A stretch of 64,000 nucleotides of DNA from Yaniella halotolerans DSM 15476. Its GTDB lineage: Bacteria; Actinomycetota; Actinomycetes; Actinomycetales; Micrococcaceae. This document shows, piece after piece, positions 1 through 64,000 of this stretch. The DNA lies in NCBI RefSeq assembly GCF_000420805.1, contig NZ_ATVQ01000001.1, positions 124,001-188,000 of the forward strand. Reading direction: 5' to 3'. Each line of letters starts with the position of its first letter. Position 1 is the stretch's first letter. The translations under genes and the position numbers were made by a program. The notes below the pieces were generated by a model, which was given only the letters and a program-made list of their open reading frames with translations, was not told the DNA's origin and did not search any database.

Positions 1-276
1 GTCGACCTCATCGTCGGTACCAACCATCATGAATGAGGATGGCCATACTACTGGCGTCTCTAATACTTGCTGTTGCGATTTCAGCATACTGACGGTGAGG
101 TCTGTCAGCTCGCGGACCGCTGCCGGACCATATCCGAGGACGAGTTGCTGGGCAGATCGTCCCGAGGTGTGGTGGGCCAATGCTTCTTCAGCTTCCAGCA
201 GGGTGACGTGTTGTCCGCGTTTCGACAGTTCGCGCGCCAGTGAGATGCCGGCGATCCCGCCGCCGATAATGATCAC
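1..276 (-). CDS. FAD-dependent oxidoreductase, D-amino-acid oxidase (DAO) family; C-terminal part outside the window
   Basis: The visible 92 codons encode the N-terminal FAD-binding Rossmann unit. It opens directly with the dinucleotide-binding motif IIGGGIAGIS. The acidic end of the second beta strand (TLLEAEE) follows, then HHTSGRSAQQ, a segment typical of DAO/glycine-oxidase enzymes. Family members oxidise amines or amino acids with FAD. The substrate cannot be told because the rest of the gene lies beyond position 1. No ATG fits; the only good start is GTG at 276, placed just before the Rossmann strand. The gene begins about 60 bases downstream of the bidirectional terminator that closes the gat cluster, so it is probably transcribed from its own promoter. 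Confidence 0.75.
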   Translation of the reverse strand, partial: MIIIGGGIAGISLARELSKRGQHVTLLEAEEALAHHTSGRSAQQLVLGYGPAAVRELTDLTVSMLKSQQQVLETPVVWPSSFMMVGTDDEVD

Positions 277-333
277 GTTGATATCTTTCGTCCGGATTGG
301 TTGTGAGGCTGTAGGTGTTTCGCTTTTGCTAGC

Positions 334-369
334 AAAAAACGGGCAGCCTTTATATGGCTGCCCGTTTTT
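334..369. terminator. Bidirectional rho-independent terminator after gatB
   Basis: A perfect 9-bp stem (CGGGCAGCC at 340-348, GGCTGCCCG at 356-364) closes a 7-base loop. Six A precede the stem and five T follow it, so it works on both strands. It lies 11 bases past the gatB stop and would end the long minus-strand operon. Confidence 0.9.
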
Positions 370-379
370 ATCGCTTCAG

Positions 380-1852
380 TTAGCCGATTTTTTCCAGAAT
401 GATTTCACGGACGCGGCCAGCATCGGCTTGTCCCTTGGTGGCTTTCATAACCGGACCGATCAGGGCGCCGACGGCTTGCATGTGTCCGCCTTTGATACGT
501 TCAACGACATCTGGATTGGCAGCCATCGCCTCATCCACTGCGGTCGTGAGAGCGCCCTCGTCAGAAACGACAGCGAGTGAGCGTGCCTCGACGACTTCTG
601 TTGGGCGACCTTCGCCTTCAGCAACATGGCCGACCACCTGGCGTGCAATCTTGTCGTTGATGGTCTTGTCGGCGATTAAGCGTTCGATTTCGACGACATC
701 GGCCGGAGTCACGCCAAGACCTTCAGGTGACACACCTTTTTCGTTGGCAATACGCGCGATTTCGCCCATCCACCACTTGCGTGCAGCTTCGGCAGTTGCA
801 CCCGCCACGACGGTCGCTTCGATTTCATCGAGTACACCGGCGGCGACAACGTCGCGGAACTCGGATTCCGAGAATGCCCATTCTTCACGCAGTCGGCGAC
901 GGCGTTGTAGTGGATTCTCGGGCAGTTCTGCACGAAGGCGCTCGATCCAGGCTTCATCGGTGACGATTGGGACCAAGTCTGGGTCCGAGAAGTACCGGTA
1001 GTCGTCGGCATCCGATTTAGGGCGGCCGGAACGAGTGGACCGGGCTTCTTCATCCCAGTGCCGGGTTTCCTGTGTGATAGCTTCACCCGCATCCAGGACT
1101 TTGGCCTGACGGATGATTTCAGACTCCACGGCTGCAGCGACAGCGCGTGTGGAGTTCACGTTTTTCGTTTCGGTGCGGGTGCCGAAGGTTTCCGAACCGA
1201 TCGGCATCAACGAGACATTCGCATCACAACGGATGTTGCCGCGTTCCATGCGGGCATCGGAGACGTTGAGCGCTTTGACGATATCTCGGATGGTGGCCAG
1301 GTATGCCCGAGCGAGTTCGGGTGCACGTTCGCCTGCTCCAGTGATGGGGCGCGAGACAATTTCCACCAGCGGCACGCCTGCACGGTTGTAATCAACCAAC
1401 GAGGCGGAAGCGTCGTGGATCCGTCCGGTGGACCCAATGTGGGTAAGTTTTCCGGCGTCTTCTTCGATGTGGGCGCGTTCAATTTCAACGCGGAAAATCT
1501 CGCCGTCGTCGAGTTCCACATCCACGTAGCCGTCATAAGCAATGGCCGGTTCTAACTGCGAGGTCTGGTAGTTCTTCCCGAGGTCCGGATAGAAGTACTG
1601 TTTGCGGTCGAAACGTGATTCCGGCGCAATGGTGCAGTTTAATGCCAGCCCGAGTTTGATGCCGTAATCGATGCCTGCTTGGTTGATGGTCGGCAGGGTG
1701 CCCGGCATACCCAGGTCGCCTGCGGTGACGTTGGAGTTGGGTTGATCTCCGAATGCGTTCGTGGCGGTGGAGAACATTTTGGTCACGGTATTGAGTTCTA
1801 CGTGAACTTCAAAGCCGAGAACCGGTTCGTACGTTTGTAGTGCGGTTTTCAT
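380..1852 (-). CDS. gatB: Aspartyl/glutamyl-tRNA(Asn/Gln) amidotransferase subunit B (divergent)
   Basis: GatB is the kinase and tRNA-binding subunit of the GatCAB amidotransferase, which converts Glu-tRNA(Gln) or Asp-tRNA(Asn) to the amide form. At 490 aa it has the normal length. The N-terminal hallmark GFEVHVELNT is kept, as are the EEDAGK motif, GNIRCDANVS and the C-terminal tail domain with MKATKGQADAG. Several otherwise very conserved stretches have drifted: the usual RYFPEPDLVP reads RYFSDPDLVP, the usual RSKE reads RPKS, and KNLNSF reads KNVNST. The start overlaps the end of the gatA-like gene by 4 bases (ATGA), implying translational coupling. It is the last gene of its operon. Identity is secure; whether the complex is active is doubtful given its GatA partner. 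Confidence 0.93.
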   Translation of the reverse strand: MKTALQTYEPVLGFEVHVELNTVTKMFSTATNAFGDQPNSNVTAGDLGMPGTLPTINQAGIDYGIKLGLALNCTIAPESRFDRKQYFYPDLGKNYQTSQLEPAIAYDGYVDVELDDGEIFRVEIERAHIEEDAGKLTHIGSTGRIHDASASLVDYNRAGVPLVEIVSRPITGAGERAPELARAYLATIRDIVKALNVSDARMERGNIRCDANVSLMPIGSETFGTRTETKNVNSTRAVAAAVESEIIRQAKVLDAGEAITQETRHWDEEARSTRSGRPKSDADDYRYFSDPDLVPIVTDEAWIERLRAELPENPLQRRRRLREEWAFSESEFRDVVAAGVLDEIEATVVAGATAEAARKWWMGEIARIANEKGVSPEGLGVTPADVVEIERLIADKTINDKIARQVVGHVAEGEGRPTEVVEARSLAVVSDEGALTTAVDEAMAANPDVVERIKGGHMQAVGALIGPVMKATKGQADAGRVREIILEKIG

Positions 1853-3123
1853 GCTGCTGCTCCTGCCGTGGTTTCAACGACGGCGCTGATGCGGTAGACC
1901 AGTTCGTCTGCATAGGTTGGTGCACAAATGTGGACACCTGCCACGCTTGCTGCGGGCAGGCCTGCTAGTGAAGCACCGATACCTGCGTTGGTGGATTCGT
2001 ATTCTTCGCCCTGCTGGATGCCCGCCGGTACGGCGATGGCGTCAACGGATTTAAATGCGGTGTTGTATTCGTTGATGACAGCGGTGCGGATTTTCTGTGC
2101 TGGATAGAAGTGGGAGTCGATGGTTCCCGCCGACAGCAGGTGCGTTCCCACGATGATACGGCGTTTGGTTTCGTAACCGAATCCGGCACCACGTGATGCG
2201 GTGATGACGTCTTGGACGGTTCCATTGTCCGGGGTGACACGGTTTCCAAAGCGAATACCATCGAATTTTGCCAGGTTGGCTGAGAATTCTGCGGCCCCGA
2301 TGATGTGGGCTGCTTGTGCTGCTTGCCCCAGGGTGTCCATGGTGACCTCGGTGGTGTTCATTCCAGCGTCCTGGAGCTTCTCCATACCGGCCTGGTAGGT
2401 TGCCCACGCTTCGTCGGTAACGTCGGCAGGTTGTTCGGTGAGCACCCCGATGGTGCCGCCTGCGACAGCGGCCTCCGAGGAAAAGTCCCAGTCGTATTCC
2501 ACACTGGTTGGGTCAAGTTCATCGGCGCCGACCATGACCTGGTGCAGGGCTTTCGCGTCTGCGGTGTTTCGTGCAATCGGCGTCACGGTATCCATCGAGG
2601 ATACGGCGGCAACCAGCCCGAACCGCGAGATCGCACCGTAAGTCGGTTTCACTGCGACAACCCCGGTCTCTGTTGCGATATGACGTGCTGTGCCGGCGGT
2701 ATCAGACACGACGGCAAAGGGTGCCTGGTGATTGGCAACGGCCTCGTGAGCTCCCGACTCTTGGCCCATGCCAAATTCGGCAACGCGGGCCTTGGCTAGA
2801 ATCGGCAAGCCGGCGGCCCGCAGTCGAGCTACCGCGGTGGCTTCATATGGAGCGACCCAACCGTCGAGGTATGCGGAGCCTGCAGCGGTCGGCATGTTCT
2901 CTGTGACGAGTACATCCGCCAAAACGACGGGGACACCGGCAAGAGTGTGGTCATATTTGCCTGCATCTACCTCTGCGGCAACGGCCAGCGCCTCGTCGGC
3001 GTTGATGAAGACAAATGCGGTTGAGGCCTCGTCCAGGTGCGCCTGTACTAATTCCACGGCCGTAGTTTCACCGGCACGAAGCTTTGCCGCCATGTCGGTG
3101 GCGGTCAGTTGTGTGAGATGCAT
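1849..3123 (-). CDS. gatA: GatA-like amidase-fold protein lacking the catalytic triad
   Basis: Position between gatC and gatB and clear similarity over the whole length mark this as the GatA subunit, which normally hydrolyses glutamine to supply ammonia. It is 424 aa against roughly 480-510 for the family. All three catalytic residues are gone. The Lys of the usual (V/I)KD motif is Ala69 (PVVLADV). The glycine-serine loop carrying the cis-Ser (GGSSGGS) is deleted between about residues 119 and 131. The nucleophile Ser of DTGGSIR is Thr145 (DTAGTAR). The C-terminal DPL..Y..D segment used in glutamine binding is also missing, while the KRRI..GT region is kept. The frame is open throughout, with normal start and stop, so this is not a simple frameshifted pseudogene. 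It overlaps gatC by 1 base and gatB by 4. Confidence 0.85.
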   Translation of the reverse strand: MHLTQLTATDMAAKLRAGETTAVELVQAHLDEASTAFVFINADEALAVAAEVDAGKYDHTLAGVPVVLADVLVTENMPTAAGSAYLDGWVAPYEATAVARLRAAGLPILAKARVAEFGMGQESGAHEAVANHQAPFAVVSDTAGTARHIATETGVVAVKPTYGAISRFGLVAAVSSMDTVTPIARNTADAKALHQVMVGADELDPTSVEYDWDFSSEAAVAGGTIGVLTEQPADVTDEAWATYQAGMEKLQDAGMNTTEVTMDTLGQAAQAAHIIGAAEFSANLAKFDGIRFGNRVTPDNGTVQDVITASRGAGFGYETKRRIIVGTHLLSAGTIDSHFYPAQKIRTAVINEYNTAFKSVDAIAVPAGIQQGEEYESTNAGIGASLAGLPAASVAGVHICAPTYADELVYRISAVVETTAGAAA

Positions 3124-3389
3124 TATTCTCCGTCCAGGATTGCGGGAACCATAAATTGTCCGTCTTGCGATTCGGGGGCTGCAGAAAGTGCCTGTTCATT
3201 GGACAGCTCATTGGCGACGACGTCGGCACGGAGCTTATTGTTGACGGGCAGCGGGTTGACGGTCACCGGTAGCTGTTCATCTGCGGTCACCACCAATGCA
3301 TCAATAATCGGGTCAAACTCTGCGGTGAGACGCTGACGTTCGTCCTCCGTCAGGGCTATATGGGCGGTCGCTGCTATGTTGTCAACCAT
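3123..3389 (-). CDS. gatC: Aspartyl/glutamyl-tRNA amidotransferase subunit C
   Basis: GatC is the small subunit that wraps around and stabilises GatA and GatB. The 88-aa product has the family pattern: an N-terminal helix (ALTEDERQRLTAEF), a central NPLPV motif and a C-terminal QDGQFMVPAILDGE segment that matches the usual DGRF.VP.IL.E ending. The conserved NVFR.D motif reads NKLRAD, a sign of drift like that in its partners. It starts with ATG after a good ribosome-binding site (AAAGGAG) and its stop overlaps the gatA start (TAATG). It follows the GNAT gene by 21 bases. Confidence 0.88.
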   Translation of the reverse strand: MVDNIAATAHIALTEDERQRLTAEFDPIIDALVVTADEQLPVTVNPLPVNNKLRADVVANELSNEQALSAAPESQDGQFMVPAILDGE

Positions 3390-3410
3390 GGTTCTCCTTT
3401 ACTAGATATC

Positions 3411-3913
3411 TCAGTTTAAGGGGTGGACATAGACGAGGAAGGTTTCGAGTCCTTGTTCGTCGTCCACGATACCGGCGGTATATAGATTCCAGTCTCGGTC
3501 TGGTGCTCGTTGGAAACCTAATCTGGCATACATCGCCTGGGCGGTGGTCATTGAGCCCATCGTGGTGATGACCACCTGGGAAAGATCGTGCTGGCGAGCG
3601 TGGTTCAATACAAATTTGACAAGCTCGCGGCCTATCCCCCGACCTTGGTACCAAGGATGCACGGCTAGCATACGAAATTCGAGCTCGTTGTCGTAAGCAA
3701 CTTCGATCATCGATGATCCGGGGGTGGCGATATTCACGCTACCTGCGATCTGACCTTCAACCTCGGCGACGAAAAGATTCGCTGCGCGGGCTTGCATGTC
3801 GGTCAGTGCGGCGGCGTACGGGTCTGAAGCCGACACGTGACCAGACTCCACATATGCCTGGTGGGTCAGGTCGGACACGGCCGGATGATCGTCTAGGGTA
3901 GCGGGTCTGACGA

Positions 3914-3920
<7 letters not shown>
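3411..3920 (-). CDS. GNAT-family N-acetyltransferase
   Basis: A 169-aa single-domain protein of the GCN5-related acetyltransferase fold, which transfers acetyl from acetyl-CoA to an amine. The acetyl-CoA pyrophosphate-binding motif A is clear at residues 88-100 (HPWYQGRGIGREL, matching Q/R-x-x-G-x-G/A). It is followed by a helix and the YARLGFQ signature near the C terminus. The substrate cannot be predicted. Its start overlaps the end of the upstream inositol-phosphatase-like gene by 7 bases, so it is part of the same operon. Confidence 0.85.
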
Positions 3921-7914
<3,994 letters not shown>

Positions 7915-7915
<1 letters not shown>

Positions 7916-9072
7916 CAGTCAACCTCGATCCCATCTCCGGCGCCGCGCAAGAGCATTGACGGATTAATCGGCCCAAATCCACGCACCGATTGCGGCGGTT
8001 GTGGAATGAGAATATACCGTTCGTCGTCGGCCAAGACATTTGCGGTCAACTGATCCACCAGCACCGTCCCTGGATCAGACAGCGCCGTCAGACGAGCTGC
8101 TAGGTTCACGGTTGGTCCATAAATATCGCCCAAGCGGGACAACACCCTGCCCCAAACCACGGAAACACGTGCCGATGGCAACACAGGGTCCTCACTCAAC
8201 GCTTGCGATAGCGCCAAAGCAATATCAGCTCCTGCTTCTGGAGTCTCAGCGTTGAAGAGCACTTCGTCACCAACGGTTTTGACCAAGTGGCCGCCACCAA
8301 CCGCAATGATTTCGGCACAGGTTTGTTCGAACCGCTGTACCATTTGTGCAAGCGTACGCTCGCTCATCGTACGAGACAACGCCGTGTAGGAAACCATATC
8401 GGCAAAACCAACGGCCCGGGCTAACGGTAGTGGTGCATCATCTTCAGTACCGTCGCGACCTTCTTCGGACGCTACCAACCCTGCTTCGACACGAACGGTT
8501 AGGCGTTGCAGCGCCGAATTGAGTTGCCTGCGATAGGAATATGTGACGACGTCTTCTAGCGACTCGATCACCGAGGGCAGCAGACGGACAACCTCACGAC
8601 GCGCTTCCGGGTCGGAAAACTGCTCTGCACTCATCTTGTCTTCGACCAGTGCCTCAATCTGCCAGACGACCATGCGGTCCGTCATCTGACCGATCGAACG
8701 AGCCACCGATATTGCGGTTTCCTCGTTCAGCACATCCTCACGCACCAGCTCCACGATGGTCGCCATGGCGGCTACATCTTGCTCGGTAAACACCTTTTCG
8801 TCGGCTTTAATATTGGGGAAACCCATCGCACGCCAAATTTTGCGTGCCGAGACCACTGAAACTCCCAGCTCCTTGGCCAGGGCGCGAGGCGTTAGATAGC
8901 GGGGGCCACCGATGAGTTCTTCATCAAGCACTTTGATCGCTTGGGTCCAGGTTTCGGAAAACGGTTCTGCATCCCCGAGGTCTGCAGAAGTCGGTGTGTC
9001 CGGCTGGACGATGTCCAACGGCTTGGTGGGTGTGGGATCCGTATAAATGTCGTCGGTTGAATCGTTGCTCAC
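7915..9072 (-). CDS. Class III adenylate/guanylate cyclase with an N-terminal regulatory domain
   Basis: The C-terminal half (about 218-385) is a class III nucleotidyl cyclase that would make cAMP (or cGMP). All six canonical residues can be placed: metal ligands Asp225 (GFADMVSYT) and Asp269 (KTVGDE), substrate-specificity residues Lys265 and Asp316, transition-state residues Asn323 and Arg327 (TVNLAARL). Lys/Asp at the specificity positions favours ATP. The N-terminal half (about 55-200) contains a helix-turn-helix-like stretch (LTPRALAKELGVSVVSA) followed by helices, an architecture resembling the pH-regulated cyclase Rv1264 of Mycobacterium tuberculosis. Translation starts at GTG. It overlaps the PH-domain gene by 4 bases and the phosphatase gene by 1. 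Confidence 0.9.
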
Positions 9073-9608
9073 ATGCCCCTACTTTCACTGAGCGGACCGC
9101 CGGTGTACCGACCATAGGAACCAAACCGTTCCGTATCGACCAGCGTCTGAAATTCTGAAACTTTTGGGATCTCTTGCAGGACCCAGGTTTGACCACGAGA
9201 ATTCATTAAATGGAGATCTCCGGAACCTCGGCGACGTTGACTGCGCGACTGGCGTATTTGCAGTGATACCAACGAATGCAGGGCAACCCAGTGGCGTTTG
9301 ACTGCGATGGCCCCAAGCTTATGCGCTACCCGGTGGGTGGTGATTTCATACCGGGACACCAACCACTGCCAGGCCGGGCGCACCACGCTAAGAAACACGC
9401 CGATTGCTATCAGTCCAAGAGCAATAGTGGTCAGGGTCGTGGCAGAAGTACGTAAAAACTCTGGCAGAGCATAGCTGGATAAAACACCTGAGATAAAGCC
9501 GGATAGCATGGCCCAAAGCACCAGATTCCAGGCAGGGCGGATGAGCACCGATGGGTGCGCTCGAGTACGAACCAACAGGTGTTCACCTGTCACATAATGT
9601 GATCGCAT
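9069..9608 (-). CDS. Membrane protein with bacterial PH domain
   Basis: A 179-aa membrane protein. Two hydrophobic helices near the N terminus (about residues 29-48 and 57-80) are followed by a cytoplasmic bacterial pleckstrin-homology-like domain (YEITTHRVAHKLGAI..., with the strand pattern ending WVLQEIPKVSEF). Function in this family is mostly unknown; it anchors or organises proteins at the membrane. A longer frame is open upstream, but ATG at 9608 has a strong ribosome-binding site (AAGGAGG), and starting here leaves 28 bases after birA. Its stop overlaps the cyclase start by 4 bases, so it may form a membrane partner of the cyclase. Confidence 0.82.
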   Translation of the reverse strand: MRSHYVTGEHLLVRTRAHPSVLIRPAWNLVLWAMLSGFISGVLSSYALPEFLRTSATTLTTIALGLIAIGVFLSVVRPAWQWLVSRYEITTHRVAHKLGAIAVKRHWVALHSLVSLQIRQSRSQRRRGSGDLHLMNSRGQTWVLQEIPKVSEFQTLVDTERFGSYGRYTGGPLSESRGM

Positions 9609-9636
9609 GCCCCTCCTTGTATCCGGTACCTTCATA

Positions 9637-10368
9637 TCACGCCGAGCGTAAATGCACGATATCTGCGGCAAAAACCTCGTGCATGGTCTCGTCCTGTATT
9701 AATAGGCTACCTGTGTCGCCCAGGCCAATAGCCGTTCCAACAATATCTTTACCATCTGGCATCTTTGCTCTGACATACTGGCCGAGCGTCGACATGGTCG
9801 GCTCGAAGCGCTGTGCTGTTGGATCAGCTTCAAAATCAGCCACAGCATCCAGCAAACGCCGGCGCGCAAGCTTTACATATTCGTGTGCCGTCATCGTCAC
9901 ACCGTAGTCTGCGAGCGCAGCGGCTGTCGCCACCACTTTGGCTTGGCCAAACTCCAGGTTGGTACCGATACCAACGACGACGGTCTTCGTTTCAGGGATC
10001 CATTGTGCCAAAATGCCACAGAGTTTTTTACCGTCTGGCCCTAACACATCATTGGGCCATTTGACCCCCGCATGGACATTAAGTTCGCGGAACCATCGCA
10101 CCAAGGCATCAGCCACCACAAGGGTCAGCATGCCAAATTGTTGAGGTTCTAGATGCGGCCGCAGGACCATAGACATCGCCGCAGCGGTGCCAGCGGGGGT
10201 ATCCCAGCTACGATCCAGCCTCCCCCGTCCAGCAGTCTGGTTGTCGGTAGCCAACACGTCTCCGTGTACGAAATTAGACGCACCAGCCACGACAACATCC
10301 TGGGTGGAGGCGACTTGTTCAGCCCAATACACGCCCGAGGCGATCCGTCGATGTTCCTTTTGCGCCAC
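9637..10368 (-). CDS. birA: Biotin--[acetyl-CoA-carboxylase] ligase
   Basis: Activates biotin to biotinyl-AMP and attaches it to the lysine of biotin carboxyl carrier domains. The signature GRGRLDRSW (residues 48-56) and the catalytic KWPNDV (Lys103) are both present, followed by GKKLCGILAQ and the small C-terminal domain. At 243 aa it lacks the N-terminal DNA-binding helix-turn-helix, so it is a group I ligase without repressor function. It is divergent from the acyl-CoA carboxylase genes, whose alpha subunit at 14742-16583 carries the target lysine. It is the first gene of the long minus-strand operon. Confidence 0.93.
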   Translation of the reverse strand: MAQKEHRRIASGVYWAEQVASTQDVVVAGASNFVHGDVLATDNQTAGRGRLDRSWDTPAGTAAAMSMVLRPHLEPQQFGMLTLVVADALVRWFRELNVHAGVKWPNDVLGPDGKKLCGILAQWIPETKTVVVGIGTNLEFGQAKVVATAAALADYGVTMTAHEYVKLARRRLLDAVADFEADPTAQRFEPTMSTLGQYVRAKMPDGKDIVGTAIGLGDTGSLLIQDETMHEVFAADIVHLRSA

Positions 10369-10442
10369 GCACTACAACCTTCACAAAGTACAACCGGTAG
10401 TATTATCCACGATACAGGCCATACTCTACCCTGGAGGACCCG

Positions 10443-12062
10443 TTGACCAACCCCGAACGCACTGGTGAAAACCTGGGTGTCACTACCCCGGATATCACTA
10501 CGACGGCTGGCAAACTTGAAGATTATTTCCACCGGCGCGAAGCAGCACTTTTGCCGACTGGACAAGGACCCGTCGATCGCCAACACTCCCGGGGAAAACA
10601 AACCGCGCGAGAACGTATTGACGCCTTGCTCGACGACGACTCGTTCGTCGAATTCGACCAGTTACGAACCCACCGGACGACCGCGTTCGGTATGGATGCC
10701 CGCCATCCGGAAGGCGACGGTGTGGTAGCGGGCTACGGCACCATCGACGGTCGGAACGTTGCCGTCTTCGCGCAGGATTTCACCGTTTTTGGTGGTTCCT
10801 TATCCAAGGTCAATGGCGAGAAAATCGTCAAAACCCAAGAATTCGCAGCAACTAATGGTTTCCCACTGATCGCTATCAATGACGGCGGTGGCGCTCGCAT
10901 CCAAGAGGGCGTGGATTCGTTGGCAATGTTCGCCGACATTTTCCGCAATAATGTGATGGCCTCAGGGGTGGTCCCCCAGATCTCTATCATTATGGGTCCG
11001 GCTGCCGGTGGGGCAGCCTACTCGCCAGCGCTGACTGACTTTGTCGTCATGGTCGACCAAACGTCGCACATGTTCATTACCGGCCCGGATGTCATCAAGT
11101 CTGTGACCGGCGAAGAAGTCGATATGGAAACCCTGGGTGGAGCTCGTCAGCACAACGAAACTTCGGGTACAGCGGCCTATATGGCAGCCGATGAACAGGA
11201 TGCCTTCGACTGGGTATCTGAACTGCTGGATTACTTGCCAGCTCATAACTTCATCACCCAGGAAGCCACATTCCAACAGGACCTGGACACTACCGTTGAC
11301 GATCTGGCGCTGGACGCCATCATCCCGGATTCTGCCAATCAACCGTATGACATGTTGGAGGTCGTGGCCACCATCCTTGATGACGGCGCGTTCCTGCAGG
11401 TACAAGAACGCTACGCTCCCAACGTCATTGTTGGACTGGGGCGAATCGAAGGACAGACCGTCGGCGTGGTTGCCAACCAGCCTTCCCAATTAGCCGGCAC
11501 CTTAGATATTGCGGCTTCCGAAAAAGCAGCTCGGTTCGTGCGCTTCTGTGATGCCTTCAATATTCCAATTGTGACGCTGGTCGATGTTCCAGGGTTCCTC
11601 CCGGGCGTGGACCAAGAGCACTCCGGGATCATTCGTCGCGGCGCCAAGCTCATTTATGCTTACGCTGAGGCCACTGTTCCAAAAATCACCATCATCACGC
11701 GTAAAGCTTTTGGTGGAGCATACATTGTGATGGGTTCCAAGAAACTCGGTGCCGACGTCAACCTGGCATGGCCGACCGCTCAAATCGGTGTCATGGGCGC
11801 GCAGGGGGCCGTCAATATTCTGTATCGTCGCGACCTCATCGCCACCGAAGAAGCCGGCAACGATGTTGAAGCACGTCGTACAGAGTTGATCGAAGACTAT
11901 GAAACGGCACTGCTGAATCCGTACGAGGCGGCAAACTCTGGCTATATCGACGCGGTCATTGCACCGTCAGAAACTCGCGCGCAGGTGGTTCGAGCACTTC
12001 GCGCGACTGCAGCAAAGCGTCAATCCCGTCCCGCGAAGAAGCATGGAAATATCCCGCTATGA
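10443..12062 (+). CDS. Acyl-CoA carboxylase beta subunit (carboxyltransferase; propionyl/acetyl-CoA type)
   Basis: Transfers the carboxyl group from carboxybiotin to acetyl- or propionyl-CoA, giving malonyl- or methylmalonyl-CoA for fatty-acid synthesis. The 539-aa protein has the two crotonase-like carboxyltransferase halves. The first carries the oxyanion-hole [10 protein letters not shown] and [16 protein letters not shown]; the second carries [10 protein letters not shown] and [13 protein letters not shown]. Translation starts at TTG 10443 behind GGAGG. The stop overlaps the epsilon subunit start by 4 bases. Its family is AccD/PccB; the acyl-CoA chain-length preference cannot be read reliably from motifs. 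Confidence 0.95.
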
Positions 12063-12265
12063 CGTCACAACCTGAATCCACCGGCATCAGAGTCCAGGGC
12101 ACAGAACTCTCCGAAGAAGAAACTGCTGCCTTACTGGCGGTAGTCAACACCCAGCTGATCGATGCTCCCGTGGAAGAGCCAACCGTTGATTATGCAACCA
12201 GTCGTCGAATCACCTCGACCTGGGCTGATGCAGCATCCTGGCAACCGTTGTCTCGAGGTCACTAA
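12059..12265 (+). CDS. Acyl-CoA carboxylase epsilon subunit
   Basis: A 68-aa acidic protein immediately coupled to the beta subunit (ATGA overlap), as in actinobacterial acetyl/propionyl-CoA carboxylases, where epsilon bridges alpha and beta and stimulates activity. The sequence has the family layout: a short N-terminal helix with the [13 protein letters not shown] pattern, a variable linker, and a C-terminal segment with the STWADAASW motif. This small gene is easily missed by length filters. Confidence 0.87.
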
Positions 12266-12310
12266 TCCGAGTGCACCCAGCCGGAAGCACACCACTATGA
12301 GAGTGAAGGC

Positions 12311-13939
12311 ATGTCGCAATCACCCATTGATGCCCTAGCAGAGCAGTACGCTACCCGGCTCGCCGATTTTCACCCGGTCGTTGCCTCCGAGCTGGGACTG
12401 ATCGAATACGCCGATCAGATGCCTGACTATTCGCAGGAAACGGCCGACGCGCTCGATGCTGTTCATGCCGATATCTTGACGAGGCTAGCAGATCTCGAGC
12501 CAGAAAATTCGACCGATCACACGACCAAAGCTGCGTTGTTAGAACGTTTGACCGTAGACCGTCAGCTGCACGCCACCGGCATAGTGGAGCTGAACAATAT
12601 TGCTTCTCCGGTCCAAGACATCCGTTCCACATTCGATCTCATGCCCACGGCAGCAGTCCAGGACTGGGAGAACATCGCCGTTCGCTTGGCACAGGTCGGC
12701 GATTCGTTATCGAGTTATCAACACCGCTTAGCAGCGGCCGCCGCGCAAGGACACTCCCCCGCTGCTCGTCAGGTCGATGCATGCATCGTTCAAGCACAGG
12801 CAGCAGCAGACGGATTCTTTACGGAATTTGTGCGTCTGGCTCCAAACGTTCCATCTTCACTTCGCACCGCGCTCGAGCGCGGTGCGACAGCGGCGGCACA
12901 AGCATATGCTGATTTTGCGCAGTATTTAGCCGATGACTTATACGGCCAGGCACACAACAAAGATGCCGTCGGGCAAAACTACTATCAACTGGCCTCCCAA
13001 CAGTTCCTGGGAACACACATTGATTTGGCTGAAACGTATCAGTGGGGCCTCGCGGAACTTGACCGGATCACTGCTGAACAAGCCGCCGTGGCCGAGAGGA
13101 TACAACCTGGTGCCAGCATTGATAAAGCACGTGCGCTATTATCGGCTGACCCGCAACGACAACTCCACGGCACCCAGGCGCTGCAAACATGGATGCAAGA
13201 GCTTTCCGATTCCACCATCGAGGATATGAAACAGCACTTCCATATCCCCTCGCCCATGGACAAAGTCGAAGCCATGATTGCACCAACCCAGGACGGGGGC
13301 ATCTATTACACCGGTCCCTCCGAGAATTTCACCCGTCCAGGACGGATGTGGTGGTCGGTGCCAGAAGGTGAAGATACTTTTACCACCTGGCAACAAACCA
13401 CCACGGTCTTTCACGAGGGCGTACCGGGACATCACTTACAGATTGCTACCACCATGATGAACGCCGAGCATCTAAATACTTGGCGTCGCAACTGGCTTTG
13501 GGTTTCCGGACACGGCGAAGGCTGGGCGCTCTACGCTGAAGACCTCATGCAAGAACTCGGCTACCTCAACGATCCAGGTGACTACTTGGGTATGTTGGAC
13601 GCCCAGCGGATGCGCGCAGCTCGTGTGGTGTTCGACATTGGTTTCCACTGTGGTTTTCTAGCCCCGCAAGTCTGGGGTGGCCATGTGTGGGATGTCGAAA
13701 CTGGCTACCGTTTCCTACAAGCCCATCTGAACGAAACCCCACAAGTCCTGGATTTTGAATTCACACGCTATTTGGGCTGGCCAGGTCAGGCCCCAAGCTA
13801 TGCGGTCGGCAAACGGATTTGGCAGACCATTCGTGCAGAAGACGAAAAACAACCGGGCTTCGATCTGAAAACATTCCATACCCGCGCCCTAGAAATCGGC
13901 TCGATGGGGTTGGACACACTACAGAAAGCACTTCGATGA
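12311..13939 (+). CDS. DUF885 family zinc-metallopeptidase-like protein
   Basis: A 542-aa protein of the DUF885 family, related to zincin metallopeptidases. The diagnostic metal site HEGVPGHH is at residues 368-375 (the HExxxGHH variant of HExxH); the strongly conserved GEGWALYAE follows, and the C terminus has the family motif YLGWPGQAPSYAVGK. No signal peptide is visible, so it is likely cytoplasmic. Natural substrates of this family are poorly known; peptides are the usual guess. It sits between the carboxylase epsilon gene (45 bases upstream) and maf, which it overlaps by 4 bases. Confidence 0.88.
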   Translation: MSQSPIDALAEQYATRLADFHPVVASELGLIEYADQMPDYSQETADALDAVHADILTRLADLEPENSTDHTTKAALLERLTVDRQLHATGIVELNNIASPVQDIRSTFDLMPTAAVQDWENIAVRLAQVGDSLSSYQHRLAAAAAQGHSPAARQVDACIVQAQAAADGFFTEFVRLAPNVPSSLRTALERGATAAAQAYADFAQYLADDLYGQAHNKDAVGQNYYQLASQQFLGTHIDLAETYQWGLAELDRITAEQAAVAERIQPGASIDKARALLSADPQRQLHGTQALQTWMQELSDSTIEDMKQHFHIPSPMDKVEAMIAPTQDGGIYYTGPSENFTRPGRMWWSVPEGEDTFTTWQQTTTVFHEGVPGHHLQIATTMMNAEHLNTWRRNWLWVSGHGEGWALYAEDLMQELGYLNDPGDYLGMLDAQRMRAARVVFDIGFHCGFLAPQVWGGHVWDVETGYRFLQAHLNETPQVLDFEFTRYLGWPGQAPSYAVGKRIWQTIRAEDEKQPGFDLKTFHTRALEIGSMGLDTLQKALR

Positions 13940-14571
13940 GCGTCACTATTTTGCTGGGCTCTGCCTCGTCGGCTCGCGCTGCGATCTTGACCCGCGCTGG
14001 CATCCCCTTTACCCAACTCGCTGCAGACATTGATGAAGCAGCCCTGGTAACCGACATTCCGGAACCCCGAGTTCAGGCACAAGCGTTAGCCACCGCAAAA
14101 GCTCATGCTGTGGCAAACAAGCTTCTACACGACCCGCAACCCCACGAGCCCACCTATATCATCGCAGCCGATTCCGTCTTCGAGTTCGAGGGCCAAGCCT
14201 ATGGCAAACCCCAGCGTCCCGAAGTCGCAACCCAACGATGGCGCGCACAACGCGGTAAAACTGGCATGCTGCACAGCGGCCATACCGTCGTTGCCGTACT
14301 TGGCGGCCGCAAACAGCGCATTTTACAAGAAACGGTCAGTGCCACTGTTTCGTTCGCTGACGTGACTGATTCGGTCATTGATGATTATGTCGCGACCGGT
14401 GAGCCGCTGTTTGTTGCCGGAGGGTTCACCCTTGAAGGCCACGGCGCCACGATGATAACGGGCGTAGATGGCGACCCGAATGCTGTTCTCGGGTTATCCC
14501 TGCGGGCGGTGCGCGAAATGCTGGATCGCCTCGGTGTCTCTATGACCGCCCTCTGGATTGCTACCGAATAA
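13936..14571 (+). CDS. maf: Maf family nucleotide pyrophosphatase
   Basis: Maf proteins hydrolyse non-canonical or methylated nucleoside triphosphates to monophosphates, keeping them out of DNA and RNA. The 211-aa product begins [18 protein letters not shown], matching the family S-x-S-x-R-x-x-L substrate loop, and has the conserved AADSVFEF and [14 protein letters not shown] segments. An open frame extends further upstream, but the ATG at 13936 lies at the correct distance from the substrate loop and overlaps the previous stop by 4 bases. Maf next to acyl-CoA carboxylase genes is a recurring actinobacterial arrangement. Confidence 0.92.
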
Positions 14572-14741
14572 ACCACATTTTTGTAGGTTTCCTACAACAT
14601 ATAGGGCGGATTGGCGGCGCACGGTGCGTCCTTCTGTATGTTTCCCACGGATTCGTCCTAAGCTGCTTTAGATGGCTTCGATTAGAATGGCCTCGTCGAC
14701 TGTCATTCGGGTCAGCATCCCAACCAAGGAGAATAGTTTCT

Positions 14742-16583
14742 ATGTCCATGACCACTGCGTCATCCTCGATGGTCTACCGGTCGTTTTCGAAGGTATTGGT
14801 CGCCAATCGAGGTGAAATCGCGGTCCGCATTATCCGAGCCGCGCAAGATGAGGGGCTCGAAGCAGTCGCCATCTATGCGAATCCGGACCGTGAGGCGATG
14901 CACGTGCGCTTGGCTGATCACGCATTCTCCCTGAACGGTGACACAGTTGCCGATACCTATCTGTCAGTCGATAAAGTACTCCGCGCTGCTAAGGACGCGG
15001 ACGCTGATGCCATTCATCCCGGATATGGCTTCCTGGCAGAAAACGCCGAGTTTGCACAAGCTGTTATCGATGCGGGTATCGTCTGGATTGGGCCCCCTCC
15101 CGCTGCAATCCATGCACTGGGCGACAAAGTGGCTGCCCGCCACATTGCCCACAAGGTTGGCGCTCCCCTAGCACCCGGGACCCCGGACCCCGTCGAGTCG
15201 TCTCAAGATGTCATCGACTTTGCCGATGAGTTTGGGCTGCCGCTGGCGATCAAAGCCGCACATGGCGGAGGCGGCCGCGGCATCAAGGTCGTTCGCCAAC
15301 GGTCCGAAATTCCAGATGCTTATGATTCCGCCGTCCGTGAGGCCACCGCAGCATTCGGGCGAGGCGAGTGCTTCGTCGAGCGCTTCCTGGACGCTCCACG
15401 ACATCTTGAGACGCAATGCCTCGCGGATCAAGCCGGGAACGTCGTCGTGGTCTCCACCCGAGACTGCTCATTGCAGCGGCGCAACCAGAAGCTGGTTGAA
15501 GAAGCTCCTGCCCCGTTTCTCACCGAAGACCAAGAACAACAGCTCTACGATGCCTCCGTGGCCCTGCTTCAAGAAGCCGGTTACGTGGGTGCAGGAACCT
15601 GTGAGTTCTTGATCGGTCAAGATGGCACGATCTCCTTCTTAGAGGTGAACACTCGCCTGCAGGTCGAACACACGGTGTCCGAAGAAGTCACTGGTATTGA
15701 CCTCGTACGTGAACAGTTCCGGATTGCCCGCGGTGAGCTCCTGGGATACAAGCATCCAACAGTTGACGGACATTCCTTTGAGTTCCGTATTACTGCGGAG
15801 GATCCGGGCCAGAATTTCATGCCGGCCCCGGGAACCATCACGAAGATGCGTCTACCCGGTGGACCTGGTGTCCGTATTGACACCGGCATTGAAGAAGGCG
15901 AAACCATCTCCGGTGCCTTTGATTCGATGGTCGCCAAACTCATCGTCACCGGTAAGAACCGTAAGGAAGCTCTCCAACGTTCACACCGCGCATTAACAGA
16001 GATGCGCATTGCTGGACTCGCAACCGTACTACCCTTCCACCGCCGCGTCATCCAAGATCCCAATTTTGCACCAGAACTTGAGCAGCCGGGCCAGAGATTG
16101 CCTGCGGATGGTCCATTCACCGTGCATACGCGTTGGATCGAAACCGACTTTATTAATGATCTACAACCTCAGGTAACCCAACCGGCGATGGATGCAGAAG
16201 ATGAACAGCAACGTCGCGCGGTCACGGTTGAAGTCAACGGGAAACGTGTTGAGGTAACCTTGCCCGACTCGTTGGCCAGTATTTCAGCCGTTGAATCGAA
16301 GCCGAAACGTCGCCGTACGTCACGCAGCGCAACCGGTGCAAGCGGAGCGAACGCTGCCGGTGCTTCTGGTGATGTCGTGACTTCTCCGATGCAGGGCACG
16401 ATTGTAAAAATGGGCGCTGCAGTCGGTGACGAGGTTTCGGTCGGCGACCTCATCCTGGTGTTAGAAGCGATGAAGATGGAACAACCCATTACCGCACACA
16501 AAGCGGGCAAAATCACCGAGCTCACCGCCGAACCAGGTGCTACCGTCAACGCAGGAGCTGCTCTCGCCACCATCGAGGGGTAG
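14742..16583 (+). CDS. Acyl-CoA carboxylase alpha subunit (biotin carboxylase + biotin carboxyl carrier)
   Basis: Carboxylates its own biotin with bicarbonate and ATP, then presents it to the beta subunit at 10443. The 613-aa chain has a biotin carboxylase domain from about residue 17 ([17 protein letters not shown]), the glycine-rich ATP loop [12 protein letters not shown], catalytic [13 protein letters not shown] region, a low-complexity Ala/Ser linker (about 525-545), and a C-terminal biotinyl domain with EAMKMEQ, biotin lysine at 578. It has good spacing from a ribosome-binding site (AAGGAGA) before the ATG. It is separated from maf by 170 bases, so it may have its own promoter. Confidence 0.95.
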
Positions 16584-16598
16584 TAACGCACTCGCCTT

Positions 16599-16626
16599 TT
16601 GACGGCTAACTCATCCGACCTATACA
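16599..16626 (+). promoter_or_regulatory. Probable sigma70-type promoter for the MHS transporter gene
   Basis: A -35 box TTGACG (16599-16604) and -10 box TATACA (16621-16626) are spaced by 16 bases, just past the stop of the carboxylase alpha gene. Transcription would start near 16633 and produce an ~80-base leader that contains the palindrome at 16642-16680. Confidence 0.5.
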
Positions 16627-16641
16627 CTTAGGTTGTTTTTA

Positions 16642-16680
16642 CAGGTGACGTCCAGGTCACAATAAACCGGACGTCACCTG
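16642..16680. promoter_or_regulatory. 12-bp perfect inverted repeat in the transporter leader (operator or RNA hairpin)
   Basis: CAGGTGACGTCC at 16642-16653 is perfectly mirrored by GGACGTCACCTG at 16669-16680 around a 15-base spacer. Within the left part a second palindrome, GTGAC-gtccag-GTCAC, is nested. No T tract follows, so it is not a classical terminator. Its position between the predicted transcription start and the ribosome-binding site of the MHS transporter suggests a regulator-binding site or a structured leader. Confidence 0.5.
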
Positions 16681-16714
16681 CATTGTTTCCATAACCATCA
16701 GGAAAGTACTCTCG

Positions 16715-18127
16715 ATGTCAACGCAACCCACAGAGACTTCGCATGGTGTCAAGGATGAGGACCTGGGCGTAGCCCGGTGGAAAATCATCCTGGCCTCGGT
16801 AGTAGGCACCACCATCGAGTTTTATGACTTTTATATTTACGCTACGGCGGCCGTCTCGATCTTCCCCCTCATTTTCTTTCCGGGCGGGGATGCTCAAACC
16901 GCACTGCTAGCATCCATGGCTACCTTCGGTGCCGCCTTCGTCGCTCGACCGCTAGGCTCCGTAATCTTCGGACACATGGGCGACCGGATCGGCCGTAAAG
17001 CAACCCTTATCGGAGCGCTACTCACCATGGGTATCGCCACCTTTATTATTGGTCTTTTGCCCACGTACTTCCAGATCGGCCTCTGGGCCCCTGCGATGTT
17101 GACCATCATGCGCTTCTGCCAGGGGCTGGGCCTCGGCGGCGAATGGTCCGGTGCAGCTCTGCTGGTCACCGAAACCGCCAAACCAGGTAAACGCGCCTCA
17201 GCAGCCATGTGGCCCCAACTCGGTGCACCCTTCGGGTTCCTGTTGGCCAACGGCTTCTTCTTGATTCTCACACTGTCGTTTGGTTATGATTCCGCCGCGC
17301 ACGGCGCTGACCATGTGTTTATCGACTGGGTCTGGCGTGTACCGTTCTTAGCTTCCATCGTGATGGTCGCCATCGGCCTGTGGGTACGTCTAGCGCTGGA
17401 AGAAACTCCAGTGTTCAAACAAGCCATCGACAAAGACGAACGCGTAAAAGCACCTCTGAAAGACGTCTTTGCCAAAAACTGGTGGGAACTGATCTTAGGT
17501 ACCTTCATCATGTATGCGACCTACGTGCTGTTCTATCTCATGACCACGTGGGTGCTGTCCTACGCAATTGGATCTGCCGAGACCGGTGGTCTCGGGACTT
17601 CTTATAATGATTTCCTGGTCATCCAGTTGATCTCAATCCTCTTCTTTGCGGCCTTCGTTCCCGTTTCCGGTTTCCTTGCCGATAAATTTGGACGAAAACC
17701 GACCATGCTCGTCATTACCGGGCTGATGGTGGTATTTGGGCTGCTGTTCGGATGGTGGCTCAACGCGGATGTCATTATCAGCGATGACGGCACCATGAAC
17801 GCCACCCGAATGATCATCTTCATGATCGTGGGAATGTCCCTGATGGGTCTCACCTTTGGGCCAATGTCCGCCATTCTGCCTGAACTGTTCCCAACAGAAA
17901 CCCGGTATACCGGTTCCGGAATTGCCTACAACGTGTCCTCCATTTTGGGTGCAGCACTGACTCCGTTCATTGCAGCCTGGTTGATGGGTACCTTCGATGT
18001 TTCGTATGTAGGTTATTACCTAGCCGCAGCATCGGTCATTACCCTGATCTTCTTGGCCCTGAGCCCCGAAACAAAATACCGCTCACTGGCGAACTTCGAA
18101 GTCGATGAAGTCCACCGTCAGCGCTAG
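16715..18127 (+). CDS. MFS transporter, metabolite:H+ symporter (MHS) family
   Basis: A 470-aa, twelve-helix proton symporter of the MHS branch (relatives: ProP, ShiA, KgtP). The first helix motif TIEFYDFYIYATAA is diagnostic for this branch. The MFS loop 2-3 motif GHMGDRIGRK and the corresponding second-half motif GFLADKFGRKP are intact. GLGLGGEWSGAALL in helix 5 region also fits. Members carry organic acids, osmolytes or shikimate; the substrate is not evident. Transcribed from its own apparent promoter with a palindromic leader, and closed by a terminator at 18166. Confidence 0.92.
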   Translation: MSTQPTETSHGVKDEDLGVARWKIILASVVGTTIEFYDFYIYATAAVSIFPLIFFPGGDAQTALLASMATFGAAFVARPLGSVIFGHMGDRIGRKATLIGALLTMGIATFIIGLLPTYFQIGLWAPAMLTIMRFCQGLGLGGEWSGAALLVTETAKPGKRASAAMWPQLGAPFGFLLANGFFLILTLSFGYDSAAHGADHVFIDWVWRVPFLASIVMVAIGLWVRLALEETPVFKQAIDKDERVKAPLKDVFAKNWWELILGTFIMYATYVLFYLMTTWVLSYAIGSAETGGLGTSYNDFLVIQLISILFFAAFVPVSGFLADKFGRKPTMLVITGLMVVFGLLFGWWLNADVIISDDGTMNATRMIIFMIVGMSLMGLTFGPMSAILPELFPTETRYTGSGIAYNVSSILGAALTPFIAAWLMGTFDVSYVGYYLAAASVITLIFLALSPETKYRSLANFEVDEVHRQR

Positions 18128-18165
18128 AACAACAACGCACCGGGGATAAACTCTTCGATGCATAG

Positions 18166-18199
18166 AGGCCCGGACACTTCAAATGTGCCCGGGCCTTTT
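18166..18199. terminator. Rho-independent terminator between convergent genes
   Basis: AGGCCCGGACAC (18166-18177) pairs with GTGCCCGGGCCT (18185-18196) with one internal mismatch around a 7-base loop, followed by TTTT. It ends the MHS transporter transcript and may also slow transcription coming from the opposite acetoacetyl-CoA synthetase gene. Confidence 0.8.
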
Positions 18200-18246
18200 G
18201 CTGTCCTACTGGTTTGTCACGCATTCAGCGCTACAAAGAGTTGAGA

Positions 18247-20235
18247 CTATTGTTGCGAGTATTCTTGCGCATAGTCGAGGTACCACTGCAACACCGACGG
18301 ATCAGCTGCTGTCTCTTTCGAAACCTTTTGAGCCGCCATACCCTGCAGTACGCGTTTAACGGGAACTTCCATGAGCTTGCCAGTCTTCGTCATGGGCACA
18401 CCCGGTGCAATGATGATCTCATCGGGTACATACCGAGGAGACAATTCGGTTCGGATAGCTCGCACCACCTGGTCCTTGAGCTCCTCCGCGGCCATGTCTG
18501 GATCCGAGGGGACCACAAAGAGCGGCATATAATACTCGCCGTCCTCCAACTCAGCGCCGATAACCATGGACCCAGATACAGCGTCAAGAGCATCCACCAC
18601 TTGATAGAGGTCGCTAGAACCCATTCGGATGCCACCGCGGTTCAGCGTTGCATCGGAGCGCCCGTGGATAACAAACGACTGTCGTTCCGTTTGAGTTGCG
18701 AAGTCGCCGTGATACCAAATATGCGGATCCTCAGTGAAATAGGCTTCGCGATAACGCTCATCATCGTCGTCATTCCAAAAGTACAACGGCATCGTTGGCA
18801 TCGGCTTGGTGATGACGAGCTCGCCGACTTCATTGGTCACTGTTTTGCCAGCTTCATCGAAGACATCGGCGGCGACTCCCAATGCCGGCCCCATCAATTC
18901 GTTGACATACACCGGATCCATGGGGTTCGACCCGACAAATACCGAACACACGTCGGTCCCGCCAGAATCAGAACGCAACCGTAAATCCGACTTGACTGCG
19001 TCATAGACCCAGTGCCACGTGCGTGCTGGCAGAGGTGATGCAGAAACAAGTATGTCGGTCAGGTGTGAAAGGTCGTAGTCGTCTTGCGGCACGATACCGG
19101 CTTCCTGCACGCCGGTAAGGATGGCTGCCCCGCAGCCAAAGAGGGCAACCTGTTCTTTTTCCAGGATCTCAAATTGTCGCCCCGGTCCCCCAGCGAAGAC
19201 ACCACCCGAATAGGTGACGGATTTTGCCCCGGTAATCAATACCCCAACCAACATGTTCCACAGCATCCACGTGGTCGAGGTCGAAATATAGACGGCTTCG
19301 CCCCTCGGTACTTTGTAGTGCAGACCAAAGGACTTCGCGATTTCCAATACCGTGCCACCCTGACTTTGGACAATCCCCTTGGGGGTGCCAGTGGTCCCCG
19401 AGGAGTACAGCACCCAGAGCGGATGTGAAAAATCAACGCGATTGAATTCGGGTTGCTGACCATAAGCAACTATGTCACTGAGCACAGCGGTTTCAATGTT
19501 GTGCTGCGCAGCGATACTGTTGACGGTTTCTCGTGAACCAGTGTGGGTATTTTCGACCAGGACGTGATGAGTCACCGTATCGAGTTCAGTTAGCAGGTTA
19601 TCCAGGTCGTCAATTTGCTTACGAACTTTACCGCCGAGCTCGAGTCCGTCGATGGTCATGAGGACTTTGGGCTCGAGCTGTTTGAACCTCGTGACGATAC
19701 CAGGCACGCCGAAATCCACATTGACGACCGACCAAATAGCGCCAACCGCAGCGGTCCCCAGCAGCGCGACGATCGAGTGAGGAATGTTGGGCATCGCGCC
19801 AGCTACGACGTCACCTTCACGAACACCGATATTTCGAAGGTGGTCGGCAAACGCGCCCACCTGTTCGTTGAGTTGGTGCCACGTCAGTGTGGTCCGATTC
19901 AGTGATTCATCAAGACCAACGATGGCTTCTTGGTCGCCCATTGTCTCTGCGTGACGCAGGATGTTTTCAGCATAATTGACTTTAGCGCCTTCAGCCCAGC
20001 GTGCCTTTGGCATACGACCCTGAAGGATTGGACCAGTCGGCTTGTCGCCGATGATGTCAAAGTACTCCCAAATTTCGGCCCAGAAAACTTCCAGTTCCTC
20101 CACCGACCAAGTCCACAAATCGAGGTATGTTTCCATAGTCAGGTCATGCTTGGTATTCATGTCCTGCATGAACTGGTACATGGCTGTAGCCTGAATCTCT
20201 TCAGTATCTGGCTGCCACAGAATCTTTTCGCTCAA
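18247..20235 (-). CDS. Acetoacetate--CoA ligase
   Basis: Activates acetoacetate (or a similar short keto/hydroxy acid) to its CoA thioester with ATP, via an acyl-adenylate. The ~660-aa length, the N-terminal WTWSVEELEVFWAEIWEY segment and RMPKARWAEGAKVNYAEN are characteristic of the acetoacetyl-CoA synthetase subfamily rather than acetyl-CoA synthetase. The AMP-binding P-loop YSSGTTGTPKG and the C-terminal lysine motif TKTGKLMEVPVK are intact. I place the start at TTG 20235, which has GGGAGA upstream; the frame also allows TTG at 20247. The next upstream gene, lpdA-like, is about 100 bases away on the same strand. Confidence 0.88.
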   Translation of the reverse strand: MSEKILWQPDTEEIQATAMYQFMQDMNTKHDLTMETYLDLWTWSVEELEVFWAEIWEYFDIIGDKPTGPILQGRMPKARWAEGAKVNYAENILRHAETMGDQEAIVGLDESLNRTTLTWHQLNEQVGAFADHLRNIGVREGDVVAGAMPNIPHSIVALLGTAAVGAIWSVVNVDFGVPGIVTRFKQLEPKVLMTIDGLELGGKVRKQIDDLDNLLTELDTVTHHVLVENTHTGSRETVNSIAAQHNIETAVLSDIVAYGQQPEFNRVDFSHPLWVLYSSGTTGTPKGIVQSQGGTVLEIAKSFGLHYKVPRGEAVYISTSTTWMLWNMLVGVLITGAKSVTYSGGVFAGGPGRQFEILEKEQVALFGCGAAILTGVQEAGIVPQDDYDLSHLTDILVSASPLPARTWHWVYDAVKSDLRLRSDSGGTDVCSVFVGSNPMDPVYVNELMGPALGVAADVFDEAGKTVTNEVGELVITKPMPTMPLYFWNDDDDERYREAYFTEDPHIWYHGDFATQTERQSFVIHGRSDATLNRGGIRMGSSDLYQVVDALDAVSGSMVIGAELEDGEYYMPLFVVPSDPDMAAEELKDQVVRAIRTELSPRYVPDEIIIAPGVPMTKTGKLMEVPVKRVLQGMAAQKVSKETAADPSVLQWYLDYAQEYSQQ

Positions 20236-20352
20236 CGTGTCTCCCAACTGTGTTCTGGATGCTCGCCCTCTAAGTTAATGAGTACCAACTCAATGGGCAA
20301 GGCATCACAGATTCACAGTGTAGTAGAGATCACAAGCGTGTGCGCGGATTCG

Positions 20353-21759
20353 TTAGAACTCTTCCCGCCGATGCATCTGACGAGCAACTTCAGCGATCGT
20401 TCCGGTGAGCGAAGGATAGATGGTAAAAGTATCCGCTAGATCATCGACGTGTAGTTTATGCGTTACCGCTAGCGAGAGCGCATAGATCAGGTCAGAAGCC
20501 TGTGGTGCAACCACTACCCCACCAACGACGTGGCCAGACCCGCGGCGAGCAAAGATCTTGACGAACCCTTCATCAAGGTTCATCATTTTTGCTCGCGGAT
20601 TCGTCGCCATTGGGATCATGTACTCATCAACCTGGTACTCACCACTGGCAACCATCGCATCGGTGACACCGACCGTAGCGATCTCTGGTGACGTGAAAAT
20701 ATTCGACGCAACCCGATTGCTAGAGAACGGTTTGACGACGTCGCCAAGCAAGTGATTGACGGCGATCCGCCCCTGCATGGCCGCAACGGAGGCTAAGGCC
20801 AACCGACCAGTACAGTCACCCGCCGCGTAAATACCGGGCATAGAGGTGCGCGAGACAGCATCGATTTTAATATGACCGGACGCGGTGACGTCCACACCGA
20901 CGTCTTCCAGGCCAATGCCCTCGGTGTTCGGGATGCCTCCGACTGCTAGGAGACAGTGTGAACCTTCAACATAGCCGCCGCCAGACAACTCGACGCGCAC
21001 GCCGTCCTTAATGCGGGTCACCGATTGTGCACGAGTTCGTGAGATGACATTGACACCGGCGGCAGAAAATGATTCCTCGAGCACTTTGGCAGCATCCGGG
21101 TCTTCGCCTGGCAACAAGGTCTCACGGGACGAGACCAGTGTGACGTTTGAGCCCAGCAGCTGGTAGGCCGAGGCAAATTCCGCACCGGTAACACCTGAGC
21201 CGACAACCACGAGATGTTCTGGTAGCTCTTCCATTGAGTAGAGCTGTTTCCAGTTGAAAATCCGTTCGCCGTCGGGTTTCGCGGTATCCAGTTCACGGGG
21301 TGTGGCACCCGTGGCAATGAGCACAGCGTCGGAGGTTATTTCCTCGACTTTGCTATCCATCGTGGTGGCCTCAACAACATTTCGGTCAATGAGCTTGGCT
21401 TCGCCAATAACAATACGCACACCGTTAGCCTGTAACGCGTGGCGAATATCCTCGGACTGTTCTGTGGCCAGACGCAACAGCCGACGGTCAATGCGCTCTA
21501 TGTTCGAACGCACGGAGTCAGCGTCAAACTCCAACCCCAACGACGGCGCTCGTAAAACGCGCCTGCGTGAGTCTGCGGAAGCAATCAGCGTCTTGGAAGG
21601 TACCACGTCGGTTAGCACCGCGGAACCACCAATGCCGTTTCGTTCGATGATGGTGACGTCGGAGCCAAACTTCGAGGCGACGAGTGCAGCTTCATAACCG
21701 CCGGGGCCGCCGCCGATAATAGTGATGGAGGGACGAGGGACAATTTCTAAAGTGCTCAC
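20353..21759 (-). CDS. NAD(P)H-quinone dehydrogenase of the LpdA (dihydrolipoamide dehydrogenase-like) type
   Basis: A two-dinucleotide-binding-domain flavoprotein of the pyridine nucleotide-disulfide reductase family: FAD motif IIGGGPGGYEAA near residue 14, NAD(P)-binding VVGSGVTGAEFASAY, YAAGDCTG, and the C-terminal dimerisation domain. The redox-active CxxxxC of true lipoamide dehydrogenases is absent: the region reads GIGGSAVLTDVVPSKTL, with no cysteine. This matches mycobacterial LpdA (Rv3303c), a quinone reductase. The C-terminal His-Glu pair of lipoamide dehydrogenase is also absent. An upstream open frame exists, but GTG at 21759 places the FAD motif correctly. It is divergent from the purine nucleoside phosphorylase gene. 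Confidence 0.85.
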   Translation of the reverse strand: MSTLEIVPRPSITIIGGGPGGYEAALVASKFGSDVTIIERNGIGGSAVLTDVVPSKTLIASADSRRRVLRAPSLGLEFDADSVRSNIERIDRRLLRLATEQSEDIRHALQANGVRIVIGEAKLIDRNVVEATTMDSKVEEITSDAVLIATGATPRELDTAKPDGERIFNWKQLYSMEELPEHLVVVGSGVTGAEFASAYQLLGSNVTLVSSRETLLPGEDPDAAKVLEESFSAAGVNVISRTRAQSVTRIKDGVRVELSGGGYVEGSHCLLAVGGIPNTEGIGLEDVGVDVTASGHIKIDAVSRTSMPGIYAAGDCTGRLALASVAAMQGRIAVNHLLGDVVKPFSSNRVASNIFTSPEIATVGVTDAMVASGEYQVDEYMIPMATNPRAKMMNLDEGFVKIFARRGSGHVVGGVVVAPQASDLIYALSLAVTHKLHVDDLADTFTIYPSLTGTIAEVARQMHRREEF

Positions 21760-21858
21760 GCATCCATTGTGGTCTCTTTTGACTGAGAATGCACAATCCC
21801 TACGGCGTTTCGAGTTGTATTGCAAAACTCGTTGTCTCATGGCGATACAGTAGTGGCT

Positions 21859-22686
21859 GTGAGCGATACAAACATGTTTTTAGACGGTGACCATCCTGGA
21901 TTCGACCTCGCTCGGCAGGCAGCTGACGTCCTGACCGACCACTTCGGGGTAGCACGACATGACATAGGTGTCGTCTTAGGCTCCGGCTGGGCTCACACGA
22001 TCGGTGCCTTGGGTGACATCAACGGCGAGCTGTCATTTGCTGATATCCCCGGACTTGGTGGCGATGGCGTGGCCGGCCACGTGCAGAAGGTGACGTCTGT
22101 TCGGCTTCCAAATGGCAACAACGTCCTGGTCTTTGGATCGCGCACGCACTATTACGCCAATCGGGATGCCCAAGCAGTCGCCCACGTTGTGCGAACGATT
22201 GCCGCAACGGGAGCTTCCACCGTGGTACTAACAAACGGCTGTGGAGGCTTGGACCCACAGGTCGCCCCGGGCACACCGGTTCTGATCTCTGACCATATCA
22301 ACCTCACGGGTACCACACCGTTGGTCGGGCCCGAATTTGTCGATATGACGGACGCGTATGCACCACGCCTACGACAGATTGCCAAACAGGTGGACCCTAG
22401 TCTCACAGAGGGCGTGTACGTGCAGTTTGCTGGTCCCCAGTATGAAACACCTGCTGAGGTTCAGATGGCCGCCAAGCTCGGAGGCGACCTGGTGGGCATG
22501 TCTACTGCCCTGGATACCATCGCAGCCCGCCACGCCGGCCTCGAAGTCCTGGGGGTATCTCTTGTAACCAACGCCGGTGCCGGCGTCACTGACGCCCCGC
22601 TCTCCCACGAGGATGTCATCGCGGCCGGCCAATCTGCAGCCCCACGGGCCTCCCAATTATTGGCCGACATCATTCAGGCGATTTAG
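21859..22686 (+). CDS. Purine nucleoside phosphorylase (trimeric PNP/MTAP family)
   Basis: Cleaves purine (deoxy)nucleosides with phosphate to base and (deoxy)ribose 1-phosphate. The phosphate loop GVVLGSGWAH, the SRTHYY stretch with the conserved His, TNGCGGLDP, QFAGPQYETPAEV (Glu for purine binding region) and LVTNAGAG with the purine-binding Asn are present. The usual HxYEG reads HYYAN, so the Glu after Tyr is replaced by Ala. Start chosen is GTG 21859 (VSDTNMFLD), as homologues begin at this point; GTG 21853 and TTG 21820 are in frame. No strong ribosome-binding site is visible. It leads a three-gene nucleoside catabolism operon. Confidence 0.9.
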   Translation: MSDTNMFLDGDHPGFDLARQAADVLTDHFGVARHDIGVVLGSGWAHTIGALGDINGELSFADIPGLGGDGVAGHVQKVTSVRLPNGNNVLVFGSRTHYYANRDAQAVAHVVRTIAATGASTVVLTNGCGGLDPQVAPGTPVLISDHINLTGTTPLVGPEFVDMTDAYAPRLRQIAKQVDPSLTEGVYVQFAGPQYETPAEVQMAAKLGGDLVGMSTALDTIAARHAGLEVLGVSLVTNAGAGVTDAPLSHEDVIAAGQSAAPRASQLLADIIQAI

Positions 22687-22687
22687 C

Positions 22688-24388
22688 ATGGATGAATTCC
22701 TCACCACTGCTCAGCATTGGATGGATCTCGACCCAGAACACGCCGAGATCCTCGCCAAGGAAATCTCCGCTGCCCGCCGTGAAGAAGATTGGGCCATCGC
22801 CGCATTGACTGCCCGATTTGCCGGGTTCCTCACCTTTGGCACGGCAGGGCTTCGAGCGCCTGTCGGTCCAGGGACCACTCGCATGAACAGGATTGTGGTC
22901 CAGCGTGCGGCAGCAGGCATTGCTGATTTTGCCCACGAACGCGCAGATGAACCAGTAGTAGTAATCGGATACGACGCACGGCACCGCTCGAGAGATTTCG
23001 CCGTCGATTCAGCTGCAGTATTCACCGCTGCCGGATGTCGAGTTCAGCTCATGCCCACGACCACGCCGACTCCAATACTGGCCTATGCCCTCAAACACCT
23101 GGCGGCAGACATTGGCATCATGGTCACGGCATCCCATAATCCGCCCGCCGATAATGGTTATAAGGTCTATCTGGGCCCGCGACTGCTGCCACCAGAGGAC
23201 TCCACGGGCGCATATGCTCAAATTACTTCACCGACAGACGAGCTCATCGCTGCGAAAATTCACGCATGGAATATTTCGAGTGACCAACCCGAACTGGCTG
23301 GATCCGGCTGGGAGCTCCTCTCCGAAGACATCAGTACTGACTACGTCGAAGCTGTCCGACATTTCCTAAGCAATGTGTCCTCCAGCAAGGATCGCCATGC
23401 TCTGAACGTCGTCTATACACCGATGCATGGTGTGGGCGCCGGCGTCTTCTGTCAGCTGATGGACGCCACCGGCTTTAATACGGTCTCTGTGGTGGATCAA
23501 CAAGTTGATCCTGATCCAGCCTTCCCGACCGTTGCTTTTCCAAATCCTGAGGAACCCGGGGCTTTAGACCTCGCCATTTCGACGGCGGATTCCCTCCGTG
23601 ATACCGATCTCATTATTGCCCATGACCCGGATGCAGACCGGCTGGCCGCTGCGGTCCTGGTTGCCGGTGAGTGGCGGCGGCTATCGGGCGACCACGTCGG
23701 ATTACTTCTCGGCGCCCGGCTCATGCCTTATCTCGCGGCCAACAACCTCTCGATTTCCAATTCGGTCGTGTCGGCTCCACAACTGGCACAGCTGGCATCT
23801 CATTATGGTGTCCCCCACCAGGCAACTCCCACCGGGTTCAAATGGATTTGCCGTGCACCCGACCTCGGTTTTGGTTATGAAGAGGCTCTCGGATATGCCG
23901 TGGCCCCACACCTGGTCAATGATAAAGACGGGCTCAGTGCCGCGGTTATCTTAGCCGATTTGGCAGCGGAGTTGAAAGCTCAAGGCACCGATCTCGTGGG
24001 ATATCTGCAGGAGCTTACAGAACAGGTCGGCCCCACCATTACCGACCAGATCTCCGTGCCGGTGCCGTCGCCGTCCGTTGGTTCACTTCTCGTTGACGAC
24101 CTTCGGAAGAACCCTCCCTTGAAGCTTGCCCAACAAAGCCCCGTGATCGCCGTGGACTATGCGAACTCCCAGGTGGATTTGGCACAACGCTACGGCCCTA
24201 TGAACATGGTGGAGTTTTCTACCGAGGGACTAGTCACCGCCAGATTGATGATTCGGCCTTCCGGTACGGAACCAAAAGTGAAGTGCTATATTTCTGTTTC
24301 TGCTACACCAGGTACGCCATTTGAAACTGTCCAAGCAGCAATGGTTGATTTACGAGAAGAAGCTGCCAACCTTGTCAATATCGAATAA
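22688..24388 (+). CDS. Phospho-sugar mutase (phosphoglucomutase/phosphomannomutase superfamily; likely phosphopentomutase role)
   Basis: Alpha-D-phosphohexomutase superfamily enzyme of 566 aa. The active-site phosphoserine is Ser149 in TASHNPPADNGYK; the metal loop is HDPDADRLAAAV; the sugar loop is GYEEALGYAV; the phosphate-binding loop RPSGTEPKVK is near the C terminus. The ATG at 22688 begins one base after the PNP stop. Position between purine nucleoside phosphorylase and deoxyribose-phosphate aldolase makes conversion of (deoxy)ribose 1-phosphate to the 5-phosphate the likely job, although the family also handles glucose 1-phosphate. Confidence 0.88.
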   Translation: MDEFLTTAQHWMDLDPEHAEILAKEISAARREEDWAIAALTARFAGFLTFGTAGLRAPVGPGTTRMNRIVVQRAAAGIADFAHERADEPVVVIGYDARHRSRDFAVDSAAVFTAAGCRVQLMPTTTPTPILAYALKHLAADIGIMVTASHNPPADNGYKVYLGPRLLPPEDSTGAYAQITSPTDELIAAKIHAWNISSDQPELAGSGWELLSEDISTDYVEAVRHFLSNVSSSKDRHALNVVYTPMHGVGAGVFCQLMDATGFNTVSVVDQQVDPDPAFPTVAFPNPEEPGALDLAISTADSLRDTDLIIAHDPDADRLAAAVLVAGEWRRLSGDHVGLLLGARLMPYLAANNLSISNSVVSAPQLAQLASHYGVPHQATPTGFKWICRAPDLGFGYEEALGYAVAPHLVNDKDGLSAAVILADLAAELKAQGTDLVGYLQELTEQVGPTITDQISVPVPSPSVGSLLVDDLRKNPPLKLAQQSPVIAVDYANSQVDLAQRYGPMNMVEFSTEGLVTARLMIRPSGTEPKVKCYISVSATPGTPFETVQAAMVDLREEAANLVNIE

Positions 24389-24397
24389 GGAGTCACC

Positions 24398-25093
24398 GTG
24401 TCCAACACTGCACCGTTAGAGCCAACTGAGGTCGAGGCACTAGATCGCTTTGAGCTGGCCGCAAGAATTGACCACACCTTGCTGTCACCAACTACCACGG
24501 CACCCGAAATTGACGAGCTCTGTGATCAGGCGGCACAGTTTCAGACAGCTTCGGTATGTATACAACCAATTTGGGTGGCGCGTGCTGCTACTCGCCTGAC
24601 CAACACCGAGGTGAAAGTCTGTACCGTGATCGGTTTTCCGACGGGCGCTCAAACACCACAGACCAAAGCAACGGAAGCTGCCGAAGCAATCCGCAACGGC
24701 GCCAAAGAACTCGATATGGTGATCGACCAGGCCGCCGCATTGTCAGCGGACCGTACACGGCTAGTGCAAGATATCTCAGCTGTAGTTTCGGCTGCCGAAG
24801 GTCATGACGTCCTGGTCAAGGTCATCTTAGAGACCGCCTCACTGACGGAACAGGCAAAAGTGTTAGCCTGCAAAGCAGCCGTTGAGGCAGGCGCAAATTA
24901 TGTGAAAACTTCAACGGGTTTCGGCCCGGGCGGTGCCACAGTCGAAGATGTTGCTCTGCTCCGTCACACAGTCGGCGACGCACTCGGAGTGAAAGCCTCT
25001 GGCGGTATCCGCACTCGTGAAGACGCCCTCGCTATGCTGAAAGCTGGCGCAACCCGTCTTGGTGCCAGCTCAACGTACGCTATTCTTAGTTAA
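24398..25093 (+). CDS. deoC: Deoxyribose-phosphate aldolase
   Basis: Class I aldolase splitting 2-deoxyribose 5-phosphate into glyceraldehyde 3-phosphate and acetaldehyde. The Schiff-base lysine is Lys170 in YVKTSTGFGPGGAT; the second catalytic Lys199 lies in GVKASGGIRT; Asp106 in KELDMVID completes the site. The 231-aa size is normal. Starts at GTG behind AAGGAG, 9 bases after the mutase stop, completing the pathway from nucleoside to central metabolism. Confidence 0.94.
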   Translation: MSNTAPLEPTEVEALDRFELAARIDHTLLSPTTTAPEIDELCDQAAQFQTASVCIQPIWVARAATRLTNTEVKVCTVIGFPTGAQTPQTKATEAAEAIRNGAKELDMVIDQAAALSADRTRLVQDISAVVSAAEGHDVLVKVILETASLTEQAKVLACKAAVEAGANYVKTSTGFGPGGATVEDVALLRHTVGDALGVKASGGIRTREDALAMLKAGATRLGASSTYAILS

Positions 25094-25164
25094 CAACACA
25101 TCATCGCACCGTTCGCCGGGCTATCCTGGCTACGAGAACTTTTTGAAAGAACAGAGGTGTCCCC

Positions 25165-25437
25165 TTGATACGTGACGGCAAACCGGTAGATTACTCAGGC
25201 CAGGGCAATACTGCCGGGAACTTAATCGCAGCCTCCATCACAGCGGTGCTGTTTATTGGTGGGCTCTACATGTTCAATACACTTTCCTTTGAAAGCGTCT
25301 GGATTCCAATGCTGGGCGTTATCGGACTGTGCTCGCTGGCCTATTTCATTCCGAAGCAGCTCATCGGCAAATCAAACACCGTTGATGGTGATTTTGTGAC
25401 CGATCCAGTGCACGAAACCCGGTCGCCAAACTTATAA
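25165..25437 (+). CDS. Small two-helix membrane protein, unknown function
   Basis: A 90-aa protein starting at TTG 25165 after AGAGGTG. Two hydrophobic helices (about residues 20-37 and 49-66) are joined by a short loop, with polar N and C termini; both tails probably face the same side. I do not recognise a named family. It follows deoC by 71 bases on the same strand and precedes a strong terminator, so it is the last gene of that transcription unit. Codon use looks like its neighbours. The coding call rests on length, start context and terminator placement. Confidence 0.65.
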   Translation: MIRDGKPVDYSGQGNTAGNLIAASITAVLFIGGLYMFNTLSFESVWIPMLGVIGLCSLAYFIPKQLIGKSNTVDGDFVTDPVHETRSPNL

Positions 25438-25471
25438 ACGATTCGTCGTCACAGTTTTAGAACGATCTAAG

Positions 25472-25510
25472 ACAGCACCCGGGGTCTGTTGCCCCGGGTG
25501 CTGTTGTGTT
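25472..25510 (+). terminator. Strong rho-independent terminator
   Basis: A perfect 13-bp stem, ACAGCACCCGGGG (25472-25484) with CCCCGGGTGCTGT (25492-25504), a 7-base loop and a T-rich tail. It ends the pnp-mutase-deoC-small membrane protein unit just before the first acyltransferase gene. Confidence 0.9.
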
Positions 25511-25521
25511 GTTTGTAGACT

Positions 25522-26580
25522 ATGAAAACTGCTCAACGAAATATCGGGATTGACGCACTGCGGCTATTCTCAATCGCTATGGTCGTCTTGGGCCACTCCG
25601 GATCGTTTGAAGGTTCCTCGCTTTTGTCGATGTGGCGAATGCCTCTGTTCTTTATCTTGTCCGGTTTCTTTTTCGTTCCCTATGGGAGATCGCTACGTTT
25701 CGAGCTCAGTCGGCGGTGGGAAACGCTCGTCATCCCATACCTTGCATGGTCGTTAGTCATTTCGCTTGTAGTCATCGTTGTGAAATGGTCAGAGCCAACC
25801 GAAATGATGCACCACCTGTTTACGGGATGGCGGGGCGGAACCGGTCGTTCTATCTTTTGGATGTCGGCTTGGTTCCTTCTCAGCCTGGCAATCTCAGCTG
25901 TCATTCTGCGGTATCTGGAGCGTTTCCCCCGCTGGATGGCCTGGACTGTCGGGGGCGGCAGTATTGTGGTCTCCCGTCTTTTTGTGTATTTGAACCGTGC
26001 AGATATCCTAGACGGCCATCCCTTTGCTGAAGTACCGTTGCGCCTTGGCATTAGTCTGCCAATCATCTTCTACTTACTCATCGGCCAGGAAATCCGAACA
26101 CGTGTCATGCCCGCAGTGGAACACTTATCCGTGGCCCGTGCCTCATCTATCGGTCTCGTGCTCGTCGTTGCTCCATTGGTCCTCGCCCAGCATTTCTCAA
26201 TTCCAGCTCACTACATGCATGCTGGCTTATTCGGGTGGCCTCTTATCACCCCGATGATTGCCATTACTGTGACCATCGGGTTCATCATGATTTTTGCTAC
26301 CGCGGTGAATCGGGCACTTCAGGCGTCGGATTTCTTGAGCAGCCTTATCGTCAGACTCGCGCGCACAGGGTCAACCGTTGTGATGTTCCACGGCTTGATC
26401 TTATTATTTATGCATTCCCTCGGCATGAATTTCAGTTCTCTCCCGGATTTATTAGTAAGGTTTGGAATAGCGTTGACGACGGCTTTTGCTGTTGGTCTTC
26501 TCATCAATATGTCACCGGCGGCACGGGTGTTGTCCGGCGTTCCAAGAGAACGTCCGCTGCGGGTGACGATAGCCGCCTAA
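25522..26580 (+). CDS. Acyltransferase 3 family membrane protein (copy 1)
   Basis: Integral membrane O-acyltransferase of the acyltransferase-3 (OafA/WecH-like) family, which moves acyl groups to sugars or cell-surface polymers. The 352-aa chain has about ten hydrophobic helices; the family-defining N-terminal signature GIDALRLFSI is followed by VVLGHSG with the probable catalytic His25, then WRMPLFFILSGFFF. No SGNH domain is attached. Only 11 bases separate the preceding terminator from the ATG and there is no clear ribosome-binding site, so transcription may be leaderless. It is a paralogue of the next gene. Substrate unknown. Confidence 0.85.
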   Translation: MKTAQRNIGIDALRLFSIAMVVLGHSGSFEGSSLLSMWRMPLFFILSGFFFVPYGRSLRFELSRRWETLVIPYLAWSLVISLVVIVVKWSEPTEMMHHLFTGWRGGTGRSIFWMSAWFLLSLAISAVILRYLERFPRWMAWTVGGGSIVVSRLFVYLNRADILDGHPFAEVPLRLGISLPIIFYLLIGQEIRTRVMPAVEHLSVARASSIGLVLVVAPLVLAQHFSIPAHYMHAGLFGWPLITPMIAITVTIGFIMIFATAVNRALQASDFLSSLIVRLARTGSTVVMFHGLILLFMHSLGMNFSSLPDLLVRFGIALTTAFAVGLLINMSPAARVLSGVPRERPLRVTIAA

Positions 26581-26596
26581 TCGCCGAAACGGGTCT

Positions 26597-27667
26597 ATGT
26601 CCTCCACTCGAGTGCCTCGCAACGTCGGTATCGACCTGCTGAGAGTCTTCTCTATTGTCATGGTTGTCGTGGGGCACGCCGGTTCATTCCCCAATGACCA
26701 ACTACTGACGGTCTGGCGGATGCCCCTATTTTTTATGCTGTCGGGTTTTTTCTTTACTCCGGGCCGTAGCCTGACTAGCGAGTTTACGAAACGGTGGAAC
26801 ACATTGATCATTCCGTATCTGGCCTGGTCCGTGGTCATCTCCGTTTGGGTCATTATGACGTTATGGGGGCAACCGGAGACATTTTTCGACCATTTACAGT
26901 CTGGTTGGGCCGGCGGTTCAGGCCAATCGATTTACTGGATGGCAGCGTGGTTCATCACGACGTTAGCTGGCGCAACCATCCTGCGCCGGTTCCTCGAACG
27001 TTTTGGAAGCCTTGTCCCGTGGATAGTGGCAACTGCTGGAATCGTCGTCGCCTATGTTCTCACGGACCTGGTCAACAGCGGCGCCCTAGACACTCACCCG
27101 CTGGTGGATACCCCTTTGCGTTTAGGTTTGGCGTGGCCCGTGATGTTCTATCTCCTGGTCGGCGAATTATTACACAGCCTGCTGATGCCGTTGGTCAAGA
27201 AATTTACATCGCATGTCTTAGCACTCGTGGGCATCGCTTTGGTGGGGCTTGGACTCTACACCACGATGACATTCGACATCAGTGCGCACTATATTCAGGC
27301 CGGTGGCTTCGGAACGCCCGTCCTGACCCCACTGATAGCAATCATCGTGACGGTGGGATTCATCCTCGTCTTTGCCACCTGGGTCAATGATGTGCTCCAA
27401 AAGTTTCCCTCACCGCAAGCCGCAGTATCACGCCTGGTGCGGACTGGGACACCAGTGGTATTTATCCATGGACTGGCCCTGGTGTGGATGTACCAAAACG
27501 GTTTTGGAGAAGACTCGTTCGAGCACTTCGGTTGGCGTGTGCTCGTTGGTGTCGTCGCATCATTTCTTGTCGCACTGCTGATCAACAGCGCGCCGACAGC
27601 ACGTTTACTGTCGGGCGCTGCGCAGGAGCCTAATGTTTTCCGAAAGCGCGGCGGGCTACCGTCTTAG
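26597..27667 (+). CDS. Acyltransferase 3 family membrane protein (copy 2)
   Basis: Tandem paralogue of the previous gene, 356 aa, alignable end to end with roughly half the residues identical by eye. It shares GIDLLRVFSI, the probable catalytic His27 in VVVGHAG, WRMPLFFMLSGFFF and IPYLAWS. About ten transmembrane helices. The ATG lies 16 bases past the stop of copy 1, so both are co-transcribed. Its stop overlaps that of the convergent mfd gene by 4 bases, leaving no room for an intergenic terminator. Two related but diverged enzymes suggest distinct acceptors or acyl donors. Confidence 0.85.
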   Translation: MSSTRVPRNVGIDLLRVFSIVMVVVGHAGSFPNDQLLTVWRMPLFFMLSGFFFTPGRSLTSEFTKRWNTLIIPYLAWSVVISVWVIMTLWGQPETFFDHLQSGWAGGSGQSIYWMAAWFITTLAGATILRRFLERFGSLVPWIVATAGIVVAYVLTDLVNSGALDTHPLVDTPLRLGLAWPVMFYLLVGELLHSLLMPLVKKFTSHVLALVGIALVGLGLYTTMTFDISAHYIQAGGFGTPVLTPLIAIIVTVGFILVFATWVNDVLQKFPSPQAAVSRLVRTGTPVVFIHGLALVWMYQNGFGEDSFEHFGWRVLVGVVASFLVALLINSAPTARLLSGAAQEPNVFRKRGGLPS

Positions 27668-30600
27668 TTCTCACCAAAAACATGCGCAATAAAGTCCCCG
27701 GCCCACTTCAGCAGATCAGCATCGACGAGATCTTTTCCAGTTACTGATTTCGTTTTCGGCCGCGGCACCATGAGTGCGTTCATCGGTGCCCGATGCGTTG
27801 CGCCCGGGTACATCCGTTTGAGTCGCATGGCACGCGAATCAGGCAGCGATTCAACAGGACCAAACTTGATGTTCTTGCCCATGAGCATGATTTCATAGAT
27901 GCCATATTCGCGGGCAGTGTTGCGGAAATTAGCTACCGCAACGAGGTTCTCTGCAGGTTCTGGAAGCTGTCCGTAACGATCTCGGAGCTCTTCCACAACA
28001 CCCTCAACGGCTTCGGCGTCGGCGGCCTGGGCGAGATTTCGATAAGCTTCGAGGCGGAGTCGCTCACCCGGGATATAGTCATGCGGTAGGTGTGCGTTCA
28101 CTGGTAGCTCCACTTTGACTTCCTCTGGCGAGGTATCTTCCTCACCTTTGAAATCAGACACTGCCTCACCCACCATGCGCAGGTACAGATCGAAACCAAC
28201 ACCGGCGATGTGACCCGACTGCTCGCCACCCAGCAAGTTGCCTGCCCCACGGATCTCTAGGTCTTTTTGTGCCAATTGGAGTCCGGAGCCGAGTTCGTTG
28301 TGGGTAGCTACTGCCTTGAGCCGTTCCATAGCGACTTCGTTGAGTGGCTTATTTGAGTCATAGAGGAAATACGCATAGGCACGGTCTCGACCGCGTCCTA
28401 CACGTCCACGCAGCTGGTGCAACTGTGACAACCCGTAGCGGTGGGCGTCTTCGATAATGAGCGTATTGGCATTGGCGATATCCAAGCCGGTTTCAATAAT
28501 CGTGGTCGAAACGAGCACGTCGTATTCTTTTTCCCAAAAATCGACCATGATTTCTTCGAGCGTGGATTCGCCCATTCGTCCATGAGCAACAGCCACGCGT
28601 GCTTCGGGCATGAGTTCCTGGATTCGGGTCGCGACCTTGTTGATGGTGTTGACACGATTATGGACATAAAAGACCTGTCCTTCTCGCATCAGTTCTCGAC
28701 GAATGGCAGCGGTAATCTGCTTATCAGTGTATGGCCCCACGTAGGTCAAGACCGGGTGGCGTTGTTCTGGTGGAGTCGCCAAAGTGGAGGTTTCTCGAAT
28801 GCCGGTCATCGACATTTCCAAGGTACGTGGAATCGGTGTGGCCGTCATGGCCAGTACATCCACGTTTGTACGCATCTTCTTGAGCTTTTCTTTATGCTCT
28901 ACACCGAAGCGCTGTTCCTCATCCACGATGACCAGACCGAGGTCTTTGAACTGCACTTCATCTGACAAGAGTCGATGCGTACCAATCACCATGTCCACGG
29001 TACCTTCGGCCAGTCCATCGACTGTCTCACGCGATTCTTTCGCCTTCTGGAAACGCGATAGGGCACGGATCGTCACCGGAAAGCCGGCAAAACGCTCAGT
29101 AAACGTTTCGGCGTGCTGACGTGCCAAGAGCGTCGTCGGGACCAGCAGCGCAACCTGTTTACCGTCTTGGATAGCTTTGAAGGCCGCACGGACAGCGACT
29201 TCTGTTTTACCGAAGCCCACGTCGCCTGCCACCAAACGGTCCATGGGCACTTGAGCTTCCATGTCCTGTTTGACCTCTTCAACAGTGGTCAACTGATCCG
29301 GGGTTTCCATATGCGGGAAGGCTTCTTCTAGCTCAGCCTGCCACGGGGTATCCGGCGGGTAGGCATGCCCCGACGTCGCCATTCGTGCTGAGTACAGCTG
29401 AATGAGTTCTTTCGCAATTTCACGGGTCGCACGGCGGGCTTTGGATTTCGTCTGCGCCCAATCGGACCCACCCATTTTCGAAAGGGTCGGGACGTCTCCG
29501 CCAACGTACTGGGACACTTGGTCCAGTTGATCAGTTGGAACAAAGAGTCGATCCCCTGCGCCCCCACGTTTCGAGGGAGCAAATTCCAAGACCAAATACT
29601 CGCGATAGCCTTCTTCTCCAGCAGTAGACCGAGCACCAGCAACTTTGCGACGCTGGAGTTCAATGAATTTGGCAATGCCGTGTTGGCTGTGGACTACGAA
29701 GTCGCCCTCTTCAAGGGTCAGAGGATCAACAGCGTTGCGCCGTTTACGAGCCAGTGATCGACGCTCACCACGTTGGGTGCCTGCCGCTTGCCGGCCAAAG
29801 AGGTCATACTCAGTGACCACGGCCAAGCGTTGCTCGGCCCAGGCGAATCCGGATCCCAACGAAGCTGCGGTCACTTGGATCTGGGCTGGTTCCACGTCAT
29901 CGATGGCTTCCACCACCGTGGCGGTGTGACCTTGTTCCAAGAAGAGTTCCGCAAGACGCCGTGCCGGTCCTGGACCGTGGGTAGCCACCACGATGGACCA
30001 TCGGTCTTGAATCCGGTTACCAACGTGTTCCATCAGTGCTGTCATATCACCGGAGAATTGCGCAGGTGCGGCAAAACCACTGCGTAAGGCCGTCGCGTCG
30101 ATGGTGCCGTCGTGGTCGAAGGTAGTAAATTGCCACCAACCCTGATCGTGTTCTAGGGCCAACGTTCGTGTGTCGCCGAGTGTGGCGAAGCCACCTGCTT
30201 CCTGCTGATTTTCAACGGGTGCTGCCAGGCCTTCACCAGCTGCCGCCCATGCGGCTTCCAAGAACTCTTCGTTGGTGCTCAACAGATCGTCCACCCGATG
30301 CCGGACCTTTTCAGGTTCCACCATCACGGTGAGGGAACCTTCCGGTAGGACTTCCAAAAAGGATTGCATCTCGGTGACCAGTGGTGCTAGAGACTCCATT
30401 CCTTCAACGGCTACCCCATTGGACATGGGCTCCAGCATTTCCAAAACATTCGGCATCGATGCTTGGAGATCGCGTGCGCGCTGTTGCACTGCTGCAGTCA
30501 GCAGGAGCTCACGGCACGGTGGCGCGTACATCTTGGTTGGCGTTTCCGAACCGTCATCGGAGGTGTCTACCAGTGAGCGCTGGTCAGCGATGGAGAAGTA

Positions 30601-31269
30601 ACGAATATTTTCGACTTCATCACCAAAAAATTCGACGCGGTATGGGTGATCATCGGTGGGCGGGAAGACATCAATGATGCCACCACGAACAGCGAACTCA
30701 CCACGGCGCGAGACCATGTCAACACGGGAATAGGCGGCATTAGCCAAGTCCTCAACGACTTGTTCAAAGTTATAAAATTCTCCGGTCTGAAGTAGGACCG
30801 GTTCAAGATCTCCGAGGCCTTTAACGACCGGTTGCACAATGGACCGTACCGGTGCGGTCACGACCTTAAGCGGTTTTTGCCCGTCACGTCCAGGATGCGC
30901 CAGCTTGCGCAAGATTGCCATGCGTGCACCCACCGTATCGCTGCGTGGTGAAAGACGTTCGTGTGGCAGCGTTTCCCAGGATGGGAAATGCCCGACGGTC
31001 TCGGCATCCATCCAGGAGTCCAGCCCGCGCGCCAGGTCTTCTGCCTCGCGAGCGGTTGCAGTCACTAATAGCACCACCGGCGCGGTAAATGCAGCATCTT
31101 GCAAGGCTTTTGCCAGGAGTGCGGTGACGGCTTCTCTGGCACCATCAGGTAGCGTCAGGGAAAGATCCGAGGTGCGCTCGGTTCGCGTAATTGAGGTCCG
31201 CATTGCCGCTACAGCGGTATCGGTTTCAAGGTGGTTTAGTAACCCTGATAACACAGCGTTTTCAGACAA
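27664..31269 (-). CDS. mfd: Transcription-repair coupling factor
   Basis: Recognises RNA polymerase stalled at DNA lesions, pushes it off with ATP hydrolysis and recruits UvrA. The 1201-aa protein has the UvrB-like N-terminal modules, the RNA-polymerase-interacting domain (EEGDFVVHSQHGIAKF), and the RecG-like motor with Walker A GDVGFGKTEVA near residue 682, DEEQRFG near 781, TATPIPRT, and QLRGRVGRGRD; the C-terminal TRCF domain follows. It starts at TTG behind GGGAAG. Part of the conserved glmU-prs-rplY-pth-mfd neighbourhood, here interrupted by the oppositely oriented DUF2505 gene. Confidence 0.96.
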   Translation of the reverse strand: MSENAVLSGLLNHLETDTAVAAMRTSITRTERTSDLSLTLPDGAREAVTALLAKALQDAAFTAPVVLLVTATAREAEDLARGLDSWMDAETVGHFPSWETLPHERLSPRSDTVGARMAILRKLAHPGRDGQKPLKVVTAPVRSIVQPVVKGLGDLEPVLLQTGEFYNFEQVVEDLANAAYSRVDMVSRRGEFAVRGGIIDVFPPTDDHPYRVEFFGDEVENIRYFSIADQRSLVDTSDDGSETPTKMYAPPCRELLLTAAVQQRARDLQASMPNVLEMLEPMSNGVAVEGMESLAPLVTEMQSFLEVLPEGSLTVMVEPEKVRHRVDDLLSTNEEFLEAAWAAAGEGLAAPVENQQEAGGFATLGDTRTLALEHDQGWWQFTTFDHDGTIDATALRSGFAAPAQFSGDMTALMEHVGNRIQDRWSIVVATHGPGPARRLAELFLEQGHTATVVEAIDDVEPAQIQVTAASLGSGFAWAEQRLAVVTEYDLFGRQAAGTQRGERRSLARKRRNAVDPLTLEEGDFVVHSQHGIAKFIELQRRKVAGARSTAGEEGYREYLVLEFAPSKRGGAGDRLFVPTDQLDQVSQYVGGDVPTLSKMGGSDWAQTKSKARRATREIAKELIQLYSARMATSGHAYPPDTPWQAELEEAFPHMETPDQLTTVEEVKQDMEAQVPMDRLVAGDVGFGKTEVAVRAAFKAIQDGKQVALLVPTTLLARQHAETFTERFAGFPVTIRALSRFQKAKESRETVDGLAEGTVDMVIGTHRLLSDEVQFKDLGLVIVDEEQRFGVEHKEKLKKMRTNVDVLAMTATPIPRTLEMSMTGIRETSTLATPPEQRHPVLTYVGPYTDKQITAAIRRELMREGQVFYVHNRVNTINKVATRIQELMPEARVAVAHGRMGESTLEEIMVDFWEKEYDVLVSTTIIETGLDIANANTLIIEDAHRYGLSQLHQLRGRVGRGRDRAYAYFLYDSNKPLNEVAMERLKAVATHNELGSGLQLAQKDLEIRGAGNLLGGEQSGHIAGVGFDLYLRMVGEAVSDFKGEEDTSPEEVKVELPVNAHLPHDYIPGERLRLEAYRNLAQAADAEAVEGVVEELRDRYGQLPEPAENLVAVANFRNTAREYGIYEIMLMGKNIKFGPVESLPDSRAMRLKRMYPGATHRAPMNALMVPRPKTKSVTGKDLVDADLLKWAGDFIAHVFGEN

Positions 31270-31394
31270 ATCTAACTTCCCACTATCCTGGTATTGTTCA
31301 CATCCGGCGCACGTACAAGCATAACTGTTTTTACAGCTTCACCGTCTACACTGGCTTAAATATCAACTGCTCGCGAGCATGAGAGAGGAAGCAC

Positions 31395-31919
31395 ATGGCT
31401 TTTAAAGAAACTACTACCATCCCTTACACCCCCGAACAGGTGTTTGGCGGACTCATAAGTCGAGATTTTCACATCTATGCAGCCGATGCATTCCGAGCTG
31501 ATCTTGATGAGTTCTCGGTCATGCCGCAAGAACCAGCAGCGGGTGACACTGTCTCGGTGAATATCCAGCGCACGGTCAACGGTGAGGACTTCGCCAGCAA
31601 GCTGCCCTCAGCTGTACAGCGCTTTGCAAAAGGACGCGTGTCGATCGAACAAACTGAGGCTTGGTCTGCTGCGGCTGACGATGGCGCTCGTGACGCGAAT
31701 GCAACGATTAAAGTTCCTATGGTCAAGGCTACAGCGACAGCCACCATCAAGCTCTTCCCTACCGAAGATGGTTCCGGGACGGTCGTGGAGACTGAAGGCA
31801 GTGTGAAATCAACGATTCCTTTGGTGGGTTCAAAGATTGCCCAGTTGGCCGAACCGCAAGTTGGCAAGCTGTTGAATGGTTTGACCAAAAAGCTTGAAGC
31901 TTGGCTCAAGGAGCACTAA
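31395..31919 (+). CDS. DUF2505 domain-containing protein
   Basis: A 174-aa protein of the DUF2505 family found in actinobacteria, probably a START/SRPBCC-like ligand-binding fold. The N terminus ETTTIPYTPEQVFGGL and the C-terminal long helix (QVGKLLNGLTKKLEAWLKEH) are typical of that fold; there is no signal peptide. It starts at ATG after GAGAGGAAG and ends at a terminator. Function is not known. It interrupts the usual pth-mfd adjacency on the opposite strand. Confidence 0.85.
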   Translation: MAFKETTTIPYTPEQVFGGLISRDFHIYAADAFRADLDEFSVMPQEPAAGDTVSVNIQRTVNGEDFASKLPSAVQRFAKGRVSIEQTEAWSAAADDGARDANATIKVPMVKATATATIKLFPTEDGSGTVVETEGSVKSTIPLVGSKIAQLAEPQVGKLLNGLTKKLEAWLKEH

Positions 31920-31940
31920 AAACCTTCGACCAAATACAAT

Positions 31941-31982
31941 AATCGGCGGGCTGCAGCGTATGGCTGTCCCCGCCGATTTTTG
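31941..31982. terminator. Rho-independent terminator after the DUF2505 gene
   Basis: AATCGGCGGG (31941-31950) pairs with CCCGCCGATT (31969-31978) over an 18-base loop that can itself fold, followed by a T-rich tail. It also lies at the end of the convergent pth gene and may serve both. Confidence 0.82.
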
Positions 31983-31988
31983 TATTAA

Positions 31989-32600
31989 TTACTTTTGGTG
32001 GAATCGGTTTTGAGTGGCGGCGAGGCCATATTCTATGAGCGATTCCACCGCATCTGCAGCGCTATCAATGTGTAGCGCAAGATGATCTTGCTCTGTCTTG
32101 GCAAAAGGGCGCAGGACATAGTCAGCGGCATTCATGCGTCCGGGTGGCCGTCCGATGCCTGCACGGACACGAAGATAGTCTTTTGTTCCCAGGGCCTGGG
32201 AAGTTGATTTCAGGCCGTTATGGCCGCCTTCTCCCCCACCGCGCTTTATGCGAAGCATATCGAATTCAATATCGAGTTCGTCATGGATAACGATGAGGTT
32301 TTCGACGCCGACTTTGAAGAATTTCAGGAGTGCTGCGATAGGCCTACCGGAAAGGTTCATGTAGGTGGCTGGTTTTACCAATACGACCTTGGGACCGCCA
32401 ATGCCCATTCGGAATTCTGCGACTGCGGCACCAGCTTTATGTACGTTCCAGTGTTCGGAGTTGCGTGCCGCGAGTTCGTTGACGACCATGTGCCCGATGT
32501 TGTGGCGAGTAGCAGCATAGCGGTCACCGGGATTGCCCAATCCCACCACCAGCACGGGGCCGATGGTGGGATCAAGCGAACCTACTGTTGAAGTAGCCAA
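31989..32600 (-). CDS. pth: Peptidyl-tRNA hydrolase
   Basis: Releases tRNA from peptidyl-tRNAs dropped by the ribosome. The 203-aa protein has the family landmarks: VGLGNPGDRYAATRHN with catalytic His33, TYMNLSG, the acidic HDELDIEFD, and GGHNGLKS. Begins at TTG. It lies 6 bases after rplY, in the conserved glmU-prs-rplY-pth order. Confidence 0.95.
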   Translation of the reverse strand: MATSTVGSLDPTIGPVLVVGLGNPGDRYAATRHNIGHMVVNELAARNSEHWNVHKAGAAVAEFRMGIGGPKVVLVKPATYMNLSGRPIAALLKFFKVGVENLIVIHDELDIEFDMLRIKRGGGEGGHNGLKSTSQALGTKDYLRVRAGIGRPPGRMNAADYVLRPFAKTEQDHLALHIDSAADAVESLIEYGLAATQNRFHQK

Positions 32601-32606
32601 GGGAGC

Positions 32607-33236
32607 TTACTCTTTTTCGGCGTCTTCTTCAGCGACAGTTGGGACTTCACCGTTGGCTTCTTCGTCGGTGTCTTCGCCCAGATCCTGTTCGATGACCAGG
32701 TCGACGGTTGCAATCAGGTATTCTTCGTCAAGATCCAGGTTAACGCCTGCTGGCAGGATGACATCTGGCGCATAAACGTGTTCGCCGGCCTTACGGTCGG
32801 TGAGGTCAATGGTGACGTGGTCAGGCAGATCCAGAGCATCAGCTTCAACTGGAACGCTGTTGACATCAAGAACGTAGGTGTGCTCTGGTGCAACTTCACC
32901 GGTGACTTCGACTGGCACATCAACGGTGACTCGCTCGCCGCGACGGACGATGATGAGGTCCACGTGCTTGATTTCATCCTTCAGCGGGTTGCGCTGAATG
33001 TCTTTTGGCAGTGCCATTTCTTTGGAATCGCCTTCGACCAGACGCAGTAGCTGGTTCGAGTTACGCAGTGCCAAAAAGCCTTCGTGACGTGGCAACAGCA
33101 AGTGACGTGGTTCTTCTCCGTGTCCGTACAGTACGGCCGGGATGTAGCCCTCGCGACGTGCGCGGCGGGCAGCACCTTTACCGAAGTCGGTGCGAGATTC
33201 TACGACTAGATCAAGAATATCTAGAGCCATGTTCAT
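32607..33236 (-). CDS. rplY: 50S ribosomal protein L25/general stress protein Ctc
   Basis: Binds 5S rRNA in the large subunit. At 209 aa it is the long (CTC/TL5) form: an N-terminal L25 domain (RTDFGKGAARRARREGYIPAVLYG) followed by a beta C-terminal domain and an acidic tail rich in Glu/Asp. The start ATG follows AGGAGGAATGAAC, an excellent ribosome-binding site. Directly upstream of pth; preceded by a ~160-base leader with a small hairpin. Confidence 0.95.
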   Translation of the reverse strand: MNMALDILDLVVESRTDFGKGAARRARREGYIPAVLYGHGEEPRHLLLPRHEGFLALRNSNQLLRLVEGDSKEMALPKDIQRNPLKDEIKHVDLIIVRRGERVTVDVPVEVTGEVAPEHTYVLDVNSVPVEADALDLPDHVTIDLTDRKAGEHVYAPDVILPAGVNLDLDEEYLIATVDLVIEQDLGEDTDEEANGEVPTVAEEDAEKE

Positions 33237-33397
33237 TCCTCCTGTGTATGTTCAAGTGCGGGATGCACTCAGATTCTCCAGGCAGGAACTGTACAACACC
33301 AAGGGTGTTGACAAAGCCTCGTCGATCACGGAGTGGGTGAGACTCCCTCGCCTGGGCAACGACTCATAACTATAGCATTAGCAACTGTCAGAAAACG
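33237..33397 (-). other. rplY leader region with small hairpins
   Basis: No gene fits here. The stretch between the prs terminator and rplY holds a 7-bp perfect hairpin, CAACACC/GGTGTTG (33294-33310), and a second GGAGT...ACTCC hairpin near 33330-33346. It probably contains the rplY promoter and an untranslated leader; I could not pick promoter boxes confidently. Confidence 0.4.
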
Positions 33398-33434
33398 AAT
33401 TCGACCACCATCCGCAAAGGATAGTGGTCGAATT
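33398..33434 (-). terminator. Rho-independent terminator after prs
   Basis: A 16-bp stem with one wobble position, AATTCGACCACCATCC (33398-33413) with GGATAGTGGTCGAATT (33419-33434), 5-base loop. On the minus strand it is followed by CGTTTTC. It separates glmU-prs from rplY-pth-mfd. Confidence 0.85.
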
Positions 33435-33454
33435 GTTAGCGAATCTTCTATTCG

Positions 33455-34435
33455 TTATGCGTTGCCGTCGAACAGGCTGGTAACAGAACCGTCTTCAAAG
33501 ACTTCTCGAATTGCGTTAGCCAGAATTGGGGCGACCGAAAGCACCGTAAGGTTTTCGAATCGCTTTTCCTGTGGAATCGGCAAGGTGTTAGTAACAACAA
33601 CTTCTGATGCTCCGGAATTCGCGAGACGTTCAGCAGCAGGGTCCGAGAATACAGCGTGGGTTGCAGCGATGATAACTTCCGTTGCGCCGGCATCTTTAAG
33701 GATCTTCACCGCGCCGGAAATTGTGCCACCGGTATCGATCATATCGTCGATGAGCACACAGGTGCGTCCGCTGACCTGACCTACAACGGTCTTGGACTCG
33801 GCTTTGTTTGGCTGTGTCAGATCACGTGATTTGTGTACGAATGCCAGCGGTGCGCCACCGAGGCGTTCAGCCCATTGCTCAGCGACACGTACGCGACCCG
33901 TATCTGGCGACACCACGGTGACGTTATCGACGTCGACACGCCCCCGGATATAATCCGCAAGGATCGGGAATGCGAACAGGTGATCCACCGGTCCGTCAAA
34001 GAAACCCTGGATCTGCGATGTGTGCAGGTCCATGGTCATGATGCGGTGTGCACCGGTAGCAAGGTAGAGGTCGGAGATCATACGCGCCGAAATGGGCTCG
34101 CGTCCGCGACCTTTCTTGTCTTGTCGTGCATATGGATAAAACGGGGATACAACGGTGATGCGGCGGGCTGAAGCACGCTTCATCGCGTCACAGAGCAGCA
34201 GTTGTTCCATGACCCAGTTATTCATCGGTGCCGGATGTGCTTGTAATACAAACACGTCTTTACCGCGCACGGATTGACCTGGCCGAACGTATGTTTCCCC
34301 GTTTGCAAAGTCATAAGCATCTAACGGCAAGAGTTCAGTGCCCAAGTGCTCGGCAATTTCCTCGGCCAACTCTGGGTGCGCCCGCCCGGAGGCCAACACA
34401 AGTTTTTTGTTCTCATTGGTGACGATTTCGCTCAA
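33455..34435 (-). CDS. prs: Ribose-phosphate pyrophosphokinase
   Basis: Makes PRPP from ribose 5-phosphate and ATP, feeding purine, pyrimidine, NAD and histidine synthesis. The 326-aa chain has MDLHTSQIQGFFDGPVDH, the flexible-loop region VVSPDTGRVRVAE, and the PRPP-binding signature VLIDDMIDTGGTI. Translation starts at TTG 34435 behind GAGGGAGA. It follows glmU by 85 bases. Confidence 0.96.
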   Translation of the reverse strand: MSEIVTNENKKLVLASGRAHPELAEEIAEHLGTELLPLDAYDFANGETYVRPGQSVRGKDVFVLQAHPAPMNNWVMEQLLLCDAMKRASARRITVVSPFYPYARQDKKGRGREPISARMISDLYLATGAHRIMTMDLHTSQIQGFFDGPVDHLFAFPILADYIRGRVDVDNVTVVSPDTGRVRVAEQWAERLGGAPLAFVHKSRDLTQPNKAESKTVVGQVSGRTCVLIDDMIDTGGTISGAVKILKDAGATEVIIAATHAVFSDPAAERLANSGASEVVVTNTLPIPQEKRFENLTVLSVAPILANAIREVFEDGSVTSLFDGNA

Positions 34436-34520
34436 CCAAGTTCTCCCTCGAACGTTCGGCGTCTTCTGAATGCTTCAACTGTAAACGCTACTACAGCCTT
34501 CCAACAGTCTGTTGGGAAGT

Positions 34521-35975
34521 TTATGATTTTTCGTTGGAGGCACGGGCTGCTTTGGCAGCTGCCGAATCAGGTCGACGCTCCAGGACCCAGCCCTCAATGG
34601 TGCGCTGCTCCATCGCGTTCATCGCCAGAGAGCCCGCCGGTACATCCTTGCGGATGACAGCGCCGGCGGCAGTGTATGCACCGTCACCAATTTCTACCGG
34701 TGCTGTAAAGACGGTATTTGAACCGGTGCGCACCTCGGCGCCGATGACGGTGCGGTGTTTATTCACTCCGTCGTAATTCGCGGTGATGTTGCCGCAGCCG
34801 ATATTCGAGTTTTCGCCAATTTCCGCGTCTCCGGCGTATCCGAGGTGAGACAGTTTCGCCCCGCGGCCAATTTTGACGTTCTTCGTTTCGTAGAACGCAC
34901 CAATCTTGCCGGTGTCACCGAGTACTGTGCCCGGGCGAAGGTAGGTGAAGGGCCCGACATTCGCGCCAATGCCAATCACCGCTTCGATTGCTTCAGTGCG
35001 TCGAACGGTCGCTTCTTCGTCAACGATGACATCTTGCAAAGTGGTGTCTGGTCCAATGACGGCGCCCGGGGCAATCTTAGTGGCACCGTGCAGCTGAGTA
35101 TTGGGTTTAATGGTCACATCTTGTGCCAGGTCAACATCAACGTCGATCCAAGTCGTTGCAGGATCCACGATCGTTACGCCAGCTCGCATCCAGCGGTCGG
35201 TAATGCGACGGTTGAGTTCGGCACCGAGCGCCGATAACTGCGTGCGATCATTGACGCCTTCGACTTCCATCAAGTCGTCAGTCACATAGGTTGCCACGCG
35301 GCCACCTTCGGCCCGGGCCAAACCGAGAACATCAGTGAGATATTTCTCGCCCTGGACATTATCGGTAGTAACTTCTGCCAATGTTCGGGCTAAGATTTCG
35401 CCGTCGAATGCGTAAATACCCGAGTTGATCTCCGTGATATTTGCGATCGTGGAGTCACCGGTTTCTTCGGCAATTTTGAGAGCATCCTTGTGCTCAACAA
35501 TCCCACTCACGAGACCCTGCTCGTCGCGCACAATGCGGCCGTATCCCGTAGCATCTGGAACATTGGCACTGAGCACGGTAACCGCGTTCCGAGAGTTCTG
35601 ATGTTCACTCACCAAGGCGTTGAGCGTTTCGGGGGTCAGAAGTGGAACATCGCCGTAGGTCACAACGACGGTGCCAGTGACTGCTCCGATAGCTTCCAGC
35701 CCTTGCTCTACGGCTCGACCAGTGCCTGGTACTTCATCCTGATCGGCGATGACGAGCTCTGAGTTGTGTTCGAGCAGATGCTCCACCACGCGTTCGCGCT
35801 GGTGACGAACGACCGCGACAAGATGTTCAGGGTTCAAGCTCATGGCTGCGTCAAGGGCGTGTCCAACGAGCGAACGTCCACCCATGGGGTGGAGAATTTT
35901 TGGAAGATCAGATTTCATTCGTGTGCCAGCGCCGGCGGCGAGCACAATTACAGCCGCGGGAGAAGAGGAATTCAA
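34521..35975 (-). CDS. glmU: Bifunctional UDP-N-acetylglucosamine pyrophosphorylase / glucosamine-1-phosphate N-acetyltransferase
   Basis: Provides UDP-GlcNAc for peptidoglycan. The N-terminal uridyltransferase has VLAAGAGTRMKSDLPK, QDEVPGTGRAVEQGL and YGDVPLLTP. The C-terminal left-handed beta-helix acetyltransferase has the hexapeptide repeats, LSHLGYAGDAEIGENSNIG with the catalytic His, and ITANYDG. Length 484 aa is normal. It starts at TTG behind AAAGGTG. The tRNA-Gln gene lies about 50 bases upstream on the same strand. Confidence 0.96.
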   Translation of the reverse strand: MNSSSPAAVIVLAAGAGTRMKSDLPKILHPMGGRSLVGHALDAAMSLNPEHLVAVVRHQRERVVEHLLEHNSELVIADQDEVPGTGRAVEQGLEAIGAVTGTVVVTYGDVPLLTPETLNALVSEHQNSRNAVTVLSANVPDATGYGRIVRDEQGLVSGIVEHKDALKIAEETGDSTIANITEINSGIYAFDGEILARTLAEVTTDNVQGEKYLTDVLGLARAEGGRVATYVTDDLMEVEGVNDRTQLSALGAELNRRITDRWMRAGVTIVDPATTWIDVDVDLAQDVTIKPNTQLHGATKIAPGAVIGPDTTLQDVIVDEEATVRRTEAIEAVIGIGANVGPFTYLRPGTVLGDTGKIGAFYETKNVKIGRGAKLSHLGYAGDAEIGENSNIGCGNITANYDGVNKHRTVIGAEVRTGSNTVFTAPVEIGDGAYTAAGAVIRKDVPAGSLAMNAMEQRTIEGWVLERRPDSAAAKAARASNEKS

Positions 35976-36027
35976 AACAATCGCACCTTTGATCGTAAGA
36001 CACTATTTCTCAACCGCGATGCGGCAG

Positions 36028-36099
36028 TTCCGCCCCTAGGATTCGAACCTAGACCACACAGCTCCAAAGGCTGGCGTGCTGCCATTACACCAGGGCGGA
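36028..36099 (-). tRNA. tRNA-Gln (anticodon UUG)
   Basis: A 72-base cloverleaf can be drawn: 7-bp acceptor stem TCCGCCC/GGGCGGA with U1-A72 and discriminator A, T-arm CTAGG-TTCGAAT-CCTAG, anticodon loop CTTTGGA giving UUG, which reads CAA. No CCA is encoded. The top pair of the anticodon stem is C27-U43, a mismatch (CCAGC against GCTGT). It is upstream of and co-oriented with glmU. Confidence 0.95.
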
Positions 36100-36160
36100 A
36101 TGTTGACCTTTGATCAACACCTCAAACATTGTGCCATAGATATTTGTAAATTCCGAATTT

Positions 36161-36538
36161 CTACAACGGTCTGTGGTTGATCTCGAGATCTTGGAGCGCT
36201 GCAACGAGTTCAGGCTTGGCCATGGACGAGCGGCCGACAACGAAGTGCTGTTTGGCCAGTTGATACAGCTCGTCATAACGCAACTCTTCCAAACGTGTTG
36301 CGCTGTCCCGAGTCACCTCTGCTGGGTCGTACACATCATCGGCGGGTTCTGCAGTGTGGTCCTCGAGGCCCACATCTGTCCGGGGCGGCAGAGTATCAAG
36401 CAGCGCTTGCGTCTTGCTGTGCCGGCGGAGTCTGTTGAGCACATACATGCCAACTACGGCGCTGCCAAGCGCAACTGCGCTAGCACCAAGGATCTCCCCG
36501 ATACCGGGTTTACTTGATGATTTCAGAGTTTTCTTCAC
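36161..36538 (-). CDS. Small membrane-anchored protein with a Rho-N-like C-terminal segment
   Basis: A 125-aa protein starting at GTG 36538. A single hydrophobic helix (about residues 16-35, ILGASAVALGSAVVGMYVLN) is followed by basic residues (RLRRHSK), giving a cytoplasmic C terminus, then an acidic linker and a helical end YDELYQLAKQHFVVGRS...ELVAAL that resembles the Rho termination factor N-terminal/SAP-like fold. Such modules bind nucleic acid in other proteins. Function unknown. A TATAAA-like box lies about 25 bases upstream. Confidence 0.68.
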   Translation of the reverse strand: MKKTLKSSSKPGIGEILGASAVALGSAVVGMYVLNRLRRHSKTQALLDTLPPRTDVGLEDHTAEPADDVYDPAEVTRDSATRLEELRYDELYQLAKQHFVVGRSSMAKPELVAALQDLEINHRPL

Positions 36539-36631
36539 GTATCAGTCCCCGTTTTTATAGCTTGACAGTTTTATCGACCGCCAACCCTTTACACTCTATG
36601 GCGGTGAGCTCTTAGCAAAGGTCGGTGAAAC

Positions 36632-36667
36632 ACTATGGTGCGGATGATTGCTCATCCGCACCATAGT
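36632..36667 (-). terminator. Strong hairpin terminator of the ogt-tag-pfpI operon
   Basis: A perfect 16-bp stem, ACTATGGTGCGGATGA (36632-36647) with TCATCCGCACCATAGT (36652-36667), and a 4-base loop. On the minus strand it is followed by GTTTCACC. It lies 18 bases past the pfpI stop. Confidence 0.8.
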
Positions 36668-36685
36668 TTCCGGCTTCAAGAAGCC

Positions 36686-37213
36686 TTAGTCATTCTCAAT
36701 AAATTTGTTGATGATCGCTTCGTTGAAGGCTGGGAGATCTTTTGGTGTGCGAGAGGTAATCAGATTCCCATCAACGACGAGTTCTTCGTCTGCCCAGTTC
36801 GCTCCGGCATTACGTAGATCAGTTTGCAAGCTTGGATAACTTGTCATGTTCCGGCCTTTGAGCACATCGGCTTCGGTGAGAATCCACGCCGCGTGACAGA
36901 TAGAGGCCACGGTCTTATTCGCGTCAAAGAAAGCGCGAGTGAAATTCACGGCGTCTTTGTTCATGCGAATCTGGTCAGCGTTCTTGGTTCCGCCTGGGAG
37001 CACGAGCCCGTCAAAGTCATCAGCGTTCGCCTCGGCGATATCAAGGTCTACTTTTTGTGAGTGGTCTCCGCCACTGACTTCTCCTGATTCCGGCGAGACG
37101 AGAACAGCTTCTGCGCCTTGCTCGACAACGGTGTCCCACGGCGAATAGAGCTCAGATGGCTCGTATCCGTTGGTAACAAGAAACGCTATGCGACGGCCTT
37201 TAAGGTCGCTCAT
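36686..37213 (-). CDS. Type 1 glutamine amidotransferase-like protein, PfpI/DJ-1 family
   Basis: A 175-aa DJ-1/PfpI superfamily protein. The nucleophile elbow ASICHAAW contains Cys106 and His107, with an upstream Glu in YEPSEL. The family includes proteases, deglycases and stress chaperones; bacterial YhbO/YraA relatives protect against oxidative and carbonyl stress. The frame extends upstream but ATG 37213 has AAGGAGTG before it. It is 4 bases after the tag gene, in an operon with two DNA alkylation-repair genes, which supports a stress-protection role. Confidence 0.88.
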   Translation of the reverse strand: MSDLKGRRIAFLVTNGYEPSELYSPWDTVVEQGAEAVLVSPESGEVSGGDHSQKVDLDIAEANADDFDGLVLPGGTKNADQIRMNKDAVNFTRAFFDANKTVASICHAAWILTEADVLKGRNMTSYPSLQTDLRNAGANWADEELVVDGNLITSRTPKDLPAFNEAIINKFIEND

Positions 37214-37217
37214 GAAT

Positions 37218-37859
37218 TCACTCCTTACGATTGGGTGTATTACCACCGTAGTCGGCCGTGGAGGTGTTCGAAAGGTTCGGGAGTTCTCTATACGGGAAGG
37301 TGTTGACCACGCCGATCGCTTCAAACATCGCAAAAATAATGGTGGGTCCAACAAAGCCAAAACCCAGTTTTTTCAGGTGTTTCGCAAGCGCTGCCGATTC
37401 GGCTGATTGACTGGGTGGATTACCATCGCTATCGAGTACGGGATCACTATCGGGCTCATATGACCAAATGAGCTGTGCGAGACCGCCCTGCTGCCGTAGC
37501 ATAAGAGTCGCTTTGGCATTTCCAATCACCGACTGTATCTTTCGACGGTTTCGAACAATTTCAGTGTTGGCCATCAATGATACGACATCATCCTCACTAA
37601 AACTGGCTACGACGTCGGGGTCGAAATCGGCAAACGCATCACGAAATGCGGGACGCTTTTTCAGGATCGTCAACCAGGAGAGGCCCGCTTGAAATCCTTC
37701 CAAACTCAGGCGTTCGAAAAGACCTTGTTCATCACGAACCGGCAGACCCCATTCGGTATCGAAATAGTGCCGTAACAATGGGTGTGTCATGGCCCAGGGT
37801 GGGCGTGCAACGCCACGGTCATCAAACACAACTCCGGGGACTTCACCGTGCTGTTGCAT
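37218..37859 (-). CDS. tag: DNA-3-methyladenine glycosylase I-like protein lacking the zinc-binding residues
   Basis: Excises 3-methyladenine from DNA in the Tag family. The core is recognisable: EWGLPVRD, the catalytic-site region LEGFQAGLSWLTILKKR with Glu54, IVRNRRKIQSVIGNA and the C-terminal GFGFVGPTI. The four zinc 'snap' ligands of Escherichia coli Tag are absent: the N-terminal R-C-x-W reads RPPW, Y-H-D-x-E-W-G reads YFDTEWG, and the terminal H...C pair is replaced by NTFPYRELP. ATG 37859 is preferred over the upstream GTG because it has GAGGTG at 9 bases. It overlaps ogt by 17 bases. Confidence 0.85.
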   Translation of the reverse strand: MQQHGEVPGVVFDDRGVARPPWAMTHPLLRHYFDTEWGLPVRDEQGLFERLSLEGFQAGLSWLTILKKRPAFRDAFADFDPDVVASFSEDDVVSLMANTEIVRNRRKIQSVIGNAKATLMLRQQGGLAQLIWSYEPDSDPVLDSDGNPPSQSAESAALAKHLKKLGFGFVGPTIIFAMFEAIGVVNTFPYRELPNLSNTSTADYGGNTPNRKE

Positions 37860-38385
37860 ATGGGTTTTCACCTCGTTCTAAAGCAAGTAAGTACCACTTC
37901 GCCTCGGGGGTGCCACTAAATTCTCCGTAGGTGCCATCGGCTCGCACCACCCTATGACACGGCTGAATAATCGGCATGGGGTTGCGCGCGCATGCACTAC
38001 CAACAGCGCGCGCTGCACCGGGCCTGTTGAGCTGCTTGGCCAGCTGAACATATGACCGGGTCTCCCCATAAGGGATCGTCTCTAAATTGTGCTGCACGGT
38101 GGCAATGAAACGGTCTGCACTCCCCCGCTGTAGAAGCAGTTCAAACGTTTTTCGTGTGCCAGCAAAATATTCGTCGAATTGGTCGGTGGCATACTGCAGG
38201 GCGTCATTATCGCGGACTACCGGGACCCCAAATTGGTCCTCGAGTCCGTCGAGCACGCGGTCAAAGTCGTGATTTTCAAATGCCACGTGAACGATGCCAG
38301 CTTCCTTGGCGGCAATCAATAGCTTGCCGATCGGTGAGGACATGATCGCATAGCGGATGGCTGCAGTATGGACAGATTCAGACAT
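37843..38385 (-). CDS. ogt: Methylated-DNA--[protein]-cysteine S-methyltransferase
   Basis: Repairs O6-methylguanine by transferring the methyl group to its own cysteine in a single-turnover reaction. The acceptor is Cys143 in the invariant PCHRVV, preceded by the helix-turn-helix segment with RAVGSACARNP and the Asn hinge. At 180 aa it is the short Ogt form without the Ada regulatory domain. First gene of the ogt-tag-pfpI alkylation-damage operon, divergent from nrtR. Confidence 0.94.
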   Translation of the reverse strand: MSESVHTAAIRYAIMSSPIGKLLIAAKEAGIVHVAFENHDFDRVLDGLEDQFGVPVVRDNDALQYATDQFDEYFAGTRKTFELLLQRGSADRFIATVQHNLETIPYGETRSYVQLAKQLNRPGAARAVGSACARNPMPIIQPCHRVVRADGTYGEFSGTPEAKWYLLALERGENPYATAR

Positions 38386-38488
38386 GATGTTCTACCTCGG
38401 TTGTGATGTCACAGCTCATTATGCCCGCTTTCAGGGATCGCGTCAGCTGGCTTCTTACCCCTGTGTGGATAACCGCGCATTGCTTCGC

Positions 38489-38517
38489 TTGACAACGTAT
38501 GTAACGAGCCTCATACT
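38489..38517 (+). promoter_or_regulatory. Promoter of the nrtR-nadABC operon
   Basis: Consensus -35 TTGACA (38489-38494) and -10 CATACT (38512-38517) with a 17-base spacer. The predicted transcription start falls inside the adjacent palindrome, so binding there would block initiation. Confidence 0.75.
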
Positions 38518-38518
38518 T

Positions 38519-38543
38519 ACTTAAAGTCAGATTGACTTTAAGT
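38519..38543. promoter_or_regulatory. NrtR operator: perfect 11-3-11 palindrome
   Basis: ACTTAAAGTCA (38519-38529) is perfectly mirrored by TGACTTTAAGT (38533-38543) with a GAT spacer. It begins one base after the -10 box and ends 47 bases before the nrtR start. The position and AT-rich dyad symmetry fit an autoregulated repressor site for the Nudix-related regulator NrtR, which senses ADP-ribose in characterised members. Confidence 0.82.
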
Positions 38544-38590
38544 TGGCCGATTGCAGTAGACCTACTGCGAGCGCAGGGAAAAGGAGCACG

Positions 38591-39451
38591 GTGAGTTTTT
38601 CTGCACCGAGTGCATCAGAACGCCGCTTTATGCCGCCAGCCGTTGCCGTATCGACGGTCGCATTTGCATTACATCCGCCCGTGGACGCTAACGTTGCGGA
38701 CCCACGTTCAGGCGAGGTGATCTCCACGTGGGGCGAGTACGCGAGCCGCGAAGGTTCACGGGTCGAGCACGCCACGACCTTGTGGCTGCCCCTGGTTCGT
38801 CGTACCCGACCGCCGTTTGACTCACTGTGGGCGCTACCAGGTGGACCTATTCCCTGGGATGAGGATTTATCTCAGACGGCTTCGCGAACCCTGCACGAAG
38901 CGGTGCTGCGCTCCCCTAGCTATTTAGAACAGCTCTTTACGTTTGGCGAGACCACCCGTTCGGCCTCTGCTCAACGTCTGGTGACCATCGCCTACTGGGG
39001 GCTTTATGGTCAATTGGATTTGACCGCAGAACCGACCCCCGGGCTCGCGCGAAACATGGCGGGCGACGTAGCTACCGATACCCGGGACTCGGTCGCAGAG
39101 TTTTCCGAAGCGCTCGTCGATTCAGCCGACGCGAACGTCGCGTGGTTTTCGATTGATCGTCTCCCCGAACTGGCGTTTGATCACGCGGCAATTATCGAGT
39201 ACGCGGTGTGGCGGTTACGCCAGCGGACCGAGTATTCCATGGTCGCCCACCGCTTTCTAGGAAGAGAATTCACTCTCGCCCAATTGCGACGGGTCCACGA
39301 AGCGATCTTGGGCGATCAAATTGATCCGGCGAATTTTCGTCGAGACATGCTGGCCCAGGGTCAGCTCATTGATACACAACGAGTTGAAGAAGGGACACCA
39401 CATCGCCCGGCCCGGCTGTATCGGTTCAAAGACCAGCCAGAACAACCATGA
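38591..39451 (+). CDS. nrtR: NrtR-type Nudix-related transcriptional regulator of NAD biosynthesis
   Basis: A 286-aa protein with an N-terminal Nudix-like domain (strand TTLWLPLVRR, then LPGGPIPWDEDL and the helix TASRTLHEAV at about 97-106) and a C-terminal winged-helix domain (about 212-286, FTLAQLRRVHEAILGDQIDP...FRRDML). The Nudix box is degenerate, lacking the full REUxEE catalytic set, as in regulators that bind rather than hydrolyse ADP-ribose derivatives. GTG 38591 follows AAAGGAG. Being first in the operon with nadA-nadB-nadC and downstream of a perfect operator fixes its role as local NAD repressor. Confidence 0.9.
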   Translation: MSFSAPSASERRFMPPAVAVSTVAFALHPPVDANVADPRSGEVISTWGEYASREGSRVEHATTLWLPLVRRTRPPFDSLWALPGGPIPWDEDLSQTASRTLHEAVLRSPSYLEQLFTFGETTRSASAQRLVTIAYWGLYGQLDLTAEPTPGLARNMAGDVATDTRDSVAEFSEALVDSADANVAWFSIDRLPELAFDHAAIIEYAVWRLRQRTEYSMVAHRFLGREFTLAQLRRVHEAILGDQIDPANFRRDMLAQGQLIDTQRVEEGTPHRPARLYRFKDQPEQP

Positions 39452-39480
39452 GTTCCGCAGTTTCTACCTCAAGGAGTCCT

Positions 39481-40794
39481 ATGACCAGCGTTGCAGATTT
39501 AGTTGCCTCGGCTGCCGCTACCGAACAGCGCAGTCGCACCAAGTTGGGCGACACCATCACCTTTGGCGAGCCCACCAACATCACGACCACCTGCGATAGT
39601 CAGCTACCGACGGCACCGTGGCAGATCGATACCGAACCAGGTTATGGTCCGGGTGCTTCAACCTTGGATACCGCTCCGGCGACGGCCCCGCGGCAGGGTG
39701 CCATTCCTGCCGAGTACACCGAGGCCAGTGCAGCGGAACTGGATGCTCGAATCATGACGGCCAAAGAAACTCTTGGTAATCGGGTAAAAATTTTGGGCCA
39801 TTTCTATCAGCGTGACGAGGTCGTCCAATACGCCGATTTTGTGGGCGACTCCTTCATGCTGGCACAGGCCGCGAAAGAACATCCTGGAGCCGAATCGTTT
39901 GTCTTTTGCGGCGTGCATTTTATGGCGGAAACCGCTGACATCCTGTCGACGGATGCGCAATCAGTCATTCTGCCCAACCTGGCTGCAGGGTGTTCGATGG
40001 CCGATATGGCAACCATCGACCAAGTCGAAGAAGCCTGGGAACAACTCACCGAAGCACTCGGAACGTCTTCCACGGATCAGGCCGAGATCATTCCTGTGAC
40101 CTACATGAACTCTTCGGCGGCCATTAAAGCCTTCTGCGGACGTAACGGCGGCATCGTGTGCACATCCTCCAATGCGAAAACTGTGCTGGAATGGGCCTTT
40201 GCGCGGGGCAAACGGGTCATCTTTTTCCCGGACCAGCACCTTGGCCGCAACACTGCCAAAACCATGGGGATCACCGAAGAGCAGATGCCACTGTGGCGCC
40301 CATATCTGCCTATGGGCGGCAACACTCAACAGCAGTTGCAAGATGCCAAAGTCTTTTTGTGGAACGGTTTCTGCTCGGTTCACAAACGTTTTACCGTAGC
40401 CCAAATCGACAAGGCCCGTGCCGACTACCCCAAAGCTCAAGTCATCGTCCACCCTGAATGTCCAGCACCCGTGGTGGAAGCCGCCGACGGCGTCGGTTCA
40501 ACCGAGTACATTCGCAAGGCAATTGCTGCCGGTCAACCAGGTGACGTGTTTGCCGTTGGAACCGAAATCAACCTGGTGAACCGGTTACAATCGCAGCACC
40601 CCGACATGACCATCTTCTGCCTGGATCCGGTTATTTGTCCGTGTTCAACCATGTATCGCATTCATCCTGCCTACCTGGCGTGGGTCCTAGAGTCGCTGGT
40701 TGCCGGCGAAACGCCCAACCAGATTTCCGTAGCCTCCACAGTTTCAGCCGATGCATCGGTCGCGCTAGAGCGCATGTTGGCGGCCCGGCCATGA
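39481..40794 (+). CDS. nadA: Quinolinate synthase
   Basis: Condenses iminoaspartate with dihydroxyacetone phosphate to quinolinate, the second step of de novo NAD synthesis; needs a [4Fe-4S] cluster. The three-fold NadA repeats are present: cysteines in FCGVHFMAETADIL, the CSMADMAT and GGIVCTSSNA regions, HPECPAPV and the FCLDPVICPCSTMYR segment hold the cluster ligands and neighbours. A start at 39448 would overlap nrtR, but ATG 39481 has a strong AAGGAG, giving 437 aa. Its stop overlaps nadB by 4 bases. Confidence 0.95.
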   Translation: MTSVADLVASAAATEQRSRTKLGDTITFGEPTNITTTCDSQLPTAPWQIDTEPGYGPGASTLDTAPATAPRQGAIPAEYTEASAAELDARIMTAKETLGNRVKILGHFYQRDEVVQYADFVGDSFMLAQAAKEHPGAESFVFCGVHFMAETADILSTDAQSVILPNLAAGCSMADMATIDQVEEAWEQLTEALGTSSTDQAEIIPVTYMNSSAAIKAFCGRNGGIVCTSSNAKTVLEWAFARGKRVIFFPDQHLGRNTAKTMGITEEQMPLWRPYLPMGGNTQQQLQDAKVFLWNGFCSVHKRFTVAQIDKARADYPKAQVIVHPECPAPVVEAADGVGSTEYIRKAIAAGQPGDVFAVGTEINLVNRLQSQHPDMTIFCLDPVICPCSTMYRIHPAYLAWVLESLVAGETPNQISVASTVSADASVALERMLAARP

Positions 40795-42392
40795 TCGTGG
40801 TCGTAGGAGCCGGCGTCGCTGGACTCACTGCGGTCCAGCGTCTAGCCACCGCTGGGGTCCCTGTGACACTGTTAACCTGCGGCAACCTCGGCGCTGACGC
40901 CATCTCCGCGGGGAATACCGCCCTGGCCCAGGGTGGTATTGCTGCAGCTCTGGGGCCGGACGACTCGGCTTCGCTTCACCTTGAGGACACGATTCAGGCA
41001 GGCGCGGGGCTCGTTGATGCTGTAACAGCAGAGATCCTCACGACCGATGGTGCAGACCGAGTGCGCGAGCTACTGGACGCAGGTTTTCCCGCTGACACCG
41101 ATGCGCAAGGCGAACTCACCTTTGGCCTCGAGGCAGCCCATAGCCGTGCCCGGGTCCTCCATGCCGGTGAAGACAGTACGGGCGCGGCGCTGTCAGTCTT
41201 TCTGACCAACCGTGTGCAACGGCTGGCAGCCACTGGTCGCATGCACGTTATCGAACAGGCGTCGCTGACCGAGTTGATGGTGACTAACGGAAGCATCAGT
41301 GCAGTGCGTTATACCTCCCCGGCTGGGGCTCAGCAGCTAGATACCAGCACCGTGCTCTTGGCAACCGGCGGTTATGCCGGACTGTTTCCTACCACGTCGT
41401 CGTCCGCTGCAATCACCGGACAGGGTCTGCTTGCCGCAGCACGTGTCGGAGCAGTCGTTGCCGATATGGAATTTCTCCAATTTCACCCCACCGCGCTTGT
41501 CGGTACCGGTGAACTGTTATCTGAAGCCGTTCGTGGTGCCGGTGCTGTCTTGCGCGATCCAGCAGGTCATAGGTTCCTGGCGGATTATCACCCGGATGCT
41601 GACCTTGCGCCCCGCAATGTGGTCGCCAGGGCTTCCTTTACAGTACTGGAGCAATTTGAGTCATCGGCGGTGTTCCTAGATGCCACCGTGATCGAGGAGC
41701 GGTATGGTCCCGGTACGTTGGCCCTGCGCTTTCCACAATTAACCAAAATGTTAATGACCCATGGGATTGATTGGACGAGACAATACGTTCCGGTTGCCCC
41801 TGCAGCTCACTACTGCATGGGTGGGGTCGCGACAGATGGGTACGCTCGCACGTCTGTTCCAGGACTATTGGCTGCAGGAGAAGTCGCCTCCACGGGCGTA
41901 CACGGCGCCAACCGACTGGCGTCGAACTCTCTGTTGGAAGGCCTGGTCTTTGGGGCTCGGGCTGCAGATACAGCACTGCGTTTTCGTCAGGACGCCGTCT
42001 GGCAGGTGGCATCACCACTACGGGAACTCATGAGTACTGCCAAAGACGTCGTTTCGGGCAGGGCGCTTATGGCCGAACATTCCGAGCCGGACTATCTTCA
42101 GCGGCTCATCGGAAAACATTTGGGCATCATGCGACACCACGACGGGCTCGTAGAACTCCTGGCGGCGCTTGAAACCATCGCGCATCCTGCAGCCGACCTC
42201 GTGCGGCTCATGACAGCCGCTGCGTTAGCACGCACCGAGTCGCGTGGGGGCCACTGGCGTGCCGACTATCCGGAACCCGATGCACAGCAAAACCGCCGCA
42301 CAGGGTGGCGGTTAACCACCACACACACCGACCCCGGACACGACTTTGCTGCCGGCCGGATCAAGGAGAATGCACTGTATGTTGACGCCTAA
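40791..42392 (+). CDS. nadB: L-aspartate oxidase
   Basis: FAD enzyme oxidising L-aspartate to iminoaspartate, first step of de novo NAD synthesis. The succinate dehydrogenase/fumarate reductase flavoprotein fold is shown by VVVGAGVAGLTAVQRLA, the family loop ALAQGGIAAAL, QFHPTAL, the active-site APRNVVARA and the C-terminal FAD segment GANRLASNSLLEGLVFG. 533 aa from ATG 40791, which overlaps the nadA stop (ATGA). The end overlaps nadC by 14 bases. Confidence 0.95.
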   Translation: MIVVVGAGVAGLTAVQRLATAGVPVTLLTCGNLGADAISAGNTALAQGGIAAALGPDDSASLHLEDTIQAGAGLVDAVTAEILTTDGADRVRELLDAGFPADTDAQGELTFGLEAAHSRARVLHAGEDSTGAALSVFLTNRVQRLAATGRMHVIEQASLTELMVTNGSISAVRYTSPAGAQQLDTSTVLLATGGYAGLFPTTSSSAAITGQGLLAAARVGAVVADMEFLQFHPTALVGTGELLSEAVRGAGAVLRDPAGHRFLADYHPDADLAPRNVVARASFTVLEQFESSAVFLDATVIEERYGPGTLALRFPQLTKMLMTHGIDWTRQYVPVAPAAHYCMGGVATDGYARTSVPGLLAAGEVASTGVHGANRLASNSLLEGLVFGARAADTALRFRQDAVWQVASPLRELMSTAKDVVSGRALMAEHSEPDYLQRLIGKHLGIMRHHDGLVELLAALETIAHPAADLVRLMTAAALARTESRGGHWRADYPEPDAQQNRRTGWRLTTTHTDPGHDFAAGRIKENALYVDA

Positions 42393-43233
42393 GCTTGTCA
42401 CCGACGTCGTAGAACGAGCCCTGGCCGAGGACTGTCCCTGGGGTGATGCCACAGTCGCGGCATCAATTCCTACTGACCTCGACTTCCAAGCAAATCTGGT
42501 GGCACGAGAGCCTGGATTATTCGCCGGTGGGGCAGTGTTCGGGGAAACCTTCCACCAGATCGATCCAGACATCCACGTCACGAACCTGGTCCCAGACGGC
42601 ACGGCCTTTTCCGCCGGAGATGTGCTGGCGTCCTTGTCCGGCCCAGCGGCTGGCATTCTTACCGGCGAGCGGGTAGCACTCAATTTTATTCAGCGGCTGA
42701 GTGGTATCGCCACCTTGACCTCATTATTTGTTGCACACATTGGTAGCGTGGATTCGCAGGCTCGCATTGCCGACACCCGGAAAACCACACCAGGTTTACG
42801 AGCGCTTGAAAAACACGCGGTGAGCGCAGGCGGCGGCATCAATCACCGGTTTAGCCTGTCGGACGCGATCATGCTCAAAGATAATCATCTCGCCGCACTG
42901 GGGGCGACCGCAGACAGCGAGCTGACCGAAGCGATTCAGCGGGTCAAAGCCACAGTCGGGCATACCACCTCGATCATCGTTGAAGTGGATCGTCTAGAAC
43001 AAATTGAACCCGTGGTAGCAGCCGGAGTCACCGGGATTCTATTGGATAACTTTTCTGTGGAAGACCTGCGAACGGGCGTTCAGGTCATCAATGGGCGATG
43101 TACCACTGAAGCATCCGGTGGTGTCCAGTTAGATACGGTCGCAGACATCGCCACCACCGGGGTGGACGTCATTTCGGTTGGTGCTATCACGCACGGAGCC
43201 AGCTCGCTTGATCTGGGATTGGACGCAAGCTAA
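42379..43233 (+). CDS. nadC: Nicotinate-nucleotide pyrophosphorylase (carboxylating), quinolinate phosphoribosyltransferase
   Basis: Converts quinolinate and PRPP to nicotinate mononucleotide. The 284-aa enzyme has DTRKTTPGLRALEKHAV, GGGINHR and MLKDNH, all residues of the substrate-binding site, and the C-terminal half TGVDVISVGAITHGA. ATG 42379 is chosen because AAGGAG lies ten bases upstream; the other in-frame ATG is too close to it. Overlaps nadB by 14 bases and the desulfurase gene by 1 (TAATG). Confidence 0.95.
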   Translation: MLTPKLVTDVVERALAEDCPWGDATVAASIPTDLDFQANLVAREPGLFAGGAVFGETFHQIDPDIHVTNLVPDGTAFSAGDVLASLSGPAAGILTGERVALNFIQRLSGIATLTSLFVAHIGSVDSQARIADTRKTTPGLRALEKHAVSAGGGINHRFSLSDAIMLKDNHLAALGATADSELTEAIQRVKATVGHTTSIIVEVDRLEQIEPVVAAGVTGILLDNFSVEDLRTGVQVINGRCTTEASGGVQLDTVADIATTGVDVISVGAITHGASSLDLGLDAS

Positions 43234-44390
43234 TGCACTATCTTGACGCAGCAGCCACGGCACCGCTTCGATCAGCGGCACGCAACGCAATGCTGAAGGT
43301 TTTGGAAGGGGCACCTGCCAATGCCTCCTCGGTCCATACGCCCGGTCAGCTCGCCAAGGATGTTTTACGTCAGGCCAGACAGCAGGTTGCAACCGGGCTT
43401 GGGGCACGTGATGCTGAAGTGGTTTTCACCTCCGGTGGCACAGAAGCCAACAACCTCCTGCTCAAGGGCGTGGCCTTAGCTGCGCCGCGCGGCAAACACA
43501 TTGTCACCTCCGTTGTCGAGCATTCATCAGTGCGTCAAACCTGTGCCTTCTTATCCAAGTTTGCGGGTTTTGAGATCACCGAAATCGCCGTGGACGCATA
43601 CGGTCGGGTGGATGAAGCCGCGGCACTAGCTGCAATTCGGGATGACACGACGCTGGTATCGATCGGTCTGGCAAACGGCGAGATCGGCACCGTCCAATCG
43701 CTGGAGCGCATCGGGCAAGCGGCCCAAGCATCGGGGGCCGTCATGCATACAGACGCTGTGCAAGCAGCCGCGGCTCTACCGGTGGATTTTGGCACCGGGA
43801 GTTGGCCCGGGTCGTTTGTCGACGCTATGTCCGTGGCATCGCACAAATTTGGTGGTCCGCAGGGTGCGGGCGCGCTTCTGCTGCGCAGTGGGATACCACT
43901 TGAACCGCTAATCCACGGCGGCGGACAAGAGTCCGGACAACGTTCCGGTACGGAAAATATTGCGGCGCTGGCCGGTTTCGGTGCCGCAGTGGCTACGCTG
44001 ATGCCGCAAGCCGGAACCCGCGCACAGTCCCTGATGACACAGCGCGATACCCTGGTGTCTCGTGTACTTCAAGAGGTTCCTGGCGCCCAACTTACCGGCC
44101 ATCCAACAGAGCGGGTGCCAAACCATGCTTCGTTTGTCGTCGAGGGGGTTTCTGGTGAATCCTTATTGGTGGACCTGGACGTCGCTGGCATCGCAGCCTC
44201 GTCCGGGTCGGCTTGTTCAGCAGGCAAAAAAGACCCTTCCGACGTCCTGCTGGCCATGGGGTATTCACCGGATCTCGCAGTAACGGCTCTGCGCTTCACA
44301 TTCGCCGATCCGCTGGAAGAGTCAGCATTTCAACAACTCATGGACCGCGTTCTGCAAGCACTCGCCTCCCACACTGCACCAGTACGGTAA
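43233..44390 (+). CDS. Cysteine desulfurase, NifS/IscS family
   Basis: PLP enzyme that removes sulfur from cysteine and passes it on as a persulfide. PLP lysine is Lys205 in ASHKFGGPQG; the persulfide Cys328 lies in SGSACSAGKK; TSGGTEANN and HSSV bind PLP. At 385 aa the length is normal. It is translationally coupled to nadC, so its likely job is building or repairing the oxygen-sensitive [4Fe-4S] cluster of NadA, as with dedicated desulfurases in other nad operons; a tRNA-thiolation role cannot be excluded. Confidence 0.92.
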   Translation: MHYLDAAATAPLRSAARNAMLKVLEGAPANASSVHTPGQLAKDVLRQARQQVATGLGARDAEVVFTSGGTEANNLLLKGVALAAPRGKHIVTSVVEHSSVRQTCAFLSKFAGFEITEIAVDAYGRVDEAAALAAIRDDTTLVSIGLANGEIGTVQSLERIGQAAQASGAVMHTDAVQAAAALPVDFGTGSWPGSFVDAMSVASHKFGGPQGAGALLLRSGIPLEPLIHGGGQESGQRSGTENIAALAGFGAAVATLMPQAGTRAQSLMTQRDTLVSRVLQEVPGAQLTGHPTERVPNHASFVVEGVSGESLLVDLDVAGIAASSGSACSAGKKDPSDVLLAMGYSPDLAVTALRFTFADPLEESAFQQLMDRVLQALASHTAPVR

Positions 44391-44423
44391 TGCTGGCCGC
44401 ACGAGGTACTCCCGGCCTCCGTC

Positions 44424-44451
44424 TTGACTTCACCCTCATGCCGCGTAGGGT
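44424..44451 (+). promoter_or_regulatory. Possible promoter for acetyl-CoA synthetase
   Basis: TTGACT (44424-44429) and TAGGGT (44446-44451) are 16 bases apart and about 50 bases before the acs start. The -10 box is a weak match. Confidence 0.35.
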
Positions 44452-44499
44452 ACCAAGTGAGACGCACATCACAGTGACGCTTGGTGTTAGGAGTATGTC

Positions 44500-46455
44500 A
44501 TGACAGAGAACCCAACCATTGAAGAACTCAGTCACGAAGACCGAACATTTCCTCCCCCGCCAGACTTTGCGGCCAAGGCGAATGCTACGGCTGCCGAATA
44601 TGAGCACGCCGAAAAAGATCGAATCGGTTTCTGGGCGGAGAAGGCTAACCGCATCACCTGGGATACCCCGTTTGAGGAAGTCCTGGACTGGTCTGAAGCA
44701 CCGTTTGCGAAATGGTACACGGGTGGAAAGCTCAACGCTGCCTATAACTGCGTGGATCGACACGTCGAGGCAGGACTCGGGGATCGCGTCGCCTATTATT
44801 TCGTCGGCGAAGGTGGCGATACTCGCACGATTACCTATTCGGATCTGCTGCGCGAGGTATCCAAAACCGCGAATGCGCTGATCGAGCTGGGCGTCAAAAC
44901 CGGTGACCGGGTCGCTCTCTATATGCCCATGATCCCCGAAACGGTCTACGCGATGCTGGCATGTGCGCGTATTGGCGCCCCGCACACGGTCATCTTCGGT
45001 GGCTTCTCCGACCGAGCAATCGCGGACCGTATTCAGGACTGCGGCGTTGAAATCGTCATTACCGCCGATGGTGGATTCCGCCGCGGAAAAGCCGGCGGTC
45101 TCAAGTCCACCGTCGATAGAGCCATTGCAGACCTACCCCAGGTCCGAAATGTGCTGGTCGTGCAACGCACCGAGCAGGACGTCGACTGGCAGGATGACCG
45201 AGACCTGTGGTGGCACGACGTCGTCGATCGCCAAAGTACCGAGCATACACCCGAAGCATTCGATGCAGAACATCCGCTATACATCATGTATTCTTCGGGC
45301 ACGACCGGGAAACCCAAGGGCATCATGCACACCACCGCTGGTTACCTGGTCGGCACGTCCTATACCCACTGGGCAGTATTCGATATCAAACCTGAAACCG
45401 ATATCTTCTGGACTGCCGCAGACATCGGCTGGGTCACCGGGCACTCATACATCGTCTACGGGCCCCTGCTGAATGCGACCACTTCGGTGCTGTATGAAGG
45501 CACCCCGGATACCCCGCATCGGGGCCGCTGGTGGGAAATCGTGCAAGACTACGGTGTCACGGTGTTGTATTGCGCTCCGACGGGGATTCGCACCTTCATG
45601 AAGTGGGGACGCGATATTCCGGCCGAGTACGACCTGTCTTCCCTCAGGTTATTGGGTAGCGTGGGTGAACCGATCAACCCGGAAGCCTGGATGTGGTACC
45701 GCGAAAATATTGGTGGGAACAACTGCCCGGTCGTCGATACCTGGTGGCAAACCGAAAACGGCAACATCCTGATTAGTCCCCTACCCGGGGTCACCGCTAC
45801 CAAACCCGGTGCGGCTATGCGTGCTATTCCGGGCATCGAGGCCGATGTATTCGATGAAGCAGGCAATTCCGTCGAACGCGGTCAGGGTGGCTATCTGGTG
45901 ATTACCGAGCCGTGGCCGGGCATGTTGCGGACCCTGTGGGGTGACAAAGAACGATACAAGAAAACCTACTGGTCACAGTACCCCGGCGTGTACTTCGCGG
46001 GTGACGGTGCCAAGATCGATAAAGACGGCGACATCTGGGTGCTGGGGCGGGTTGACGATGTGCTCAACGTTTCTGGTCACCGGATGTCCACCACCGAAAT
46101 CGAGTCTGCGTTGGTTTCGCACGACATGGTTGCTGAAGCCGCCGTGGTCGGTGCCGCCGATGAAACAACCGGCCACGCCATTGAAGCATTTGTGATCTTG
46201 CGCGAAAGTGCAGGAGACAAAGACGATGTCGTCAAGGAACTACGCGATCACGTGCGCGCATCGATCGGACCGATTGCGACACCGCGCGGCATCATGGTGG
46301 TACCGGATCTACCAAAGACCCGTTCGGGCAAGATTATGCGTCGACTGCTCAAGGATGTCGCAGAGAACCGCGAAATTGGTGATGTCACCACCCTGGCTGA
46401 TGCGTCAGTGATGGAACAAATCCAAGAAGAAATCCGTGGTCGGTCAACGAGCTAA
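44500..46455 (+). CDS. acs: Acetyl-CoA synthetase (AMP-forming)
   Basis: Activates acetate to acetyl-CoA through acetyl-AMP. The 651-aa protein follows the family from end to end: KWYTGGKLNAAYNCVDRH near the N terminus, the AMP-binding loop YSSGTTGKPKGIMHT, DTWWQTENG, and the C-terminal Lys611 in TRSGKIMRR, the residue acetylated in homologues to switch the enzyme off. Start ATG has TTAGGAG. Convergent with the BASS transporter gene; the ends overlap by 4 bases. Confidence 0.95.
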   Translation: MTENPTIEELSHEDRTFPPPPDFAAKANATAAEYEHAEKDRIGFWAEKANRITWDTPFEEVLDWSEAPFAKWYTGGKLNAAYNCVDRHVEAGLGDRVAYYFVGEGGDTRTITYSDLLREVSKTANALIELGVKTGDRVALYMPMIPETVYAMLACARIGAPHTVIFGGFSDRAIADRIQDCGVEIVITADGGFRRGKAGGLKSTVDRAIADLPQVRNVLVVQRTEQDVDWQDDRDLWWHDVVDRQSTEHTPEAFDAEHPLYIMYSSGTTGKPKGIMHTTAGYLVGTSYTHWAVFDIKPETDIFWTAADIGWVTGHSYIVYGPLLNATTSVLYEGTPDTPHRGRWWEIVQDYGVTVLYCAPTGIRTFMKWGRDIPAEYDLSSLRLLGSVGEPINPEAWMWYRENIGGNNCPVVDTWWQTENGNILISPLPGVTATKPGAAMRAIPGIEADVFDEAGNSVERGQGGYLVITEPWPGMLRTLWGDKERYKKTYWSQYPGVYFAGDGAKIDKDGDIWVLGRVDDVLNVSGHRMSTTEIESALVSHDMVAEAAVVGAADETTGHAIEAFVILRESAGDKDDVVKELRDHVRASIGPIATPRGIMVVPDLPKTRSGKIMRRLLKDVAENREIGDVTTLADASVMEQIQEEIRGRSTS

Positions 46456-47429
46456 CTTCGACCGCTACGATCTTGGATCATCCGTGGCACCACGTTGATC
46501 AGAACCAGCATCATCAGCAACTCAACTAGGGTCTGCGTTACCACCACCAGTGGTGCCAAGCTATATTTGGCGGGCAACGCTAGCACGAGTGGCAGGATCA
46601 CCAATGAATTTCTGGTGACGCCACTGAAGACCAGCGCGCGTTGTTTGGGGACGTCTAATCTTGCCGCACGTCCAACCCAGAGTCCTAAGACAAACATGAT
46701 GCTGGCAAACAGGACATACACCACAACGGTTAGCAGCAGATCACCAAGCTGATGACTTACATTCGCGATGTGTGCTGCTACCACGACACCGAGAGTAGCC
46801 GTCATGAGCGGCACCATCAGTGCTGTGTTCACGGTGTCGATGACCTTTGCTCGTTGCCAGCGTCGTGCAAGCAACTGGGTGATGGCGGCGAAGACCAACG
46901 GGATGACAATGATCCAGACGAATACCTCAATGAACGGTCTTAGGTCCATTGAGGCGATGAATCCATGCCCCAAAAACAACCAAAAATACGCCGGGAGAAG
47001 CATCAGTTGCAGGACCATCAGCACCGGAGCTGCGACGAGCAGACTCTGGGCATTACCTCTCGCCAAACCAGCGAAAACGATCACGTAGTCGATGCAAGGG
47101 GTCAGCAAAACACAGAATACGCCGACCAAAACAACGTGGTCGTGTGCAACGATTCTTGAGACGAACCACACCACGATGGGGACAAGCACGAAGTTCAGTA
47201 TCAACACGGCAGACATAAATTTCCAGTCCTTGAATGCCGCGGTGATATTGCCCAACGGTAGTCCGAGGAAGGTGGCGTATAACAGCACCGCCAACAGTGG
47301 CATGATGGCACTCTCTGCGACAGGAGCAACCACGGGAACACTCAACCCGATACCTGCGCCAAGGGCCAAGCCGAACAGATAACACCAGATTTGATGGCGC
47401 TCCACCCACTGGCTCAGCTGGTCGGTCAT
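46452..47429 (-). CDS. Bile acid:sodium symporter (BASS) superfamily transporter, arsenite-efflux-like
   Basis: A 325-aa membrane protein with about ten transmembrane helices arranged as two inverted halves, in the BASS/ACR3 superfamily. The segment LTPCIDYVIVFAGLARG carries the conserved Cys and the discontinuous-helix region that aligns with ACR3 arsenite exporters and related actinobacterial 'arsenic resistance protein' entries. No arsR or arsC gene is nearby, so an arsenite role is not supported by context; organic anion transport is possible. Confidence 0.78.
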   Translation of the reverse strand: MTDQLSQWVERHQIWCYLFGLALGAGIGLSVPVVAPVAESAIMPLLAVLLYATFLGLPLGNITAAFKDWKFMSAVLILNFVLVPIVVWFVSRIVAHDHVVLVGVFCVLLTPCIDYVIVFAGLARGNAQSLLVAAPVLMVLQLMLLPAYFWLFLGHGFIASMDLRPFIEVFVWIIVIPLVFAAITQLLARRWQRAKVIDTVNTALMVPLMTATLGVVVAAHIANVSHQLGDLLLTVVVYVLFASIMFVLGLWVGRAARLDVPKQRALVFSGVTRNSLVILPLVLALPAKYSLAPLVVVTQTLVELLMMLVLINVVPRMIQDRSGRS

Positions 47430-47447
47430 GCTCTAACCGATCGAAAA

Positions 47448-47762
47448 TTACCCAACTTCAACTAAGATCACGCCGACCATAATCAGCACCAGTCCCAATA
47501 CCATGCGTGGGGTTAGTTTTTCCTTCCAAATGACCCGTGCAAGCAGAGCGATGAGTGCGACACCGACCGCAGACCAGATGCCATACGCGATAGCTACCGG
47601 CATCCCGGCCACCAGGGTCAACGCCAAGCAAAAGAAGGCGACAGCGTAAAAAACCGCCATGGGGATGATCCAAAGTTTTTTCTGAAAGCCTTCGGTCGCA
47701 CGCAGGCTCAGCGTTGCGATAACTTCAGCAACAATGGCGGAGGAGAGATAGAGCCAACTCAT
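47448..47762 (-). CDS. Small multidrug resistance (SMR) family transporter, subunit 2
   Basis: A 104-aa, four-helix SMR protein. The essential proton-coupling glutamate is in helix 1 (SSAIVAEVIATLSLRATEG), and the helix 3 motif PVAIAYGIWSAVGVALIAL is intact. It overlaps the neighbouring SMR gene by 4 bases, a classic paired arrangement (EbrAB, YkkCD) in which the two form a heterodimer exporting cationic compounds or guanidinium. Confidence 0.9.
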   Translation of the reverse strand: MSWLYLSSAIVAEVIATLSLRATEGFQKKLWIIPMAVFYAVAFFCLALTLVAGMPVAIAYGIWSAVGVALIALLARVIWKEKLTPRMVLGLVLIMVGVILVEVG

Positions 47763-48106
47763 GATTCGACCACCTCTGCACCTTTTGGCGCTCTCTCACC
47801 GGCTTGGACCAGATAAACGCCGACCATCAGAATCACAACACCCGCTATAGCGGGCAAGCTAAGGGTCTCGCCAAACAAGGCTGCGCCCAAAATAGCAACC
47901 AACGCTACCCCGGCTGCGGCCCATATACCGTAGGCCACCCCAATTGGCATACCCTCGCCTAATGCAAAACCCAACAGAGTAAATGCCAGGAAATATCCGA
48001 CGACAACACCTACTGCCCACCACGGTTGGTCGATTGCGGCGCGTAAAGCCATCGTGCCGAGCACTTCGGCAACGACCGCGCCCAAGACCAACAGCCATCG
48101 TTTCAT
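47759..48106 (-). CDS. Small multidrug resistance (SMR) family transporter, subunit 1
   Basis: A 115-aa SMR protein with four helices: helix 1 glutamate in LGAVVAEVLGTMALRAA and helix 3 PIGVAYGIWAAAGVALVAI. The C terminus carries about 12 extra charged residues not found in its partner. First gene of the pair; AGGTCC lies upstream of its ATG. It follows the MFS gene by 99 bases on the same strand. Confidence 0.9.
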   Translation of the reverse strand: MKRWLLVLGAVVAEVLGTMALRAAIDQPWWAVGVVVGYFLAFTLLGFALGEGMPIGVAYGIWAAAGVALVAILGAALFGETLSLPAIAGVVILMVGVYLVQAGERAPKGAEVVES

Positions 48107-48205
48107 TTCTTCAAGGACCTACTTTTCTTCGTCGTTAGGGCACCTCTACTCTAGCAACCTTGCGGGGCCCAGAAACCGGCTCTGAGATCGCAGTTTGCGA
48201 CAATC

Positions 48206-49540
48206 TTAAGCTTTGGACACCTCTGGGAGACGGGAACCAGCAAAGACCCCCGCAAACCCGGTGAGCGCGAGAAACAGTAAGGTCAAAAGCACGTGGAACG
48301 TTGCAAGTAATGAACTCACTCCCCCAACGACCAGTAATACGATGCCCAGGGCCGTATTGGAAACTGCTACGTAGGTGGTCCGTTGGTCGCCTTCAGCCAT
48401 ATCAACGACGTATGTTTTGCGACCGATACGGACACCTGTGTGCATCAGTGTCAGCGAGAAATACGCCGCGATAAACATGAGGTTCGTGTACCAGTTGCCA
48501 CCGAGAACCCCCGGGACACACGCTATGATGACGATGAGCAGCAGAATGGTCGAGGCTACGCCAGCACCAATACTCATCAGCCGTTTGCTCGATCGATCAG
48601 CCATCCGTCCAAATATGCGACCGCCGATCAGTGCTGCAATCCCCGAAGCGATGATGAAGCCGCCCAGGCCTGCCAGACTATCCGCACCGTATTGGATCGA
48701 TAGGGTGACCATGAATGGCGGACTCAGTGACGAGACCAGCAGCAAACTGCGCACGGTGACAAAGTGCCGGAAAGGCTTATCATTCCGAAGCAAACGGTAC
48801 ATCCGCACAAAGGTATTTGCCGTCTCAGCATCGTTGTCCGAAGCCGTCTTTTGGTCCGTTTGCTGTGGTTCACGAATACCGGCGTAGATCAAAGAAACTC
48901 CGACCCATAGGGCAGCACCGATGGCCAAAAACCAGGCAAGTTGCACATTGGAGAGGTCCTGGCCGCCAAATACTCGGATCGCCAATCCCAAAGTAATTGC
49001 GACGAAACCAGCGGCTGTCGTCGCTAAACCGTTGATTTGTCCGCGTTCGCCTTTTGGCACTGTTCTTCCCTGGACGTCTTTGGACGAAATCGAGGCGAGA
49101 CATCTGCCGAGTGAGAAAACAATCAGTGCACCCAGAATGCTGATACCAGCGGTGAGGCCTTCAGCCAATGCTGCAATCAGTGCCATCGCACCCACGGAGA
49201 GTGCCTGTATCAAGGCACCGACAATAAACACCCACTTGCGGTAGCGTACCCGCAACACTAGTGGCGTAATGAAGGCTTGCGGTAGCATCGAACCGGCTTC
49301 GCGGATCGGCACGAGCAGGCCGGTCAACGCAGCAGGTACTCCGAGGGTTGCAAAAAGCCACGGCAGCACCGTTGAAGCATTGACCATTTGATCCCCGGAA
49401 GATTGCAAGGTATTCGCGGAGACAATACGCATGCCATTCGACGCCACATGTGGGCGAACGTCTGAGGACAGCTGGGCTTCGCCCTCCTGGTTGCGTTTCA
49501 TCAGACCCGAGTAGAGTCGTTCTATTTTGCTCACGACCAC
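48206..49540 (-). CDS. MFS transporter
   Basis: Major facilitator protein of 444 aa with about twelve hydrophobic helices. The first half has PIREAGSMLPQAFITP; the inter-half loop carries many charged residues (about 230-255); the second half has GGRIFGRMADRSSKRLM, the loop motif. No family-specific substrate motif is visible; it resembles drug/metabolite exporters. Start could be GTG 49540 or GTG 49534, or ATG 49501; no strong ribosome-binding site decides. With the SMR pair it forms a small efflux cluster. Confidence 0.82.
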   Translation of the reverse strand: MVVSKIERLYSGLMKRNQEGEAQLSSDVRPHVASNGMRIVSANTLQSSGDQMVNASTVLPWLFATLGVPAALTGLLVPIREAGSMLPQAFITPLVLRVRYRKWVFIVGALIQALSVGAMALIAALAEGLTAGISILGALIVFSLGRCLASISSKDVQGRTVPKGERGQINGLATTAAGFVAITLGLAIRVFGGQDLSNVQLAWFLAIGAALWVGVSLIYAGIREPQQTDQKTASDNDAETANTFVRMYRLLRNDKPFRHFVTVRSLLLVSSLSPPFMVTLSIQYGADSLAGLGGFIIASGIAALIGGRIFGRMADRSSKRLMSIGAGVASTILLLIVIIACVPGVLGGNWYTNLMFIAAYFSLTLMHTGVRIGRKTYVVDMAEGDQRTTYVAVSNTALGIVLLVVGGVSSLLATFHVLLTLLFLALTGFAGVFAGSRLPEVSKA

Positions 49541-49650
49541 AGGCTAGTCGGCCGTTGATACTTCAGCCAGCAAGCTTAGGCGAACCTATCCGAACTACAG
49601 TGGTAGCTGAAACGAAAAAGGCTGACGGTACGGCTGCGTGGAGGTAGGTA

Positions 49651-50580
49651 ATGCCAGAAGGTGATTCTCTTGTTCGACTCGCCCATCGACTGCGGCCTAT
49701 CATGCACGGCAAAAGACTGCAGCGCACAGATTTTCGAGCGCCCCGGTTCGCTGCATTAGATCTGCAAGATTGGCTCGTCAGCGACCTCAGCACCACTGGG
49801 AAGTACCTTTCGATGCACATCCAGGCGCCAGACCCTGCTCGTGTCACCCATCCCAACCTCGTCATCTTGTCACACTTGGGGATGGACGGGTCCTGGCGGG
49901 TCGATGCCAGTCCCTCGCATCAAACGCGCTGTATTTTGACCTTTGACGATCATCGGGTCCTCGGTTTTTCTTTAGCCACCCTGGAGGTTGTTCCTCCTGA
50001 TATTGCACAAGAGAGGTTGGCTCGGCTGGGCCCGGATATTTTGGATCCCGACTGGCGTGATCCGATAACAGCGCAGAGCCTGGGTAGTCGAGTGCTCAAG
50101 AATTTTCGGCAAGCGGTCGACCAACCGATTGCCACAGCACTACTCGATCAACATCTCGTGGCAGGGATCGGGAATATCTATCGCTGCGAAGTCCTGCTAC
50201 TGGCTAAGATGAGCCCGCATCGGATGGTTTCCGAACTCACGGACGAAGAACTCACTGGACTCATCAAGCTGTGCCATGAGCTTATGGCGCTGAATGTTCC
50301 ACCGAGTGCCGATGAGCACAGTCGGCGTTCTACCACCGATATCCGTCGGGACCCAAGCGCTCCATTTGGCATTCGGATCGCTGATGCAACGGAACGAGCA
50401 CGGGCACGCGCTGATGGCCGACGCCGCCGCGGCAATACACCTGCATACTGGGTATATGGACGACAGCGGGCCGGGTGTTTACGATGCGGGCAGCAGCTAC
50501 GAACCGATGCACTCGGTACCGATCCGATGACCGAGCGGAACGTCGTGTGGTGCCCGAACTGTCAACGTGACGAGATATGA
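49651..50580 (+). CDS. nei: Endonuclease VIII-type DNA glycosylase (Nei/Fpg family)
   Basis: Removes oxidised pyrimidines (Nei) and nicks the abasic site. The N-terminal Pro2 and Glu3 (MPEGDS) are the catalytic pair; the GD after PE is typical of Nei rather than Fpg (MPELPEV). The H2TH region has DQHLVAGIGNIYRCEVL, and the C-terminal zinc finger is CLRCGQ...CPNC. 309 aa. GGAGGTAGGTA precedes the ATG. The last 19 bases overlap the convergent MMPL gene. Confidence 0.92.
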   Translation: MPEGDSLVRLAHRLRPIMHGKRLQRTDFRAPRFAALDLQDWLVSDLSTTGKYLSMHIQAPDPARVTHPNLVILSHLGMDGSWRVDASPSHQTRCILTFDDHRVLGFSLATLEVVPPDIAQERLARLGPDILDPDWRDPITAQSLGSRVLKNFRQAVDQPIATALLDQHLVAGIGNIYRCEVLLLAKMSPHRMVSELTDEELTGLIKLCHELMALNVPPSADEHSRRSTTDIRRDPSAPFGIRIADATERARARADGRRRRGNTPAYWVYGRQRAGCLRCGQQLRTDALGTDPMTERNVVWCPNCQRDEI

Positions 50581-52787
50581 GAGGCATGTTTGCCGGTTTT
50601 CCGACTGAGTTTTGAGGGCCACCAGACGGCTCTCCCAATGTCATAGGTCAGGGCGGGTACCAGCAGTGAGCGGACTATGAAAGTATCGAGGAGTACGCCG
50701 AAGGCTACGATAAAGGCCAGCTGCACCAGGAAGAGAATCGGAATCACCGACAGGGCAGCAAATGTTGCAGCCAGAACCACTCCGGCAGAGGTGATGACAC
50801 CGCCTGTTACGGTCAGTCCGCGCAGCACGCCTTGTCGGGTGCCGTGTTTGAGGGATTCTTCTCGGACGCGGGTCATCAAGAAAATGTTGTAGTCGATGCC
50901 CAACGCTACGAGGAAGACGAAACCAAAGAGCGGGACCGCCGGATCTGCACCGGGGAAGTTAAACACGCCGTTGAACATCAGCGCCGAAACCCCCATCGCG
51001 GTACCGAAGGAAATCACCGTGGTCGCGATGAGCAAGATCGGCGCCAAGATCGAACGCAGGAGAATCATGAGAATACCCAGGATAACCGCCAGAATGATAG
51101 GGATAATCTGATTCCGGTCGTCAATTGAGGCATCAATCGTGTCGATATCAGTTGCGGTAACACCGCCTACCATGGCGCTGGGGGCTGTGGTGTCGAGGTC
51201 AGCACGAACATCACGAACTGTTTCTGCCGCAACCTGTGAATCTGCAGCTGCAGTTAGGGTGCCCTGCAGCAAGATCTGGTCATTGACCACTGTGGGTTGT
51301 GGTTCGGGTGTGCCAGGAGGTCCAAAGACTTCAATACCGTCTTCAGTTATCGGCGCGGTGCCACTCGGCGAATCCTCTGAAGTGATTGAGACTTCTTCGA
51401 TTTCAGCATGAGCAAGCAACACCTCGGCCACGGTGTCACGTTCGTCTTCCGGTGCAATAACCTGCAGTGGGCTTCCAGAGCCCGCTGGGAAGTGTTCGCC
51501 AAGGACCTCTTGCCCATCGCGTGCGTCAGACTGCCCGAGCACAAGTTCTGATTGCGCGACCCCATCTGCTTTGAGTTGAGTTGCTAGGGCAGCCCCAAGC
51601 AACAAGACAAGCGTAGTCACAATCCAAATGGTCCGAGGACGGCTTTTGACTTTCTGAGCAACGCTTGGCCATAGGCCCTTACCTGGGATCCCATGCTCGG
51701 ATGCCACAGTATCCGGATCGTACTTCACACGCCTTGGCCAGAACGCGCTCCGTCCAAAAGCAAACAGGATCGCAGGAAGGAGCGTTAGCGCCGACAACAT
51801 CGCAAACACGATACCGATGGAGGCAATTGGCCCCAGCGTGCTGTTTGATTTCAAATCACTTAGCAATAGCATGAGCAGACCAGCAATGACGGTACTACCC
51901 GAGGCGAGAATGGGTTCGATCGATCCTTTCAACGCACGCAACGTTGCAGTCCACTTATCTGGGATGGCGCGCAGTTCTTCACGGTACCGGGCCACAAGTA
52001 ACAACGAATAGTCTGTTGCGGCACCAATCACCAGAATAAATAGAATACCTTGCGTCTGCCCGCTGAGCAGTACCACTTCCCACTTGGCCAACCACCACAC
52101 CGTTAAAAGTGCTGCACACAAGGCAAAGAGGCTGGTAGCTAGGACGGCAATCGGCAAAAGAAACGACCGATAGACGATGATCAAGATAATAAATACTGCG
52201 ACCAAAGCCACGGCCAGCAGCAACCCATCAATCCCTGCAAATGCAGCTGAGAGGTCTGCACTAAATCCTGCCGGCCCTGTGACATACACGCTGAGACCTT
52301 CAGGAACGCTGGAGTCGAGTTCGTCACTGACCTGCGCCACCACATCTGCAGTATCTGCATCTGAGTTAATGGGCACAAATGCTTGTACAGCCAAGCCGTC
52401 GTCCGAAGGTATCGGCGGAGAAAGCTCATCTTCAACCCCGTCAATATCTGGCAGAGTCTCGACAATTTTCGAGATCTCATCCAACTGGTTCTCGGTGATC
52501 TCCGTATCACTTTCGAAAACCGTGACGGCTGGAAGGCTATCCGACTCAGTGAATTCACCTTGAAGCTCCTGGACCTGGGTCGCATCAGCAGACTCCGGCA
52601 GAAACGTCGTGGGGTCATTCGACGAAACTTCATTCACTTTGCCAAAATAGGGGCCGCCAATGCCAGCGGCCGTGAACCATAGCAAAATCAAAACGGCAGG
52701 TAGAACAACGCGTAACCACTTCGGAGCTCCGCGTCGGGTGGCATCTTTTTGGACAGGAGGTTTCGCTGTCGTTGATTCCTGGTTCAT
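50562..52787 (-). CDS. MMPL family (RND superfamily) transporter
   Basis: A 741-aa protein with two repeats, each of one helix, a large extracytoplasmic loop and five further helices. The helix 4-region motifs VIGAATDYSLLLVARYREEL and FLVALGIDYNIFLMTRVREE hold the Asp-Tyr proton-relay residues seen in MmpL3 and relatives. Members export lipids or drugs. ATG 52787 (GGA upstream) is preferred to TTG 52799. It is divergent from a MarR regulator with a palindromic site in the shared promoter region, so it is likely its target. Confidence 0.9.
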   Translation of the reverse strand: MNQESTTAKPPVQKDATRRGAPKWLRVVLPAVLILLWFTAAGIGGPYFGKVNEVSSNDPTTFLPESADATQVQELQGEFTESDSLPAVTVFESDTEITENQLDEISKIVETLPDIDGVEDELSPPIPSDDGLAVQAFVPINSDADTADVVAQVSDELDSSVPEGLSVYVTGPAGFSADLSAAFAGIDGLLLAVALVAVFIILIIVYRSFLLPIAVLATSLFALCAALLTVWWLAKWEVVLLSGQTQGILFILVIGAATDYSLLLVARYREELRAIPDKWTATLRALKGSIEPILASGSTVIAGLLMLLLSDLKSNSTLGPIASIGIVFAMLSALTLLPAILFAFGRSAFWPRRVKYDPDTVASEHGIPGKGLWPSVAQKVKSRPRTIWIVTTLVLLLGAALATQLKADGVAQSELVLGQSDARDGQEVLGEHFPAGSGSPLQVIAPEDERDTVAEVLLAHAEIEEVSITSEDSPSGTAPITEDGIEVFGPPGTPEPQPTVVNDQILLQGTLTAAADSQVAAETVRDVRADLDTTAPSAMVGGVTATDIDTIDASIDDRNQIIPIILAVILGILMILLRSILAPILLIATTVISFGTAMGVSALMFNGVFNFPGADPAVPLFGFVFLVALGIDYNIFLMTRVREESLKHGTRQGVLRGLTVTGGVITSAGVVLAATFAALSVIPILFLVQLAFIVAFGVLLDTFIVRSLLVPALTYDIGRAVWWPSKLSRKTGKHASHISSR

Positions 52788-52886
52788 GATGGTGTCCAAT
52801 CACAAGTATTGTGTAGTGGTTAGCAGGACGCACTTATGACGGCCGCCTCCAGATGTTGAGAGATCGCCATGATTACCAACCGAGGC

Positions 52887-52906
52887 TATACTACTAGCCA
52901 GGCTAG
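52887..52906. promoter_or_regulatory. -10 box and MarR-type palindrome in the MMPL/MarR divergent region
   Basis: TATACT (52887-52892) is followed directly by the palindrome CTAGCC-A-GGCTAG (52894-52906). The site lies 39 bases before the marR start and about 100 before the MMPL start, as expected for an autoregulating repressor. Confidence 0.5.
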
Positions 52907-52944
52907 CTAAATTTCCAGTGCTGCAGAAACGGAGACACTTTTGC

Positions 52945-53520
52945 ATGGCCGACACGCCAAACGAATCAGACCAAACACCTGGAAACATCTATTCAGTCGG
53001 TGCGTCCGATCCCGATGCCAAACTGGTCAATCGCCACGAGTACTCAACCGCAGAAATTCATGAGATCGATGACCTTATGGCAGCATTGGCTCAATTACGT
53101 GCAGTTGAACAGCAGCTGTCAGAAGCAGCGCAACACTATATGCGTCTGGGTCAAACCGATATGAAAGCCTTGCATTTTCTCATTGCCGCAAAGAATACCG
53201 ACACCATTGCAACCGCCGGGGCCCTTGCAGAGCATCTCAATATTTCAACCGCTTCAACAACAAAACTGCTCGACCGACTCGAGGCAAACGATCATATTCT
53301 TCGATCACCGCACCCCAAAGATCGACGCGCCTTAGCTATTTCCATTACGGAGACAACACATGCTGCCGCGGTGGAAACCATTGGACGACAACAAGCCAAA
53401 CGGTTCAATGCCGCTGCACGACTTACGAGTCAGCAACGCGACGTCGTCACAAACTTCCTCCGTGATATGGCCAAGGAAATCAGGCTCCGCGACGGTCAAT
53501 GGGGCAGTTCCGAAGCGTAG
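52945..53520 (+). CDS. MarR family transcriptional regulator
   Basis: A 191-aa winged-helix regulator. The recognition region is LAEHLNISTASTTKLLDRLEAN, followed by the wing HILRSPHPKDRRALAISIT with the conserved Asp-Arg-Arg. The N-terminal ~45 residues are polar and probably disordered. ATG 52945 has CGGAGA ten bases upstream; a GTG at 52918 is also in frame. Probably represses the divergent MMPL exporter until a ligand releases it. Confidence 0.88.
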   Translation: MADTPNESDQTPGNIYSVGASDPDAKLVNRHEYSTAEIHEIDDLMAALAQLRAVEQQLSEAAQHYMRLGQTDMKALHFLIAAKNTDTIATAGALAEHLNISTASTTKLLDRLEANDHILRSPHPKDRRALAISITETTHAAAVETIGRQQAKRFNAAARLTSQQRDVVTNFLRDMAKEIRLRDGQWGSSEA

Positions 53521-53557
53521 CAAAGGCCTTGGAGTGGAGAAGGTAGGGACGTTACCT

Positions 53558-55357
53558 CTAGTCGAGTCGTTCAGACAGTTCCAGCCAGCGTTCCTCCAGC
53601 TGCGCTACTTCGGCTTCTACGTCGCCAAGTTCTGCCCCAAGCTGTTGCATGCCTTCATAATCGCTTTGATCATGGTCAGCCAATTGTTGTTGCAACCGTT
53701 TGATGAGCTCACCTTGTTTTTCAAGTTTGCGCTCGATCGCTGATACTTCTTTTTGAGCGGCTTTGCGCTCTGCACCGTGCAACGCGTTGACGTTCTTGGG
53801 TTTCTTCTCGGCCTTGGTGCCGGCTTGCATTGGCTGCGCGCCTTGTAACTGGTTTTGTTGTTGGGCTAACCGAAGGTACTCTTCAACTCCCCCTGGAACG
53901 TGTCGTAGTTTTCCGCCCAGGATGGCATATTGCTGATCGGTAACGCGCTCGAGCAAATACCGGTCGTGCGAAACTACGATCAGGGTACCGGGCCAGGAAT
54001 CGAGTAAATCTTCCATGGCGGTTAACATATCGGAATCTACATCGTTCGTCGGCTCGTCAAGCACGATCACATTTGGCTCGCTGAGGAGCAGTAACAATAA
54101 TTGCAGTCGACGTTTTTGACCGCCTGAGAGTTCTTGTACTCGCGCGGACAGATGTTCGCGGCGGAAGCCAAGACGTTCTAAAAGTTGTGCCGGGGTATGG
54201 TCCTTGCCGTCGATTGTGAACGTCGTTTTCGTGTTTGCCAGTACTTCACGAACCCGGTCGGCACCAATCTTCTCTAACTGGGAAAATTGCTGATCCAACA
54301 TCCCGATTCGGACCGTCTTACCGTGCTTGACTCGTCCCGCAGTAGGTTCCACTTCTCCGGTCACTAAACCGAGCAACGTTGATTTACCTGCACCGTTGGC
54401 ACCAAGAATGCCGGTACGCTCCCCCGGTCCAAGACGCCACGTGATATTGCGTAGTATTTCCCGCTGCCCAAAGCTCACGCTGACATCTTCAATATCAACG
54501 ACGTCCTTGCCCAACCGTGCGACGGCAAGACGCTTCAGCTCGATCGTATCGCGCACGGGTGGAACATCCGAGATCAGCTGGTTCGCAGCGTCGACACGGA
54601 ATTTTGGCTTCGAAGTTCTAGCTGGCGCACCACGTCGCAGCCACGCTAATTCTTTACGCAAAATATTTTGACGTTTTGCTTCACTCGCGGCTGCCATCCG
54701 GTCGCGTTCCACACGCTGGAGTACATACGCCGCATAACCGCCTTCAAACGGCTCTACGATGCCATCGTGAACTTCCCACGTCTGGTTACATACCTCATCT
54801 AGGAACCACCGATCGTGAGTAATCACTAACAGACCGCCGGCATTTTGCGCCCACCGCCGTTTCACATGCTCGGCCAACCAGGCGATGCCTTCCACGTCCA
54901 AATGGTTTGTGGGTTCATCAAGGGCCAGAATATCCCAGTCACCGATGAGCAACTTCGCCAGCGCAACACGGCGGCGTTGCCCGCCCGAGAGCGATCCTAC
55001 CGTCGCGTCCCAATCGAGGTCTGCGACCAGCCCGCGAATCACATCCCGGATTTTCGCATCCCCGGCCCACTCGTGCTCGGCAAAATCACCAACAACCGCT
55101 TGCCCCACGGACAGGGCTGGGTCGACGGTATCAGCTTGGTCAAGCATACCGATCGTGATATCACTGCGAACGGTAACTTGTCCCGAGTCCGGTTCGACTC
55201 GGCCGGTCAGCAGTTTCATCAGCGTGGATTTACCATCACCGTTGCGTCCTACGATGCCAATGCGGTCCCCTGCCGAGACCCCCATCGTGACTGACGTGAG
55301 TACTTTTTGCGTGGGGTATTCGAAATGAAGGGCTTCTGCCCCTAAAAGATGAGCCAT
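53558..55357 (-). CDS. ABC-F family ATPase
   Basis: Cytosolic protein with two tandem ATP-binding cassettes and no membrane domain, the ABC-F type that acts on the ribosome (translation factors or antibiotic protection). Walker A motifs GRNGDGKST and GANGAGKST, signatures LSGGQRRRVALAKLL and LSGGQKRRLQLLLLL, both Walker B sites end in LDEPTN. The linker after the first cassette has the arm-like RQNILRKELAWLRRG. A C-terminal coiled coil (about 500-595) follows. ATG 55357 (MAHLLGAE) matches homologues; ATG 55369 is also possible. Follows the ispE-locus gene as in related genomes. Confidence 0.93.
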   Translation of the reverse strand: MAHLLGAEALHFEYPTQKVLTSVTMGVSAGDRIGIVGRNGDGKSTLMKLLTGRVEPDSGQVTVRSDITIGMLDQADTVDPALSVGQAVVGDFAEHEWAGDAKIRDVIRGLVADLDWDATVGSLSGGQRRRVALAKLLIGDWDILALDEPTNHLDVEGIAWLAEHVKRRWAQNAGGLLVITHDRWFLDEVCNQTWEVHDGIVEPFEGGYAAYVLQRVERDRMAAASEAKRQNILRKELAWLRRGAPARTSKPKFRVDAANQLISDVPPVRDTIELKRLAVARLGKDVVDIEDVSVSFGQREILRNITWRLGPGERTGILGANGAGKSTLLGLVTGEVEPTAGRVKHGKTVRIGMLDQQFSQLEKIGADRVREVLANTKTTFTIDGKDHTPAQLLERLGFRREHLSARVQELSGGQKRRLQLLLLLLSEPNVIVLDEPTNDVDSDMLTAMEDLLDSWPGTLIVVSHDRYLLERVTDQQYAILGGKLRHVPGGVEEYLRLAQQQNQLQGAQPMQAGTKAEKKPKNVNALHGAERKAAQKEVSAIERKLEKQGELIKRLQQQLADHDQSDYEGMQQLGAELGDVEAEVAQLEERWLELSERLD

Positions 55358-55431
55358 AACCTGACCCATGATAGTTCACTTATTCGACAACAGCGCACGC
55401 ATTCGTTCAGAGCGCGACGCACCTAGAACCC

Positions 55432-56400
55432 TTAGATCAGGTGTGCGCCGGCGACGGGGCCATATTCTGCAACAGCTGAGATTTCCATGTGCTGTTCGAA
55501 TCGTTCCGCCAGGTCGCTGGCTGTGCTCATCTCTGCCGCGAGAAAAACTAGTGACGGCCCGCGGTCTATAGTCTGAGCGGCGAGTGCACCTTCGTCCATG
55601 CCCGCCGTCAGCCAATCGTTATGTTCTGGCAAGATACTGACCAAGGCCGGTTGGAAATCGTTGTGCATCATCAAGGCTAGTTGGCTAGCATCCCCGCGTG
55701 CTACAGCCTCGACGAGCTCTGGATCAAACTCGAGTGTATTGCGATCCGGCACGGCGTCCTGGGCCTGTCGAAGCCGCCGTACTTCTTGGAACATCTCGCT
55801 TTCATCGAGCTCTGCTGCAGCTGGTACAAGGACCATCGCAACTTCTGATTGAACTAACACCGGTGTTATCAGGACCTCGGTTGCATCGACATGAGTCATG
55901 ACGGCGCCCCCGGTAATTGCCTCAGCGACTCCGTCTCCCACCCTCTGGGCAAGGCGTGCTAACTCTTCACGCGCAATGGAGGCGTCCCAGAGCGCTGCCA
56001 AAGCAACTAATACCGCGGCGGCGGCAGCACCTCTGCCACCCATATGGGTTTCAAAAGGGATGTGTTTTTGGATTGTAATGTCGAGCCCGGAAACATTCTT
56101 GGATCGGCTGAGGTGTTGACGAAGTTCATCCACGGCACGAAATATATAGACCAAATCGTCATGCGGCACGTTTGCATAGTCGATGAGTGCGTGAGAAGGA
56201 TCTTCGAATTTGACGAGCACTTCTTTATCTACGCGCATCCGAATGGACGCTATGTCATACCGTGAGACCGCCAGCTTCAAACTGAGCACGGCTGGCTCCT
56301 GTTCGCCACCAGACACTCCCACTTGGTTCGTTACCGACACCATGGCCGGGGCCTGCGCCGTGACGGCTGTTTGTTCCCGGTATTCAAGCTGTGCGCTCAT
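55432..56400 (-). CDS. IspE-locus GHMP-kinase-like protein lacking the catalytic residues
   Basis: Coupled to rsmA and followed by an ABC-F gene, this is the standard actinobacterial place for ispE (4-diphosphocytidyl-methylerythritol kinase of the MEP isoprenoid pathway). The 322-aa product still aligns in outline: QAPA near residue 16, HIPFETHMGGRGAAAAAVLVALAALWD in place of the ATP loop, and GGAV after it. But the catalytic Lys of PAK(I/V)N is Met20 (QAPAMVSV), the catalytic Asp of GADVPF is Gly157 (VGDGVAE), the DGYH motif is gone, and the glycine-rich GG(S/M)A loop is altered. An Asp lies one position earlier (156). The frame is intact and the length is normal. Probable pseudoenzyme or repurposed protein. 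Confidence 0.75.
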   Translation of the reverse strand: MSAQLEYREQTAVTAQAPAMVSVTNQVGVSGGEQEPAVLSLKLAVSRYDIASIRMRVDKEVLVKFEDPSHALIDYANVPHDDLVYIFRAVDELRQHLSRSKNVSGLDITIQKHIPFETHMGGRGAAAAAVLVALAALWDASIAREELARLAQRVGDGVAEAITGGAVMTHVDATEVLITPVLVQSEVAMVLVPAAAELDESEMFQEVRRLRQAQDAVPDRNTLEFDPELVEAVARGDASQLALMMHNDFQPALVSILPEHNDWLTAGMDEGALAAQTIDRGPSLVFLAAEMSTASDLAERFEQHMEISAVAEYGPVAGAHLI

Positions 56401-57293
56401 TGTGCATCCATTTGCTGTTTCTGCTCGGCGATCCGTGCAAATTGTTCTACCGACAAGATCTCCCCGCGTGCTTTGGGATCGACGTCGGCGGCCACCAGAA
56501 GCTCTTCGGCTTCAGCACCGGACCCGGCCCATTTGTTCAAGGCGGCACGTAGTGTTTTGCGGCGCTGAGCAAATGCGGCGTCAATGACCTCGAAGACTTG
56601 TCCACGCGTGGCAGTGGTGGCCGGGGGCTGGCGTGCGGTGAAATGTACGAGGCCAGAAGTGATGCGGGGTGCCGGCCAGAAGACTTTCGTTCCAACGTTT
56701 CCAGCTGAGGTCGCTTCGGCGTACCAGCCCATCTTCACAGACGGTACACCGTAAATTTTGGATCCCGGCGCCGCCACAATCCGTTCGGCAACTTCCTGCT
56801 GCACCATGACCAGACCGTGTTGGATGCTGGGCAGTTCTGCCAAAATATGCAGCATAACCGGTACCGCCACGTTATACGGCAGATTCGCCACAATAGCGGT
56901 TGGTGGTCCCTCCGCGATCGCAGGTCTTGCTTCAATGATCTCGCTGTGGGTGATCCGCAAGGCATCCGCTTCAATCACTGAGAGTCGTTCTGCACTATCC
57001 GGACGCCATTGCTCAACGGTGGTTGCCAATCGGTTGGCCACCGGTGGATCGATTTCAATTGCAGTCACCGCCTGCGCGGCGTCCAAAATACCCAGGGTAA
57101 GTGAACCGAGTCCCGGACCAATTTCGAGGACATGCTCCGTTGCTGCGAGATGTGCGGCACCAACGATTCGCCGAATCGTGTTGGGGTCAATCACATAGTT
57201 TTGGCCTAACGTTTTTGTTGGCCGCAAGTCGAGGATATCGGCAAGCTGGCGGATATCGGAGGCAGATAAGAGCGCATGTTGTTCTGAAGTCAC
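56397..57293 (-). CDS. rsmA: 16S rRNA (adenine(1518)-N(6)/adenine(1519)-N(6))-dimethyltransferase
   Basis: Dimethylates two adjacent adenines in the 3'-terminal hairpin of 16S rRNA during ribosome assembly. The SAM site EIGPGLGSLTLGIL and the catalytic NLPYNVAVP motif are intact, after the N-terminal TKTLGQNYVIDP. 298 aa. Its stop overlaps the next gene by 4 bases. Confidence 0.95.
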   Translation of the reverse strand: MTSEQHALLSASDIRQLADILDLRPTKTLGQNYVIDPNTIRRIVGAAHLAATEHVLEIGPGLGSLTLGILDAAQAVTAIEIDPPVANRLATTVEQWRPDSAERLSVIEADALRITHSEIIEARPAIAEGPPTAIVANLPYNVAVPVMLHILAELPSIQHGLVMVQQEVAERIVAAPGSKIYGVPSVKMGWYAEATSAGNVGTKVFWPAPRITSGLVHFTARQPPATTATRGQVFEVIDAAFAQRRKTLRAALNKWAGSGAEAEELLVAADVDPKARGEILSVEQFARIAEQKQQMDAQ

Positions 57294-57340
57294 GCTTCCA
57301 TCTTAGTCTGCACCGCGACCCACTGCCGGGTTAAACACCT

Positions 57341-57373
57341 CGGTCCGGAATCTCAACTCGAGATTCCGGACCG
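57341..57373 (-). terminator. Rho-independent terminator after rpf
   Basis: A perfect 14-bp stem, CGGTCCGGAATCTC (57341-57354) with GAGATTCCGGACCG (57360-57373), 5-base loop. On the minus strand GGTGTTTAACC follows. It isolates rpf from rsmA. Confidence 0.85.
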
Positions 57374-57406
57374 ATGACATTTTCAGTTTATGAAACTATG
57401 TGGTGT

Positions 57407-58393
57407 TTAGCGCAGTCCCATTGCAGAGGTGCATGCTGGCCACTGGCCCCAGCCTGCCTGTGCTTGCAGTTTAGAAGCGATGGCGATCTGCTGTTCGCGA
57501 GTTGCTTGGTCAGCGGTTGGTGCATACTGTCCGCCACCCATGGAGTTCCAGGTGGTGGGGTTGAACTGCAGCCCACCGTGGTAGCCGTTCCCGGTGTTAG
57601 TGGACCAGTTGCCGCCCGATTCACATTCGGCCAGACGGTCCCACACCGAACCATTAGCTACAGAAGGTGCTGAGCTGCTGCTCGAAGATGAGTCTGATGA
57701 ATCTGAGGAGGATGATTCAGAGGAAGACGAGTCCGACGAGCTGGAAGGCTCTGGTTCAGGCTCTTCTTCTTTAGTACCGCGGAGAACAACAGCGTTGGTT
57801 GGTTCTTCGGTGACTTCGCGGTTGATTTCAGTCTTATCGACTTCTTCGCCGTTTTCGGTGGTGACCTCGTAGGTCACACTGGCTACACCGTTTTCACCTT
57901 CGGTGTCAGTTTTGGTTTTGCCCTTCTCGAGAGAACCGTCGTTTTCGTAAGTGGTTTCGTATTCGACGGGTTCTTCTTCGGTGACTTCAGTCGTCTCAAC
58001 GACGGTCACTGTAATTGCAGTGCTCGCGTTGATGTTCTGATCAGGCTTTGGAGAAACCTTGTCGTCTCCGCCCACTGACACGTTGGCATTGTCCAGGACG
58101 TCCTGAACGGTTTCACCGGTGGTCAGAACTTCTTTCGTATCCTTACCCACGGTGATTTCCATGAGCTGAGGTACCTGAATCTGGTCAGCGCTGAGCGGTG
58201 TAATCGATGAAACACGCTCGATGTCGAGTGGCTGATCTTCGGAAGGCTGTTCTACGCTGTCGGCGTCGGCAGTGACTGTTTTATCGGCATTAGCCTGAGT
58301 GATAACAAAAGCTGCAAGGCCGCCTACGACGAGGACCAGGGCTGCAACCTGCGCAACAATCTTCGTCAGTGTGCCGCTGAAAATGTTAGACAT
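57407..58393 (-). CDS. Resuscitation-promoting factor (RpfB-like)
   Basis: Secreted or membrane-tethered muralytic enzyme that stimulates growth of dormant cells. From ATG 58393: an N-terminal signal/anchor helix (about 11-31), a DUF348 repeat (about 78-105, ITVGKDTKEVLTTGETVQDVL), a G5 domain (about 130-195), a Ser/Glu-rich linker (216-241), and the C-terminal Rpf lysozyme-like domain (247-328) with catalytic Glu258 in the CESGGNW motif and a likely disulfide Cys257-Cys321. A TTG start at 58456 is in frame but would put 21 residues before the signal. Flanked by tatD and rsmA as in other actinobacteria, with only one DUF348 repeat against three in mycobacterial RpfB. Confidence 0.9.
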   Translation of the reverse strand: MSNIFSGTLTKIVAQVAALVLVVGGLAAFVITQANADKTVTADADSVEQPSEDQPLDIERVSSITPLSADQIQVPQLMEITVGKDTKEVLTTGETVQDVLDNANVSVGGDDKVSPKPDQNINASTAITVTVVETTEVTEEEPVEYETTYENDGSLEKGKTKTDTEGENGVASVTYEVTTENGEEVDKTEINREVTEEPTNAVVLRGTKEEEPEPEPSSSSDSSSSESSSSDSSDSSSSSSSAPSVANGSVWDRLAECESGGNWSTNTGNGYHGGLQFNPTTWNSMGGGQYAPTADQATREQQIAIASKLQAQAGWGQWPACTSAMGLR

Positions 58394-58464
58394 ATAGAAA
58401 AATCCATAGGGTTTGGGGTTCCGACGCGGCACTAGACGCCTATTCGTCGAGGACAATACGCACG

Positions 58465-58494
58465 ACTATAACGGAAAGATAACAATCATTACAA
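58465..58494 (-). promoter_or_regulatory. Probable rpf promoter
   Basis: On the minus strand, TTGTAA (58494-58489) and TATAGT (58470-58465) are 18 bases apart inside an AT-rich stretch. Transcription would begin near 58458, leaving a leader of about 65 bases before the ATG. Confidence 0.5.
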
Positions 58495-58556
58495 ATCAAT
58501 AACGTGTATTTGTTGACCAAATCTGGCAGCCAACCCTCCACGGGGCATGGTCTCCC

Positions 58557-59522
58557 CTAGTCAGTATGGAATTTACCATATACGCGCTGAGTGTTATCGA
58601 AGATAACGGAACCGAGATCTTCAACGGTTTGGCTACGTGTCTCCGCTAGTTGGTAGAGGGTGTGCGGCACAAGATAGGGCGCATTCGGACGACCCCGGTA
58701 TGGGTGCGGCGTAAGGAACGGGGAATCCGTTTCAACGAGGAGCAATTCTTGGCGCATTTGCTGGGCCGCGGCGCGAGAGGCATTGTTATTTTTGAATGTC
58801 ACGACGCCCGAGAACGACGCATACCACCCGTGTTCATTCAGGATTTTTGCCATCTCGGCGTCACCCGAATAGGAGTGGAAAACCACGTGTTCGGGGAGTT
58901 TGTCCATAGATAACAAAGTGGCCACAACGTCGTCGTGCGCTTCCCTATCATGAATCTGCAGGGCGAGCCCAAGCTCCACCGCCATTTCAATATGACGTTT
59001 AAATGCGTACTTTTGAATCTCCCAGTTTTCTTCGCCCTCGGTGCGGTAATAGTCCAAACCGGTTTCGCCGATGCAAACGACCCGTGGATGCTCGGCCAGT
59101 TGCCGAATCGTCCCTATGGCCTCATCAAGTTCGTTACGCTCTGCCAGGTGCACCGTGTCATTTGGGTGGATAGCCAATGCCCCTCGCAAGCGGGGCTCTT
59201 GCTCGAGAGCATCGAGGGTATATCTAGCAGATTCAAGATCGGTGGCAACCTGGATAGCGCCGACGACATTCACGCTTGCCGCAGCGTCCATCGCTTCGGT
59301 TGGTGTGACCTGAACGAGTCCATCGCGAAAATCTAGGTGCGCATGGTTGTCGATCACAGGCACAGGCGATCGTTCCGGGACCGGCGGATACACCAGTTTC
59401 CGCTTCCTACCGCTGTACTCTTCCGTCGTCGATCGAACTTGGTCGCCACTATTGACCGACTGTTGAGCTTTGGGCAAGTACTGTTCTGGTGTTTGGTGCT
59501 GTGGTTGTTCTGTGGTGGACAT
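58557..59522 (-). CDS. tatD: TatD family metal-dependent hydrolase
   Basis: TIM-barrel metal-dependent 3'-5' DNA exonuclease/deoxyribonuclease family. Metal ligands: DNHAHLD (HxH, about residues 59-65), GETGLDYY with Glu, the IHDREAHDD His, VFHSYSGD His and ETDSPFL Asp. The first ~54 residues before the barrel are polar and Gln/Ser-rich, an extension common in this group. 321 aa. Located upstream of rpf and rsmA on the same strand. Confidence 0.92.
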   Translation of the reverse strand: MSTTEQPQHQTPEQYLPKAQQSVNSGDQVRSTTEEYSGRKRKLVYPPVPERSPVPVIDNHAHLDFRDGLVQVTPTEAMDAAASVNVVGAIQVATDLESARYTLDALEQEPRLRGALAIHPNDTVHLAERNELDEAIGTIRQLAEHPRVVCIGETGLDYYRTEGEENWEIQKYAFKRHIEMAVELGLALQIHDREAHDDVVATLLSMDKLPEHVVFHSYSGDAEMAKILNEHGWYASFSGVVTFKNNNASRAAAQQMRQELLLVETDSPFLTPHPYRGRPNAPYLVPHTLYQLAETRSQTVEDLGSVIFDNTQRVYGKFHTD

Positions 59523-59540
59523 GCACCCAGCTTAACCAGG

Positions 59541-59577
59541 ACTGCCCCGCCGAGCTCAACGTCTCGACGGGGCAGTA
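59541..59577 (-). terminator. Terminator-like hairpin after the aldehyde dehydrogenase gene
   Basis: ACTGCCCCG (59541-59549) pairs with CGGGGCAGT (59568-59576), and the inner CGAG/CTCG extends the stem. No long T tract follows, so termination strength is uncertain. It lies 15 bases beyond the dehydrogenase stop. Confidence 0.65.
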
Positions 59578-59591
59578 ATATTCAGTGAATG

Positions 59592-61073
59592 CTATTTGAC
59601 GTTGTGTGGGTTCGGCATACCGATGTACTGGACTGAGGTGTATTCCTCAATACCTTCGGTGCCACCTTCGCGACCCATACCGGACTGCTTGACGCCACCA
59701 AATGGTGCGGCAGCGTTGGAGATTACACCGGCGTTGAAGCCGATCAGGCCGAATTCAATCTGGTCTGCAACACGCAGTGCGCGGTTGTGATCTTCGGTGT
59801 AGACGTATGCCGCGAGACCGTATTCAGACGCGTTAGCTAAACGAATGGCATGGGCCTCATCCTTGAACTGTACGACCGGGGCGACTGGGCCAAAGATTTC
59901 CTGGCTCAGAATTGGCGAGTTTTCCAATACGGACAGAACGGTCGGCTCGTAGAAGTAGCCATCGCCTTCAACCTTGTTGCCGCCGGCGAGCACTTCTGCG
60001 CCTGCGTCAACGGCTTCAGTCACGAGGTTGTGGACATCGTCACGGGCTTTGCCGTCGATGATTGGACCAACGGTCGAGTCGGCTTCGGTGCCACGTCCGA
60101 CCTTGCGTGCGCGCATGGCTTCAGCGAATTTTGCGTTGAACTCTTCCGCGACGTTTTCGTGCACCAGAATGCGGTTGGTGGCCGTGCAGGCTTCACCCAT
60201 ATTGCGCATCTTCGAGTCCATGGCACCCTGTACTGCAGCATCCATATCGGCGTCGTCGAAGACGATGAACGGAGCGTTTCCGCCCAGCTCCATGGACGTG
60301 CGAAGTACATTCTCTGAGGCGTCGGCAAGCAGGCGACGTCCAACCGGGGTGGAGCCGGTGAACGAAACTTTGCGCAGACGCTGATCCTTCATCAATGGAC
60401 CAGAGATTGCCGAGGCAGATGAACCGGAGACTACGTTGAGTACACCAGCTGGCAGACCTGCATCCATCATGGTCTGCGCGAAGTACTGCGAGGTCAACGG
60501 GGTCAGCTGTGCTGGTTTCAGGACCATCGTGGTACCTGCGGCAACGGCTGGAGCAATTTTACGAGTGGCCATTGCCAGTGGGAAGTTCCAAGGCGTAATC
60601 AACAGTGATGGGCCGACTGGCTTGTGACGCACGATCATGGTCAGGTTGCCTTCTGGCGTGGAGCCGAACCGTCCGTAATGACGCACGGTTTCTTCGGAGA
60701 ACCAGCGAAGGAACTCGCCACCGTACGTGACTTCACCGCGAGACTCGGCCAGTGGCTTACCCATTTCCAGGGTCATGAGCAGTGCGAAATCTTCGGCACG
60801 TTCTTGTACGAGGTCGAAGGCGCGACGCAGGATTTCAGCACGTTCACGTGGAGCCGTCAGTGCCCACTCGACTTGTGCCTCGTCAGCTGCAGTGAGAGCT
60901 TTCAGAGCATCTTCAGTGTTTCCGTCCTGGATCTGTAGCAGTTCTTTACCCGTGGCTGGGTCATAGACTGGCAGGGTTTTGCCGGAGGAGGCGTTTACCC
61001 ATTCACCGTTAATAAGGAGCCCGGTAGGAACGCGTTCAAGCAGTTCTTTTTCTTGTTGTGCGCTGACAGTCAA
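59592..61073 (-). CDS. gabD: NAD(P)-dependent succinate-semialdehyde dehydrogenase
   Basis: Oxidises succinate semialdehyde to succinate, linking GABA or related amines to the TCA cycle. Aldehyde dehydrogenase superfamily, 493 aa: oxyanion Asn163 in TPWNFP, general base Glu262 in MELGG, nucleophile Cys296 in GEACTATNR, GFNAGVISNAAAPFGG and GGVKQSGMGREGG at the C terminus. The last feature and GLLINGEWV favour the GabD subfamily. TTG 61073 follows AAGAAGG; the frame is open further upstream but without a better start. Confidence 0.88.
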   Translation of the reverse strand: MTVSAQQEKELLERVPTGLLINGEWVNASSGKTLPVYDPATGKELLQIQDGNTEDALKALTAADEAQVEWALTAPRERAEILRRAFDLVQERAEDFALLMTLEMGKPLAESRGEVTYGGEFLRWFSEETVRHYGRFGSTPEGNLTMIVRHKPVGPSLLITPWNFPLAMATRKIAPAVAAGTTMVLKPAQLTPLTSQYFAQTMMDAGLPAGVLNVVSGSSASAISGPLMKDQRLRKVSFTGSTPVGRRLLADASENVLRTSMELGGNAPFIVFDDADMDAAVQGAMDSKMRNMGEACTATNRILVHENVAEEFNAKFAEAMRARKVGRGTEADSTVGPIIDGKARDDVHNLVTEAVDAGAEVLAGGNKVEGDGYFYEPTVLSVLENSPILSQEIFGPVAPVVQFKDEAHAIRLANASEYGLAAYVYTEDHNRALRVADQIEFGLIGFNAGVISNAAAPFGGVKQSGMGREGGTEGIEEYTSVQYIGMPNPHNVK

Positions 61074-61264
61074 GGATACCTTCTTTCGATCTGTCTGGCG
61101 GTCGCAGCAATTGTCGTGCACGCCAGGTTTCTACAGTTCAACTCGCCATTCAATCTAACACGCAGCAGTTCTTACGACATCAACCGAAGCCATGATTGCA
61201 GCTATAGAAGTTGGGCATACGAGTTATTCGAATCGGGCATCACCCAATACCGTGGTATATCTTG

Positions 61265-61483
61265 CTAGGCCTGCCAGGACATGCGAACGATACTCACACC
61301 CACGGCACAGAACATGGTCCCCAACGGTAACCAAATCCAGGAAATACCTAAGAAGCCCAGCGAGCCTCCTGTCGTGACCACCATGATCAATGCACTGGTC
61401 AGGAGTCCGACGACCATCAGAGTGACGCCGGCTTCCATCACGGAAACTTTCAGCCAATTCTTCGACTCTTGATGTGTCAGCAC
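61265..61483 (-). CDS. Small two-helix membrane protein, unknown
   Basis: A 72-aa protein with two hydrophobic segments (about residues 19-36 and 43-66) separated by a short TTGGSLGF loop. The helices are bounded by polar ends, and the composition (Gly, Val, Leu, Met, Trp) is that of a real membrane protein. Starts at GTG 61483 behind a weak GGA, or at an internal ATG 15 codons later. Similar short membrane proteins occur in related genomes in my recollection, but no function is known. Divergent from ferrochelatase. Confidence 0.58.
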   Translation of the reverse strand: MLTHQESKNWLKVSVMEAGVTLMVVGLLTSALIMVVTTGGSLGFLGISWIWLPLGTMFCAVGVSIVRMSWQA

Positions 61484-61722
61484 GATCCGTGCACATTTCT
61501 AGTTTAACGGTGATGTTGTTCACCTTCCGCCAGCGGCATCCAGAACTCGACGACCCAAATGGTCTCCCGGCAACGGCGATGACTAGAATAAAGGACGAGC
61601 AGGCGAAATAGGACGTTGCGTCCAATATCACCTCAACTTGCTGACACTTTGAATCCTTTCAGATTAACCACGGCAGATGGTCTGCCCAGACCATCGTGAT
61701 GCCCAACTCTCAGGAGGCTCGC

Positions 61723-62958
61723 GTGACCGAATGGTCCAAACCTCATCCTTCTTCCCGCCTCGTTGTGCAGGCTGGCGCTTGTGTGCCAGCGGCCACTCCG
61801 GAAGCTCAGACCGGCGATCACTGGGTTGAAGTTCCTACCGAGTTCGATGCCATTATGCTGTCCTCATACGGCGGCCCAAACGGCCAGGACGACGTCCTAC
61901 CGTTCTTGCGTAACGTCACATTGGGACGGAACATCCCTGACGAGCGGCTTGAAGAAGTCGCCGTCCATTACCGCGAAGCCGGCGGCGTCAGTCCGATCAA
62001 CGAACAGAACCTCGCGCTCAAGGCTGCGATAGAAGACGAACTGAAACGTCGCAACATCGATCTGCCGGTCTATTTCGGAAACCGCAATTGGGACCCATAC
62101 TTCACCGAAGCTATCTCAAATGCTCATGAGGAAAATCAGGTCGAAGGTCGCCCGACGAAGATCTTTGCACTCGTGACTTCTGCTTACTCGGCGTATTCTT
62201 CCGATCGTCAGTACCGCGAAGACTTCGCTGATGCGCTCGAGGCATTGGATCTTTGGGACGACGTACAAATCGATGTCTCCCGTCACTTCTTCGATCACCC
62301 GGGTTTCGTAAATCCGTTTATCGAGGGCACTCGGGGCGCCATTGCGGAGCTTGTGAAAGAGAATGCAGATCTTGATCTAACCAAGGACGTCGAAGTTCTG
62401 TTCTCTGCGCATTCGATTCCGATCAAGGATAACGCCCTGTCTGGGGACCCAGATGAGCACGATTACGGCGAAGTCGGAGCTTATAAAGCACAGCATCTCG
62501 CTCTGGGCGGACTCGTCATGGATGCCGTCAAAGAAGCGTTTGGCACGGATGTCCCCTGGAAGCTTGTATATCAGTCCGAATCGGGGCCTGCCCACATTCC
62601 ATGGCTGGAACCTGATATCAACGACTACTTGGAAGAAATCTCTTCAACCCGCAAGGCGGTCGTCGTCGTTCCCGCCACTTTCCTCTCGGACCACATGGAA
62701 GTCTGGTGGGATCTAGATATTGAGGCCAAAGAAACTGCAGATGAACAGGGCCTGGGCTATAAGCGTGTTTCAACTCCGGGCGTGCATCCTGAGTTCGTGG
62801 CTGCCATGGTCGACCTCGTGCAGGAACGTCTGAATGGAACACCAGCCTCCGAGCGGAAGGCACTGACCAAATATGGACCTGGCTACGACGTTCGTCGCGC
62901 AGGTTCCAGCCAGGGTTCAGGTCCGCTGCGTGCTGCCACAGGTGGTCTGCTGCCATAA
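61723..62958 (+). CDS. hemH: Ferrochelatase (coproporphyrin-type)
   Basis: Inserts ferrous iron into porphyrin. In actinobacteria the substrate is coproporphyrin III (CpfC). The 411-aa protein has SAHSIP with His230 and DHMEVWWDLD with Glu326, the two metal-insertion residues; AIMLSSYGGPNGQDDVLPFL begins the core, after an N-terminal extension of about 40 residues. The only cysteine visible is in that extension (Cys20), so the [2Fe-2S] cluster of mycobacterial ferrochelatase is not supported. GTG 61723 follows AGGAGG, an ideal ribosome-binding site. Confidence 0.93.
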   Translation: MTEWSKPHPSSRLVVQAGACVPAATPEAQTGDHWVEVPTEFDAIMLSSYGGPNGQDDVLPFLRNVTLGRNIPDERLEEVAVHYREAGGVSPINEQNLALKAAIEDELKRRNIDLPVYFGNRNWDPYFTEAISNAHEENQVEGRPTKIFALVTSAYSAYSSDRQYREDFADALEALDLWDDVQIDVSRHFFDHPGFVNPFIEGTRGAIAELVKENADLDLTKDVEVLFSAHSIPIKDNALSGDPDEHDYGEVGAYKAQHLALGGLVMDAVKEAFGTDVPWKLVYQSESGPAHIPWLEPDINDYLEEISSTRKAVVVVPATFLSDHMEVWWDLDIEAKETADEQGLGYKRVSTPGVHPEFVAAMVDLVQERLNGTPASERKALTKYGPGYDVRRAGSSQGSGPLRAATGGLLP

Positions 62959-62989
62959 GGTCGATCTGAATTCACGGTAGTTCACAAAG

Positions 62990-63036
62990 CTCCCCGGGAC
63001 TTGAGCTGAGAATCAGGACCGGGGAGTTTTTCTTTT
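62990..63036 (+). terminator. Rho-independent terminator after hemH
   Basis: CTCCCCGG (62990-62997) pairs with CCGGGGAG (63019-63026) over a loop of about 21 bases that can partly fold, followed by TTTTTCTTTT. Confidence 0.85.
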
Positions 63037-63234
63037 CCCAGAGGGCCTGCCCGTTATATACCTCGCACAGGCATCGGTGTGTCAACCTGGTTTGTTGTGT
63101 TTGTGGAGAGCTTGGTTGAATGTTTGAGTTGTTGGGGTTGGGCTTATCGTGTCCTACCGGGTGTTTATGCTTGGTGTATGACGGATTCGAGACCATAACC
63201 CAACGCCTCGCTGCCTAACTAACGGTCTATTCCC
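63037..63234. other. Intergenic stretch with a C-poor, G/T-rich run
   Basis: No gene fits this ~200-base gap between hemH and rsmI (convergent). From about 63089 to 63147 the plus strand is almost entirely G and T, with only two C in about 58 bases and repeated TTG/GGTT words. I see no tRNA, terminator or coding signal. The only frame (minus strand 62972-63196) runs back through the terminator and has no family resemblance. Confidence 0.4.
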
Positions 63235-64000
63235 TTATGAATCTGCCAGTGCAGCGTTATAGAGCTCGCGTGCCGAGTGTCCAGTGCTTTGGGCTACTTC
63301 ACGGGTGACAGCTTTCAAACGCTGCCCATCGGCAACACGAGTCCGCACCTGTGCCAAGGCAACCTCGAAACTCACCTGCTCAGCTTCAGGAGCAGGTCCC
63401 ACGACAATCACAATCTCGCCCTTCAGCGTCTTAGACTGCGCCCACTCCACCAATTCCCTCAACGAGCCCCGGGCGACCTCCTCGTAAAATTTCGTTAACT
63501 CACGCGCCACGGCAGCGGGACGATCCGCTCCAAAAGCGTTCGCCATCGAGTCCAACGTGGCAGCCGTTCGGTGCGGAGATTCATAGAAAATGAGACTTCG
63601 CGTCTCATCGGCGAGCGCAGAAAGTATCTTCGTCCTGTCCCCTGTCTTGCGAGGTAAGAAACCTTCAAAAGCAAAACGATCCGTCGGCAGTCCCGACAAC
63701 ACTAGTGCTGTGATGGCAGCAGAAGCACCTGGGGCCACGGTCACGGGGATACCCGCGGCAATCGCTTCCTGAGTGAGCCGATACCCAGGATCTGAAATAG
63801 CAGGCATTCCAGCTTCAGGGACAAACACCACACGTTGACCAGCCTGAAGAGCGTCAATCAGTCCAGCCGCCGAATCAACTTCATTATGCTCGTGATGCGA
63901 TACAACCGTTGCTTCAGTTTGGACCCCTGCCGCATGCAAGAGCTTGTGCAATGAACGAGTATCTTCGGCTGCAATGATGTCTGCGTGACACAGCACCTCT
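63235..64000 (-). CDS. rsmI: 16S rRNA (cytidine(1402)-2'-O)-methyltransferase; N-terminal end outside the window
   Basis: Methylates the ribose of C1402 in the 16S decoding centre. The visible ~254 residues begin inside the N-terminal half with ADIIAAEDTRSLHKLL; the VPEAGMPAISDPGYRL motif, GLPTDRFAFEGFLPRK and FYESPHRTAATLD follow, all diagnostic of RsmI in the SAM-dependent tetrapyrrole methylase fold. The start codon and SAM-loop GTPIGN lie beyond position 64000. Confidence 0.93.
   Translation of the reverse strand, partial: EVLCHADIIAAEDTRSLHKLLHAAGVQTEATVVSHHEHNEVDSAAGLIDALQAGQRVVFVPEAGMPAISDPGYRLTQEAIAAGIPVTVAPGASAAITALVLSGLPTDRFAFEGFLPRKTGDRTKILSALADETRSLIFYESPHRTAATLDSMANAFGADRPAAVARELTKFYEEVARGSLRELVEWAQSKTLKGEIVIVVGPAPEAEQVSFEVALAQVRTRVADGQRLKAVTREVAQSTGHSARELYNAALADS

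Follow-up and report, generated by a model that had tools for sequence, protein, structure and literature searches.

A probable IspE-derived pseudoenzyme gene beside rsmA in the mevalonate-pathway genome of Yaniella halotolerans

The gene at 55432-56400 of the window (the whole stretch of 64,000 nucleotides of Yaniella halotolerans DSM 15476 analysed here) stands at the position of ispE and encodes a protein of 322 residues that lacks both catalytic residues of IspE, in a genome that carries a complete mevalonate cluster. The protein is under purifying selection and its conservation has moved to the C-terminal domain. Judged by its sequence, it is a degenerate IspE descendant rather than an IspE, and its kinase activity has probably been lost. 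With its catalytic residues lost and its frame and sequence under purifying selection, it is classed as a pseudoenzyme of the predicted GHMP fold, a known kind of protein. We consider it likely that this pseudoenzyme was retained for a role in binding, not in catalysis, once the mevalonate pathway had replaced the MEP pathway.

An IspE descendant with altered motifs

The gene, like every feature of the window described below, lies on the minus strand; it was identified from its open reading frame, its profile matches and its alignment with relatives. The best NCBIfam match of the protein is the actinobacterial IspE family NF002870, with 151.4 bits for a cut-off of 286, and TIGR00154 gives 70.8 bits for a cut-off of 138.7; the curated IspE cut-offs are missed, and the overall homology and length fit. 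The IspE of G011, a relative that uses the ispH pathway, reaches 173.6 bits with TIGR00154 and 335.5 with NF002870. Among the Pfam domains, PF00288 (GHMP_kinases_N) is found in the window protein with 46.6 bits (cut-off 22.3) and PF08544, the C-terminal GHMP domain, remains under its cut-off (16.7 bits, cut-off 21). The mycobacterial IspE structures 3pyd and 4dxl are the top PDB matches by sequence, and positions 8-322 of the genus profile align to 4dxl (E = 3.1e-31). A Foldseek search with a low-confidence AlphaFold2 model (seven close sequences; mean pLDDT 49.8, below 50 from residue 165 onward) returned the mycobacterial IspE 4ed4 first (E = 2.1e-13), with a TM-score of only 0.41.

In the IspE of Aquifex, catalysis was assigned to Lys9 and Asp130, and the P-loop and motif 3 were described (PMC2655357). 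The alignment with relatives shows motif 1 of the window protein (residues 18-22, 56335-56349) as PAMVS where relatives mostly have PGK[IV]N, with Met20 for the catalytic Lys and a Ser in the column of N22. Further along, EQEP is found for DGYH at residues 33-36 (56293-56304), GGRGAAA for GGGSADA in motif 2, the P-loop (residues 121-127, 56020-56040), GDGVAE for GADVPF at residues 155-160 (55921-55938), with Gly157 for the catalytic Asp, and IDRGPS for SGSGPT in motif 3 (residues 278-283, 55552-55569). A preliminary description of this DNA had reported Met20 and Gly157 at the catalytic places, the loss of DGYH and an altered ATP loop, all of which the alignment bears out; it adds the change in motif 3. 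Met and Gly occupy the two catalytic columns in the eight genomes of the genus that hold the gene, the window genome included, and the presence of the same residues in eight genomes rules out a sequencing or annotation error. The possibility that Asp156 fills the role of the lost Asp, also raised beforehand, falls because this position is not conserved across the genus (D, D, A, D, A, L, D and Y in the eight proteins). As regards a phage origin, a viral_contigs scan with patterns from the single window protein returned no relative.

Isoprenoid pathways and IspE across the family

The preliminary description had proposed that the organism either makes isoprenoids in another way, by mevalonate or with a second ispE, or uses the protein in a new role. 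The window genome (2,775,456 bases in 6 contigs, completeness 100) contains six mevalonate genes in a row, found at locus L033 in the 19.5 kb fetched around HMG-CoA reductase, in the order mevalonate kinase, diphosphomevalonate decarboxylase, phosphomevalonate kinase, type 2 IPP isomerase, HMG-CoA reductase and HMG-CoA synthase. Five of the six proteins pass the NCBIfam cut-off for the family that fits each of them best; the HMG-CoA reductase is below its own (262.3, cut-off 441.8) and above that of Pfam (258.1, cut-off 27). The cluster lies elsewhere in the genome (HMG-CoA reductase at C1:423564-424574, the window at C1:124001-188000). The searches suggested for other MEP genes left ispH, dxr, ispF and ispG all without a match in the window genome. 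The mevalonate part of the proposal was thus substantiated and the second ispE was not: TIGR00154 run on the window genome gives a single match, the gene at 55432-56400, which rules out a second copy. The IspE profile A1 counts three matches in this genome (G000), namely this gene and two weaker ones, which may be other GHMP proteins of the genome. No paper on Yaniella and mevalonate was found in the open-access literature, and the genome note of Enteractinococcus helveticum mentions 60 isoprenoid-metabolism genes and neither mevalonate nor ispE (PMC4966478).

The distribution of both pathways was surveyed in an even sample of 149 family genomes taken out of a larger group. Each genome has exactly one of the two marker genes, 135 of them ispH and the other 14 HMG-CoA reductase. 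The mevalonate genomes are eight of the window's genus (the window genome included), G009, G024, G046, G073, G100 and G135; dxr, ispF and ispG have no match in any of the 14 and are present in all five comparison genomes. A motif-based scan for named relatives returned six loci, three from Yaniella, two from Enteractinococcus and one from a Micrococcaceae bacterium. Within genus g3, MEP and mevalonate pathways alternate, with ispH in G010, G054, G079, G119, G148 and G162 and HMG-CoA reductase in G100 and G135, and no ispE was found in these two mevalonate members. In G132, a genome with 4% contamination, ispH exceeds the cut-off twice (E = 3.5e-94 and 1.2e-87).

IspE profile matches were obtained in 148 of the 149 genomes, only weakly in G046, G073, G100 and G135; the sole genome without one is G087 (82% complete, ispH present). 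The catalytic columns were read in 152 IspE proteins, from 134 ispH genomes, 10 mevalonate holders and eight of 14 genomes of the order that belong to other families. Among the ispH genomes, 133 of 134 have the Lys, 133 the Asp and 132 both, as do the eight genomes of other families. Two genomes depart from this: in G110 the match is missing the N-terminal part normally present, and in G116, where the gene runs over more than one frame, only a piece of 77 residues entered the alignment. None of the 10 mevalonate holders has both residues: the Lys is absent from all of them (8 Met, 2 Arg) and the Asp is kept in one (G009). At the split locus of G116 (L201, G116:C11:96076-97278), ispE matches as two separate pieces, the 77-residue one in one frame, which is either an assembly error or a broken gene. 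A further genome of the window's genus, G007 (71% complete, outside the 149-genome census), has no match for the gene.

No ispE was found in the mevalonate genomes G046, G073, G100 and G135. The weak match examined in each of them is not a hidden ispE, the best NCBIfam match being homoserine kinase in G046, G100 and G135 and mevalonate kinase in G073; G135 has a second weak IspE-profile place near HMG-CoA reductase. About 60 bases separate rsmA from the ABC ATPase gene in G046 and G073, which indicates that ispE was cleanly lost there. In G100 the same two genes are on opposite strands with another gene between them, and in G135 no abcF was found within the 10 kb fetched. Because no ispE was found in these four mevalonate genomes, the role of the retained protein is not a general one.

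Stages of the change and gene trees

Stages of the change appear to be visible in living relatives, with a canonical IspE in G011, intermediate forms in G009 and G024 and the complete change in Yaniella and Enteractinococcus. The TIGR00154 scores are 173.6 for G011, 134.1 for G024, 126.0 for G009 and 70.8 for the window protein. Both intermediates have Arg at the catalytic Lys column and altered P-loops, and G009 retains the Asp at the catalytic column.

Five mevalonate-gene trees were built, phosphomevalonate kinase being outside them. Four of the five set the genus, G009 and G024 apart from G100 and G135 and, where present, from G046 and G073; the isomerase tree does not resolve that grouping. 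Among the neighbours of ispE, the AbcF tree joins G009 and G024 to the genus (87/84), the RsmA tree places G024 with the genus (98/98) and G009 with the ispH-pathway G011 (91/75), and the TatD tree also places G009 with G011 (80/90). These trees are thus at odds on whether the genus, G009 and G024 share one swap. In the regions fetched at L086 and L073 (G046 and G073, genus g39), the HMG-CoA reductase and synthase of the window genome had no tblastn match, yet PF00368 matches strongly; separate acquisition of the mevalonate genes of genus g39 is suggested.

Gene neighbourhood and coupling to rsmA

The start of the gene overlaps the stop of the upstream gene in the sequence ATGA (56397-56400), confirming an open frame that overlaps rsmA at the ispE position. 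This upstream operon partner is a full-length rsmA (ksgA, 56397-57293; PF00398, 156.3 bits). Downstream lies an ABC ATPase gene (53558-55369) with two ABC_tran stretches, which we take to be of the ABC-F type. The gene upstream of rsmA (57407-58456), an open reading frame matched in 12 of 16 loci, presumably has an Rpf-like C-terminal domain, and the one upstream of it (58557-59522), matched in 16 of 16 loci, presumably encodes a TatD-family hydrolase. Promoter and terminator sites around the operon are no more numerous than in shuffles. In G024, a second RsmA/KsgA-like methyltransferase match (C23:18074-18805, 134.2 bits, below the cut-off) exists besides the operon rsmA.

The order tatD-rpf-rsmA-ispE-abcF is at least partly common to ispH-pathway relatives, and at all 12 loci examined ispE and rsmA overlap by ATGA or GTGA, including those of the canonical ispE of G011 and G022. 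Since canonical genes share it, the overlap is not evidence of a new link with RsmA. The coupling is ancestral, and it implies that the two proteins are produced together. The possible tie of the window protein to RsmA or the ribosome is suggested by two things, the gene order and the start/stop overlap.

Selection and the shift of conservation

The frame is open in all eight genomes of the genus that hold the gene; in a simple neutral simulation, 7.7% of frames are still free of stops after 0.1 changes per site, and 0.1% after 0.3. dN/dS was computed for pairs with dS below 1.6 in both genes, a cut that 24 of the 28 genus pairs failed. In the four unsaturated pairs it equals 0.089, 0.118, 0.105 and 0.076 (0.079-0.126 with slightly different gene bounds), and 0.071, 0.070, 0.065 and 0.093 for rsmA in the same pairs. 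The dN/dS of the IspE-like gene falls within the spread of canonical IspE, 0.035-0.459 among the pairs listed (at most 10 per genus, six genera). The ratio of dN to that of rsmA has a median of 1.97 in the genus (1.32-2.37), against medians of 0.87-1.59, with ranges up to 2.27, in six ispH-pathway genera. Some relaxation of selection is possible in view of this faster change relative to rsmA. Together with the stepwise erosion of the catalytic motifs across the family seen in the TIGR00154 scores, the raised dN would agree with a decaying relic under relaxed selection that is still present. Nevertheless, the low dN/dS of the recent pairs (0.076-0.118), the open frames of all eight holders, the early loss of the frame predicted by the neutral simulation and a stretch that retains a mean identity of 0.91 (see below) make such a relic very improbable.

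The genus is invariant at 111 of the 318 aligned columns. At 51 of them its residue is present in at least 50% of 132 ispH-pathway relatives (the 134 ispH genomes minus G110 and G116), and at 29 in less than 5%. Of the 69 columns conserved to at least 95% in the 132 relatives, 18 stay invariant in the genus and 51 are not kept as such. Identities within the genus were compared along the protein to those in a sample of 600 ispH-pathway pairs that resemble the genus in overall identity (mean 0.606 vs 0.634); the eight genus proteins are closely related, and the shifts in conservation are not independent events. The largest drop, 0.39, is at DGYH; motif 2 and GADVPF each lose 0.16 and motif 3 loses 0.14, and identity is also lower at residues 167-200 (by 0.13) and 201-221 (by 0.08). 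Motif 1 (residues 13-24) drops by only 0.02 (0.75 vs 0.77), despite the Met for Lys, and this conservation, equal to that of the ispH relatives, means that constraint persists in part of what was the pocket. The gains lie at residues 242-258 (+0.26, 0.86 vs 0.60), 259-275 (+0.41, 0.91 vs 0.50), 289-304 (+0.19) and 305-322 (+0.28), with smaller ones elsewhere. By this comparison, residues 242-275 (ALMMHNDFQPALVSILPEHNDWLTAGMDEGALAA, 55576-55677) are the top-conserved stretch of the genus form; the C-terminal tail, residues 305-322 (55435-55488; identity 0.83 vs 0.55), contains a conserved AEYGPVAGA.

Several scenarios may account for this pattern; they partly overlap the explanation that we prefer, so that the probabilities expressed here do not add up to a whole. 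One is that the protein still acts as a kinase or another GHMP-fold enzyme, with a different catalytic arrangement and substrate. The PF00288 domain agrees with it, and so do the invariance of K112 and G121-G122 in the genus, a motif 1 conserved save for its Lys and the further invariant polar residues R47, D49, E60, E66, D67, R144 and E145. Yet the Lys and Asn of motif 1, Ser124 and Asp126 of motif 2, the catalytic Asp and the Ser of motif 3 have all changed, several of these residues are variable within the genus, and conservation is lost in four of the five active-site stretches; activity of this kind is improbable. Residual ligand binding may nevertheless persist, given that K112 and G121-G122 are kept and motif 1 is constrained. 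A special case of the pseudoenzyme would be a regulator of the new mevalonate pathway that senses a small molecule, such as an isoprenoid intermediate or a nucleotide. The fold, the pocket ancestry and the conserved motif 1 region speak for it. Gal3p of yeast, a GHMP family member, induces transcription (PMC11349215), which offers the sensor a parallel. The same loss of conservation in four of five active-site stretches and the distance of the gene from the mevalonate cluster stand against a sensor, and we find it about as improbable as a surviving enzyme.

Alternatively, the ancestral IspE could already have combined catalysis with a non-catalytic task, and the swap would have left just this older task in place, with no new function. 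Such a scenario agrees in part with the preferred explanation on the present function of the protein. The gene order and the start/stop overlap at least partly common to ispH-pathway relatives are as it would have them, and so is the invariance in the genus of 18 of the 69 strongly conserved columns. Against it, 29 of the positions invariant in the genus are derived, and residues 259-275 show much higher conservation there than in ispH-pathway relatives. Moreover, four mevalonate genomes yielded no ispE, and in two of them (G046 and G073) rsmA and abcF are adjacent. An exclusively ancestral role thus seems rather unlikely.

A probable non-catalytic binding role

A conserved copy that lacks its catalytic residues suggests another, non-catalytic job. 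The pathway is gone, the catalytic residues have been replaced, and the constraint is kept and shifted; together these findings point to a pseudoenzyme that acts by binding. The new role proposed in the preliminary description is supported, in general terms, by purifying selection and the altered conservation pattern; as another isoprenoid route is supported too, these two options are joint rather than alternative. The window gene descends from a genuine ispE, in a lineage of the family that, by its gene content, gained a complete mevalonate cluster and lost MEP genes. Freed from its role as a kinase, IspE lost both catalytic residues, the DGYH motif and its customary ATP loop, all the while remaining under purifying selection as its conservation moved toward the C-terminal domain. 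The resulting pseudoenzyme would be made together with RsmA through translational coupling and would bind a protein or nucleic-acid partner, mainly by its C-terminal domain. The likeliest class of partner would be RsmA or another ribosome-maturation factor, a proposal that we make tentatively. The full scenario, in which an orphaned IspE, translationally coupled and driven by its C-terminal domain, was recruited to assist or regulate RsmA or the maturation of ribosomes and became a GHMP pseudokinase of new function, is somewhat less probable still and should be taken as speculative.

This is a natural case, recognisable from gene content, of an enzyme that loses its pathway and persists as a conserved pseudoenzyme. 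The presence of canonical, intermediate and gene-less relatives in one family makes retention and loss directly comparable. It is also a warning for annotation, as an IspE label would imply an MEP pathway and an MEP drug target in mevalonate users.

Comparison with known systems

No description of this protein was found in the open-access literature by titles and abstract openings. It resembles the actinobacterial IspE of M. abscessus (4dxl/4ed4) and M. tuberculosis (3pyd) in its full-length homology and similar length, and the IspE of ispH-pathway relatives in its position after rsmA. It departs from IspE at both catalytic residues, at DGYH, at the Ser of the P-loop and at motif 3, and its host is without a match for ispH, dxr, ispF and ispG. 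Staphylococcus aureus, a mevalonate user, has an ispE-like gene near ksgA. Incomplete MEP sets exist beside a complete mevalonate pathway in Listeria and some Streptococcus and Enterococcus, for which a non-isoprenogenic use has been proposed (PMC13001223). The window gene is like these in being an MEP gene retained in a mevalonate user. The partial MEP pathway of Listeria, discussed as leading to an intermediate, ends at MEcDP (PMC13001223); unlike Listeria, the window genome has no match for four other MEP genes and keeps a lone remnant without catalytic residues.

Among GHMP proteins, Gal3p of yeast keeps ligand binding, a probable difference from the window protein. By description, the latter can be likened to Gal3p, the family member that serves as a transcriptional inducer (PMC11349215), and to XOL-1 of C. 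elegans, a regulator of the same fold for which ATP binding assays failed (PMC11349215). The window protein would share the GHMP fold with XOL-1, the regulatory role being that of XOL-1; whereas XOL-1 is a sex determination factor of an animal, the window protein is bacterial and derived from IspE.
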